Positions 1 to 44,148 of a stretch of DNA of 44,148 bases are shown here, piece by piece; position 1 is the stretch's first letter; every line of letters begins with the position of its first letter. Source of the stretch: a virus; IMG/VR virus record IMGVR_UViG_3300009538_000031, positions 1 through 44,148 of that record; one strand, given 5' to 3'. The position numbers were made by a program, and so were the translations under genes. A model generated the notes under the pieces. The model was not told the origin of the DNA. It saw only the letters and a list, made by a program, of their open reading frames with translations, and made no database searches.

Positions 1-3000
1 GCGAAGGCAAGGCTCCAAGGGAGACAGTGGAAGTGCTTTGGGGTTGCGCTCCAATGCCTCCACCCTGGCTGATACGACCACTTTAGTGCGGCCAAGGCCG
101 GAGAGTACGTAGGTCCCAGAGTCTGGACCTGTGTTCATTTGGATTCCAAAGTCTGCGTTCAGGTAAGCAAGCGCTTTTTCGACCTCCTGACGAGTAAGCA
201 CTGGAAGAGAACCGGGTCTCGCCTCAGCTGGGCTTTCGATGTACGTCTCACTAGCCAACGGATCCTGCTCGATCTGATCCGCAGTCGATTCAAGATTCCC
301 AAGATCCGGATGCTCCTGTCCAAGAAGCATGCGTCGAGCTTTAGCGAGTACCGGTTGCATCTTGCCGACAAAGTGTTCGAAGAAACCACAGCGTTTCCTC
401 AGCACCCGGTAGACCTGGTCGTCCACGCTGTCCTTCAGGAAAAGATTGACCACTCGCACTGCGGGCAATCTCTGGCCGATCCGATCAATCCGTCCGATCC
501 GCTGCTCAACCTTGCTGGGGTTCCAGGGTAGATCATAGTTGATGACCGCACCTGCGGCCTGGAGGTTGAGCCCCTCGCTCGCTGCATCGGTGCAGATCAA
601 AACACGGAGTGCTCCATCATGGAGTGCGCGTGTCACAGCGTCCTTTGTGACGGGCTTCCACTGTCCCGCATCAAACAGTTGTCCTCCATCACCGCTGAAG
701 CAGCCAAGATTTTTCCCATAGTAACTCGCGAGGTTATCCCGGAGATACTCAAGTGTGTCCGTGTACTCCGTGAAGACGAGCACTGACCGCCCGTCATCGG
801 TAATCTGTCTGAGAATCTCGAAAAATCTGTCACGCTTGCTGTCCCGGTTGCCAAGCAAGCGGAGGTCTGAAAGCAGATGGTCAACTTCTGTTAATTCAGC
901 CCGAGCCACCTGGGGGTCCTCGGGTAGGGCCGCCGATATCCTGCCAGCTCCTTCCCGCTCGGGCAGGTCGTAATGGTCGAGGTGCTCCGGCACATCTTTG
1001 TCCTCAAGCTCTACATCATACGCCTTACGCTCAGCCACCCTGAGCAGACCTTCACGGCGGCGTTCCAGACTACGCTCTAAAGCCCACGGCGAGCTTGAGG
1101 CACGTCGCCGGTAGATCGTCATCACAAATCCCTTGCCGGGTTTCTCCTGCTCGAGTTCCTGGAAGCGTTTTTCGATGTATTGGCTGATTGAGTCGTACAC
1201 CTCACGTTCTGCCCGCTCCTTGTAGTCGAAGACAATATCTTCAACAATGCGCTGCGGCGGGGATTCAGTCAGGAGTCCCATCTCATGATAGCGCCGCAGT
1301 GTGTGACGCGTACTCCGGTGCATATGCCTCGTTAGCGGCGACCCTTGTCGAAGCCAACTTGCTAAATCTTTGCGTTGGGTCGAAGGGGAGAAGGCTAATT
1401 TTTTAGCCACAGGCTCTGGGGCATCTAAGCGTAAGCGCTCACCAGGAAGAGCCGGGAAGTGGGGATCCGCGGCAATCAGAGTCGCCGCTTTCCTGGCAGT
1501 TTCTAAATCACAGTGGCCATTCTCCAGAGCGGCCGCTGCCGCATAGAAGTTTCTCACTCCACTGAAGTCCGCCAGCCAAGCACCCCCTGCCCCAAGCACC
1601 GAGAGTAAATCCCAGGGCTCCCATGGGTGTGTCTGCATCGGTGTCGCACTCAAAAATAGGAAACTCCGAGCACGGCGGTGCAACTGAAGTTTTCTGAGCA
1701 AGGCAAGCAATAATGTGGCGCTATTAAACTCGCCCTCTTCCTGCTCGCGGCGTCTGGCAGCATGAGCCTCATCCAACAACACAAGATCCCAGGGCTCTGC
1801 GGTAAGTAACACAGGTAGATTATTCTCCGTCCGCGCCGTCTCCCGACTCATCAGCAGCGCGTCCTGTTTCAGCGCTTCCGCAAGGCCAGCCACACGCTCA
1901 ACGCGCTCATCGGGCCACACCAGCGCGTTTGTCCCTTCAAGCCGTGGGAACACCATCCCGCCTTTTTCACGAAGCTCGTCCTGCCACTGTTTGAGCAACC
2001 CCGCAGGAAGCAAGACCAGCACCCGTCGAATCCCTCGCCCTGCCATCAAGCGCCGCAACACGAGGATTGCCTCAATCGTTTTCCCCATCCCAACCTCATC
2101 GCAGAGCAGGCGACCGGATGGCCATGCTCCCGCGGTATCCTCAACGACCCGCCGTTGGTGCGGCCAGAGATCGACTAGCGCTGTGGCGTCGCAGGCAAGA
2201 CCGCCGCTTGGGAGGAAAGGCGCCTCTACAACGAAGCGCCAAATCATTGCGGCCTTCTGCCGGGCAAGGGCGTCCGCAGGTTCTCTGATGGGAGGTTCTT
2301 TTGGTGCCAGCTTTACCAACTTAAGCCGAATCGCCTCAGGAAGGGTTACTGTATGGACGTCCGGATGCGCTCCCTTCCAGAGATCTTCGAACTCCTGGAC
2401 ATACTCGCGGTACCGTTCTTGGTCTTCCCATGAGGTTGACACTTCGAGCCGCTCATAATTGCTCAGGAGACCACGGGCTGACTCATTCCCACTCCCGCTA
2501 AAGACGATCGCGTCCCCTCGATCATCCGTCGCAATCCCGAACTTGGCATGGACGATCCCTTCGCCTCTTCTCATAACCCCCACTTTCACCTCAAGGAAAC
2601 CTCGCTTAACGAGCCAGCCAAGCATCTGTAGGCGCTGTTGCTCCAATAGCTCCTTGGGCGTCTTGAAGCGGTGTTGAAGCACCGCCTCCAGCTTGGACGT
2701 GTCGCCTGATTCCGTCAGGGCGCGCACGTCATCCGCCAGCAGCTCCTCATTCACTACGAGCCGAACCGCAGGACGGGGTGCCTTTTTTCCCAACGCTTCG
2801 AGTCGCTCGATAAGACGCCCAAATCCGCGCGCAGCGGCGGAGAGCACGGTGCTTGAAAAGTAGGCGCAGCAGCGATCGTAGCGGATGGACTCCGTTAGCA
2901 TGGGAACGTAGAGCTCTTCAAGAAGTGACGGATCAGGACCACGCACGAAACGCTTCCAGGTATGTCGGCGAAGGCTGCCAGGCGGGAGCTTGGCGGACGA

Positions 3001-3054
3001 TCGAGGAGGGCTTTCTTTCACAGAATGAACGGCAAGTCTATTCGCCATCGCCAT
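1..3054 (-). CDS. SNF2-family helicase with N-terminal PLD-type nuclease domain (3' end outside window)
   Basis: Open from ATG at 3054 to the window edge (1018 codons seen, no stop). All SNF2 helicase landmarks are readable: Walker A DEVGMGKT at residues 319-326, DEAH at 428-431, SATP near residue 470, motif V TDAASEGLNLQ near 820 and motif VI QRIGRIDRIGQ near 850. Ahead of the ATPase, residues 169-190 read HAKFG...SGSGN, the HxK plus GSxN signature of phospholipase-D-superfamily nucleases. The family use ATP to translocate on duplex DNA; the PLD part would supply cleavage. A second in-frame ATG lies at 3048. The start overlaps the end of the methyltransferase gene by 17 nt, so it is the last visible gene of that operon. 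Inference: the effector of a restriction-like defence system. Domain calls are firm, the biological role is inferred. Confidence 0.9.
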   Translation of the reverse strand, partial: MAMANRLAVHSVKESPPRSSAKLPPGSLRRHTWKRFVRGPDPSLLEELYVPMLTESIRYDRCCAYFSSTVLSAAARGFGRLIERLEALGKKAPRPAVRLVVNEELLADDVRALTESGDTSKLEAVLQHRFKTPKELLEQQRLQMLGWLVKRGFLEVKVGVMRRGEGIVHAKFGIATDDRGDAIVFSGSGNESARGLLSNYERLEVSTSWEDQERYREYVQEFEDLWKGAHPDVHTVTLPEAIRLKLVKLAPKEPPIREPADALARQKAAMIWRFVVEAPFLPSGGLACDATALVDLWPHQRRVVEDTAGAWPSGRLLCDEVGMGKTIEAILVLRRLMAGRGIRRVLVLLPAGLLKQWQDELREKGGMVFPRLEGTNALVWPDERVERVAGLAEALKQDALLMSRETARTENNLPVLLTAEPWDLVLLDEAHAARRREQEEGEFNSATLLLALLRKLQLHRRARSFLFLSATPMQTHPWEPWDLLSVLGAGGAWLADFSGVRNFYAAAAALENGHCDLETARKAATLIAADPHFPALPGERLRLDAPEPVAKKLAFSPSTQRKDLASWLRQGSPLTRHMHRSTRHTLRRYHEMGLLTESPPQRIVEDIVFDYKERAEREVYDSISQYIEKRFQELEQEKPGKGFVMTIYRRRASSSPWALERSLERRREGLLRVAERKAYDVELEDKDVPEHLDHYDLPEREGAGRISAALPEDPQVARAELTEVDHLLSDLRLLGNRDSKRDRFFEILRQITDDGRSVLVFTEYTDTLEYLRDNLASYYGKNLGCFSGDGGQLFDAGQWKPVTKDAVTRALHDGALRVLICTDAASEGLNLQAAGAVINYDLPWNPSKVEQRIGRIDRIGQRLPAVRVVNLFLKDSVDDQVYRVLRKRCGFFEHFVGKMQPVLAKARRMLLGQEHPDLGNLESTADQIEQDPLASETYIESPAEARPGSLPVLTRQEVEKALAYLNADFGIQMNTGPDSGTYVLSGLGRTKVVVSARVEALERNPKALPLSPLEPCLR

Positions 3055-6049
3055 TTTCGGCCCCAGGCTCAGGCGCTTCCGATTCATCGTTGGATTCACT
3101 AAACAGCGACCCGAGATACGGTGACTTTTTTTCTGCCCAGTCTGGCGGCTCGATGTCAAACAGCGGCGTTAGCAATGCATGCCAGGCCTGAAACTCTGGG
3201 AACTGGGCCGCAGCCGAGGTTTTGCCCTGCTCGTGGCGAACGGCTTCCGGGGCGGCATGCACCAACCCTTCCATCAGCCGGGCAACGGGTGAATCCTTCG
3301 TCCAGTGTTGCTGACGGGCCAACGCCTTGGCCGAGCCGATCCCACTTGCGCCGCCGCCCGCCTCAAGGTGGCGCAGGGCCAACGCATGACAGGCGTCAAT
3401 CGCGGTGCGAAAGCTCGGGTCGTTTGGGTGAACCTTCAAGACCTGTTTTTTCGTGCGACGCTTTCGAATCGTTTCAGGCCCAAACAGCGTCTCGACCATC
3501 TCGTCTGGTTCAAGGGCCCGCTCCCGCCGGCGGTCCTTCGCCGAGAGCATCTGAACCTTGTCGGCGGACTTCGTCACCAACCCAGCGGCACTGAGTTGGT
3601 CGACATCCATCCCGACCGCCTTGCCGAGCAAACTCGCCTCGTTGAACCGAACCTCAACCGCCCCGAGCACATCCCAGCAGAGGAGCACGAACTGCCCTTC
3701 CGGCTCCACACCATCAAGACCTCTGGCGGTGAGCTGCTCCAGGCGCCATAGGGCGACGGCTTGCGACGCCTCATCAATCGCCCTGTCCACACCCACAGGG
3801 ACTGCTGTATCCGTTCGCACGTCATCGTATCGGCTGTAGACCTCCATCGCCGGACCAAAGGACCCGACGAGCTGGTCCACACGATTCAACCCCTCGCGTT
3901 CGAGCCGTTCGGCCGTGGCTCGGGCCTTTTGACGGATGGCTTGTTGCATGGCGCTGTCGAAGTAGCCGGTTCCCGCGCCCGCTGCACGCTTGCGCGCGAC
4001 GAGCATCACCGTGCTCTGGGCAGCGTTCTGCTTGGCTTGATGAAGACTATGTTCGCTCTCGGTCTTGACCGGCCAGGTCGCTGTGATGGTGAATCCCGCC
4101 TTGATCAGAGAAGTGAAGAGCGTCTCCCACGCCTCCTGCTTCTTGTGGGTGAACATCACCGTCAGGACTCCGTCGTCGCGAAGGATCCGGTGGCACTCTT
4201 TGAAGGTGTCTGTCATCAGGCGATGGTAGAACTCGTGAGCCTCTTTCCTGGCCTCCGCGGCAGATTTCTTTCCCCCGGCCCGGTAGCGGCTGATGTTGAC
4301 GACCGCTTCTTGATCATGCTCGCAGAGGTAAGTCGAAAACCACTCAGGGCGTCTATGGCCCTGCGTGCGCTTCAACCAAACATAGAAGAAGTCAGCCAGT
4401 TCCGAGTACTGGACGTTGTCGGCGTAGGGCGGATCAACAACGACTGCCGTGATTTCTCCGTCTGTAATCTGAGGTAGGTTGCTCGCTGAGCCTAATGAGA
4501 TTTCGACGGGCTGCGCGTTCTCGTGGTGCGGGAGTTTGCAGATCTCCTCGTACGCTTCGAGCACGTTGTCAATCGCCCAACTCAGACCTGTGCCTGCATT
4601 ACACGGAGCCATTTCTGCAAAGGTTATTTTGAAAGCGTAATCATGGCGGTCCATTTTGCCTTTGATGACGGCGTGCGTATTCTCCCAACGCGTTTGGTTA
4701 CAATTGTGATTGCCAAACTTGTCACACCCTAACGCCAGTAAATGCAGTACCGCTTCGCCAAGATCGTTGCCTTCGGCCTTCACGATCTCCAATCGCAGGT
4801 TGCGCAGCTCCTCCACCAACACCCCCATCGCCAGGAGCTGACGGGACGAGAACATGTCAGCCCAAGTAGTAATGCCCCTAGCGATTGGCTCGCCTGTCTT
4901 ATCTCCAATAGGAATTTCTTCTGTCGGAACGACATTCGCCTTCTCCCAAGCCGGCCGCAGCCGCTTAAATTCCTGCTCTGCCTCTTTGAGGGCTTTCAGG
5001 TCCTGCGGCTCAGGCGGCCGAAATTCCAAGCGGGTGTTCTTGAGGGCTACCGCATAGAGGGCGCTGTCCATGTTGCCTTGTTGGGCCATGGCTTTGATGT
5101 AGTCTCCTGGAATCTGGCGACCCGTAAAGAGGGACACCCCTTTGCCTCCCGAATAGGTCGGCGGTGGTGGTTCGCGCAGTTGTCCAGGCCCTCGGCCCAC
5201 CTGGCGGATCCGCACCGTCCAGGTGCCATGTTTGCTGTCCACAACAGGCTCCGCCACAATGGGGGTTTTCTTGTCCTCTTTCGGCTTCAGCAAGTACCAA
5301 TCAGGAACAAGCGGTGTTGGGTGGCCTGTCTCTGGACACGGAACCGTGCGGGCGAAAATATACGCGTGGACCATCGCAAACGGTTGTTTTGGGTAGAACG
5401 CGGCGAGCCTTTTTGCGCAGCGATCTTCCCAAACTTTAGCCCATTTGCGCGTCGCTTGCCCGAGCTTCTCACCGAACCGAAACGGGTAGTCCACCGTTGC
5501 CTCAAGGATCGTACAGGCAACCGGGTTATATTCGTTCGCGTAGGCAGCTAGACCCAGCCGAGCCGCTTCTAACGGTATTGATCCGCCGCCAGCCATAGGA
5601 TCGATAACAGAGACTTGCTCACCCCATACACGGACCATTGCATCGCGGGCTGCGGCCAAGTCTTCTTCTCGGATGCCGCGCTTGAAAGCCCGCCCACAAT
5701 TAAAACCTCCCTCAACACGAACTCCTTGATCCATGAGACGCCGTATTCTCACTAGGTCGGCAGAGGAATGTCCGAATCCCAGCAACCGCTCGAATACCTC
5801 ACGCGGGAAGTCGGCTGGTAGGAGTGAGCCGAGGACGGCTGCGCGGGAAGCGGTCAGGGGCCGACGCGCCCACCAGACATGGAGATAGGTATGCGGCGCG
5901 AGCGCGCTAGCGCTTCCTCGCTCCCGCATACACTCCACGCCGATCGCAGCAGCAGGCAACCATTCTTCGATGAGTACGCGGGGGATTGCCCTTTGGGAGA
6001 CTGGCTGTTTGGCAGAATCGGCTTGGACTATCTGGTCAGGACGGCTCAT
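3038..6049 (-). CDS. DUF1156-type adenine-specific DNA methyltransferase
   Basis: 1003-residue protein. The N-terminus (VLIEEWLPAAAIG, then HVWWARRPL) is typical of DUF1156 methyltransferases. The SAM-binding motif I appears as VIDPMAGGGS near residues 148-157 and the catalytic motif IV as DPPY at 539-542, preceded by a hydrophobic strand. The order motif I then IV with a long insertion between them is as expected for large N6-adenine enzymes. The last third has no motif I can name and may recognise the target. It overlaps the upstream 142-residue gene by 4 nt (ATGA) and the helicase downstream by 17 nt, so the genes are translationally coupled. Inferred role: marks self DNA so that the ATPase/helicase partners act only on unmodified DNA. 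The target sequence cannot be read from here. Confidence 0.92.
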   Translation of the reverse strand: MSRPDQIVQADSAKQPVSQRAIPRVLIEEWLPAAAIGVECMRERGSASALAPHTYLHVWWARRPLTASRAAVLGSLLPADFPREVFERLLGFGHSSADLVRIRRLMDQGVRVEGGFNCGRAFKRGIREEDLAAARDAMVRVWGEQVSVIDPMAGGGSIPLEAARLGLAAYANEYNPVACTILEATVDYPFRFGEKLGQATRKWAKVWEDRCAKRLAAFYPKQPFAMVHAYIFARTVPCPETGHPTPLVPDWYLLKPKEDKKTPIVAEPVVDSKHGTWTVRIRQVGRGPGQLREPPPPTYSGGKGVSLFTGRQIPGDYIKAMAQQGNMDSALYAVALKNTRLEFRPPEPQDLKALKEAEQEFKRLRPAWEKANVVPTEEIPIGDKTGEPIARGITTWADMFSSRQLLAMGVLVEELRNLRLEIVKAEGNDLGEAVLHLLALGCDKFGNHNCNQTRWENTHAVIKGKMDRHDYAFKITFAEMAPCNAGTGLSWAIDNVLEAYEEICKLPHHENAQPVEISLGSASNLPQITDGEITAVVVDPPYADNVQYSELADFFYVWLKRTQGHRRPEWFSTYLCEHDQEAVVNISRYRAGGKKSAAEARKEAHEFYHRLMTDTFKECHRILRDDGVLTVMFTHKKQEAWETLFTSLIKAGFTITATWPVKTESEHSLHQAKQNAAQSTVMLVARKRAAGAGTGYFDSAMQQAIRQKARATAERLEREGLNRVDQLVGSFGPAMEVYSRYDDVRTDTAVPVGVDRAIDEASQAVALWRLEQLTARGLDGVEPEGQFVLLCWDVLGAVEVRFNEASLLGKAVGMDVDQLSAAGLVTKSADKVQMLSAKDRRRERALEPDEMVETLFGPETIRKRRTKKQVLKVHPNDPSFRTAIDACHALALRHLEAGGGASGIGSAKALARQQHWTKDSPVARLMEGLVHAAPEAVRHEQGKTSAAAQFPEFQAWHALLTPLFDIEPPDWAEKKSPYLGSLFSESNDESEAPEPGAENGDGE

Positions 6050-6474
6050 GCCACCGCCTCAAGGAGAATGCGAAGCGCCCTCACGGCGCGCCTGCTATGG
6101 CTGTTCGTCATCAGGCCAAGCCACCAAGCGGCCTCTGCTCCATCGGCATGCTGCAACTCAAGGGCCGCTCGGTGGAGGCGCTCGGTGTTCCGAAGTCCCC
6201 TGGCTACCAGGGTCAAGCAAGCGACGCGCGCTCCCCAATCCGGATCGAGGGGATGGAATGGTCCCGTGTCGAGCTTGGCAGAAGCCCCTTCGTTTGAGCG
6301 AACAGCCTCTCGCAACAGCGGGGCAGCCGCCGAAAAGGCCAAGGGGGAAAGAGCCCCGACTCGATCCAGCTTCTCTTTCCCGCTAGGGGTGAGTCGCCGA
6401 CGGTACAGGACTGCCGCGGTCCCGGTTCGCCGGCGGACGACTCGCAGGGCAAAGGAGGCTTGGCGGATCTTCAC
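6046..6474 (-). CDS. Conserved-looking 142-aa protein of unknown function in defence operon
   Basis: I do not recognise a family. The 142-residue product is basic at the N-terminus (many Arg in residues 1-30), then Ala/Leu-rich and probably helical, with no Cys pairs, membrane segment or catalytic motif. It is squeezed between the DUF499 ATPase and the methyltransferase with a 4-nt overlap on each side (6471-6474 and 6046-6049), which ties its synthesis to both neighbours. That placement is the best argument that it is real and belongs to the complex. Possible roles are a small subunit bridging ATPase and methylase, or a specificity/DNA-binding subunit; neither is shown by the sequence. Confidence 0.75.
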   Translation of the reverse strand: MKIRQASFALRVVRRRTGTAAVLYRRRLTPSGKEKLDRVGALSPLAFSAAAPLLREAVRSNEGASAKLDTGPFHPLDPDWGARVACLTLVARGLRNTERLHRAALELQHADGAEAAWWLGLMTNSHSRRAVRALRILLEAVA

Positions 6475-9431
6475 GTTCTCTCCCCCGCTAATTTCCCGAA
6501 CGTGGCTTGCGGCGACACTTCCTCAGGAGCGCGGTCAGCAAGCTTTCGAAGCTGCGTCCCGAACCCAGCGCGCCCGGCATCTCCAAAACTAAGCAGCAGG
6601 TTCGCCTCATAGATCTCAACACTCGCGAGCGCATTAAAGATCGTCTGGGCCATGGCAAGCGGTTTGATGGGATGGGTGGGCTTCAAACCACTTACCGTAA
6701 AGTTGACCTCTCCGCCGTCCTTTAATCTCCCGCTGACGGTGATGGTAAGGGCAAGGGTTGACGCGCCGAGGGGTTGTGCGAGACTGATGAGACTTTCTGC
6801 CGCGTGTGGTTTGTTGGTAATCAGGTGTAGCTCAACGAGCGGTCGTTGCGCCGCCATGTCACGCACTTCTTCCCAGCTTGTCGCTGTTACCCGATCGGCT
6901 GGCGGAGGAGGTGGCATGACCACTGATTTGCCCGTCTTTTCCTTCGACACATCCTCCTTCATCCACCGGAGGCCTTCCTCCGAATCCACCAGGGTCATCC
7001 ATGCCGACTCATCGAGAGGCAAGGTCGTTAATTCGCCGCCTACTCGATGCCGACTTCCCTCTGGACCCTCCACGCACCCCATCGCATCGTATGCTCGGCC
7101 ATCCAGCAGACGGACGACGAGCTTTCCTTCCTTCACCGCCTTCAGGATCGTCTGACGAACAATCCCGCCGTCTGGGATGAGCCGAAGACCCGGCGCGCTC
7201 AAGAACCTCTCATAAATCGCGCGCGCTGTGTACACCCCTGGTTTGTCTGCCAACGGCGTCCCTCCAAGGAGGACATTCTTCAGGAATCGGCCGATGTCCA
7301 AGGCATCCCCTGCTTGATAGATGAGCCCTTTGCTCTCAAGGAACTTCCGTAGGCATGATTGTCCGTGGGCCCTCTGGAGGATCTGCTCATCGGAAGCCTG
7401 GAATTGCTCCTCCAGTGGGTAGGACACATTCCCGGCGAACACCACGCGGTCGAAGGCCCTGCAAACCTGCGTCCTGAAGTGCTTCAGAAGTCCTGGTGTG
7501 ATCCGTTGAAGCTGCTCTCGAACGAGCCTGCCGGCATCTCCGGTTCGATGGTCCCGCTCGATGGCCTCGGCGGCCAGGAGACGCTGGGCACGATCTGTTG
7601 AGGCGTTGAAGGCCGTTGGGGTGGCCGTGACTGCCACAATAGCGTTCTGGAATCGCCGAGGGATTGGAGCCTTTAAGTCCGTATCGTCAACATAGGCGCA
7701 CACCCTCTTGGTCGTCCGCTCATCCTCACAGAGGACAAGCTGGAGCTCAGGAGAGTCTGACACTTGACGGGGAGCCGCCGGCCATGGGCACAACTTAAAC
7801 CCCGGGCCAGAGAAGTACCCTTGGACTTCAGTGAGCACACGGCTCTTCGCGTCCTCTAGCGGGATTTGGCCCTTCCGCTCTTCGATCTGTTTCAGGATGT
7901 TTGGCTCGTAGCGAAACTGCCAGCCGCGACCTCCAGGCATCGGATACGTATGCCAACAAACTCCCACCAGCCGATCTAGCGACTCGGCTGGCTCCGAGCC
8001 CGCCTCTTCCGGCCGCAGCACGGCCAGCGTGATGTCCGCGGGATCTAGGCCGCTGTGTGGTTGCATTGGCAGGCTCTCCAACAGCAAGGCCGAGGCGACG
8101 CGACGATGGATCCCCCTAGATGCGCCACCGTCAAGCTCACCGGCATGCTTTTCAACATCTGCCGAGACAGCCGCCCGAAAGTCTCTGCTCAGTCGTTGCA
8201 AGAGATCGGCCTGGATTCGTGGACTTGACCAGTTGACGTCCCCCGCCGTGACAAGGGAGAGGGCTTGCTTCGATTCCCAAATGTCGCGCAAGATTCGTGC
8301 GAAGAGGCGCAAGACCCCACGACTCTTCTGAAAATCCTGAAGTGCGCCCAGCCGATCCTGCGCTGTATCAATGAGCCTGGGATGGAACGGATAGCATTCA
8401 ACAATCCGCTTGGCATAGTCGGCACCTGCCGCGGAGAGAGGAAGAATGCCTGGGGAGTCCTGAAGTACCCTTTGATAGAGGTTGTGGTAGATCGCAGATG
8501 TCGCTTCGGCTGCTACCGCGTCAATCTTTTCAAACAGTCGCCTGACAATGACCCGCGCCGATTCATCACCAATGGGATCAAAATCTGTCGCCTTTTTGCC
8601 AAGGACTTCATGAAGCTTCGTCGCCGCAGCAAGCGTGCCCCCAATTTTATCTGCCTCCTTTGCATAGACAGGCTGACCGGCTGTATCGGTCACGATGAGG
8701 ACAGTTTGCGGTCTCTTGCTGACCACGCTAGCCAGAGAATTGAGGAAGCCAAGCAAATTTCCCTGGCCGCGCTCCGAAAGCTTCGCCATGTAGATCACCA
8801 GCTCGTCGAGCAAGACCAGCACAGGACCTGGAGGGAAGACGGCCTCGATCTGCGCTTCGTTCGGAGAGGCTTCCGGATCATCGGCTTTACCCAATGCCTT
8901 CACGGCCTTCTCGCTTCCAAACTGAAAGAACGTCTCGCCCCAGAGACTATGTACCTTCATTGATCCATGCGCAGCGAACTCTGGTACCCCCGCCTTTCCT
9001 GCATCCACACCCACTACGGTCACCTTCTTCGGGCGCCCAGCCGCGGGAAGCAACTCCGTCCCTATGGAAGCATCTCCGATGTTCTGAGCCAAATGCCAAA
9101 GCGCCATCAACGTATGCGTCTTACCACCACCGAACCCCGTGTTGAGTCGAATGGTTGCGCCGCCTTCCTTCGCGTCGGCAAGTCGGCCAAACACGAGTCC
9201 CACGACCTTGCGCAGTTGCCTGGCTGGATGTGTGTTTTGAAAGAAGCTTGATGCGTCCTTATAGACCTGAGGCGCCTTACCTGAGATCAAGTCGCCAAAG
9301 TCAGCGGCAAAGATCGCATCATCGAGATCGCCCTTGAGAACTTCAGGGCGGGGTTTGCAAGCTTCGAGCACCGTTTGTGCTGACTTCGATTGAGGCCCTG
9401 CTGCACTCTTAACTTCGACGCTTGCGTCCAT
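6471..9431 (-). CDS. DUF499-type P-loop ATPase
   Basis: 986-residue product from ATG 9431, chosen because AAGGA lies about 10 nt upstream; the frame is open 24 codons further up. The P-loop is an unusual glycine-rich TGFGGGKTHT near residues 98-107, the form seen in DUF499 ATPases, and Walker B is VLVLLDE near 204-210. Proteins of this group are large, soluble ATPases that occur in defence loci beside adenine methylases and are compared with the BrxC/PglY ATPases of BREX (family knowledge from memory, moderately sure). The start overlaps the HTH gene by 23 nt and the end overlaps the next gene by 4 nt. Inferred role: nucleotide-driven switch or DNA-remodelling subunit of the system. No PglZ, the BREX hallmark, is in the window. 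Confidence 0.88.
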   Translation of the reverse strand: MDASVEVKSAAGPQSKSAQTVLEACKPRPEVLKGDLDDAIFAADFGDLISGKAPQVYKDASSFFQNTHPARQLRKVVGLVFGRLADAKEGGATIRLNTGFGGGKTHTLMALWHLAQNIGDASIGTELLPAAGRPKKVTVVGVDAGKAGVPEFAAHGSMKVHSLWGETFFQFGSEKAVKALGKADDPEASPNEAQIEAVFPPGPVLVLLDELVIYMAKLSERGQGNLLGFLNSLASVVSKRPQTVLIVTDTAGQPVYAKEADKIGGTLAAATKLHEVLGKKATDFDPIGDESARVIVRRLFEKIDAVAAEATSAIYHNLYQRVLQDSPGILPLSAAGADYAKRIVECYPFHPRLIDTAQDRLGALQDFQKSRGVLRLFARILRDIWESKQALSLVTAGDVNWSSPRIQADLLQRLSRDFRAAVSADVEKHAGELDGGASRGIHRRVASALLLESLPMQPHSGLDPADITLAVLRPEEAGSEPAESLDRLVGVCWHTYPMPGGRGWQFRYEPNILKQIEERKGQIPLEDAKSRVLTEVQGYFSGPGFKLCPWPAAPRQVSDSPELQLVLCEDERTTKRVCAYVDDTDLKAPIPRRFQNAIVAVTATPTAFNASTDRAQRLLAAEAIERDHRTGDAGRLVREQLQRITPGLLKHFRTQVCRAFDRVVFAGNVSYPLEEQFQASDEQILQRAHGQSCLRKFLESKGLIYQAGDALDIGRFLKNVLLGGTPLADKPGVYTARAIYERFLSAPGLRLIPDGGIVRQTILKAVKEGKLVVRLLDGRAYDAMGCVEGPEGSRHRVGGELTTLPLDESAWMTLVDSEEGLRWMKEDVSKEKTGKSVVMPPPPPADRVTATSWEEVRDMAAQRPLVELHLITNKPHAAESLISLAQPLGASTLALTITVSGRLKDGGEVNFTVSGLKPTHPIKPLAMAQTIFNALASVEIYEANLLLSFGDAGRAGFGTQLRKLADRAPEEVSPQATFGKLAGERT

Positions 9432-9615
9432 CGCTTTTATCCTTGGTTGTGTGAACTGCAATCCACCGCTCAAACTGATCCTTCCGAACACGCCATACCC
9501 CACCTACTTTGAACGCGGGAATCTTGCCCTCTCTTGCTAGCCGTGTGACAGTGAACGGGTGAAGCTGCAGGATCTTTGCGATTTCACTTGGAGTTAGGGT
9601 CTCAATCGTCTTCAT
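9409..9615 (-). CDS. Excisionase/MerR-like helix-turn-helix protein, first gene of defence operon
   Basis: 68 residues from ATG 9615; GGAGG lies 9 nt upstream, which favours this start over one 9 codons earlier. The sequence LTPSEIAKILQLHPFTVTRL followed by GKIPAFKVGGVWRV is the standard winged HTH of the excisionase/HTH_17 group: helix, recognition helix, then the KIPA-K-G-WR wing. A Lys/Arg-rich tail follows. These proteins bind DNA as regulators or as recombination directionality factors. It directly precedes the DUF499 ATPase with a 23-nt overlap and lies just downstream of a promoter and a perfect inverted repeat, so autoregulation of the operon is the likely job. An excisionase role is the alternative, given the phage next door. 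Confidence 0.88.
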   Translation of the reverse strand: MKTIETLTPSEIAKILQLHPFTVTRLAREGKIPAFKVGGVWRVRKDQFERWIAVHTTKDKSDGRKRRS

Positions 9616-9644
9616 ATGCAGGCACCTCCGGATAGGCCTCACAG

Positions 9645-9650
9645 ATTATA
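9645..9650 (-). promoter_or_regulatory. Perfect TATAAT -10 element of the defence operon
   Basis: Read on the minus strand this is TATAAT, 30 nt ahead of the HTH start codon. The -35 region 17 nt further up reads TGTTAT, a poor match, and falls inside the inverted repeat at 9655-9690. A strong -10 with a weak -35 covered by a palindrome suits a regulated promoter. It drives the genes from 9615 down to 1. Confidence 0.6.
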
Positions 9651-9654
9651 ACGA

Positions 9655-9690
9655 CGCAAACAGGAAAATAACAGCATTTTCCTGTTTGCG
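9655..9690. repeat. Perfect 15-bp inverted repeat, candidate operator (or terminator)
   Basis: CGCAAACAGGAAAAT (9655-9669) and its exact reverse complement (9676-9690) flank a 6-nt spacer. It covers the -35 to spacer region of the defence-operon promoter, so it could be the operator of the HTH protein. It also lies 28 nt beyond the stop of the last phage gene at 9719 and could fold as a hairpin in that transcript; no clear U-tract follows, so termination is less likely. Exact symmetry over 30 bases is not expected by chance. Confidence 0.7.
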
Positions 9691-9718
9691 TTGGAGTTGG
9701 GAGGTGTGTCTAACCCGA

Positions 9719-10519
9719 TCACGTGCTGCTTTTTGCCCGTACGGCCTCCGCACTCTTGCTGTTTCCGTGGAGCCAGGCTTCGTATCGGACCCTAGACCGC
9801 TTAGCCCACGTCTCCTGGTACTGCTTGAAGAGCTCCGCGTCGCCTCGTTCGAGCAATGCCACCAGCTCATCCCGCTTGGCATCGGCCATGTACTTGGCTT
9901 GCGGCCACGTCTCTTTCACCCGCGCTTTCAGCGCTCCGAGCGATACCCGTTCTCGTGCCTCAGGGGCTTCTGGTGCCTTGGCGGGTGCCTCTGGGGCGCG
10001 CTCCGGCGCCGTCTCCGTTGGTTGGGCTGCCTTGACCTCAGTCGGCTGCTTCCGGCCTTTCTTGGCTGCTGCCACGCCCTCACGGCTGGCCCGCCGCTTC
10101 GCCAGGTGCTCTTGGTTCTTCTTGCGCAGTTCCTTCCGTTGCTCTGGAGTCATTGTTGCTCCCTCGTTGGTTGATGGTTTCGTCATGATGCCACACCGCT
10201 GCCGATGCCACGCCTTCGTCTCCCAGTGATTGATGATCCCTCCGAGTCGTCCCACCTCCTTTCTCCAGGTATCGTCATGTCCGTGCCCGGTCAGAATGTG
10301 CGCCAGCTCATGCCACATGAGCTTGGACGGCCGGTCCGTGCCCTGCACGTAGAGCCGCTTGGCTGAGCGCACGCAGATACAGCCTTTGTTGGGCTCCTTC
10401 GTGTGGGCATGCGCCTTGGCCCGGAAGCTCGACCCATCGCCGCGGTCGACGCACCCGCCGACAAACACCCCTTTGAACTCCGGATATTGCTGAAACGCTG
10501 GGTACTCAACGCGCGGCAT
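9719..10519 (-). CDS. HExxH zinc metallopeptidase-like protein (SprT/WLM-type) with charged C-terminal tail
   Basis: 266 residues from ATG 10519, which has GGAGG 7 nt upstream. HELAH at residues 70-74 with further His at 79 and 81 (HELAHILTGHGHDDTW) is the zinc site of SprT-like peptidases. Downstream the chain becomes Lys/Arg-rich, then Ala/Pro/Glu-rich (about residues 130-200), ending in a helical domain; the last half may be a separate unit since MTPEQRK could be an internal start. It overlaps the preceding gene by 14 nt. SprT-type proteins trim DNA-bound proteins; a role in phage assembly or host interference is only a guess. It is the leftmost gene of the phage-oriented accessory row. 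Confidence 0.75.
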   Translation of the reverse strand: MPRVEYPAFQQYPEFKGVFVGGCVDRGDGSSFRAKAHAHTKEPNKGCICVRSAKRLYVQGTDRPSKLMWHELAHILTGHGHDDTWRKEVGRLGGIINHWETKAWHRQRCGIMTKPSTNEGATMTPEQRKELRKKNQEHLAKRRASREGVAAAKKGRKQPTEVKAAQPTETAPERAPEAPAKAPEAPEARERVSLGALKARVKETWPQAKYMADAKRDELVALLERGDAELFKQYQETWAKRSRVRYEAWLHGNSKSAEAVRAKSST

Positions 10520-10688
10520 GTCCTGGCCTCCGCACCCACTTCGTCTTCCGTGGCAGCCCGAACTGCCGACGGAGCACATCGTTGAAACTCTGCCCGGGTC
10601 CCCGCCGGCGTGACAGCATCCGGTACACGTCGTCATCGACCCGGATCACCACGCTCTCCGGAGACTCCTGCACAGCTCTCATCGTCAT
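10506..10688 (-). CDS. Small antitoxin-like DNA-binding protein (RHH/VapB-like)
   Basis: 60 residues from ATG 10688 (ATG 10682 is an in-frame alternative). The core SVVIRVDDDVYRMLSRRR followed by SFNDVLRRQFGLP resembles small antitoxins with a beta strand followed by two helices, as in RHH-like or DUF7557-type proteins. The tail is basic. It overlaps the metallopeptidase gene by 14 nt, so no toxin partner of usual size is adjacent; an orphan regulator is as likely as an antitoxin. Confidence 0.6.
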   Translation of the reverse strand: MTMRAVQESPESVVIRVDDDVYRMLSRRRGPGQSFNDVLRRQFGLPRKTKWVRRPGHAAR

Positions 10689-10723
10689 GACCGTCTCTCT
10701 GCTGCCCCCAGGCAGCCCGCGTC

Positions 10724-10915
10724 CTATTCGGCCTCGATGTACTCCTGGCAAATCCCCAACGCCTCGTCGTAGGACGTCGCCTTGAACACCCGCTGCACCA
10801 GCTCCTTGGCCTCGTGCGACTGTCCGGCATCCTGAAGCGCCTGTTTGCATCGGCCGACCACCGCGAAGATGTTGCCGTCTGTTCCGACGAGCTTGACCCT
10901 CGGCTTGTCCATCAT
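10724..10915 (-). CDS. Small hypothetical protein
   Basis: 63 residues starting MMDKPRVKLVGTDGNIFAVV, with GGAC/GGAG-like bases upstream. The chain has a short beta segment (NIFAVVGRC) followed by two helices rich in Ala/Glu (AGQSHEAKELVQRV and SYDEALGICQEYIEAE). I have seen similarly built small proteins in phage genomes but assign no function. It stands alone with 35 nt before the next gene. Confidence 0.65.
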   Translation of the reverse strand: MMDKPRVKLVGTDGNIFAVVGRCKQALQDAGQSHEAKELVQRVFKATSYDEALGICQEYIEAE

Positions 10916-10928
10916 CGCTCCGTCCCTT

Positions 10929-11126
10929 CTACCGTGCCGCCTCGAACAACCGATTGATCTGCCGCTCGATCAGCACCACGCTGATCGCCATCGCGCGCGC
11001 CGCGTCTGCGTTCTCGTCCTTGATCGCGTCGTTCAACCGCTCCTGCATCGTGCTCTTGGCCCGCTCAATCGCATCAGCGCTGGCCGCGTCAAGCCCGGCC
11101 TGGCCTCGAAGCTGTCCTTCCGTCAT
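10929..11126 (-). CDS. Small helical hypothetical protein
   Basis: 65 residues, start ATG 11126 with AAGGAC upstream. Ala-rich and almost wholly predicted helix (SADAIERAKSTMQERLNDAI, then RAMAISVVLIERQINRLFEA). No motif; part of the run of tiny same-strand genes between 9.7 and 12.5 kb. Confidence 0.6.
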   Translation of the reverse strand: MTEGQLRGQAGLDAASADAIERAKSTMQERLNDAIKDENADAARAMAISVVLIERQINRLFEAAR

Positions 11127-11136
11127 CGCTATGTCC

Positions 11137-11331
11137 TTATTCCTCGACCGCGTCCAGGTCCATGAGGTACCGCCTGCCGCAGGCGTACCCGATCACCACG
11201 TCCAGCTCGAGCCCGAGCCCTTCGGCGCGATCCAGTAGCGCCTGCTGCTCGGGGGTCAACGGGAAGGTGTAGCGCGCCTTGAATTCCTCCACCGTCATCC
11301 GGTAGGCCCGCTCTGCCATCTGCCGGCTCAT
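11137..11331 (-). CDS. Small hypothetical protein
   Basis: 64 residues from ATG 11331, whose last two bases are shared with the stop codon of the upstream gene (1-nt overlap), arguing for this start rather than one 15 codons earlier. The segment MTVEEFKARYTFPLTPEQQALL precedes a hydrophobic strand with Cys (DVVIGYACGRRYLMDLD). Function unknown. Confidence 0.6.
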   Translation of the reverse strand: MSRQMAERAYRMTVEEFKARYTFPLTPEQQALLDRAEGLGLELDVVIGYACGRRYLMDLDAVEE

Positions 11332-11567
11332 CAGGCGACGCCCCAGAGCTGCCGCGCCTGCGGAAACCCGACCCACGTGCCGTCCTTGCCCATGCCCCGG
11401 CTGGCCAATTCGATCCGGACGAGCTCTGTCGGATTCACCTTGCCGGTGACGATCTCCAGCAGGACGTCCGTGTCGATGCCTTGAAAGATTGCGTACCGCT
11501 CAATCGCCGCGTCCTCGTTGTTCAGGATCCGTCGTCCGATCTCGCTGATGTTGTTGTGCTGTGTCAT
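11331..11567 (-). CDS. Small hypothetical protein
   Basis: 78 residues beginning MTQHNNISEIGRRILNNEDA. Mostly polar helices with no known motif. Tight spacing with both neighbours suggests one transcript with the other accessory genes. Confidence 0.6.
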   Translation of the reverse strand: MTQHNNISEIGRRILNNEDAAIERYAIFQGIDTDVLLEIVTGKVNPTELVRIELASRGMGKDGTWVGFPQARQLWGVA

Positions 11568-11582
11568 CGCTCCCTCGCCCCC

Positions 11583-11750
11583 TCACTCGCGTCCTTCAAG
11601 CTCGAACAGCGCCCGTTCCAGCTGCGCTTCGACCTCGTCCCGGACCGGATCCCGGATAGAATCCGGGTCCACCGAGGCCCCGATCTGCTCGAGGAGCCAC
11701 CGCAGCTCCCGCACCGTCAGCGCCACCTGGGCCGTCCGTTCCTCTGCCAT
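11583..11750 (-). CDS. Small acidic hypothetical protein
   Basis: 55 residues from ATG 11750, preceded by GGAGG at good spacing; the longer reading frame upstream lacks such a site. Two helices (VALTVRELRWLLEQIGASV and VRDEVEAQLERALFELEG) give an acidic helical hairpin. Function unknown. The 95 nt between it and RadC hold no other gene I can support. Confidence 0.6.
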   Translation of the reverse strand: MAEERTAQVALTVRELRWLLEQIGASVDPDSIRDPVRDEVEAQLERALFELEGRE

Positions 11751-11845
11751 CGCCCACCTCCTCGTTGCTGTGCGGCTCCGTGTCATCGTGCGGGACAGAG
11801 GAGGCCGGAATGCGCCTCCGAAGTCAAGACAAACGGGACCGGTGC

Positions 11846-12307
11846 TCATCGCGTGCGACCCCAGGAGACCTTGCCGCTGGCTCGTAAGCTCAGGTGGGCC
11901 CCCTCGCAGAGAATCAGATGATCCGTCAGCTCAATTCCCAGCAGCTTCCCGGCCTCGATGAGCCGCTTTGTGAGATCCACGTCATGCTCCGAAGGGTCGA
12001 GCTCTCCACTCGGATGGTTGTGGGCAAGAATCACCGCGCTGGCGTTGGCCAGGATCGCTGGCTTGAAAACCTCGCGCGGATGCACGAGCGACGCGCTGAC
12101 CGTCCCAATCGAGATCGTGTTCAGGCCGATGACCTTGTTGCGCGCATCAAGCAGGACGGCCACGCAGTGCTCACGATCCGCGCCCTTCAGGTAGGAAGCG
12201 ACCACGGCCGCGGCATCCTCCGAGCTGGCCACCGCACGCCGCGTCGCCTTCACCGCGCCTTCCCGCACCAGCTGCACCTTCCAGATCGGCACACCCACCT
12301 CGCTCAT
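11846..12307 (-). CDS. radC: RadC-family JAMM (MPN) domain protein
   Basis: 153 residues from ATG 12307, which overlaps the upstream gene by 4 nt. The JAMM zinc motif is intact: an upstream Glu, then AHNHPSGELDPSEHD (HxHPSG with Asp 9 residues on). The family is widespread on phages, plasmids and genomic islands; despite the name its repair role in bacteria is doubtful, and the fold suggests a metalloprotease or nuclease-like enzyme. The N-terminal HhH part of long RadC proteins is absent, as is usual for mobile-element versions. Confidence 0.9.
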   Translation of the reverse strand: MSEVGVPIWKVQLVREGAVKATRRAVASSEDAAAVVASYLKGADREHCVAVLLDARNKVIGLNTISIGTVSASLVHPREVFKPAILANASAVILAHNHPSGELDPSEHDVDLTKRLIEAGKLLGIELTDHLILCEGAHLSLRASGKVSWGRTR

Positions 12308-12519
12308 CGCCTCGTCTCGGGGGTGACTTTGATGTCGTCGAGGGTCACCATAAACGACCGCTGATCCATCCACGCGCCGTTGCTGGTCATCGCCCAGCCG
12401 GTCGCATCGTTGTACGCGGTCACGTTCCTCACGCCTGCGAACGTCTTCAGGTAGGCCCGGCCCTCCCGAATGGCTCGGCGGACCTCCTCGAGCTGCTGCT
12501 GCCGTTCTATCGTGTTCAT
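12304..12519 (-). CDS. Small hypothetical protein coupled to RadC
   Basis: 71 residues starting MNTIERQQQLEEVRRAI. An N-terminal amphipathic helix is followed by a beta-rich section (NVTAYNDATGWAMTSNGAWMDQRSFMVTLDDI). The 4-nt overlap with RadC implies coupled translation. No family recognised. Confidence 0.6.
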   Translation of the reverse strand: MNTIERQQQLEEVRRAIREGRAYLKTFAGVRNVTAYNDATGWAMTSNGAWMDQRSFMVTLDDIKVTPETRR

Positions 12520-12610
12520 CGTCGCCTCCTCTGCGTTGTCCGCTCTCCTGTTCCCATCGTTCGGATGGGAGGAGGCCAGAATCTGGCAGGGATAGCAAGG
12601 AGATTCGGGT

Positions 12611-12648
12611 AAACAAAACGCCCCCGGCGGCCCGGCACCGGAGGCGTG
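12611..12648 (-). terminator. Intrinsic terminator
   Basis: On the minus strand ACGCCTCCGG pairs with CCGGGGGCGT (one G-U) around a 10-nt loop, followed by TTTTGTTT. It lies 43 nt after the stop of the 12691-13305 lipoprotein gene and ends the tail/lysis transcript; the small genes below 12519 therefore need read-through or their own promoter. Nothing else is seen in the 171 nt from 12520 to 12690. Confidence 0.8.
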
Positions 12649-12690
12649 TGGCGCGGGAGGCGTATGCGCCGGTCAGCTGAAAGCTGACGG

Positions 12691-13305
12691 TTAAGTTGCT
12701 GGTACTGCGGCCACGGTCGATGCGGACGGCTGCACCGGCTTCACAATACTGATCGCCTTCTCCAGCCCCATGATCAATCCCGTAATCGTCAAGAGGGTGG
12801 CGCCGAATTTGGTCGGACTCACGGCCGCCCATGCATTGATTGCGGGAATCTGTGTCACCAGCCACGCCAGTAGGCCGGAGACGACGGTTTTCCACGTCCG
12901 CTTCTGAGGGGATCCATCCGCACCTCGCTCAAAGACGAAGTGTGCGACGTTGACGATTCCTTGCACGATGTCTTCGAGACTCACACCCAAGACGCCGACG
13001 CTGGCGCCGAAGTGTCCCGTAATCGGGTTCGGACTCATGCCCTGCGTCTTCAGCCGATTTTCGGCCCCCTTACGGTTCGCGTGATACAGACCGAAGATGA
13101 TCCCTGCCGCCCATGCAATGGCCTGTCCGTACACCGGGATCGAGGTTAACGGCTCGGCTTCACGTCGACCTTGCTGCATGGGGGTTTCTTGCCCGGGTGG
13201 CGTTGGGGCTTTCAATCCGTTCACTGTATCGGAGACCACCTTACACCCTGCTAACACGCTCACCGCGAGCGTTCCAATCACCAACCACGATGCCCACCGT
13301 CTCAT
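12691..13305 (-). CDS. Membrane lipoprotein, possible lysis-cluster protein
   Basis: 204 residues. The first 21 form a lipoprotein signal ending in the lipobox LAGC. Hydrophobic segments follow at about residues 58-74 (IPVYGQAIAWAAGIIFGLY), 140-155 and 165-182 (FGATLLTITGLIMGLE), so it is probably anchored by lipid and two or three spans. Position just after the tail appendage genes and next to a one-span coiled-coil protein suits a holin/spanin role, but no endolysin is next to it. It overlaps the upstream gene by 4 nt and is followed by a terminator. Confidence 0.65.
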   Translation of the reverse strand: MRRWASWLVIGTLAVSVLAGCKVVSDTVNGLKAPTPPGQETPMQQGRREAEPLTSIPVYGQAIAWAAGIIFGLYHANRKGAENRLKTQGMSPNPITGHFGASVGVLGVSLEDIVQGIVNVAHFVFERGADGSPQKRTWKTVVSGLLAWLVTQIPAINAWAAVSPTKFGATLLTITGLIMGLEKAISIVKPVQPSASTVAAVPAT

Positions 13306-13517
13306 GCTGTCCCCTCCTGTTGCTTCTTGCGGTGCTGCAGCGCAAGATCGTACAGCAGCCGCATGACCTGCTCGACCGCCGAGGTCCGCTCCCCAGCCGG
13401 GACATAGGTCCCATCCACCCAGGCCCCGTGGATCTCGACTTCCAAGGAGATTTCATGGCCCCACGCGAAGAGCGCCGGCCAGAGCCGGATGCGATCTTCT
13501 GGCGTGTCTGCGCTCAT
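13302..13517 (-). CDS. Small hypothetical protein
   Basis: 71 residues. A beta-rich first half (HEISLEVEIHGAWVDGTYV) is followed by a helix (SAVEQVMRLLYDLALQHRKK) with a basic end. It overlaps both neighbours by 4 nt. Function unknown; it is part of the membrane-protein cluster. Confidence 0.65.
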   Translation of the reverse strand: MSADTPEDRIRLWPALFAWGHEISLEVEIHGAWVDGTYVPAGERTSAVEQVMRLLYDLALQHRKKQQEGTA

Positions 13518-13840
13518 CCCGGCTTTCCATTGAGCCGACGCAGCGTCACGGTCAGCTCCGTCAATGCTTCCAGCATTCGCTGGTGTTCTTCGCGTTGGAA
13601 GCCATTGGCCTGCTTGATCGACTCAAGCCCCAAGATCGTCCGTTCGCCATCCCGCTCCACGGTCTTCTCTAACGAGACGAGATCGCGCTCAATGATCCCC
13701 GCCAGCCGTTCCTCGCGCTTCGCGTTTTCCCGAAGGACGAACAGGGTCATCCGGTAGAGACCGATGACGGCCATCGCCGCAAAGACGAAGCTGATCCCGT
13801 ACTTCGTCATCCACTGGAGCAGCGTCTCAGGGTCCATCAT
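13514..13840 (-). CDS. Single-span membrane protein with coiled coil, holin- or spanin-like
   Basis: 108 residues: one membrane segment at about 15-35 (ISFVFAAMAVIGLYRMTLFVL), then a long charged helix to residue 105 that looks like a coiled coil. This is the layout of inner-membrane spanins and of some small phage holin-associated proteins. The neighbouring lipoprotein gene would be the natural outer-membrane partner. The role is inferred from layout and position only. Confidence 0.65.
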   Translation of the reverse strand: MMDPETLLQWMTKYGISFVFAAMAVIGLYRMTLFVLRENAKREERLAGIIERDLVSLEKTVERDGERTILGLESIKQANGFQREEHQRMLEALTELTVTLRRLNGKPG

Positions 13841-14024
13841 GGCGTGTCGTGACCCGTCGAATCTGGAAGGCCGCCCGCACCGTCTGCCCCTTCCGCATGG
13901 GCCCCACGAGGCGGGCGAGTTCCTTGTAACAACACACCGAGACCCATCGGTCCGTCGGCCTGCGCCAGATCACCAAGTCGTCCTGCCGCGTCAGGAGCAG
14001 CAGAATCCATCGCCCCCGTGTCAT
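13827..14024 (-). CDS. Small hypothetical protein
   Basis: 65 residues, Arg- and Trp-rich (MTRGRWILLLLTRQDDLVIW, two Cys near the middle). It overlaps the downstream gene by 14 nt. A shifted frame over the same stretch (13837-14034) is also open but is Gly/Ala-rich and lacks secondary-structure character, so I prefer this one. Low certainty. Confidence 0.5.
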   Translation of the reverse strand: MTRGRWILLLLTRQDDLVIWRRPTDRWVSVCCYKELARLVGPMRKGQTVRAAFQIRRVTTRHDGP

Positions 14025-14030
14025 CCGCGC

Positions 14031-14402
14031 TCACGTCGTGATCTTCTCGGTGTTCTCGACGATGATCTCATCCTGAAAGACGAGCCGCTTTCCGCTGGCG
14101 GTGATGTCGAAGATCAATCGGTGCCGCTCGTACCTGGCCAGCGTGCCGAGGAAGGGGTTATCGGCTGGCTGCATGTTGAAGGTGACCAGGCCATCGCTCG
14201 TCCCCACCGTGATCGCGCCCGTGAAGCCAGGCGCGTGCTCCTCGGCGTTTCGGTTGTTCAGAATCGTCTGCGCGTCATCCTCGAGGTTGAAGAGCGTCAC
14301 CTTGAAGCTGCTGATGTTTGCCTTCGGGATGGGCGCGCCCAGCTCGTCCTTGATGGTCACCTTGTACTGCGCGTTCGTGCGTTCTTTCGTAAGGAACGCC
14401 AT
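14031..14402 (-). CDS. Beta-rich phage structural protein, probably a tail appendage subunit
   Basis: 123 residues with alternating hydrophobic strands (QYKVTIKDELGAPIP, ITVGTSDGLVTFNMQ, RLIFDITASGKRLVFQDEII), like Ig-like or baseplate-upper-protein modules. It lies directly after the LamG protein gene with a good GAG-rich start region. The exact role is unknown. Confidence 0.6.
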   Translation of the reverse strand: MAFLTKERTNAQYKVTIKDELGAPIPKANISSFKVTLFNLEDDAQTILNNRNAEEHAPGFTGAITVGTSDGLVTFNMQPADNPFLGTLARYERHRLIFDITASGKRLVFQDEIIVENTEKITT

Positions 14403-14410
14403 CTCGACTC

Positions 14411-16165
14411 CTAGGGATTCACGTTCGCGCCACTGCCGCCAGCAGGCGTCTGCGCGGCGCCAGCTCCTCGAGTTGGGGTCTGGCTGGCGCTTGATCCGGT
14501 CGGCGAGGCCAAGCCGGCTCCGGTCGCCTTGATGTACCCGATGATGCTGGTGAGGGCTGAGACGAGTGAATCCGTCAAGGCGATCGTCTCAGTGAATGGC
14601 TTCCCGGTGAGTTTGGCGATGGCATCGGTGAGTGCCAGGAGGTCGGAGAGGAGCTTCTGGGGCGATTTCACCAGGATGTCGCTCAGGGTCAGGCTGTCGA
14701 CCAGCACCTTGCTCGCCTGCTTGGCGGTCGCATCGCTGAGCGCGATGACCTCGCTCAGCACCTTCGCGTTGCTTCGCGCGACACCGTCAGTCAGCGTCGG
14801 CGTTTCAGCGAGCGCCTTCTGAGCCTGTTTGGCGAGCGTATCCGTCAACGTGATGACCTCGGAGAGCGCATGCTGCATCACCGATTTGGCGATGGCATCG
14901 GTGAGCGTGATCGTCTCGGGGAGGACTTTCCGAGCCTCCCGCACCAGCGTGTCGGTGAGCGTAATCGTCTCAGTCAGCAGCTTCACGAAAATCAGCTGCT
15001 TGATGAGCGTGTCGGTCAGGGTGACGCTGTCAGCGAACGTCTTGCCGGTGAGCTTGGCTAGGACATCGCTCAGGCTCACGCCGTCAGAAAATGCCTTGCC
15101 CGTCAGGCGCGCGAGCGCGTCGGAGAGAGTCATCGATTCGTTCAGCGACTTGGTGGTCCCGCGGATCAGCATGTCGCTGAGCGTGATCGCCTCGGTCAGA
15201 GCCGCTTTGGTGGTCAGCTTCGCTAAGACGTCGCTCAGGGTCATCGCATCAGACAGCACCTTGGCGGCCGAGCGAATCGCCATATCGGTGAGCGTCGCGG
15301 TTTCGTTCAGCACCTTGCCAGGCTGCTTGACCAGCGTATCCGTGAGCGTGACCGTCTCGGTGAAGAGTTTCGTGAAGGCCTGCCCCATGGAGGTAATGAA
15401 GTACCGTCGAGTGCTCGGAGGGGCGAGGAACGCATGCGGATTGGTGTAGAGCTCCACGATCTCGGCGGATGAGAGCGCACGGTTCCAGATGACGACGGAA
15501 GCGATCCGGCCGTTCCAATAGCCGGCCACTTGAAAGTCGGAGCCGATCACGAGGTTCGGGAAGGCGTTGCCGTTGAGGATGCCGCTGCCCGCGGCCGTGG
15601 CGGTGTTGGCGCGGTCGACCCACAGCCGCGCGTTGCTGCCGTCGTAGGTGCCAACGACCTGGTGCCACTCGTTCGTCGTGAAGTTCGTGCTGCTCTCAGC
15701 CGTGAGCGTCGTCGCCACTGTATACGCGATGAAGCTGAACATCCCGTTGGGGCTGCTGCCCGTACCGAGGAAGAAGTTGTTGGAGTTGTTGCCCAGGTGC
15801 CGCTTCGTGACGCCGGGCTCCCCTGAGGTCGTCGACGTGCGATAGAACCAGGCGTGGACGGTGATCCGCGTTGGATTCAGGAGCCCGTAGTTGCCGACGC
15901 TGACGTAGCTCTGGGTTTGGTTCTGGATCGCCCGGCCGCCATACTGCGGACGATGGAACAGCGTCCAGGTCGGGTACGTGACGCTATCGTTGGCCACGAA
16001 CGTCCCGGGGAGCGCGTCAGGAACGATGTTGGCGACTCGGCGCCCCGCGCCTTCTTGGAACATCCAGCCGCCCACGATGCCTTGCGCGAGCGGATGCCCC
16101 CAGAGCACGTCCAGGGCGTGGGTGGGATGAAAGACGAGGGGTTTGGTCGTGAGTCCGATGGCCAT
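14411..16165 (-). CDS. LamG-domain tail appendage protein with long tandem-repeat tail
   Basis: 584 residues from ATG 16165, which overlaps the upstream stop by 1 nt; the frame is open further up but in the shadow of other genes. Residues 25-245 form a LamG/concanavalin-like lectin domain (RITVHAWFYR, EWHQVVGTYDGSNARLWVD, IASVVIWNRALSSAEIVELY). Residues 268-536 are about fifteen copies of an 18-residue unit, roughly ETITLTDTLxKxxxKxL. A Gly/Ala/Thr-rich tail ends the protein. Likely surface-exposed and sugar-binding, a host-recognition or particle-decoration protein. The repeat may form an extended helical or beta stack. No chaperone or endosialidase domain is seen. Confidence 0.8.
   Translation of the reverse strand: MAIGLTTKPLVFHPTHALDVLWGHPLAQGIVGGWMFQEGAGRRVANIVPDALPGTFVANDSVTYPTWTLFHRPQYGGRAIQNQTQSYVSVGNYGLLNPTRITVHAWFYRTSTTSGEPGVTKRHLGNNSNNFFLGTGSSPNGMFSFIAYTVATTLTAESSTNFTTNEWHQVVGTYDGSNARLWVDRANTATAAGSGILNGNAFPNLVIGSDFQVAGYWNGRIASVVIWNRALSSAEIVELYTNPHAFLAPPSTRRYFITSMGQAFTKLFTETVTLTDTLVKQPGKVLNETATLTDMAIRSAAKVLSDAMTLSDVLAKLTTKAALTEAITLSDMLIRGTTKSLNESMTLSDALARLTGKAFSDGVSLSDVLAKLTGKTFADSVTLTDTLIKQLIFVKLLTETITLTDTLVREARKVLPETITLTDAIAKSVMQHALSEVITLTDTLAKQAQKALAETPTLTDGVARSNAKVLSEVIALSDATAKQASKVLVDSLTLSDILVKSPQKLLSDLLALTDAIAKLTGKPFTETIALTDSLVSALTSIIGYIKATGAGLASPTGSSASQTPTRGAGAAQTPAGGSGANVNP
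14558..15364 (-). repeat. Tandem 54-bp coding repeats (about 15 copies)
   Basis: The coding DNA repeats with a period near 54 bp (18 codons, occasionally 19 or 20). On the plus strand each unit shows a variant of GTCGGTGAGCGTGATCGTCTC. Copies diverge at the third base and at scattered codons, so these are old, selected protein repeats rather than recent slippage products. Confidence 0.85.
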
Positions 16166-16644
16166 TACGCGATCGTCTCGTAGACGCCGCTGTATTCCTT
16201 CGTGTGGTTGGTTTCCGTCGCGTCCAGGGCGAGGCCGCTTTTGTTCTCCACGACGAAGCCCCACTTCTTCGGCAACGCCCCATCGAAGAAGGCCGCGACC
16301 GACGGGATGATCTTCTTGTACGTCAACGCCCCGGCATCTGGGGTCGCGATCACGAACGGCCCATGGAGGTTGGTGGGGCTGCGCATGGTGAGCGCCGCGT
16401 CCGTCCCGGTCGCGTTGTCGGTGACGTTCGTCCCGTCCTCGGAGCCGTAGAACCAGAGGTAGAGCGACTTGTCGCTGGCGGGCGTTCCGGTCGCCAGCTT
16501 GAGGGCCACATAGACCATGGCATCCAGGTAGAGGTTCACCGAGTTGTCCACGGCGGCGCACTCGCGGGCGGATCCTGAGGCGAGGCTCGCGAGCGTGCAC
16601 GTGATCGAGGCGGAGGCCGCATAGGCCAGTTTCCGGTTCGCCAT
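16165..16644 (-). CDS. Phage structural protein, probable tail appendage
   Basis: 159 residues from ATG 16644, whose start overlaps the preceding stop by 1 nt. Beta-rich (YAASASITCTLASLASGSA, LYLDAMVYVALKLATG, PFVIATPDAGALTYKKI) with an aromatic-rich middle. It sits in a row of four overlapping genes that build the tail tip periphery. No named family. Confidence 0.65.
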   Translation of the reverse strand: MANRKLAYAASASITCTLASLASGSARECAAVDNSVNLYLDAMVYVALKLATGTPASDKSLYLWFYGSEDGTNVTDNATGTDAALTMRSPTNLHGPFVIATPDAGALTYKKIIPSVAAFFDGALPKKWGFVVENKSGLALDATETNHTKEYSGVYETIA

Positions 16645-16994
16645 CAGGCCACTCCCGCATTCGTCCAGGCCGTTCCATCCCAGAACGTGCCGTAGTTCGA
16701 CCAAGGATTCTCGGCCGTGACCTCCGCCTGGAAGGCCGCCCAGCGCGTTTCGAGGAGGGTTTTGATCTGGGCGACGGTCGTGCCGGGCTCCACGCTGACG
16801 TCATCGACCAGTTCAGCCACAGTACCCGTCTGCAGCGCGGTCTGCTCACCCAGCGAGGCCTCGTTGTAGGCGCTGGTGAACGTGGGGTTGGCGTATTTCG
16901 ACTGACGCGCTGCCGGCACATCCGCCCACAGCGCGAAGCGGAAGGCCAGCCGAGGCCCAGCCATCCGATCCAGGATGATGATGCGCTTAGCCAT
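16644..16994 (-). CDS. Hypothetical phage protein in tail appendage row
   Basis: 116 residues starting MAKRIIILDRMAGPRLAFRF. Contains LADVPAARQ-like and WAAFQAEVTAEN segments, and ends in a Trp-rich strand (YGTFWDGTAWTN). Overlaps the genes on both sides (1 and 8 nt). Unrecognised. Confidence 0.65.
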   Translation of the reverse strand: MAKRIIILDRMAGPRLAFRFALWADVPAARQSKYANPTFTSAYNEASLGEQTALQTGTVAELVDDVSVEPGTTVAQIKTLLETRWAAFQAEVTAENPWSNYGTFWDGTAWTNAGVA

Positions 16995-17187
16995 GCGGGA
17001 TCCTCCCCATCCCGCCGTTCACGGGGATGATCACACTGGGCTGCTTGGAGGGGTCGAACTCTCGAATGGCATCCTTCGCCCGTTCGAGCATCCCGTAGCA
17101 GAATGTCTTGTCCACGAGCGGCCCGGCGACGGTTACGTTCCCGTCATCGAGCTGCTGGACGCGAAGCTCAGCGATGACGTTCGCCAT
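16987..17187 (-). CDS. Small hypothetical phage protein
   Basis: 66 residues from ATG 17187, which shares bases with the stop of the upstream gene. Sequence MANVIAELRVQQLDDGNVTVAG then a short helix and Pro/Gly-rich end. Likely a small partner of the surrounding appendage proteins. Confidence 0.6.
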   Translation of the reverse strand: MANVIAELRVQQLDDGNVTVAGPLVDKTFCYGMLERAKDAIREFDPSKQPSVIIPVNGGMGRIPHG

Positions 17188-17702
17188 TAGGACACCTGGA
17201 TCTTCCACGTCACCTGGAGGCTGTCTCCACTCACCACGTTCACGGCGGCGAACGTCTGGCGAGAAAGCATGTTGCCGGCAGCGGCCGCGTCGAACAATCC
17301 TGCCTCCGTCACCGCGAAGCTCGCCGTGAACGCAAACGTCACGATGGCTCGCGCGGTATCGTTCGTCACGGTGGTCGTGACCCGATCCAACGTCGTCGCC
17401 AAAGCTCGCGCACCGCCCCCGGTGGCCATCTCTGCTCCCAGCGCCGTATCTCCGGCAGCTGGCGCAATAGTCCCGGTGCCAATGGCGATGTACTTCATCG
17501 GCGTCGTGACCGCCCCATTGAGCAGCCCGGCGGCCTGTCCTTTGCCCGCGCTCACCACAAGATTCTTCACCTCGCGTCGGGCGATCACGTGCCCATCGCG
17601 GATGTGCAGAATTTCGAACTCGCCGCGGAGCAGAAGCGGCTCGCTGAGGTTCTTACCAGCCACCTTCTCCAGTCTGTCGTTCACCCCCAACTGCTCATCC
17701 AT
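17187..17702 (-). CDS. Phage tail-fibre-type protein
   Basis: 171 residues; ATG 17702 has AGGAGGAAGCGTC upstream. Features MKYIAIGTGTIAPAAGDTALGAE and FAVTEAGLFDAAAAGNMLSRQTF are typical of a family of phage tail/appendage proteins in which small beta strands precede TEAGLFD. It is the first gene after the intrinsic terminator at 17755-17801, so it probably depends on read-through or antitermination. Confidence 0.7.
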   Translation of the reverse strand: MDEQLGVNDRLEKVAGKNLSEPLLLRGEFEILHIRDGHVIARREVKNLVVSAGKGQAAGLLNGAVTTPMKYIAIGTGTIAPAAGDTALGAEMATGGGARALATTLDRVTTTVTNDTARAIVTFAFTASFAVTEAGLFDAAAAGNMLSRQTFAAVNVVSGDSLQVTWKIQVS

Positions 17703-17754
17703 GACGCTTCCTCCTCGTGTGTTGCCTTCGCTCTGCTCGTCGTGACCTGCCGCT

Positions 17755-17801
17755 CAAACAAAAAGGCGGCTCCGGCTGGTGCACCAGAGACCGCCTTTTT
17801 G
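17755..17801 (-). terminator. Intrinsic terminator, copy 1 of a repeated hairpin with CTGGTGCACCAG loop
   Basis: CAAAAAGGCGG (17759-17769) pairs perfectly with CCGCCTTTTTG (17791-17801). The loop holds the palindrome CTGGTGCACCAG (17776-17787). On the minus strand the hairpin is followed by TTTG after the T5 arm. It lies between the 82-residue protein gene (stop 17885) and ATG 17702. The same element recurs at 29261-29303. The 17703-17884 gap contains no other feature. Confidence 0.8.
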
Positions 17802-17884
17802 TCGGACGACTCCCTCTCAGCCCGTCGACCGAGAGTGAGCGGAACCGCCTACTGCGCTACCCGTATCGTTGACCAACCATGCGC

Positions 17885-18133
17885 TTAGGGCTCCACGTTG
17901 ATCTGCTGACCCACCAGCGTGTCAACCTGAGCCTTGGCTTTGTATTGTTCTTTCAGCGCCGTCACCCGATCCTTTAAGGCTTGCCGCAGCTGCGCCAGCG
18001 TCAGTTGGTGCGGTTGCGGAAAGACCAAGCTGTCCTGTGCCACCGCGATGCCATTCACCAGCACGGCGTAGCCCACCTCCAGTCGCCCGTCGGAGAGGGT
18101 CTGGGCGCGTTCAATCTTCAGGTCAACTGCCAT
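17885..18133 (-). CDS. Hypothetical phage protein
   Basis: 82 residues. The first half is beta-rich (LKIERAQTLSDGRLEVGYAVLVNGIAVAQD), the second a helix with many Gln/Lys (LTLAQLRQALKDRVTALKEQYKAKA). It overlaps the upstream Cys-rich gene by 11 nt and ends before a terminator. Unknown. Confidence 0.65.
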   Translation of the reverse strand: MAVDLKIERAQTLSDGRLEVGYAVLVNGIAVAQDSLVFPQPHQLTLAQLRQALKDRVTALKEQYKAKAQVDTLVGQQINVEP

Positions 18134-18455
18134 GCGGAACTTCCTCAGGCTGTGCTGGCTCGGTCGGGTACGCGGGTTGCATCTCAGCCACGTGGCGGCT
18201 CATGTGCTCGATGGCTCCGCGCACCTCCGTCGAGAGTACCGACAACCACGCCAAGGAGCATCGGCCGACTCGCTGCTTCCCGTAGTTCAACTCCACCCAC
18301 AACTCGCAGCCTCCTTTCACGCAGGGCGCTTGATGCACCACCGACATCAACGGGCAGATCACCGTCCCTGCCAGGCCGACACCCGGTACCGGCAGCCCGT
18401 CTCGGGCAATCGGGTGGGCGGCAGGCGACATGTCCAATTCACCAGGTTCGGCCAT
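18123..18455 (-). CDS. Cys-containing hypothetical protein, possible metal-binding
   Basis: 110 residues from ATG 18455. The middle reads CPLMSVVHQAPCVKGGCELW, three Cys within 17 residues plus a His, a plausible metal or iron-sulfur site. The rest is Pro-rich at both ends. It overlaps the thioredoxin-like gene upstream by 17 nt, suggesting a redox-linked pair. No family named. Confidence 0.6.
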   Translation of the reverse strand: MAEPGELDMSPAAHPIARDGLPVPGVGLAGTVICPLMSVVHQAPCVKGGCELWVELNYGKQRVGRCSLAWLSVLSTEVRGAIEHMSRHVAEMQPAYPTEPAQPEEVPHGS

Positions 18456-18819
18456 GGACCCTCCATTGGGTGCGTGGCTTGAACACGCGCCCGGCTCGCT
18501 CATCGTCGAGATCCTGCCGCAACGCGTTCGGGGTTTCGGTGCCGACATAGACACGATCCAGGTAGATGATGGTCGGCACCCCAAAGAGAATCCCGTTGCC
18601 GCATTTACGATCACATTCTGCCTTCGGCCACTTGATGTACCGCTCGACGCAGCCATAGGCGAGCCGCTCTTTCATGGCGTCGAACTCGCTCAGCTTGATC
18701 GGAATCATCTCATAGGGAATCCCAAAGTCCGTTGAGAGCGCCTGCATGTCAGCCTCGATCGTCTCGCACCCCTGGCACTGCTGGCCGTTCTCACCGGCCA
18801 ACACATAGACCGTGAACAT
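18439..18819 (-). CDS. Thioredoxin/glutaredoxin-fold protein
   Basis: 126 residues from ATG 18819. The strand MFTVYVLAG, the CQGC motif at about residues 14-17, then a helix, and GVPTIIYLDRVYVG (cis-Pro motif, then strand) are the landmarks of a thioredoxin-like redox protein. Two further Cys pairs lie in YGCVERYIKWPKAECDRKC. It starts 6 nt after the tail-fibre stop. Redox folding help for Cys-bearing tail proteins (the fibre has GGCCGGSPC) is a possible job; a redox role in DNA precursor synthesis is the alternative. Confidence 0.65.
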   Translation of the reverse strand: MFTVYVLAGENGQQCQGCETIEADMQALSTDFGIPYEMIPIKLSEFDAMKERLAYGCVERYIKWPKAECDRKCGNGILFGVPTIIYLDRVYVGTETPNALRQDLDDERAGRVFKPRTQWRVHGRTW

Positions 18820-18824
18820 CGCAC

Positions 18825-19793
18825 TCAGGTCTTCTTGTAGACCTTGACTTGCACGTAGGCCGGGACATGATCTCCACTCGCTGATGCGCCGGTGATGGCC
18901 CCGGTCCCTTCTGAGCCCGACGACCCGGTAATCGCCCCCGTACCCTCCGCCCCCGTGGATCCTCCGGTCAGCGTCTTGTTGATCCCGGTATTGCAAGGGC
19001 TTCCGCCGCAGCATCCCCCCGCGACGCTTACGGGATTGTCAAAATACAATGATCCGGCTCCGTGCGTATGACTCGGCCCCGCGTAGCTGCCCGCACCGTG
19101 TTGGTGACTTGGACCCGCGTAGGTTCCTGCAGCGTGCGTGTGGGTATCGGCGCCTCCCGTCGTCAACGCTGTCCCGCTACTGATCCTGATGAACTTGTTG
19201 TTGTACGTCGCGCTCTCATCCGTGAATCCCGTCGGCGCGCTCACGTTGGCTGAGAGCAGCAAGTCTCCGGAGCGGAAGACGTCAGCCAGTGTGGACGCGC
19301 CAGGGATCGTCACCCACGGCCGGACATCGTGATAGAGATAGCCCTCGCCGGGATTCGCCCCACTGTCCTCATAGTTCACAATCTTCGTCATGCCGACTCG
19401 CAGGTAGACTTCACAGATCGGTAGATTCGGTCCAATCGTCGGGTAGGTCGGAGGGACCGGACTGGCGGCTTCGGTGCCCTGCAGAATCGTTAAGACGCCG
19501 GAGTTGTTCAGATAGAGTAGATCAATCCTCGGGTTGGATGTCGGCGCGGTAAAGGTTGGGCTGTTGCCGCCCGCGTAGGTGCTCTGGGCGCCGTTGTAGT
19601 AGACCTGTCGATAGAAACTCTGCACCGTCGCGGCTTGCACGGCGATCGTCATATTGGGTGTGGATTGAGCACGCGGCCGTAGCGACTCGAAATCGCCCTG
19701 ATGGATCGCGTGGAACTGGTCGTTGAACTTGCTCTTGTTGAAGGCTCCGCTTAAGCCTGCCTGGTCGTAATACGCGCGTGCCGGTGTCGCCAT
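18825..19793 (-). CDS. Tail fibre protein with His-rich collar-type repeat
   Basis: 322 residues. The N-terminal part (GLSGAFNKSKFNDQFHAIHQGDF) likely attaches to the tail. From residue 220 the HTHAAGTYAGPSHQHGAGS-type repeat gives three HxH pairs, which in short tail fibres such as T4 gp12 coordinate metal in a trimer. The end PAYVQVKVYKKT resembles tail-collar proteins. A Cys cluster (GGCCGGSPC) sits between. It begins 1 nt before the stop of the tail tip gene. Host-receptor binding is the probable role. Confidence 0.8.
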   Translation of the reverse strand: MATPARAYYDQAGLSGAFNKSKFNDQFHAIHQGDFESLRPRAQSTPNMTIAVQAATVQSFYRQVYYNGAQSTYAGGNSPTFTAPTSNPRIDLLYLNNSGVLTILQGTEAASPVPPTYPTIGPNLPICEVYLRVGMTKIVNYEDSGANPGEGYLYHDVRPWVTIPGASTLADVFRSGDLLLSANVSAPTGFTDESATYNNKFIRISSGTALTTGGADTHTHAAGTYAGPSHQHGAGSYAGPSHTHGAGSLYFDNPVSVAGGCCGGSPCNTGINKTLTGGSTGAEGTGAITGSSGSEGTGAITGASASGDHVPAYVQVKVYKKT

Positions 19794-19794
19794 G

Positions 19795-22700
19795 TCAGAA
19801 CCCCTTTGCGATCCAGTTGATGCTGCCTGCGACGTCGGTGCCAGTCCCCGGATCCCGCAGCTTCACCGTGAAGCTCGTCTTGGATTTCGCCGTGATGTAG
19901 GGGATGTAGGGGTTGTTGTTGGTCGTGATGCCAATCGACGGCGTCTGGCTGAAGTTCTTGCTGAAGGCGATCGTTGTCCCGGCGGCTGCGATCGAGACGT
20001 CGGTGCCGCGGTCGATCAAGTCTTTGACGTCCAGCTGCAGGTTGAACTCGTAGTTCCGGGCCGGAATGCTGGCCGTGTTGGTCTTGATGTGCACCCTGAT
20101 CTTGAAATAGCGCACGGTATAGACCCCTTCCGAAAAAGCCACGAAGGTCGAGGGGTTGCTGTTCGTATCTGAATAGGCCCACTCCACGCTGAAGGTGCCG
20201 TCCGGCAGCGCGTTCTTGTAGGCGACGGAGGCGATGGCGGTCTGGATCGAGCCTACGTCGAAGACTTCGGAGGTGTACATCTGATCCATCGTCGGACGCG
20301 AGAGCGTATCCCAGTTGAGGGTGCTTTCGAGCGTTTCCCAGGAATCGGTGTTGTTCTCGAGGGTCTTGACCGTCTTGATGGCGATGGCGGGCCGGTAGGT
20401 GCCGGTGGCAAACTCGTTCGTGAGGTCAATTTCCAGATCCGATGAGAACGCCCCGCCGCGCAAGCCCGCGTTGAAGAGGTCATACCGCAGCACGATGTTG
20501 CTGTCCGACGGGGCCGTCGCGACGAGCGAATCCGCCGCGTCATTGAGGCTGTAGTTTTGCGAGGCGTCGATCGCCTTGATGCGGTACGTCTTCGTGCCGG
20601 CGGCGAACTGCCGGATGCTGTACTTCGTCGCTTGAATGGGGCCGTCGACAAAGTTCGAGGTGGCCCAGGAGGTCCCGCCTTCCCGAATCTCATAGCCCCA
20701 GATGTCCACGTCGGGGTTCGGATTCCAGGTGAGGCGGATCTCATCGCCCAGCTGCGAGGCGTCGAATCCCGTCACGTCGAGCGGCTTGGCGGTGTCGCCA
20801 TTCACCACCAGGCTGCCGGAGATGGTACCGGTCGACTTGACCCCGAACTGGCTCACCGTCCGGACCTTCACCTGGTAGGCGGCGCCGACCTTCGCGCCAT
20901 GCAGGACGGCCTTCGCCGAGCCGGGGAAGGCCACGTCGCGCTCCTCGAACGCCCCGCCGTTCTCGCTCCACTCAATCGTGTAGTTCTGGAGGTTGAGCCG
21001 CTCCGGGGGTTCGGTCCACGTGACCTGGATGGTGCTGTAGAAGTTGCCGTCCACCTGCAGGAATCCGACCGCTTGTACCGCCAGCCCCGTCACATCGGCG
21101 ATCGGGCTGAAGGGGTTAGGCGGAGGCGTGTAGTTCAGCGTCACCGACTGCTGCTCCATCGTGTCGCCGAAGATGGAGGCGTTATAGGCCTTGCAGATCA
21201 GCTTGCGGGTGTGATCCTCGTTCTCCAAGATGCGCTGAACGCGGAACTGGTAGGCGGTCGTGCCGTCACCCAGGATCGGGTGGGTCACGCTGATCACGTC
21301 GCCCGGCTCAATCGCCAGCGCGTTCACGTCCGTCGTGAACGTCAGGGAATACCAGTTGACCTTGAGGTCGTTGGCGATTTTGGTGATTTCGCGGATGGTC
21401 TGTGTCTGGCGGCTTAAGCCAAGCAGATTCACTTCTCGCGGGACGATCCCGCGCGGATTCACGGCTTGATCGCTGAGGTCGTCCACCGCCACGCGGGTCC
21501 GCGCATCATTCCCGGCTGCGGTCGGATCAATGTAGACGCCGATGAGGCGGTTCGGGCGGTCGTCCTTCGAGTAGGTTTGATACTCCACCTCCCAGACCTG
21601 ATCATCGGTAAAGGCCTGCACCGGCGATTCCGATTTCTCGACGCGCAGGGAGAACTTGCGCCCGTCGGTGACGATAAAGCCTCCGAAGGTCGCCAGCATA
21701 TCCTGCAGATTGTCGAGCCATGGACGGGAGGCATCGATGATCATGTCCAGCCGGGCGCGCGGTTCCGTGGTCTGATCGAGATTCGTCACCGTCGCCTCGG
21801 CCCAGTCATACACCGCCCCGAAGCTGGCATCGTCAACCGCGGAGGCCGGAAAGCCGCAGCCTCCGCGCTCGCGGGTCAGGGTCAGGAAGTCGCGGATGAT
21901 GGCCGCTGGATTGCCGGACGCGGCTACCGCTGCGCTTGTCCAGTTTGATCCATTCCAGACGTTGATCTTGCGGCCGGTCACCTTACAGGTAATCACCGGA
22001 TCGCCGCTTAACTGTTCACTGGCCTGTAATGTCAGCCCGAGATAGGCGGTGTTCTTGAGGCCGACGACGTTCGTGCCAGCCGCCCGGCTATCCACTCCCT
22101 GCGTCGCCGTTCCGGTGTAGGCCGTATACGAGCAGCCGGTGAAGGTGGCGATGTCGCCACCGTTTAACTGGACTTCGGTAATCGAGCCCAGCTCGCCTTC
22201 TCCAATAACCACAAGTCGTTTCTGGGTCTGCGCGCCTTGCCCGCTATTCCAAATCTCATACGTCTGTAGCACGCGGATCCCCAAGCCGGAGTAGATCAGC
22301 GGCACGGGCGACTGGTTCGTGCGGATGTTCTGCGCCCCATCGAAGGCGTACCGGTTCGATGCGTCGAGTCCGGCCGCCGGCGATCCGTTGAAGTCGAACG
22401 ATTTGCGTCCGGCCGCCATCGCGCCGAGGCCGAAATGCACCGCCGTCGCAACCGCGGCACCGACAACAATGGCTCCAATAATTACCGCCCCGGTGCCGGC
22501 CACCGCTCCAAGAGTGACGGCGTAGCCGATCAATTCCAGCGCAATTAGGACAGGCGGGTGTCCGGGTGGCGCTTCGACGCCTCGCGTGTCCAACCAAATA
22601 CCATGCGTGCCACGCACCGCCCCTGCCAATTTCTCGCGTTTTAGGCGGTAGATGCACGACTTGTAGGGTATCCCGGTCGTGAGGATGCGGTCATAGCCGA

Positions 22701-23109
22701 GCCATACGCCCACGTGCAGTTGGTGGAGTTTGTTGTAGTACCACACGAGGTCGTTGCGCTTGAGGTCTTTGAGTTCGACGGTCACGCCAGCCTCTTGCAC
22801 CGCCGCCTCGTACCGCTTGATCACGTCCGGATCAACGTCTTCGGGCAGCGGCTGCCCGTCATCACCCTTGATGGCGACGCCCTGTTCGCGTAAGAAGTGA
22901 ATCGCCAGCGTGCGGCAATCGAGGCCGGTCTTCGGGTCGTTCCCATTGAGGACATAGGGAATCCCGATCCACTGGCTCACGTACGCCTCGTACTCCTGCT
23001 CAGTCATCGACCGGTAGGGAATCTCAGGCCCACCAGAGCCTAAGGGCTGTTGAGCACGTGAATCACCAGGGAGGAGATCTACCGGCTGTTCGATCGTTTC
23101 GGTCGTCAT
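19795..23109 (-). CDS. NlpC/P60-like peptidase fused to tail tip (gpJ-like) protein
   Basis: 1104 residues from ATG 23109, in a 4-nt overlap with the upstream stop. Residues 45-150 look like an NlpC/P60 cysteine peptidase: Cys65 in TGLDCRTL and His132 in LHVGVWLG. A strongly hydrophobic stretch covers 186-230. The remainder matches tail tip attachment proteins: DGAQNIRTNQSPVPLIYSG, the RFSLRVEKS/VEYQTYSKDDRPNR region, and LAIEPGDVISVTHPILG. FN3-like modules lie near 668-770 and 775-865. In lambda the peptidase (K), hydrophobic I and J are separate genes; here they look fused. Role: cell-wall entry and receptor contact. Confidence 0.85.
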   Translation of the reverse strand: MTTETIEQPVDLLPGDSRAQQPLGSGGPEIPYRSMTEQEYEAYVSQWIGIPYVLNGNDPKTGLDCRTLAIHFLREQGVAIKGDDGQPLPEDVDPDVIKRYEAAVQEAGVTVELKDLKRNDLVWYYNKLHQLHVGVWLGYDRILTTGIPYKSCIYRLKREKLAGAVRGTHGIWLDTRGVEAPPGHPPVLIALELIGYAVTLGAVAGTGAVIIGAIVVGAAVATAVHFGLGAMAAGRKSFDFNGSPAAGLDASNRYAFDGAQNIRTNQSPVPLIYSGLGIRVLQTYEIWNSGQGAQTQKRLVVIGEGELGSITEVQLNGGDIATFTGCSYTAYTGTATQGVDSRAAGTNVVGLKNTAYLGLTLQASEQLSGDPVITCKVTGRKINVWNGSNWTSAAVAASGNPAAIIRDFLTLTRERGGCGFPASAVDDASFGAVYDWAEATVTNLDQTTEPRARLDMIIDASRPWLDNLQDMLATFGGFIVTDGRKFSLRVEKSESPVQAFTDDQVWEVEYQTYSKDDRPNRLIGVYIDPTAAGNDARTRVAVDDLSDQAVNPRGIVPREVNLLGLSRQTQTIREITKIANDLKVNWYSLTFTTDVNALAIEPGDVISVTHPILGDGTTAYQFRVQRILENEDHTRKLICKAYNASIFGDTMEQQSVTLNYTPPPNPFSPIADVTGLAVQAVGFLQVDGNFYSTIQVTWTEPPERLNLQNYTIEWSENGGAFEERDVAFPGSAKAVLHGAKVGAAYQVKVRTVSQFGVKSTGTISGSLVVNGDTAKPLDVTGFDASQLGDEIRLTWNPNPDVDIWGYEIREGGTSWATSNFVDGPIQATKYSIRQFAAGTKTYRIKAIDASQNYSLNDAADSLVATAPSDSNIVLRYDLFNAGLRGGAFSSDLEIDLTNEFATGTYRPAIAIKTVKTLENNTDSWETLESTLNWDTLSRPTMDQMYTSEVFDVGSIQTAIASVAYKNALPDGTFSVEWAYSDTNSNPSTFVAFSEGVYTVRYFKIRVHIKTNTASIPARNYEFNLQLDVKDLIDRGTDVSIAAAGTTIAFSKNFSQTPSIGITTNNNPYIPYITAKSKTSFTVKLRDPGTGTDVAGSINWIAKGF

Positions 23110-24008
23110 GGGTTCACGCTGTCCACGACCGTCGGGAAGCCGTGAAAGTTCGCGGTGTTTCCGCTGACGGCATCGATTTCGGTGTAACGGCTCTTGCACT
23201 CATTGAATGTCTTGTCGCAGCCCCGTCGGATCTTGATCGCATCCCCGACCTGCGGCGTGTAGGTGAAGCCGAAGTCCACGACGGCGGTCTTCGTGCTCTG
23301 CGTCCAGGTAATCACCTTGCGGATCTGACCAATGTTCTGTCCGGAGGTGAACTCCAACTCCCCAATGGCGTAATACTTATTGGCGTTGTTCACCGTTGAG
23401 AGCTTGATTGAGGTCTTGGTCGAACCGGATGCCACCGTGTCGGTCTGCTCCTGTTTCAGCGTGGCCGCGCTGACCCCCGCCGCACACAGGCTGCCCGCGA
23501 AGGTCAGCGGGCACAGTCGGTCGATCTTGCGGCCGGTCTGGAAGTTGAGGTTGCCGATGGCTCCGGCCAGTTCCAGCTGGCAGACCTTCTCGGTGATCCG
23601 CACGCTCGCAATCGTGCCGTCGAGGATGATGACGGCATCTCCGGCGGCCGCCAGCGCGCTGAGGTCGATGTGGCGCAGGAGAATCCGCTTGTCGCGCATG
23701 AAGTCCGCGCCCTGGAAGAAGAACGCTTGAAACGTCCGGTTGATGTTCTCCATCTGCAATGTGAGCGCGCGCGTCTCCGTGTCGAGCACGTTGGTGACTT
23801 CGCTGCGCGAGACCGGCAGCGGGGTGTAGGTCTTCGAGACCCCATCCACGTTGAAGAAGGTGATCGGCACGTCGGTACCGATGGCATAGTGCAGCGTGGA
23901 GGCGTCATCGGCCGTCTGCGAGCCAAAGAACAAATCCAGCAGTTCAATGGGCTTGTTCTGATGCTTCGCCAGTTCGGTATTGAGGGCTGCAGAGGTGGGT
24001 CGGGTCAT
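23106..24008 (-). CDS. Distal tail protein, DUF2163 / phage BR0599 family
   Basis: 300 residues. The C-terminal signature GCDKTFNECKSRY...GNTANFHGFP is characteristic of phage BR0599-type proteins (also in gene transfer agents), and the middle holds CPLTFAGSLCAAGV. The conserved Cys pairs in related proteins carry an iron-sulfur cluster in lambda gpL; whether that holds here is inferred. It sits between the DUF2460-like gene and the tail tip, in the order usual for such tails. Confidence 0.85.
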   Translation of the reverse strand: MTRPTSAALNTELAKHQNKPIELLDLFFGSQTADDASTLHYAIGTDVPITFFNVDGVSKTYTPLPVSRSEVTNVLDTETRALTLQMENINRTFQAFFFQGADFMRDKRILLRHIDLSALAAAGDAVIILDGTIASVRITEKVCQLELAGAIGNLNFQTGRKIDRLCPLTFAGSLCAAGVSAATLKQEQTDTVASGSTKTSIKLSTVNNANKYYAIGELEFTSGQNIGQIRKVITWTQSTKTAVVDFGFTYTPQVGDAIKIRRGCDKTFNECKSRYTEIDAVSGNTANFHGFPTVVDSVNP

Positions 24009-24014
24009 CTCACC

Positions 24015-24431
24015 TCATCCCCTCAAGAGCCGCTGGGCGACCGCAACGCCTTGCAGCGCCCCGGCGGTCAGCTCCCACCACTTCCAGGTGATCCAGTTAT
24101 ACGTTCTGGAGAGCCACCAGCATCCGGTGAGTATGCCCGCCGTGATGAGCCCAAACCACCATGGCACGCCGAATGGGATCAACGCGAATCCATACAATGA
24201 CCAGACGATCACACGCCAGGCAATGGAAGTCCGCTCGCCATAGCCCAGGTGTAAAACGCCACTCAGGCACGCAGCACCGAACACAGAGAACCAGCTGCCG
24301 GTGAAGAGCCATCCCACACTCCCCACGATCGCTGGCCAGAGATACCGTCTGACCCATTGGGGTCCTCCTCCTCCAATCGCCCAGCACGCGGCCCCGATGC
24401 CCACGAGGGCCCAGACCACATCCCGACTCAT
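24015..24431 (-). CDS. Multi-span membrane protein within tail cluster
   Basis: 138 residues with about four hydrophobic spans, rich in Trp and Gly (VVWALVGIGAACWAIGG, LWPAIVGSVGWLFTG, VIVWSLYGFALIPFG, WWFGLITAGILTGCWW). It overlaps its upstream neighbour by 4 nt and lies 6 nt from the downstream gene. Membrane proteins are not normal tail components; it could be a holin or a superinfection-exclusion protein carried in the tail operon. Function not assigned. Confidence 0.7.
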   Translation of the reverse strand: MSRDVVWALVGIGAACWAIGGGGPQWVRRYLWPAIVGSVGWLFTGSWFSVFGAACLSGVLHLGYGERTSIAWRVIVWSLYGFALIPFGVPWWFGLITAGILTGCWWLSRTYNWITWKWWELTAGALQGVAVAQRLLRG

Positions 24432-25039
24432 GTGATGGAGCTCCTGAGCACTTCGATCATGTCGTAGACTTGCACGCTTCCAATCCCATAATGCTCAAGG
24501 GTCATTTCGTTCTTCGAGTCCACCAACCGCATGATTAGGTAGCGGTCAATGTCCGCGGTGATCACCACGCCAGTCGCCGGAGCCACTGAAAACGCGACCG
24601 TTGAAATGGTGCCCGCATCGTTGTTGGCGAAGGTCGCCGCCGACGCCACGCCATCCTTGTACGCCTGATTCCGCGTCCCCGCGCCGGTGAACAGCCGGTA
24701 GTAGTAGGGCGGGGTGGCGCTATTGCCGATGGTGAAGATCGTGGTGGTACCATTTCCCGTCCCGCATGCCAGTGCCGTCACTAAGCGATCCAGGTTCTTC
24801 GGCGGCAGGAAGGAGAACACCTCGAAGGCAAACTTGCGGGCGATGAAGAAGGCGCGCAGCGTGTCCATCTCCGCGTTGGTCATGTTGTCGGTGCGAATCT
24901 TGAACAGCCGCTTGGGATTCTGCCACTTGAGCTTGCGCTGCTCCTGTCCCGAGTCTGGGTCGCTCGTCAGCACCTTCTGCAGGATCGTTTCCGCCACCGG
25001 GAAGGACGGGTCGATGGGCAACACATCAGAGACGGCCAT
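24428..25039 (-). CDS. Distal tail / DUF2460-like protein
   Basis: 203 residues starting MAVSDVLPIDPSFPVAETI. The core RTDNMTNAEMDTLRAFFIARKFAFEVFSFLPP is like phage minor tail proteins (gpM or DUF2460 group) that join the tail tube to the tip. It starts next to the tiny gene 25039-25149 and precedes the membrane protein gene. Family membership inferred from fold-like pattern and gene order. Confidence 0.7.
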   Translation of the reverse strand: MAVSDVLPIDPSFPVAETILQKVLTSDPDSGQEQRKLKWQNPKRLFKIRTDNMTNAEMDTLRAFFIARKFAFEVFSFLPPKNLDRLVTALACGTGNGTTTIFTIGNSATPPYYYRLFTGAGTRNQAYKDGVASAATFANNDAGTISTVAFSVAPATGVVITADIDRYLIMRLVDSKNEMTLEHYGIGSVQVYDMIEVLRSSIT

Positions 25040-25149
25040 TAGGGCGGCCCATTCCTAAAGAGCCAGGCGAAGAAGGCTCGACCGCCGAACCACAGGATCG
25101 CCAGCACGAGCACGGTCATCAGTACCCAATGAGGCATGTGCATGGTCAT
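25039..25149 (-). CDS. 36-residue single-span membrane peptide between tape measure and distal tail gene
   Basis: ATG at 25149 shares its bases with the tape measure stop (1-nt overlap) and the TAA at 25041-25039 shares bases with the start of the next gene. The product is MTMHMPHWVL, then a 20-residue hydrophobic helix (MTVLVLAILWFGGRAFFAWL), then FRNGPP. It fills the only gap between the two tail genes exactly. Small hydrophobic genes at this place are seen in many phages; its role is unknown. Confidence 0.65.
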   Translation of the reverse strand: MTMHMPHWVLMTVLVLAILWFGGRAFFAWLFRNGPP

Positions 25150-26798
25150 CAGACCCTCGTCGCCTGGCGCATCGCGCCGCTGTTGCGCTTGATCGCCTTC
25201 TGGAACATCGCCTCGACGAGATCGCTGTGCTGCGCCATGTGGTTGCGGAAGCTCTGGGCGTCGGTGGCGTTGATGTTCCAGTTGTTCACGATGACCATGC
25301 CTGGCGGGCCTATGGCAGTCCCATTATTCATCTGCTCGAGCAAGCCACGATTCTTCGACGTGGCCTCCTTGCTGACGACGAACTCTCCGGGCTGCAACGC
25401 GGCCAGCACCTCGCCGCCGGCGTGGTACTTCGGGAGGCCTCCGACGTAGCCGCCCTGGTGGAATGCGCCAATGAACTTGAAGGCTGCTTTGAACACGGAG
25501 CCAGGCCCGACGCCGAAGGGCGAGAGGATCGCAGCGATGACGCCCACGGCGGCAATGAAGGCGAAGAACTTGGCGATCATGGACGCGATCGCCTCGAGCA
25601 CCGACTTGGCGAACTCCTTGAAGAAATCTTTGGCTTTCACGGTGCCGTCGATCATGCCCTTAAAGAGGCTGGTAAAGTTCGACTCCAATGAGGCGATTCC
25701 TCCCGTAATGATGGACGCCATCTTGGTAGAAATATCCGTGAAGGAGTTCCAAAACTTGGCGACCTGATTGAACATATCCGTCGAAAATGAGGCCGCTTGA
25801 TCTTTCCCGTCCCTCATGGCAGTGGCGACCGCTTTCACAGCACTAATCGCGTGCTTCGCTCCTTCTTCCACGACGCCCCCGCCATGTGTCCATGTGGCTT
25901 CGAGTTTCTTGATGTTGGCATCGGCGGCATCGCCAAGGTCAACGATCTTCGCCGTCAAGGTCTGATGGAACCCGCGCACCGCATCCGCAGCTTCTCGATA
26001 ATTCCTTCCGAGCTGCCCTGGCAAATGTCCCAACGTGTCATAGAACTTAATGAGCCCCATCACCACCAGATCAATCGCCACCAACAACCCGGCCTTGAAT
26101 AACGTGACGAGCAATTGGAATGCCTCGACGGAGAGATCGACCGCCCGCGCGGTTTTCAGGATGGTATTTTCCCATCCCCCGAACACAGTGATGAGCGTGC
26201 CGACCACCAACGCAATCAGCGCCAACCACGGATGCAGGACGATAAACGCGCCGACCGCTTCGAGCGTGCGCCCGACCAACAGCGCAATATCAGCCACCAC
26301 TCGCAGCAGCAGCCCACTGACAAGCGACAGCACCCCACCCATCAGGACGACGCGAATGAGAAAATCGCGGGTCGGCGCATCCATGTTCTGTAAGGCGTCT
26401 TTGAGGGCGTTCATCACCTTGGTCAAATTATTCAGAACAGGGAGAGCAGCGGTCGCAATAATGATTTGAAACTTGACGGCGGCATCACTGAGGCTCCGGA
26501 GGTGATCGCGCACAGCGGGCACGTACTCGGCAGCGTTTTTGAAGGCGATGGCAAACGCCCCGACAATGACGGTGCCCATCGTCGTGAGTTCACGGCTGGT
26601 TGCCCGTACTGCGATGCCAAAGTCGTGAAACCCCTGGCCAATGGTTTGAATACCCGCACCGACCCCCTGCACCGCGGAGCGAACGCCAGCAGCGAGTTGT
26701 CCAAAAGTTCCCTGGATCCCCTGCACCGAAGCCTTAAGCGCTGCGCTGGCTTCGTCCCTGAACCGAAGAATCAAGGCGAGTTCGGCTGTCGTCGGCAT
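25149..26798 (-). CDS. Tape measure protein
   Basis: 549 residues from ATG 26798 (MPTTAELALILRFRDEASAAL). Tape measure features: an N-terminal long helical region, several hydrophobic spans (about residues 170-240 and 265-285), and the Gly-rich motif FHQGGYVGGLPKYHAGGEVL near residues 460-480 followed by LQPGEFVVSKEAT, common near the C-terminus of tape measures. The modest length predicts a short tail, in the range of 80 nm by the usual 0.15 nm per residue. The start lies inside the preceding gene (65-nt overlap). Confidence 0.88.
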   Translation of the reverse strand: MPTTAELALILRFRDEASAALKASVQGIQGTFGQLAAGVRSAVQGVGAGIQTIGQGFHDFGIAVRATSRELTTMGTVIVGAFAIAFKNAAEYVPAVRDHLRSLSDAAVKFQIIIATAALPVLNNLTKVMNALKDALQNMDAPTRDFLIRVVLMGGVLSLVSGLLLRVVADIALLVGRTLEAVGAFIVLHPWLALIALVVGTLITVFGGWENTILKTARAVDLSVEAFQLLVTLFKAGLLVAIDLVVMGLIKFYDTLGHLPGQLGRNYREAADAVRGFHQTLTAKIVDLGDAADANIKKLEATWTHGGGVVEEGAKHAISAVKAVATAMRDGKDQAASFSTDMFNQVAKFWNSFTDISTKMASIITGGIASLESNFTSLFKGMIDGTVKAKDFFKEFAKSVLEAIASMIAKFFAFIAAVGVIAAILSPFGVGPGSVFKAAFKFIGAFHQGGYVGGLPKYHAGGEVLAALQPGEFVVSKEATSKNRGLLEQMNNGTAIGPPGMVIVNNWNINATDAQSFRNHMAQHSDLVEAMFQKAIKRNSGAMRQATRV

Positions 26799-27072
26799 CA
26801 CGCGCGTCCTTGCGGGTGACCAAGGTGTCGAGATATTCCATGATCTCCATGAATAGCTGCGCCTGGTCGAGCACCCCACCCGGCACCGGCAACAGGCCGC
26901 GCTGCCAGTACCCGTACCACCGTACGTATTCCATGGCGACCGGATCCAGCCGCGCAAATGGACAGCCGGTAATGTCCCACACTTCCCCGGTGTCCTCGTC
27001 GGTGATCTGCAGCCACGGTTGAATCTCCCGCACGCATCGGCATCGCTCGTTGTTCAAACAACTGATCTTCAA
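26734..27072 (-). CDS. Tail assembly chaperone, downstream (gpT-like) reading frame
   Basis: 112 residues if started at TTG 27072; no ATG lies near. The frame is open upstream without a stop to the slippery site at 27096-27102, so it is best read as the -1 frameshift extension of the preceding chaperone, giving about 260 residues in total. Contains CRCVREIQPWLQITDEDTG and CPFARLDPVAMEYVRWYGYWQ typical of such chaperone extensions. The last 65 nt overlap the tape measure start. Independent translation from TTG cannot be excluded. Confidence 0.75.
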   Translation of the reverse strand: MKISCLNNERCRCVREIQPWLQITDEDTGEVWDITGCPFARLDPVAMEYVRWYGYWQRGLLPVPGGVLDQAQLFMEIMEYLDTLVTRKDARDADDSRTRLDSSVQGRSQRSA

Positions 27073-27083
27073 GCCACGTAACT

Positions 27084-27515
27084 CTACGATGAACCGAAAG
27101 GGCGCTTATCGTGCTCCTGTAAGGTGTTCTGTTTGCTGAGTTGGGTCGCCAACTCGGATAGTACCGTGAACGGCATCACATCGAGGACCCGATCCGGCAC
27201 CACCGCGTAGGACTTACTCCCAATCGGCAGGTGGTCGAAACTGTCGGCCATTGGCTTACCGTCGGCATCGAGAAAATTGACCCACCCACGCAGCCCGAAC
27301 TTCACGATCAGCCGTTGCCACGTGCCTGTCCGCAAGGTGTGGCCACTGGCTTCGTCCGGCTTCCCGTTCTCAACTACGACGACGGCGCGGTCGTTGATGT
27401 ATTGCCGGACCCGACCATCAATCACTCCGAGCACCCACTTGGTCGGCTGCTCGCTCTCGCGGTCGTTCTCGCAGACATATTCAAATGTCTGATCCGGGCT
27501 GATCGCCTTGATCAT
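27084..27515 (-). CDS. Tail assembly chaperone (gpG-like)
   Basis: 143 residues with GGAGAG before ATG 27515. Located between the tail tube and tape measure genes, the fixed position of gpG/gpGT. Contains KWVLGVIDGRVRQYIND and VMPFTVLSELATQL. The last codons CCT TTC are part of a CCCTTTC heptamer, three codons before the TAG stop. It would bind the tape measure during tail assembly. Confidence 0.82.
   Translation of the reverse strand: MIKAISPDQTFEYVCENDRESEQPTKWVLGVIDGRVRQYINDRAVVVVENGKPDEASGHTLRTGTWQRLIVKFGLRGWVNFLDADGKPMADSFDHLPIGSKSYAVVPDRVLDVMPFTVLSELATQLSKQNTLQEHDKRPFGSS
27096..27102 (-). other. Programmed -1 frameshift site CCCTTTC
   Basis: In the zero frame the minus strand reads C CCT TTC, the canonical X XXY YYZ form. 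A -1 slip gives CCC TTT CGG and continues open through TTG 27072 into the 26734 reading frame. The stop of the zero frame is at 27086-27084, nine bases after the heptamer. Confidence 0.75.
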
Positions 27516-27654
27516 GTAGCTCTCCTTCCTGTTGGCTGATCACCCAATGCTTGGGGATCAGCGCGGTCATGTCCTGACCTGGTTGTTGCAAGCGCACGAA
27601 GACCACGCCGCCGTCGACGTGTTCTCCGACGATCTCGGCTTGAACCTGTACCAT
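27481..27654 (-). CDS. Small hypothetical tail-region protein
   Basis: 57 residues from ATG 27654, with AGGAGG 7 nt upstream. A short beta-rich start (MVQVQAEIVGEHVDGGVVFVRLQ) is followed by GQDMTALIPKHWVI. It overlaps the chaperone start by 35 nt. Unknown; possibly a minor tail assembly factor. Confidence 0.6.
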   Translation of the reverse strand: MVQVQAEIVGEHVDGGVVFVRLQQPGQDMTALIPKHWVISQQEGELHDQGDQPGSDI

Positions 27655-27679
27655 GTGATCCTCCTGCTGCATTCCGTTG

Positions 27680-28297
27680 TTAGGCACGATGGGCCGCGCT
27701 ATGTTCTGCTGGCGTCATGACCCGAAGATTCTCAATCCTGTTGTCATCCGGGATGCCATTGAGATGATGAACCACCTCATCCGGTTGTAGTCGTCGACCA
27801 AGATGCTGTTCGACTACATATCGGTGCTCTTTGATTAGACCGCCTCGATTTAGCGAGTACTCTGGGAGATAGAGCCGACGGTAACCCTTACCGTCATAGC
27901 TGATCCCGCCACGCCAGCGGGAGGCATAGCGGCCTTGCTTGCCTGTCTCCTTCGTCCGGCGAGTCATCACGCTGTTGCGGCACAAGATGCTACTGATCCC
28001 TGGCACAGACATCCCCCATTGAGCAGCGAGTTCCTTCAACGTATTCCCTCGCTGGTATTGATTGGCGATCAACTGCTCCTGCGCCTGTATCACTTTTCGT
28101 TGTGGGTGAGTATCTCCATGACAGTGCGCTGTACTTTTTCTTCTCGGTTCGTCCCAACGATCCAAAACTCGAAGGATAGCTCCAGCAGTGACTTGATGAT
28201 GTTTAGCGACTGCTTCCAGTGATTCTCCAGACCGATAGGACAATACGATGGCGAGATCATCCCATTCGTTTAGTTTCCTGCACCGCTGTCGATTCAT
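27680..28297 (-). CDS. HNH homing endonuclease
   Basis: 205 residues. The C-terminus is a clear HNH nuclease: LQPDEVVHHLNGIPDDNRIENLRVM...HSAAH supplies the metal-binding His and the Asn. Two N-terminal HTH-like modules (SLEAVAKHHQVTAGAILRVLD and TLKELAAQWGMSVPGISSIL) would read the DNA. It starts in a 1-nt overlap with the tail tube stop. The stretch is visibly less GC-rich than its neighbours, as expected for a mobile insert. Confidence 0.9.
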   Translation of the reverse strand: MNRQRCRKLNEWDDLAIVLSYRSGESLEAVAKHHQVTAGAILRVLDRWDEPRRKSTAHCHGDTHPQRKVIQAQEQLIANQYQRGNTLKELAAQWGMSVPGISSILCRNSVMTRRTKETGKQGRYASRWRGGISYDGKGYRRLYLPEYSLNRGGLIKEHRYVVEQHLGRRLQPDEVVHHLNGIPDDNRIENLRVMTPAEHSAAHRA

Positions 28298-29235
28298 CAG
28301 GTCAGCTGCAGTGTCAGCTCATCGTCACCAGTGTTGTAGGCGAGGCTGAGCGGGATTTCCCACGTCTCGATCCCCTCCCGATCCCCTTGGCGAATGTCAT
28401 CGATCTCACACTTGGGTAACGTGATGGTCATGATGCTGCCAGCCGTCGCGCCCACCACGACGGAGAGTTGCCGCAGCGTGGCGTTCACCCAGTCGGTGAA
28501 CGCGTCGTAGGTCGCCACCGTGAAGGCTTCCGGGTTGAGTGTCGCAATCGCCTTGCGCGTCGTGACCGTGAAACCCTTGTAACCGTGCGTCGCGTTGATG
28601 TCCTCGCGGTTGGCGATCACGTTGCCGAGCGTGATGGTCAACTGCTGCACGACGAACGTGGCAATACTATTGAACGTGAAGGACGACCCTAAGACCTTCG
28701 GGGGCGCATTCACGTTCGTTTCATAGGTCGGCGCAGCCAACGCCGTGTCTGTCGGGACGAGGTAAATCCCGCGGAACGTCCAGCGGATCCTCGCCGGTTG
28801 CCCTGCCGCCAGGATCATCTCGAACGTCCCCACCGCCCCGGTCAGAATGTGCCGACGCCCATCGAAGTTCGCGTAGATCGTGACCGACTTCGCGCCCGTC
28901 CCGAGGCTGTTCGGTTTGTAGGTGACGGAGATGCCGCCAGAGATCGTTTCGGTCATGCTGCACGCCTGGAGCAACGCGCCGTAGCGCGCGGCCGTCCCGG
29001 CGGTACCTGAGCCGTAGAACTCTGTTTCAAACGTGAGCTCGTAGTACCGGCTCCCGAGCAGCCCTGGTGAGGCGCTGATCGTATCGCGCGAGAAATTGCG
29101 CTCCACCTTCGCCCCGACGGGATTGATCGTCGGATTGAACGCGGGAATCGCATCGCTGCCGACCACCGGCACCGGATCCGTCCCATACGTGGTTTCCACT
29201 TTTGCCAAGACCAACGCCCGTCGTCGTAAGCCCAT
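28297..29235 (-). CDS. Major tail tube protein
   Basis: 312 residues; GGAGG-rich leader before ATG 29235. Beta-rich with repeats such as TFETEFYGSGTAGTA, KSVTIYANFDGRRHILTGAVGTFEMIL, FTVTTRKAIATLNPEAF and GDREGIETWEIPLSLAYNTGDDELTLQL. The last segment is a hallmark of siphophage tail tube subunits of this length. It lies just after the hairpin terminator at 29261-29303 and is followed by an HNH gene and the chaperones. Confidence 0.8.
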   Translation of the reverse strand: MGLRRRALVLAKVETTYGTDPVPVVGSDAIPAFNPTINPVGAKVERNFSRDTISASPGLLGSRYYELTFETEFYGSGTAGTAARYGALLQACSMTETISGGISVTYKPNSLGTGAKSVTIYANFDGRRHILTGAVGTFEMILAAGQPARIRWTFRGIYLVPTDTALAAPTYETNVNAPPKVLGSSFTFNSIATFVVQQLTITLGNVIANREDINATHGYKGFTVTTRKAIATLNPEAFTVATYDAFTDWVNATLRQLSVVVGATAGSIMTITLPKCEIDDIRQGDREGIETWEIPLSLAYNTGDDELTLQLT

Positions 29236-29260
29236 TTCTGCTCCTCCTCTGTCCGCCCAA

Positions 29261-29303
29261 ACAAAAAGACGGTTCTGGCTGGTGCACCAGAACCGCCTCT
29301 CTG
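29261..29303 (-). terminator. Intrinsic terminator, copy 2 of the repeated hairpin with CTGGTGCACCAG loop
   Basis: On the minus strand CAGAGAGGCGGTTCTGG pairs with CCAGAACCGTCTTTTTG, leaving a run of T then TTTG. Loop and flanking sequence match copy 1 (17755-17801). Three stem changes are G-U pairs in the minus-strand RNA but would be A-C mismatches on the other strand, so the functional RNA is the minus-strand one. The tail tube ATG is only 25 nt further on. Confidence 0.75.
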
Positions 29304-29373
29304 TGAGGTTGCCCCCGCGAGTGATCAGCCCGCGATGGGCGGCACGTTCAGTGTATTAGTCGCTGTCCACCCG

Positions 29374-29841
29374 TTACGTCCTCGTATCCAGCCGCGTGCG
29401 GTAGTGCAGATCCACCTGGATCAGCACCCCGCGCACCGGAAACTTCGCCATATCCTGCCGCACGACGAACTCGGTCTTCGGAAACGTAAACTCCAGCACC
29501 GTCCCATTCAGTGTCGGATATTGCAGCCCGAGTGCCAGCTTGATGTCTTTCTCGAGGTCCAGCACGCCCTTGTAGTTCGCATCGCCCACCATCTGGGTCT
29601 CGACGTCGAAGACCCGCGTATAGGCAGCGATGAGGACGATGAAGTGCCCGTCGATCTGCGGGAACGCTTGGGCGTTCTCATTGATGGCATCCGGTTCGAT
29701 CATGATGAGCGGAAAATCCTGCTCCGGGATCATCGCCCGCAAGCCGAGCTCGACCTTCTGGATGTACCCAGCGGCCGAGAGTGTCGGGTCGGCGCTCAGT
29801 GTCGTCTTGAGCTGGTTGAGAATCGTCTTGGTCGTTGACAT
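29374..29841 (-). CDS. Tail terminator / gpU-like minor tail protein
   Basis: 155 residues. The helical start (TKTILNQLKTTLSADPTLSA) followed by beta strands (FPLIMIEPDAINENAQAFP, HFIVLIAAYTRVFD, VRGVLIQVDLHYRTR) suits the small tail terminator that caps the tail tube and joins it to the neck. It lies directly before the tail tube gene, in the conserved place. Assigned by fold pattern and position. Confidence 0.7.
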   Translation of the reverse strand: MSTTKTILNQLKTTLSADPTLSAAGYIQKVELGLRAMIPEQDFPLIMIEPDAINENAQAFPQIDGHFIVLIAAYTRVFDVETQMVGDANYKGVLDLEKDIKLALGLQYPTLNGTVLEFTFPKTEFVVRQDMAKFPVRGVLIQVDLHYRTRLDTRT

Positions 29842-30447
29842 CTACAATCGCTTCAGTGCCCGTTCCACCGCCGCCGCAATGAGCGCGATGATCTCCTGGG
29901 CTTTCTCCGCAAGCGAAGAGCGCATGTAGCGATATTCTTTGATCGTGATGCTCGGTTTCAGCACGAAGACCACCACGGCCCGGCCGCCTCGCGTCACCCC
30001 ATAGAGTTTCTTGTTTCTGAAGAACGTCCGCTTGAATCCGCCCAGGCTCGGATTGCTGATGAGATCGCGGGCGGTGTAGCGCGGCACCCCGGATGGCGTG
30101 AGCGCGGGCCCGACAGGGATCGTCAGGTTCCGCGCGTTTCGCGCGGTGATCGTCCCACCCAACTCGAGGATCCTCGCGTAGACGACGTGTGGCCCGATTC
30201 TCGCAACCAGATCCTGTCCCTCTTGCGCCACTTGGTGCGCCATGGAGGCCCGCAACCGTCCGCTGCGGACATGGAGCACCTGTCCGCTCAGCTTCTGCCC
30301 CTTGATGTACCCCTCCAGCAGGATGGCGCCCTGCAGCAGCGTCCGCTGTCCAACCTCCTCGCGCACAGATGACGGCAGCCGCTCGATCTTCGCCAGCAGC
30401 TCCTTCTGGCCCTCCAGCGTGAGGACGAATTCACTGTCAGCCATCAC
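29842..30447 (-). CDS. HK97 gp10-like neck/tail-completion protein
   Basis: 201 residues. The pattern LTLEGQKELLAKIERLP, HVRSGRLRASMA, VVYARILELGGTI and a basic end fit the HK97 gp10 family of phage minor structural proteins. It overlaps the connector gene by 4 nt and abuts the tail terminator. The protein is somewhat longer than typical gp10 proteins (about 130-150) due to an insert at residues 115-165. Confidence 0.8.
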   Translation of the reverse strand: MMADSEFVLTLEGQKELLAKIERLPSSVREEVGQRTLLQGAILLEGYIKGQKLSGQVLHVRSGRLRASMAHQVAQEGQDLVARIGPHVVYARILELGGTITARNARNLTIPVGPALTPSGVPRYTARDLISNPSLGGFKRTFFRNKKLYGVTRGGRAVVVFVLKPSITIKEYRYMRSSLAEKAQEIIALIAAAVERALKRL

Positions 30448-30998
30448 AGCACTGGCCTCACATACAGATCGACCACCGCGTTCCCCTCATCACGGAGCGC
30501 CTTGATCCGATTGCTCACCTCGAGCTCAATGCTGACGTGCAGCTCGCCCTGGCTCTCCAGGAAGTCGGCCGCGATGAGCAAAATTGCCGCTCGCTCGAGA
30601 TCCTGCGGGATGACCTTGTAGCCGCCGTCGTAGACGACCTTGATGTTCTGGAGGCCCTTCCGGAACCTGAACCCATCGAGCTGGACGACGCCCCACCCCT
30701 TATCCACGGTGTAATCCGTGGCTGCGATGAGCGTGGCGCTGCCGTAGGCTCGATCCGGATCGTCAGAGAGGCTGGTCACCGACACGATGGGATAGCGCCG
30801 CGCCATCACCTGGCTCATGACGCCATCGCCGTCGTAGTACTCGGTGATGCCGCTCTCGAACTCGAAGACGCGCTTGCACCGCGCGCTGATGGCCGCGCTG
30901 ACGCGCTCGACGAACTCCGCGAGCATCGCGTCCTTGCTGGCGTCATCGGCCTTGATGCCGAGAAATTCCTTGACGCGGCTATGGGTCGTCAGCGCCAT
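30444..30998 (-). CDS. Head-tail connector (gp6-like)
   Basis: 184 residues. The helix pair VKEFLGIKADDASKDAML and ERVSAAISARCKRVFE, then a beta-rich middle (YYDGDGVMSQVMARRYPIVSV) and C-terminal helices (RAAILLIAADFLESQ) match HK97 gp6 / SPP1 gp15-type connectors. These form the ring under the portal. It overlaps the next gene by 4 nt. Confidence 0.83.
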   Translation of the reverse strand: MALTTHSRVKEFLGIKADDASKDAMLAEFVERVSAAISARCKRVFEFESGITEYYDGDGVMSQVMARRYPIVSVTSLSDDPDRAYGSATLIAATDYTVDKGWGVVQLDGFRFRKGLQNIKVVYDGGYKVIPQDLERAAILLIAADFLESQGELHVSIELEVSNRIKALRDEGNAVVDLYVRPVL

Positions 30999-31135
30999 TC
31001 CTCGTCCTCGGCGTCCTCATCGTCTGTCGCTTCCGGCTCAAGATTCGTCCCGGCACGCCGAGCCCACCCCGGCAGCAACCGAGTCAAGAAGCGGCTGCGG
31101 CGACGGGTCTTCGGCCCGCCGACCATCCGTTCCAT
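30989..31135 (-). CDS. Small basic-then-acidic protein
   Basis: 48 residues from ATG 31135, which has GAGGAG at good spacing; ATG 31186 is an in-frame alternative giving 65 residues. The first half is very Arg-rich (KTRRRSRFLTRLLPGWARR), the end acidic (ATDDEDAEDEE). It overlaps the connector gene by 10 nt. No function seen. Confidence 0.5.
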   Translation of the reverse strand: MERMVGGPKTRRRSRFLTRLLPGWARRAGTNLEPEATDDEDAEDEEWR

Positions 31136-31240
31136 CGGCGGCTCCTCAAAGCTCTTTTTCAAGCTCAGCGGGTTTTTCAATGACATTGAGAGTCCAGGCG
31201 AGGCGACCTTGCGGCCGCCCCACCCAGCTCCACAGACGCC

Positions 31241-31636
31241 TTACGAACCAGCTGCCGCCGGCAGCAGCGGCGGATTGCACCGCAGCTGCATCATCGCCAT
31301 GGTGAAGCTGGGAGTAGTGCCGCCCAGCGTCAGCACGACGCGCTGAAACGGTTTCGCCGGCGTCACCCGCGCATTCAGGTGCAGCGCATGGTTCGCGTTC
31401 GTGATCTGTGCGAACGCCGCCCCCGCGATGTCGGTGTAGGTGCCACCCTGCGTGGCCGATTCTTGCACTTTCGCGTCCAGGGTCGGGCTCGTGCCGGCCA
31501 CCGCGCCCACGGCCAGCAGATACACCACTTCCTCGTATCCCGAGCAGTCCAGGCCGGTCGTGTTCGCCGACGCGGTGACCGCCGCCGGCGCCTGGGCGGT
31601 GTTGGGGTTGATTGCGCTTTTGATCTCACGTGCCAT
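31241..31636 (-). CDS. Probable head decoration or fibre protein
   Basis: 131 residues, GGAGGAGG ahead of ATG 31636. Ala/Thr-rich with beta character (EEVVYLLAVGAVAGTSPTL, HLNARVTPAKPFQRVVLTLG). It directly follows the major capsid gene, where such decoration proteins lie. The name is inferred from position and composition. Confidence 0.6.
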   Translation of the reverse strand: MAREIKSAINPNTAQAPAAVTASANTTGLDCSGYEEVVYLLAVGAVAGTSPTLDAKVQESATQGGTYTDIAGAAFAQITNANHALHLNARVTPAKPFQRVVLTLGGTTPSFTMAMMQLRCNPPLLPAAAGS

Positions 31637-31656
31637 CGAATCCTCCTCCGAGTGAG

Positions 31657-31678
31657 GGGGCGCTAGTCAGAGCGCCCC
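31657..31678 (-). other. Hairpin after the major capsid gene
   Basis: GGGGCGCT and AGCGCCCC form an 8-bp perfect stem around AGTCAG. There is no U-tract on the minus strand, so it is not a standard terminator; it may slow decay of, or attenuate, the abundant capsid mRNA. Confidence 0.5.
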
Positions 31679-31730
31679 GTGCCACCAAACCACCCTGCTG
31701 ACCCGGGTGCGGCATCCAGTGTCTCCTGGC

Positions 31731-32861
31731 TTAGGACGCCGACGTCTTGATCACGGTAAACGCAATCGGCACCGCGATGTCGATCGCGATGCGCTCCGTG
31801 ATCCTTAAGCCCGCCATGTTCTGCTCGAACAGGTTGTCCGTCCCGATCGTCCCCTCGCGGGTGACGGCGATCGTCATCTGCTCCCGATCCCCCAGGAACG
31901 CGTAGCTGAAGTTCCCGTACATCGCGAAGACAGTGTTCAGCGCCGGCGCGCTCGGCAACTTCTTGCTGGTGTACCAGGGCACCCCGACGATCGTCCCTGG
32001 GGCCCCCTGCGACGCCGGTGCTAGGGCGTAGGTCGTCCCGATCTTCTGCTGGCGCAACACGGACAGCGCCGCCTTGTGGAACAGATAGATCGACCCCTCG
32101 TCCACGTCCTCACTCACCTTGTCGGAGGCCTTGATGAGGTCGTCGATCGTGAGGTTGGCGATCGCCGTGTTGCCGGTGGCCATCTGGTAGACGTTCACCC
32201 CGCTCGCGTTGAGCACCCCGACGAACGGCGCGCCAGTCCCGTTGAAGGCCTGGTTGTCCTCCTCGGCGCCGAACTCCTCGGCGAAGATCGTCTGCAGGTA
32301 CTGGATGACCGGCAGCCCCGCATCGGCCAAAAACTCCAGCGAGTAGCTGCACAACCCGACCATCGTCTTGCTGTTCAAGAGCACCTGGCCCAAGGTCGGC
32401 TTGGAGCCCGTGCCCTTCTTGGCCTCCCCCGGCCAGCTCACACTCACCGTCGCCGTCTGGCGCGGAATGCGCAGCGTGTCCGTGTTCATGGGGATCACTC
32501 GGGCCAAGCGACGGAAGACCCCGTACTTCGGAATGATCCGGATGACCTCCGCGCGGAACTCCTCCGGCACCAAGAAGCCCCCGGCGGTATCCGCCCCTTC
32601 GGTCAGCTGCTTGATCTGGGCCGCGTTCGCCCAGCTGGACTGCAGCTGGGCGCAGACCTCGACCTGGCCCCGCACCAGCGAGCGGAGGAAGAGCTTGAAC
32701 TTCTCCGCCCACGCGAGCTTGTCGAGCTCCTCCTCGTTCACGCCCGGGAAGGCGCCGTACTTCCTGTCGACCTTTGTCAAGGGGGCCAGCTTCTCATCGA
32801 CGACCTGGCCGATGAGCCCCTTGAACTCTTCCATGCTGAGCTCTTTCACGGCTCCACTCAT
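31731..32861 (-). CDS. Major capsid protein, HK97 fold
   Basis: 376 residues, start preceded by GGAGGAGAAGAC. The first 80 or so residues form a charged helical delta (scaffold) domain. The shell domain shows TEGADTAGGFLVPEEFRAEVI, then YGVFRRLARVIPM, SLEFLADAGLPVIQYLQTIFAEEFGAEEDNQAFNG, and FLGDREQMTIAVTREG, a regular HK97-type pattern. No separate scaffold gene exists, consistent with the delta domain doing that job and the protease upstream removing it. Confidence 0.92.
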   Translation of the reverse strand: MSGAVKELSMEEFKGLIGQVVDEKLAPLTKVDRKYGAFPGVNEEELDKLAWAEKFKLFLRSLVRGQVEVCAQLQSSWANAAQIKQLTEGADTAGGFLVPEEFRAEVIRIIPKYGVFRRLARVIPMNTDTLRIPRQTATVSVSWPGEAKKGTGSKPTLGQVLLNSKTMVGLCSYSLEFLADAGLPVIQYLQTIFAEEFGAEEDNQAFNGTGAPFVGVLNASGVNVYQMATGNTAIANLTIDDLIKASDKVSEDVDEGSIYLFHKAALSVLRQQKIGTTYALAPASQGAPGTIVGVPWYTSKKLPSAPALNTVFAMYGNFSYAFLGDREQMTIAVTREGTIGTDNLFEQNMAGLRITERIAIDIAVPIAFTVIKTSAS

Positions 32862-32892
32862 GTCTTCTCCTCCTGAAGGTTGTGATGGTGGA

Positions 32893-33867
32893 CTACGACA
32901 CGACGCCGGTGAGCTTCCGGATGCGTCCGTCGATCGCCTCGCCCAATACCTTGGCCAGCTCGGCCTTCGTGAGCGATGCGCCTGCGACTCGAATCACGGG
33001 CTCTGTGTGGGCCTCCGTCTCGCCATCCACGACGATCCGTATCCGCACGGTCTCTGGTTGTTCGGTTTCAAGCGCTTGAATCCGCTGCGTGGCCGCGGCC
33101 AGCTCGGCTTTCACGTCAGCCAGCTCGGTCAGCACCTGGTCGAGTGCCTGCGGGGTGCTCTCGGCCCTCGCGCTGCCTTCCTTCAGATGGTCGATGACCG
33201 GCTCCGGGCCAGCAGACACCTGGACGATCGTCTTGGCGTCAACTTCCTCGCGCTCCGGCAGCCCCAACTGTTTCACGAGGCTAGCACTCACCTGGAGGCC
33301 GCTCTTGATCGCCAGGCTCAACGCGTTGGGATTCGCCGGCACAGGCACCGCCGAGAACTCCAGCAGCTCCCACTTCGTATAGCGCCGGCCCGTGATGCCG
33401 GGCTTGTCCGTGTCCTTGCTTTGGATGTCCTCCCAGGCCCTCGGGAGGAACCCAATCGACCACGCCTTCATATGCCCTTCGTCATACAGCCGCTTGATCT
33501 GCTGAGCGAACTCGGTGCTGGCCCAGCGCGGTTTGGCGAGGATCCCATGGTCGGTCCGCTTGATCCACTGCGCGCTGCCAAGGGGCGGCAGGGTATAATC
33601 GTGCGCCCAGAGGATGACGGGATTCTTGCGGTAGTGCTCGAGGATCGCCCCCTCCGGCACGATGACGTCGCCCATCCGATCCTCGTCATCGGTCGTGATG
33701 AGCACCGGCCGTTGCCCATCCTCGGCGGCTTTCCATTCCCCCAGGCAATAGGCCCGCACCAGCTCCGGCACAGCCGCCTCCAAGCCCAGTGTCTGCCGCA
33801 AGGCACGGCCCTCTGGCGTATCCAACCGCACCCGGACCACTCGGGCATCGTCAAGCGTCACACTCAT
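32893..33867 (-). CDS. Prohead protease
   Basis: 324 residues from ATG 33867 (GAGGATGC just ahead); the frame runs open further but inside the portal gene. Catalytic residues of the HK97 prohead protease family are in place: His89 in VILWAHDY, Ser137 in MKAWSIGFLP, then LLEFSAVPVPANPNAL. The final third is a coiled-coil region (about residues 215-265). It probably clips the capsid delta domain. It begins 14 nt after the portal stop. Confidence 0.9.
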   Translation of the reverse strand: MSVTLDDARVVRVRLDTPEGRALRQTLGLEAAVPELVRAYCLGEWKAAEDGQRPVLITTDDEDRMGDVIVPEGAILEHYRKNPVILWAHDYTLPPLGSAQWIKRTDHGILAKPRWASTEFAQQIKRLYDEGHMKAWSIGFLPRAWEDIQSKDTDKPGITGRRYTKWELLEFSAVPVPANPNALSLAIKSGLQVSASLVKQLGLPEREEVDAKTIVQVSAGPEPVIDHLKEGSARAESTPQALDQVLTELADVKAELAAATQRIQALETEQPETVRIRIVVDGETEAHTEPVIRVAGASLTKAELAKVLGEAIDGRIRKLTGVVS

Positions 33868-33880
33868 CGCATCCTCCTCG

Positions 33881-35884
33881 TTATTGCAAGACCGGCACCG
33901 TCGTGCATCGACAGTTGATGATCTCCTCGGGTGGGCCGCTTGGATCGCCCGGATAATCCAGCAGGGCGCCGCCAACGATGAACCGCTGAGGCAGCGCCAC
34001 GACTTGTCCCTCGGCCGCCTGATGGGTTTCTCGCACATGCTCGTCGCCCGCCGTCACCCACTGCTTGCGCGGCACCCCGCCGGCTTCATAGGCCGCCAAG
34101 GCGCCGCCGTTGCTCGCGCTGATGACTTCGGTCCGGGCGATCCGCAGGCTCCGAAAACCGATCGCCTGGTCGTAGACGTCCGCAATCCGCTGCGCGATGC
34201 GGAGGATGTCTTCGCCTTCTTGGAGGGCTTGGCGGATCTGCTCCGTCAGCGCTCGCGCGGTCTCCTCGTTGATCCGCTTGCTGAAAAAGGCGACCCGTCG
34301 GCGGACCGCCTCGAGCACCAGCGGATTGAGCACATCAAACTCCACGTTGCCCAGGCTTGCGCTGCCAAACGTTGCGCCAACCTGCACCGCCTGCTCGATG
34401 AGCGGCTGCGAGGCTGCCGCCAACCGCTCCTGTTCTTTCGCCATCGGAAACAAGATGTAGTCGGCGAGGATGTCTCGCTGCAGCCGTGGATAGGCTTTCA
34501 GCTTGTCCAGGTTCGCCTCGACGATCCGCCGCTGCTGGGTGAAGAACAGCTGCATCGCACTCCGCAGCGCCTTCTCGGCCGGCCGCGTGGCGTGGATGAA
34601 GCGTACCCACACCGACTCCCGTGAGGCCTTCGCCAGCGTGTTACTAATGCCAGGAGCGGTCCCAGTGCCGCTCAGGCCCCCGGTGGGTGGGCCAGACAGA
34701 ACAGACGGCAGCGGCTGATCGCCCCACCCCACCGGCTCTTTGCCGTCATCCTGCCGGACTTCGTTGATGGTGAGGACGCCGCGATCCAAATCCGAGTCGC
34801 GTTTCTTGAGCGCGTATTCGTTGTCGCGAGGCACAGGATTGTCAAATTCCACTTCCAGCGTCGGATCGTACATCGGCATGATCCGTTCGTTGATCTTCTC
34901 TTGGATCCGGCGCAGCCGCGGCAGGATCGTCTCACTCTGATACGTCAGATCATTGGCTTCGGCATTCGCGCGGTTGACGTGCTCGACCAGCCCCAGCTTG
35001 GATGGCGGGACGCCGAAGACCGCGCAGATCTCTTCCCGCGTGGCGATCCGCCCGCGCAGATAATCGAGGTCTTTGGGGGTGGCGGCGACCGCTTCGTACT
35101 TCATGCCGCGCTGCAGGATCGCGATGTTGCCAGCGCGATCGGCACCCTGATAGAGCCGGTTCCACTCGGTCCGCAGCCGACGGATCTGTTCCTCGCTCAT
35201 GTCCTTATCCGTGACGAGCACGCCGTCGAGGCGCGCCATGTTCTTGAACAGCCCGATCTCATAGCGCTTCTGGAACTCGTTGCTGTCGACGGCGAAGCGC
35301 CCACCCTCCACGCAGCCCTTGCCGTAGTACAAGTTCTCGGGGCTCGAGAGCTTGAAGTGGACGAGTTCCTCGACCCCAAACGCGACCGGCTGCGCGGTCC
35401 CCGGCGGGGTATAGAGATAGCCATCCACGAGCTGCTGACGGCCCGGCACGACCCGCACGAACTGGCCCATGAGCACCCAGATTTCTCCGGGGAGGCGCTG
35501 GCCGCTCAGCGGATTCGTCAGCCGCTGGGGCGCGAGATACCAGTAGGCGTTGCCGATCAGCTCGAGGTAGAGATCGGTCAGCTCCAGCAGATCAAACCCG
35601 TTCATGTGGGGATTGACCGTCCGCAGCAGCTCCAGCCAGGGATGCTCCGAGACGGGCTCGCGCTTGCCATCGGGCATCCGGCGAAACAGTCGCAACTCGA
35701 TCTTCGCGACGTTCTGGGCGTTGACCCGAGCGCAGGCGTAGACCCAGGAATTGTCGGCCTGCACCATGGCCTGGTAGTTGCGCGGCGTGATCCGGCCCAT
35801 CGTCGTCTCGCCCGACATCATGGTCGGGAAGATCAGCTTGGGCGCTTGTCGCAGGATCGGCGCTAAGAGATCCAAGGCCATCAT
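33881..35884 (-). CDS. Portal protein fused to MuF-type head morphogenesis domain
   Basis: 667 residues. Residues 1-420 are an HK97-type portal (WVYACARVNAQNVAKI, HPWLELLRTVNPHMNGFDLLEL, LIGNAYWYLAP, YYGKGCVEGG, RIATREEICAVFGVPPSKLG). A linker follows. The last 130 residues are a Mu gpF-like domain: ARTEVISASNGGALAAYEAGG, RKQWVTAGDEHVRETHQAA and EEIINCRCTTVP. The two are separate genes in most phages. The start overlaps the small membrane protein stop by 4 nt. Confidence 0.9.
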   Translation of the reverse strand: MMALDLLAPILRQAPKLIFPTMMSGETTMGRITPRNYQAMVQADNSWVYACARVNAQNVAKIELRLFRRMPDGKREPVSEHPWLELLRTVNPHMNGFDLLELTDLYLELIGNAYWYLAPQRLTNPLSGQRLPGEIWVLMGQFVRVVPGRQQLVDGYLYTPPGTAQPVAFGVEELVHFKLSSPENLYYGKGCVEGGRFAVDSNEFQKRYEIGLFKNMARLDGVLVTDKDMSEEQIRRLRTEWNRLYQGADRAGNIAILQRGMKYEAVAATPKDLDYLRGRIATREEICAVFGVPPSKLGLVEHVNRANAEANDLTYQSETILPRLRRIQEKINERIMPMYDPTLEVEFDNPVPRDNEYALKKRDSDLDRGVLTINEVRQDDGKEPVGWGDQPLPSVLSGPPTGGLSGTGTAPGISNTLAKASRESVWVRFIHATRPAEKALRSAMQLFFTQQRRIVEANLDKLKAYPRLQRDILADYILFPMAKEQERLAAASQPLIEQAVQVGATFGSASLGNVEFDVLNPLVLEAVRRRVAFFSKRINEETARALTEQIRQALQEGEDILRIAQRIADVYDQAIGFRSLRIARTEVISASNGGALAAYEAGGVPRKQWVTAGDEHVRETHQAAEGQVVALPQRFIVGGALLDYPGDPSGPPEEIINCRCTTVPVLQ

Positions 35885-36048
35885 TCGCGCTCCAGGCTGG
35901 CTCGCCCCAGGATGCCCACGAGGACCAACGCCATCCCCAGCGTGATGCAGCCAGCCACGAGACCCTTTAGAAACGCTCCGACCACAACGCTGCCCACGCC
36001 AGCCAGCACCAGCAGCGAGCAGACGGTCTTCAGTCCGTCCTTCGCCAT
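35881..36048 (-). CDS. 55-residue two-span membrane protein between terminase and portal
   Basis: ATG 36048 overlaps the terminase stop by 1 nt and TGA 35883-35881 overlaps the portal start by 4 nt. The product has two hydrophobic segments (about residues 9-29 VCSLLVLAGVGSVVVGAFL and 31-47) with a basic start and acidic end. Perfect fit into the junction argues it is real. Function unknown; holin-like by size but placed in the packaging block. Confidence 0.65.
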   Translation of the reverse strand: MAKDGLKTVCSLLVLAGVGSVVVGAFLKGLVAGCITLGMALVLVGILGRASLERE

Positions 36049-37532
36049 CACAGCAACCTCCAGACCGCCTGATCTTCCTCAGCGAGATGCTCGGCGGTCA
36101 GCACGATGAGATCGAGGCTGTCGTGCTGCCGCTGGGCTTCGCGGGCCAACACCAGCGAATCGACCTGATCCGGACTCGGCAGGCCGCGCTTGCGCAAATC
36201 GTCTTTCTTCTCCAGTTGGATCCGACCTTTCTTATCGAGCGCGCATTTCCGGCTGGTCATCTGGGCGATCTGCTCATCGCCGGGCAGCGTCTGAAACGTT
36301 CCCAGCCGCAGCGCCTCGCGCAACTGCCACCACATCTCGGCAGCCTTATCGACATACAGCGTGTCCTCGTCCGCTCTCGCGCCGAAGTTCACCCCGATCA
36401 CGTTCAGGTCCAGCTCACCCGACGCCGCTTGCAGATTGTCGTAGACGCCAGCGCCGATACCGCCGACATCGACCGCAACGCTCTTAAGGCCCTCCTCGCG
36501 GAGCACCTGCAGCGTCCGGCCGGTCACCTGGATCGTGTCCTGCCCATGGAGGACCTCGCGCCGTGTTTGCCGTTGGCCGCGCACGACGGTGATGACCGAA
36601 TCGTCGTCGCCCTTCCACGCCACATCGACGCCGACACCCCCAGGCCCGTCGCTCGACAGCTCCAGCTCCGTCGCGCGCACGGCCCACGAGAGGGCGATGA
36701 TTCGATCCACGCTCATCATTGGCACCTGCCCGAGCACCCGGGCCTGATAGAGGGGCGAGTCCTCCCCCCACGCGGCCAGCCGCTCCTCGCACCACGTCTT
36801 CGTTGCGAGGCCCTTAATGCCCAGTCGCGTATTCGCCTCGGCGGCTTCCCAGGAGGGAATGTCGATGAGATGCCAGCTCGCGCAGCGGCACTTCAGTCCG
36901 TTGCGACAGCCTGTCCGGATCGCCTCATAGAACGGTCCGGCATCGCCGGTTGGCTGGCTGACCGCCAGGATCCGCACATGCTCGCCGATCGCAATGCCCT
37001 CCAGCGACTCCCAAATCGTGGAATGAATCCCCGCGGCTTCGGAGAGCACGATGAGGATGTTTTCCTGATGGAAGCCGTGAAAGCGCTGGCCCGCGTTCGC
37101 GTAGTCCCGCGTCGTAAAGCCGATCGCGTAGTGCTTCTCGCCGAGCACCCACTCCTGCTCCAGTAGCTTGCCGCCCAGCTCGATCGGGCTGTTGCGCACG
37201 GCGGCGTGGATTTCCCCCCAGAGCACCTTGCGGACTTGCCGATCCGTCGGCGCCGTTGTGATCACGATCGCCGGCGACCAGGCCAGCAGAAACCACGGCA
37301 CGAGTCGTCCGATCGTGAAGTCCTTGCCCGTCGCATGCCCGCTCATCACCAGGGTGCGCTGATGCGCCATGACCGAGTCCCAGAGCAGCTCCTGCTTGGC
37401 CCAAAGCGGCGGCCCCTGCAGCACCTGCTGGTAGAAGAACCGCCAGTCGGCTCGCAGCCGGGCTTGCAGGGCGCGCGCCGCGTCAGGCGAGCAGCCCAGC
37501 GACTCGGTTTCTGGGAGTGTGGGTGTGGTCAT
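36048..37532 (-). CDS. terL: Terminase large subunit
   Basis: 494 residues. Walker A-like GHATGKD at residues 65-71, Walker B ILIVLSEAAG at 159-168 (Ser-Glu in place of the usual Asp-Glu), a coupling motif near AVSQPTGDAGPF, and RNase H-type nuclease residues from GVGVDVAWKGDD (about 299-309) onward. It translocates and cuts phage DNA at the portal. The start lies 50 nt inside the small terminase gene, and no strong ribosome site precedes it, suggesting coupled translation. Confidence 0.9.
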   Translation of the reverse strand: MTTPTLPETESLGCSPDAARALQARLRADWRFFYQQVLQGPPLWAKQELLWDSVMAHQRTLVMSGHATGKDFTIGRLVPWFLLAWSPAIVITTAPTDRQVRKVLWGEIHAAVRNSPIELGGKLLEQEWVLGEKHYAIGFTTRDYANAGQRFHGFHQENILIVLSEAAGIHSTIWESLEGIAIGEHVRILAVSQPTGDAGPFYEAIRTGCRNGLKCRCASWHLIDIPSWEAAEANTRLGIKGLATKTWCEERLAAWGEDSPLYQARVLGQVPMMSVDRIIALSWAVRATELELSSDGPGGVGVDVAWKGDDDSVITVVRGQRQTRREVLHGQDTIQVTGRTLQVLREEGLKSVAVDVGGIGAGVYDNLQAASGELDLNVIGVNFGARADEDTLYVDKAAEMWWQLREALRLGTFQTLPGDEQIAQMTSRKCALDKKGRIQLEKKDDLRKRGLPSPDQVDSLVLAREAQRQHDSLDLIVLTAEHLAEEDQAVWRLL

Positions 37533-38010
37533 TGGCGAGTTGGATGACGTCTGCCAGGGTTAAGGTGCCGTCCAGCTTGTAGGCTTTCTGTTCGATGAGC
37601 CGCATGCGCTCCGCCAGATCGAGGGCGGTGCGATCTTCTTCCGCCAGTTGTTGCAGGCACCGCACGCGATCTTTCACGGATTTCGCCGAAGTGTAGTTGA
37701 ACCACAGCTCTTTCTTGCGCTCATGGCAGTGCAGGAGGAACTCACGGAGCAGCCCCCGCTTGACCATCAGCTTGAGCTCGCCGCCCAGGAGACGCCCGCC
37801 TTCCTCGATGTACCAGTTCACCGTCCGCACCGGCAGGTTTTCCAGTTTGGCAATATCGGAGCCTCGAAGGCCGCGAAGCACATAGCGGTAAATCTTGACG
37901 GCGCGTTCCCTTACTTCGTCATCCGTCAACCGCGATGAGGTTGCCACGTGGGGAGCAGAGGACGCGTCAACCATCGGCTGCTGCTCCGGTGTGTCCAACG
38001 CTTGCGGCAT
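37483..38010 (-). CDS. terS: Terminase small subunit (putative)
   Basis: 175 residues from ATG 38010. The first helical part (DDEVRERAVKIYRYVLRGLRGSDIAKLENLPVRTVNWYIEEG) holds an HTH for recognising the packaging site; the rest is helical with a C-terminal hydrophobic helix (LTLADVIQLAND). Position directly before the large subunit supports the name. It overlaps ParB by 44 nt. Confidence 0.78.
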   Translation of the reverse strand: MPQALDTPEQQPMVDASSAPHVATSSRLTDDEVRERAVKIYRYVLRGLRGSDIAKLENLPVRTVNWYIEEGGRLLGGELKLMVKRGLLREFLLHCHERKKELWFNYTSAKSVKDRVRCLQQLAEEDRTALDLAERMRLIEQKAYKLDGTLTLADVIQLANDHTHTPRNRVAGLLA

Positions 38011-38695
38011 CGGACTCGCGTGCCGGAAACGCCGCGGCCGCATCCGGAGTCGGCTTTCCTGCGGCCCGTAAATAGCCCTTCACGATCATCTCCAGCGCCA
38101 GGCCGCGCCGGTTCGGCCCGTCGACTTCCTTCTCGACTTCATTGATGACGCGCTCCACCAGCTCAGCCTGCGGCTTGCGCATGACGAAGGTGACGACTTG
38201 GAGCGCCTCGCGCTCCTCCATCTCCGCCTGCAGCTCGATCGTCTTGCCGATGTCATCCGGCAGCTTGAGGAGCTCCAACTGGTCCTCCAATTCGCGCTCT
38301 TCGAATCCGAGCTCCTTTTCCAGGACATCCACGGGGATGCGCTTACTCAGCTCGGCGATGACGAGGGCCACCTTGACCGGCACCAGGCTGCCGCGCAGCT
38401 GGTTCATGGCGATGGTGTCCATCATCGCCTCGTCCTGATTGGCCGGGAGCACCACGCAGGGCACGTTCACCAGGCCGCTTTCCTTGGCCGCCCGCCAGCG
38501 GTGCTCACCATCCACGATGGTGTGCACCCCGTCCTGATCGGCCGGCAGCACGTAGATAGCACTCCGGAAGCCGCGGCCTTTGATGCTGGCGACCAGCGAC
38601 TCGTAGGTCGCCCGGCCCATCGCGTTGGGGTTCCAGGAATTGGGACGGATGTGCTCCACGTCGATCAAACTGACGGTTTGGAAGACTTCAGGCAT
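37967..38695 (-). CDS. ParB/Spo0J-like DNA-binding protein
   Basis: 242 residues from ATG 38695. The core IRPNSWNPNAM, TYESLVASIKGRGF, PADQDGVHTIVDGEHRWRAAKESG is the ParB N-terminal (CTPase) domain with the GEHRWRA box; FEERELEDQLELLKLP is the following HTH region. Phage ParB-like proteins often pair with a methyltransferase and regulate or nick DNA; no ParA is seen. It overlaps the LAGLIDADG gene by 8 nt. Confidence 0.88.
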   Translation of the reverse strand: MPEVFQTVSLIDVEHIRPNSWNPNAMGRATYESLVASIKGRGFRSAIYVLPADQDGVHTIVDGEHRWRAAKESGLVNVPCVVLPANQDEAMMDTIAMNQLRGSLVPVKVALVIAELSKRIPVDVLEKELGFEERELEDQLELLKLPDDIGKTIELQAEMEEREALQVVTFVMRKPQAELVERVINEVEKEVDGPNRRGLALEMIVKGYLRAAGKPTPDAAAAFPARESDAASVGHTGAAADG

Positions 38696-39185
38696 ATGCA
38701 GCCTCTTTGGCGGCCGCCCCGCGTCGGTTGAGCCGTTTGAGCGTGACGATGCACGTCCGATCGGCATCCGTGAATGGCTTGGCCATTGTGCGAACGTCCC
38801 CGCCACGTCGGAGTCGGCCATCTGATCCAACTTCTGAGAGCTGCAGTCGGCTGGTCGTAAACGCAAGCATGACAGCCCAGTGGCATTTCTTGGTGACTGA
38901 GTAGGCGAGCATCGCCTTCGCTAACCTGTCAATGTCTGCCAATCTGGCCACCCGCAAATAGTGCGCGTCCTGGTGGTTGACGGCGTCACGTTCTTGATAG
39001 GTGTAGCCGATGGCCGTGATCCCCATCTCGCGCAGGATACGGATCGTTTCTTCGATCGTCTCGCGCGATGTCATACTCATCTGGACGAGCGCGCGCCAGG
39101 AGCCGGCTGGAGAGTGGCGGCTAATCCCGATGCTGCCCTCCCCATCGAAAAGACCTGCGAGCCAGGCGAGCTTCGTCTCAGTCAT
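38688..39185 (-). CDS. LAGLIDADG homing endonuclease (single motif)
   Basis: 165 residues. LAWLAGLFDGEGSIGI near the start is a LAGLIDADG motif with its catalytic Asp/Glu, followed by a beta-sheet core (SWRALVQMSMTSRETIEETIRI, HYLRVARLADIDRLAKAML). Only one motif is present, so it would act as a dimer. It sits between the methyltransferase and ParB with 8-nt overlaps on both sides, not interrupting either gene. Confidence 0.85.
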   Translation of the reverse strand: MTETKLAWLAGLFDGEGSIGISRHSPAGSWRALVQMSMTSRETIEETIRILREMGITAIGYTYQERDAVNHQDAHYLRVARLADIDRLAKAMLAYSVTKKCHWAVMLAFTTSRLQLSEVGSDGRLRRGGDVRTMAKPFTDADRTCIVTLKRLNRRGAAAKEAAYA

Positions 39186-40230
39186 GCGCGATGACCGCCA
39201 TGAGCTCTTTGCGGACGGCCTCGGCGTCGCTCCTGCGGCTGAAGGGGTAGCGAAGGTTGACCTTGAAGATCTCCGCCTGCGGCTCGACCTGCTTGACCGT
39301 CTCTTCGAACTCCTCGAATGTGTAGCGCTGGCTGCCGTAGCTCAGGACGACTACGCGGAACTTCTTGGCGGCCTCAAGCAAGCGCACCAAGAGGGCCCGG
39401 GCCTCGGGTCCGTTGAAGGGATTGGCTTCGTGGTCTCGCGGTGACCAGCGCAGCCGTCGGAACTCCTGATCGAGGATTTGGTCGAGCACGCTGTAAAAGA
39501 TTTCGTACGGTTGCGCGCCGGCGTAAGGCGGATCCAAGTAGCAGATCTCCCCCTCCGCGCCGGCCAAGAAGTCGAAGACGTCCTGTTGATGCGCCTCGTT
39601 GCGATGGCCGTTCGGAAAGACGGCCCGGTTGATCTTGGCTTGGAGTTCGGTCAGGATCCGGATCGGAGGCATGCAGGTGTACGGCACTTTCTTCACCCGC
39701 GACATCCCCAATCGGTGGAACTCTTCGCCTTCGATCTTCTGGAAATAGTCGACCGAGTGGATCTGGCTGTAGGGCGTGATGCGGAGCATGTATTGGATGA
39801 GCGCGAACCGCATCAGCTGGCGCTTGGTGACGTGCTGGATGCAGTCGATCTGGGCGAGCGCGTTGTCGATGAACTGCGCGTGCTTGCGCATGAACATTGA
39901 GGGGACAAAGTGCTCCTCGACGAAGTGCGGATGCTCCGCGCCGTTCACAAAGAGCCGGTACAGATCCTCATCGGCGATCGTCACCCGGTCGTTGGCGATG
40001 AAGACGTCGGCCGCGATCTTGCTCCGGTTGGCGAGGTCGTTCGTCAGCACGCGCATGCCCTGCGCCTTTGCATAGAGGGCGGTCGCCCCGCCACCGAAGA
40101 ACCCATCCACGAAGGTCGCCTGCGGCCATTGCTGCTGCGGGATGTGTTGGCTGATGGCCTTAAAAATGACGGGGCACAGGCTGCGCTTGCCGCCGAAGTA
40201 TGGAATGAGGGCGCTGAATCGGCTCCACAT
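39178..40230 (-). CDS. D12-class (Dam-like) N6-adenine DNA methyltransferase
   Basis: 350 residues, GAGGTG before ATG 40230. Motif X PYFGGKRSL near residues 10-18, motif I DGFFGGGATAL at 42-52, motif IV DPPY at 233-236. The layout X-I-IV is D12/alpha class. Phage enzymes of this kind methylate phage DNA to evade restriction or regulate packaging. Target site unknown. It begins the packaging operon together with ParB. Confidence 0.92.
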   Translation of the reverse strand: MWSRFSALIPYFGGKRSLCPVIFKAISQHIPQQQWPQATFVDGFFGGGATALYAKAQGMRVLTNDLANRSKIAADVFIANDRVTIADEDLYRLFVNGAEHPHFVEEHFVPSMFMRKHAQFIDNALAQIDCIQHVTKRQLMRFALIQYMLRITPYSQIHSVDYFQKIEGEEFHRLGMSRVKKVPYTCMPPIRILTELQAKINRAVFPNGHRNEAHQQDVFDFLAGAEGEICYLDPPYAGAQPYEIFYSVLDQILDQEFRRLRWSPRDHEANPFNGPEARALLVRLLEAAKKFRVVVLSYGSQRYTFEEFEETVKQVEPQAEIFKVNLRYPFSRRSDAEAVRKELMAVIAHD

Positions 40231-40298
40231 GGTGGCTCACCTCTATGGTGATCAAGACCGTCGGACAATTGCTATGGGACAAACCTCGGCCAAACGAT

Positions 40299-40496
40299 TC
40301 ACGTTGGTTGCGGTGCCGACGGCCACCGGCGATAGCGACGAGACCAAGCGAGGCAGCGTCGGCGGTACTTCGCATCATGTTGATAACGCTGTCGTCGCCT
40401 GGCGTTCTTTGCGCGTGCTCGGCACGTCTCTGAGCAGTAGTGCTGGCGGTAGAATCCGGACGTCGTGAACCCTCTCCGGCAATGCTTGCAGGTCAT
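40299..40496 (-). CDS. Small zinc-ribbon-like protein
   Basis: 65 residues from ATG 40496. CKHC at residues 3-6 and CSETC at about 21-25 make a four-Cys zinc site; the rest is strongly basic (RAKNARRRQRYQ, KYRRRCLAWSRRYRRW), so nucleic-acid binding is likely. It sits upstream of the methyltransferase and divergent from the plus-strand pair. Start signal is weak. Confidence 0.6.
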   Translation of the reverse strand: MTCKHCRRGFTTSGFYRQHYCSETCRARAKNARRRQRYQHDAKYRRRCLAWSRRYRRWPSAPQPT

Positions 40497-40514
40497 CGGG
40501 TCCCGTGTTACACT
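40486..40514 (+). promoter_or_regulatory. Putative sigma-70 promoter for the plus-strand pair
   Basis: TTGCAG (40486-40491), a 17-nt spacer and TACACT (40509-40514) lie 20 nt ahead of ATG 40535. Three and four of six bases match the consensus. This would allow transcription against the phage operon. It partly overlaps the zinc-ribbon start codon. Confidence 0.45.
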
Positions 40515-40534
40515 TGGTTCAACGAGGTGCACAC

Positions 40535-40801
40535 ATGGAGCGTTACCGATCGTCCCCTAAGAAAGCCGGTGTCCTGCGGTCGTCCAACGGTCGCAACCAT
40601 CGCTGTTTCACCCGGCACTTCAATCGCTTGGTGACGCAAGCGGGCGGCCAGTGGGTGGTCATTGCCGGTGGCGAGATTCTCCGAGTCGGCCCGAAGCGGG
40701 CGCTGAAGCGCATGGTGGGTGAAGCCAGACGACGCCACCCAGAGGACACGCCGTTGGTCGCCCCGATCCCCACGGACAAAGACCTCCAGTGCATTCTGTA
40801 A
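40535..40801 (+). CDS. DUF5678-like small protein
   Basis: 88 residues; GAGGTG precedes ATG 40535. A basic, Ser/Arg-rich start (MERYRSSPKKAGVLR) is followed by GQWVVIAGGEILRVGPKRAL and PLVAPIPT, the pattern of DUF5678, a small domain commonly encoded next to retropepsin-like aspartyl proteases. It overlaps the protease gene by 13 nt. Opposite in direction to all other convincing genes in the window. Confidence 0.75.
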   Translation: MERYRSSPKKAGVLRSSNGRNHRCFTRHFNRLVTQAGGQWVVIAGGEILRVGPKRALKRMVGEARRRHPEDTPLVAPIPTDKDLQCIL

Positions 40802-41208
40802 CGTTCCCCTACCAGCAACGGCAGTTTCAGTGGATTCCGCTCATCCCCGTCACCTTTACGGGCCCGTCGGGTCCGCTGCAGGTGGAAGCCTACCTGGACT
40901 CCGGCGCAATGATGAGCATCTTCGATAGCACCATTCCCGAGCTGCTCGGCCTGCCGCTCACCCATGCGCGTCGGCAGCGGTTCATCGTGGGCGATGGGCG
41001 CTTCATTCATGGCCATGTCGTGACGCTGCCGATGCAGCTCGGTCCTTGCCGCTTCCGAGCCCCGGTGGCCTTTTCCTCGGAGCTCAAGGTGGGCTTCAAC
41101 CTCCTGGGGCGCCGGGGGCTCTTCGAGCAGTTCGAGGAGATCGCCTTTCAGGAGAAGCGCCGCCAAGTCGTGTTTCGGTATTCCCGCGAGCCGCTTCATT
41201 CCCCGTAA
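40789..41208 (+). CDS. Retropepsin-like aspartyl protease
   Basis: 139 residues from GTG 40789. Catalytic motif YLDSGAMMSIF near residues 35-45 (DSGA), then GDGRFIHGHVV and FNLLGRRGLFEQFEEIAFQEK, as in bacterial gag-type aspartyl proteases. Single-domain, so it would act as a dimer. Start overlaps the DUF5678 gene by 13 nt. The partner gene suggests DUF5678 as binding partner or substrate. Confidence 0.85.
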   Translation: MHSVTFPYQQRQFQWIPLIPVTFTGPSGPLQVEAYLDSGAMMSIFDSTIPELLGLPLTHARRQRFIVGDGRFIHGHVVTLPMQLGPCRFRAPVAFSSELKVGFNLLGRRGLFEQFEEIAFQEKRRQVVFRYSREPLHSP

Positions 41209-41228
41209 TCCCTCTGAAGCGCCGTGCG

Positions 41229-41375
41229 TTATCGAAGCCGCAGCACGGCCATGCCAATCCCCGATGCGCTGAGCCAATACAGCGCTTTCCAGCCCTGCCC
41301 ATTCGCACCGTACAGACCGGCGGCGACCAGGTACTGCGCGATCAGCGATGCGGCCCACCAGTCCGCCAGCGTCAT
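41229..41375 (-). CDS. 48-residue membrane protein
   Basis: From ATG 41375, in a 4-nt overlap with the stop of the 46-residue gene upstream. Two short hydrophobic segments (WWAASLIAQYLVAAGLYG and ALYWLSASGIGMAVLRL). No function assigned; coupling with the zinc-finger-like protein supports expression. Confidence 0.55.
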   Translation of the reverse strand: MTLADWWAASLIAQYLVAAGLYGANGQGWKALYWLSASGIGMAVLRLR

Positions 41376-41512
41376 CCCACATCGCCAGGACGTACATTTC
41401 GCACGGATGCGTGATGACCGCAGAGCCAACGATCATCCTCCCGATAGAGAGGCGTCTCACTTGCCCGCGCATCGCACACCTCGCACCGCGGTTCAGGCCC
41501 ATTAGCACTCAT
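41372..41512 (-). CDS. 46-residue zinc-finger-like protein
   Basis: ATG 41512 has GGAGG 7 nt upstream. The product contains CEVCDA and WLCGHHA, that is C-x2-C and C-x-H-H about 18 residues apart, a plausible zinc site. Its stop overlaps the start of the membrane protein gene. It begins 4 nt after the next gene ends. Small Cys/His proteins of this type are frequent in phage early regions. Confidence 0.6.
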   Translation of the reverse strand: MSANGPEPRCEVCDARASETPLYREDDRWLCGHHASVRNVRPGDVG

Positions 41513-41516
41513 CACG

Positions 41517-41849
41517 TCACCTCCATGTAGGTTCACGATTCGACGGGACGATCCAGGCTCCGAATTCCTTCTTGATTCGGTGCAGGAACTTGATGGTGTC
41601 CGGGGCGTCCTTGATGCGCTTCAGCTCTTCGACCTCCGGCGGAAAGTAGATGACCGTTCCGGGATGGGCCTGTCGCGCCTCCGTAAGCCAGCGCTTCTCG
41701 AAGACGACCAACACGTGCTCGCCATCAAGCAGCTTCGAGTCCAGGAGGAGCCACTTCAGGCTCTGAGGCATGGAGGCCGCGGTTGACGGCGCCACTGAAA
41801 GCGTGGAAGGTCCACCCTTGACTTGGTCGACCAGGTCGCCCATCTTCAT
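41517..41849 (-). CDS. Hypothetical phage protein
   Basis: 110 residues from ATG 41849 (ATG 41843 also in frame). Contains LKWLLLDSKLLDGEHVLVVFEKRWL and GTVIYFPPEVEELKRI, an alternating strand/helix chain of alpha/beta type. I do not recognise the family. It is the first gene after the repeat region following the primase-helicase. Confidence 0.6.
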   Translation of the reverse strand: MKMGDLVDQVKGGPSTLSVAPSTAASMPQSLKWLLLDSKLLDGEHVLVVFEKRWLTEARQAHPGTVIYFPPEVEELKRIKDAPDTIKFLHRIKKEFGAWIVPSNREPTWR

Positions 41850-41869
41850 GGCGCACGTCCGAGCCCTCC

Positions 41870-42087
41870 GAGTGTCAGGTGCTGACTCGTTGAGCCGTAA
41901 GGCGTTACGTGTGTTTTCTTGGGGAACCTGACACACGAAATGGGCCTCTTGTATTCACCGCAGAAAGAAGCCATGAGGCTCCTGTACGGGGTGACCCTCA
42001 ATTGGGCGTTTTGTGTGTCATGTTCCAAGGTCCTCATTCGGTAACTCATTGTTGCTCAGGGTGTTTTGCCTGTTTGGAACCTGACAG
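41870..42087. repeat. Short CCTGACA-type repeats between replication and small genes
   Basis: Four copies of a CCTGACA-like motif in alternate directions: ACCTGACACT (minus, about 41871-41880), GGAACCTGACACACGAAA (plus, from 41922), GGAACATGACACACAAAA (minus, 42010-42028) and GGAACCTGACAG (plus, from 42076, inside the end of the helicase gene). The central two form a long interrupted inverted repeat. The 41850-42045 gap carries no gene. Could be binding sites for a replication or regulatory protein, or an origin. Confidence 0.5.
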
Positions 42088-44148
42088 TCCCTCAGGAACC
42101 GCCCCGTTGAAGAACTCTGGGTTGGCCCGAACGAACCGCCGGATGAACTTGTTGAACTTCGGCTTCTTGATGTAGCCCTGGGGCGTGGTCTCGATGAGCG
42201 TGAAGCGCTTGAGGAGCCGGACCATCCGGCTGACGGTCTCGACCGAGCAGCCCACCTGCTCGGCCAGGTCCTCGCGCCGGATGGCATCACTCACGCGCAG
42301 GGTGAAGATGGCTCTGGGGAAATGGGCCCCGTTCTCCGCGTCGTGGCGCTCGCGCTCGAACTTCTCCAGAAACGCTTGCTCGATCTGCTCGTAGTCGAGG
42401 AGCTGACTCCCGACCCGCTGGATCTCTGAGTAGTCGTCCAGGCTGCAGTTGTCGTGAGAATAGATGCGCCGCAGAAACTCCGCCGCCATGAGCACGTGCT
42501 CAGGCAGCACGACGAGACGCGTGAAGTCCTCGCCAGCCGACACCCTGACGGCCGCGATGGCCGCGGCGATGCGCGCCAGCTTCTTGCGGAAGTCCGACAG
42601 CGTCACCAGTGGGATGTCGGCCGCGTACCCGTAGCCCTCAGTCATCGTCTTGGCCTCTGCCAGGCACACGTCCTCGGTCTCCGGCCGGAAGTCCACCTGC
42701 TCGGGCTTCAGGTTCCAAACCCAGTAGATGAGCGCGCGCAGCATCTCGGGCGTGATCCGCGAGGTCCGGCCAGCGCCAGCTTTCTGGTTGATGAAAGAGA
42801 GGTCCTTGAGGTCGCCGGCGTTGGCGAAGACGACGAAGTCGGTGCGCCGAATGACCGTGGGTGGGAACAGACGCTTGAGCGACTCGCACCCGAAGGAGAA
42901 GTGATCCATGATCTGGTCCTTCCTCGGGTTGGCGATGAGGATGAGGCGTGTCTGGCTCTCGTACCCGCGGGACTGGACCCGGTCGATCTGGAGGAACCCC
43001 TCTTCCATGGCTTTCGAGATCGCGCGCAGATCCCAGTCCGGCAGATGCTGGGTCTCATCGACGGCGAGAATCTTGCGGGAGTTGGCCGGGTAGCGGCCGA
43101 CCTTGACCTGCCAGCCCTTCTGCGCGTGCTCAACGAGCGCGTAGGCGAGTCCGGTGCGGCTGCTGGTGAGCCCCGAGAGCGTGTCGCCCACATTGACGAA
43201 CTCGGCGAAGCGCTGGTAGGTCTGCGTCTTGCCGGAGCCTGAGTCGCCCATGATGATCGTGACCAGCCAGCCCCGGATGATCTCGCCGTTGAATCGAAAC
43301 CACCGCGGCGAGCAGTACGTGAGCAGCACGGCTACCAGGATCTCCTCGCGCTCGTAGACGCGGGTGACGTTGCGGGTCAGATCCTCGATGATCCCGGCCC
43401 ATCCGAGAGCCTGGACGGCCTGCAGGTGCGGAATCGCGGCCTTCAGGTCGAAGGCCTCGTAGTCGTCCTCAAGCGGAATGAGCGAGTCGATCAGGAATGT
43501 GACCTGCTGCGTCTTCGGGTGGCTCTTGACCCAACCGGTGGCCAGATAGTTGCCCGGCTTCGGGTGTTCGGACGAGAGGTGGTAGACCCGCTTCTCGACG
43601 ATCTCCTGCTTCTTGCCGTCGATGACCTGGACGATGTTGCCGTGCTCGTCATGCAGCTGGGTCAGGCGGTTCACGCGCTGGTGGCAGAAGAACTCCTTCA
43701 CCGTTGTGCGGCGCAGGATGTCCAGCGACGGCTTTTGGCCGTACTTGCAGGCGTACTCACGCAGCATCGCCTTGAGCTGGACGTTGGTGGACATACAGGA
43801 GCCGATGTATTCCTGGGCCGAGCGGGGCAACCGCGCCGGCTCCACCACGCCTTTGCACTCAAAACAGCCGCCCTTCTGCATGCGCGGGCAGAAGGTGATG
43901 CGGAACTCCTCGACGGCGTGAAAGGCCTCGGAGGTCTCGCCACAGACCGTGATCGGCACCTGCACCTTCTGGTCGATCACGTCCGGCCGTTCGACCTCAG
44001 TGAAAGACTCCAGCGGGATGAGTGGTTCGGCTTCCTCCGGCTTCTCGTAGCGGTGGACCGGCGTCTCATCGATGAGCTTCTGGATGTCGGCGCCCGTGAA
44101 GCCGCGTTTGTGCAGAAAGTCGGTGACGTCTTTGTCGTCCTTGTCCCC
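42046..44148 (-). CDS. Phage primase-helicase with MCM-like AAA+ domain (5' end outside window)
   Basis: 700 residues seen, open to the right edge. The first visible part (KDVTDFLHKRGF) resembles the segment that follows a primase Toprim domain. A Cys-rich stretch (FCPRMQKGGCFECKG) comes next. The ATPase has Walker A GDSGSGKT (window residues about 301-308), LTSSRTGLAYALVE, Walker B ILAVDETQHL, IANPRKD (sensor 1), and PTVIRRTDFVVFAN where MCM proteins have their arginine finger, i.e. an MCM-like arrangement. The C-terminus is a winged helix (EDLAEQVGCSVETVSRMVRLLKRF). Replicative unwinding is the likely role. Confidence 0.8.
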   Translation of the reverse strand, partial: GDKDDKDVTDFLHKRGFTGADIQKLIDETPVHRYEKPEEAEPLIPLESFTEVERPDVIDQKVQVPITVCGETSEAFHAVEEFRITFCPRMQKGGCFECKGVVEPARLPRSAQEYIGSCMSTNVQLKAMLREYACKYGQKPSLDILRRTTVKEFFCHQRVNRLTQLHDEHGNIVQVIDGKKQEIVEKRVYHLSSEHPKPGNYLATGWVKSHPKTQQVTFLIDSLIPLEDDYEAFDLKAAIPHLQAVQALGWAGIIEDLTRNVTRVYEREEILVAVLLTYCSPRWFRFNGEIIRGWLVTIIMGDSGSGKTQTYQRFAEFVNVGDTLSGLTSSRTGLAYALVEHAQKGWQVKVGRYPANSRKILAVDETQHLPDWDLRAISKAMEEGFLQIDRVQSRGYESQTRLILIANPRKDQIMDHFSFGCESLKRLFPPTVIRRTDFVVFANAGDLKDLSFINQKAGAGRTSRITPEMLRALIYWVWNLKPEQVDFRPETEDVCLAEAKTMTEGYGYAADIPLVTLSDFRKKLARIAAAIAAVRVSAGEDFTRLVVLPEHVLMAAEFLRRIYSHDNCSLDDYSEIQRVGSQLLDYEQIEQAFLEKFERERHDAENGAHFPRAIFTLRVSDAIRREDLAEQVGCSVETVSRMVRLLKRFTLIETTPQGYIKKPKFNKFIRRFVRANPEFFNGAVPEGLSGSKQAKHPEQQ

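Follow-up and report, generated by a model that had tools for sequence, protein, structure and literature searches.

A predicted -1 frameshift at CCCTTTC in a putative tail assembly chaperone gene of an IMG/VR virus, with other heptamers at the homologous place in related phages

In E. coli dnaX, a Shine-Dalgarno-like stimulator lies about 10 nt upstream of the slippery heptamer. The class of frameshift considered here is already known from phage lambda, in which a -1 frameshift giving gpG and gpGT has been described (PMC5009743). Slippery motifs have been tested systematically in E. coli by Sharma et al. (2014; PMC4066793), who found H_HH.U_UU.Y among the most efficient classes and C_CC.U_UU.C among the motifs with high level frameshifting, in both cases for E. 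coli. The same study reported low efficiency for A_AA.A_AA.C and G_GG.A_AA.C, which are yet common in insertion sequences, and used a distance of 6-17 nt upstream as the criterion for a stimulatory Shine-Dalgarno (SD) element (PMC4066793). In the papers searched, no phage tail gene was linked to CCCUUUC or CCCTTTC as a frameshift site or slippery sequence.

The DNA analysed, referred to as the window, is the whole 44,148-nt stretch of the IMG/VR virus record IMGVR_UViG_3300009538_000031. Two overlapping frames on its minus strand, G and T, are very probably one gene read in two ways, with a predicted -1 programmed frameshift making G and GT as in lambda. The features are listed in Table 1. The original prediction had placed a CCCTTTC heptamer in the correct phase three codons before the zero-frame stop, and the minus-strand codons agree. 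The G frame ends ...CAC GAT AAG CGC CCT TTC GGT TCA TCG TAG, the zero-frame codons at the site being CGC CCT TTC GGT TCA TCG TAG, and the heptamer runs from 27102 to 27096. Read in the -1 frame, the same bases give CCC TTT CGG TTC ATC GTA GAG TTA CGT GGC TTG, or PF-RFIVELRG-L, which continues as PF-RFIVELRG-LKISC... and stays open until the stop at 26734. The open reading after the slip was thus as foreseen; the nine codons given for it are eight when the count runs from the heptamer up to the TTG at 27072. As had been stated, the T frame has no other nearby start than this TTG, and the slip product, put at about 260 residues, is computed at 260 aa (G residues 1-140 plus the T extension). Two further details were added by the present analysis. 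One is a -1-frame TAA immediately 5' of the heptamer (GATAAG), which limits the shared stretch of the two frames to 22 nt; the other is an AGGAG at 27118-27114. Sequence, phase and open frames are all read directly from the DNA. CCCTTTC occurs once in the 44-kb window when both strands are scanned, and Rfam gave no match around the slip site.

Table 1. Features of the G/T region and its neighbours in the window (positions are those of the window)
Feature	Position	Strand	Remark
G, putative tail assembly chaperone, zero frame, 143 aa	27084..27515	minus	predicted fold, pLDDT 80
Slippery heptamer C_CCU_UUC (CCCTTTC)	27096..27102	minus	in phase with G; sole copy in window; kept in L014
AGGAG, Shine-Dalgarno-like, candidate slip stimulator	27114..27118	minus	11 nt upstream of heptamer; kept in L014
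Two-frame overlap, 22 nt	27084..27105	minus	starts right behind the -1-frame TAA and ends with the zero-frame TAG
T extension in the -1 frame, 120 aa beyond the slip	26734..27095	minus	relatives with same frame relation
TTG, sole nearby start in T frame, judged not the entry point	27070..27072	minus	GCG in L014
Tape measure protein gene	25149..26798	minus	PHROG tail length tape measure families, E 1.3e-12
Tail tube protein gene, preceding G	28297..29235	minus	PF18906 Phage_tube_2, E 4.3e-14

The genes of the region follow in the order tube, an HNH gene, G, T and tape measure, with the G/T pair directly upstream of the tape measure gene; the window also encodes portal, protease, capsid and tail-tip proteins. 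AAGGAG precedes the ATG of the G frame (27515-27084), and the tape measure ATG at 26798, with AAGGA upstream of it, falls inside the end of T. As in lambda gpG/gpGT, an in-phase X_XXY_YYZ lies near the end of the first ORF between the tube and tape measure genes, the -1 extension lacks a start of its own, and a short and a long product with a common N-terminus are predicted. Unlike lambda, the heptamer is CCCTTTC in place of GGGAAAG, the T domain contains cysteines, and G and T match no known chaperone family of Pfam or PHROGs. In lambda the two products stand in a ratio of 30:1. Compared with a dnaX-type signal, the window is alike in its SD-like element about 10 nt upstream of the heptamer, but it has another heptamer and no detected downstream stimulatory hairpin, and its slip product is longer, not shorter.

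Searches of Pfam and PHROGs gave no usable family match for G, T or six relatives, and a PDB sequence search returned no match to G, while its matches to T looked like chance. A sequence match to a catalogued chaperone family is usual for such proteins and is not strictly defining, as tail chaperones diverge widely. Foldseek comparison of the predicted G model with the PDB yielded a single match above probability 0.03, the HK97 tail assembly chaperone 2ob9, and this match was weak (E 0.55, probability 0.38, TM 0.35/0.44). A viral structure library returned several proteins named tail assembly chaperone, the best with E 4e-4 and 3e-3 at probability 1.00. The predicted T model was poor (pLDDT 56). 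Gene order and the similarity of the predicted G fold are direct observations, and together they support the lambda G/GT logic that had been proposed for this pair.

Relatives of both proteins were found in other phages. Searches with G led to Rhizobium and Agrobacterium phages at 28-31% identity, and those with T gave weak matches in Agrobacterium JP1, Rhodobacter RcZahn and Alteromonas P24. The links among the alphaproteobacterial phages become firm through intermediate sequences; that to P24 is weak by sequence and also rests on the shared layout. Scans of genome contigs found no relatives. Homologous G and T with the same frame relation occur in Rhizobium phages RHph_I4, L338C, P11VFA and TM16, Agrobacterium JP1, Rhodobacter RcZahn and RcTiptonus, and Alteromonas P24. 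Each has one in-phase heptamer at the same place, but this is GGGAAAC, AAAAAAC or AAAAAAG and not CCCTTTC. The census, which includes Rhizobium, Agrobacterium, Rhodobacter and Alteromonas phages, covered 24 distinct loci (the window and 23 relatives) after removal of duplicates, and exactly one in-phase heptamer was present at the homologous place of the G/T overlap in 24/24; these loci are related by descent and hence are not independent trials. The heptamers were CCCTTTC in 2 loci, GGGAAAC in 3, AAAAAAC in 17, AAAAAAG in 1 and AAAAAAA in 1, and the near-identical P24 group (L044-L050) agreed. Most of the AAAAAAC loci came from a scan with two peptide patterns, KKLRLGV, which includes the heptamer region, and AIRLMP[ED]R, which lies outside it; ten distinct loci do not match KKLRLGV and were therefore found through the pattern outside the heptamer. 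The strength of the census is that the property of an in-phase heptamer is kept while its letters change. A stop in the -1 frame between the heptamer and T, which the original prediction had named as evidence against itself, was found in none of the relatives examined.

The closest independent relative is the contig L014; another, L002, is identical to the window across the G/T region and was excluded as independent evidence. L014 is 58% identical in G, and in T 88% identical over the best segment and 84% overall. It retains the in-phase CCCTTTC, the invariant block AAGCGCCCTTTCGG and the AGGAG at equal distance, with the G stop shifted. The suggested check of heptamer conservation in homologues thus came out in favour of the site: CCCTTTC itself is shared with only one independent locus, L014, and in each of 22 more distant loci its position is occupied by a different in-phase heptamer. 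This conservation is directly observed, as is the coding evolution of the -1 frame. Between the window and L014, differences in the T frame fall 12/4/35 at codon positions 1/2/3. For eight codons that follow the G stop and precede the first ATG, six relatives, namely those whose G stops directly after the heptamer, give 29/9/63. In both comparisons most changes are at third positions, and the sequence beyond the slip site evolves as protein-coding sequence of the -1 frame.

These data bear on the best of the rival explanations, in which no frameshift occurs and T is a gene apart from G, translated from TTG 27072 through coupling to termination at the G stop. The TTG does stand 30 nt after the start of the heptamer with a weak GAG upstream, and some relatives, such as RcZahn with its gene 28, have been annotated with a separate second gene. 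In L014 the TTG is replaced by GCG, and five relatives (L005, L009, L017, L037 and L038) have no ATG, GTG or TTG in the first 24 codons after the slip; both observations contradict initiation at TTG only, the other outcome that would have counted against the original prediction. In addition, the codons 5' of the TTG are constrained as -1-frame protein, and the in-phase heptamer is always present in the census loci. Ribosomes must enter T from upstream, because of the coding constraint on the -1 frame and the lack of a usable start in the five relatives. A separate start of T is therefore highly unlikely. Slippage of RNA polymerase in place of the ribosome would fit the six-A run of most relatives. 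Runs of three bases are too short for polymerase slippage, and CCCTTTC and GGGAAAC, which have only such runs, occupy the same place, which makes this reading extremely improbable. A chance heptamer between neighbouring genes is just as hard to credit. In the predicted genes of the window, any X_XXY_YYZ stands in phase at 15/11,879 codon positions, a rate that gives ~0.75% for the six positions of a 22-nt overlap and would allow chance at one locus, but CCCTTTC is kept in L014, and all relatives have other heptamers in its place. Two overlapping frames would also result from a sequencing or assembly indel that split one ordinary gene, an explanation of negligible probability, since the same frame relation in L002, L014 and 22 other distinct loci, including isolated sequenced phages, refutes it.

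With frameshifting preferred over these alternatives, the elements that may stimulate it can be compared. The AGGAG lies 12 nt before the second base of the heptamer and so falls within the 6-17 nt SD criterion. This criterion is lax, being satisfied at 20.6% of codon positions; an exact AGGAG 8-14 nt upstream occurs at only 1.3% of codon positions in the genes of the window. RNA folding downstream of the heptamer, which had been proposed as a check, did not reveal structure beyond that of shuffled sequences in the window (z 0.87, -0.12) or in L014 (z -0.21), a result that does not refute the slip. Folding z was negative in 17/18 other relatives folded, down to -5.6. A common hairpin begins 8 nt after the heptamer with 93% of cells paired (15 AAAAAAC-class sequences, one of them AAAAAAA), and two of its pairs are changed on both sides; these counts coincide in part with coding constraint and are no more than suggestive. 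There is an apparent exchange of stimulators, an upstream SD element in the window clade versus a downstream hairpin in the relatives, and the type with strong heptamer and SD element rests on one clade of two loci.

Under the frameshift reading, most ribosomes would read G (143 aa) and end at the TAG. A minority would slip back by one base, with tRNA-Pro on CCU and tRNA-Phe on UUC re-pairing on CCC and UUU, and would continue in the -1 frame to give GT (260 aa). Both the slippage and its level are predictions. Base pairing between 16S rRNA and the AGGAG 11 nt upstream is probable and would aid the slip. By analogy with lambda, G would coat the tape measure protein during assembly, and GT would recruit tail tube subunits through its T part.

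What is modestly new is a chaperone family lacking a Pfam or PHROGs model, the presence of CCCTTTC in it, and the possible exchange of stimulators. CCCTTTC, efficient in E. coli tests, joins the natural candidate sites in a tail chaperone gene. A wider reading is offered tentatively, as one that we hold to be slightly short of evenly balanced. It takes G and T as an undescribed tail chaperone family with a cysteine-bearing T, in which phages of several bacterial groups have retained the slip but rebuilt its signal, with a strong heptamer plus upstream SD-like element and no hairpin in the window clade and a weak AAC-ending heptamer plus downstream hairpin in most relatives. If this is true, the family would form a natural series for studying how the parts of the signal can be replaced at a constant required slip level. 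It also lends itself to testing for a trade-off between heptamer strength and stimulators that keeps the product ratio constant.

The analysis identifies a putative tail chaperone pair in the window phage. The relatives extend this to isolated phages, for which the records retrieved give the G and T ORFs as separate genes or leave T without annotation. The published description of RcZahn reports no clear evidence for a frameshift (PMC8601537). That statement probably needs revision, because A_AAA_AAC stands in phase at the end of gene 27 (L008:2821-2827, RcZahn 23927) and opens gene 28. In Alteromonas phage P24, the T extension (L009:2872-3183) is unannotated; slipping by -1 at AAAAAAC would lead into it, and none of its first 24 codons is a start. 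In Rhodobacter phages RcTiptonus and RcDurkin, the gene annotated as tail assembly chaperone has an in-phase AAAAAAG (L017:1950-1956) about 28 codons from its stop, and this heptamer opens the whole T frame.

Several further observations were made on the family and on the window. The cysteines of the T domain are conserved as C-x2-C, GC and CP in most relatives (alignment A9), those of the window being C15, C21, C23 and C47, and they possibly form a metal site. Elsewhere in the window, AAAGGGG is in phase at 19807 (minus), just before the stop of 19795-23199, and AAAAAAG is in phase at 3131 (minus), about 29 codons before the stop of 3038-6049. The HNH endonuclease gene at 27680-28297 (minus) sits between the tail tube gene and G. 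About 650 nt that include it (27665-28318) are missing from the related contigs L014 and L011, and the gene is likely a mobile endonuclease insertion. The near-identical contig L002/L016 matches the window at 99.2% over the stretch that starts with the tube gene and closes with the tape measure gene, and at 77-80% thereafter, a drop that marks a sharp recombination junction at about 25165, before the tail-tip genes.
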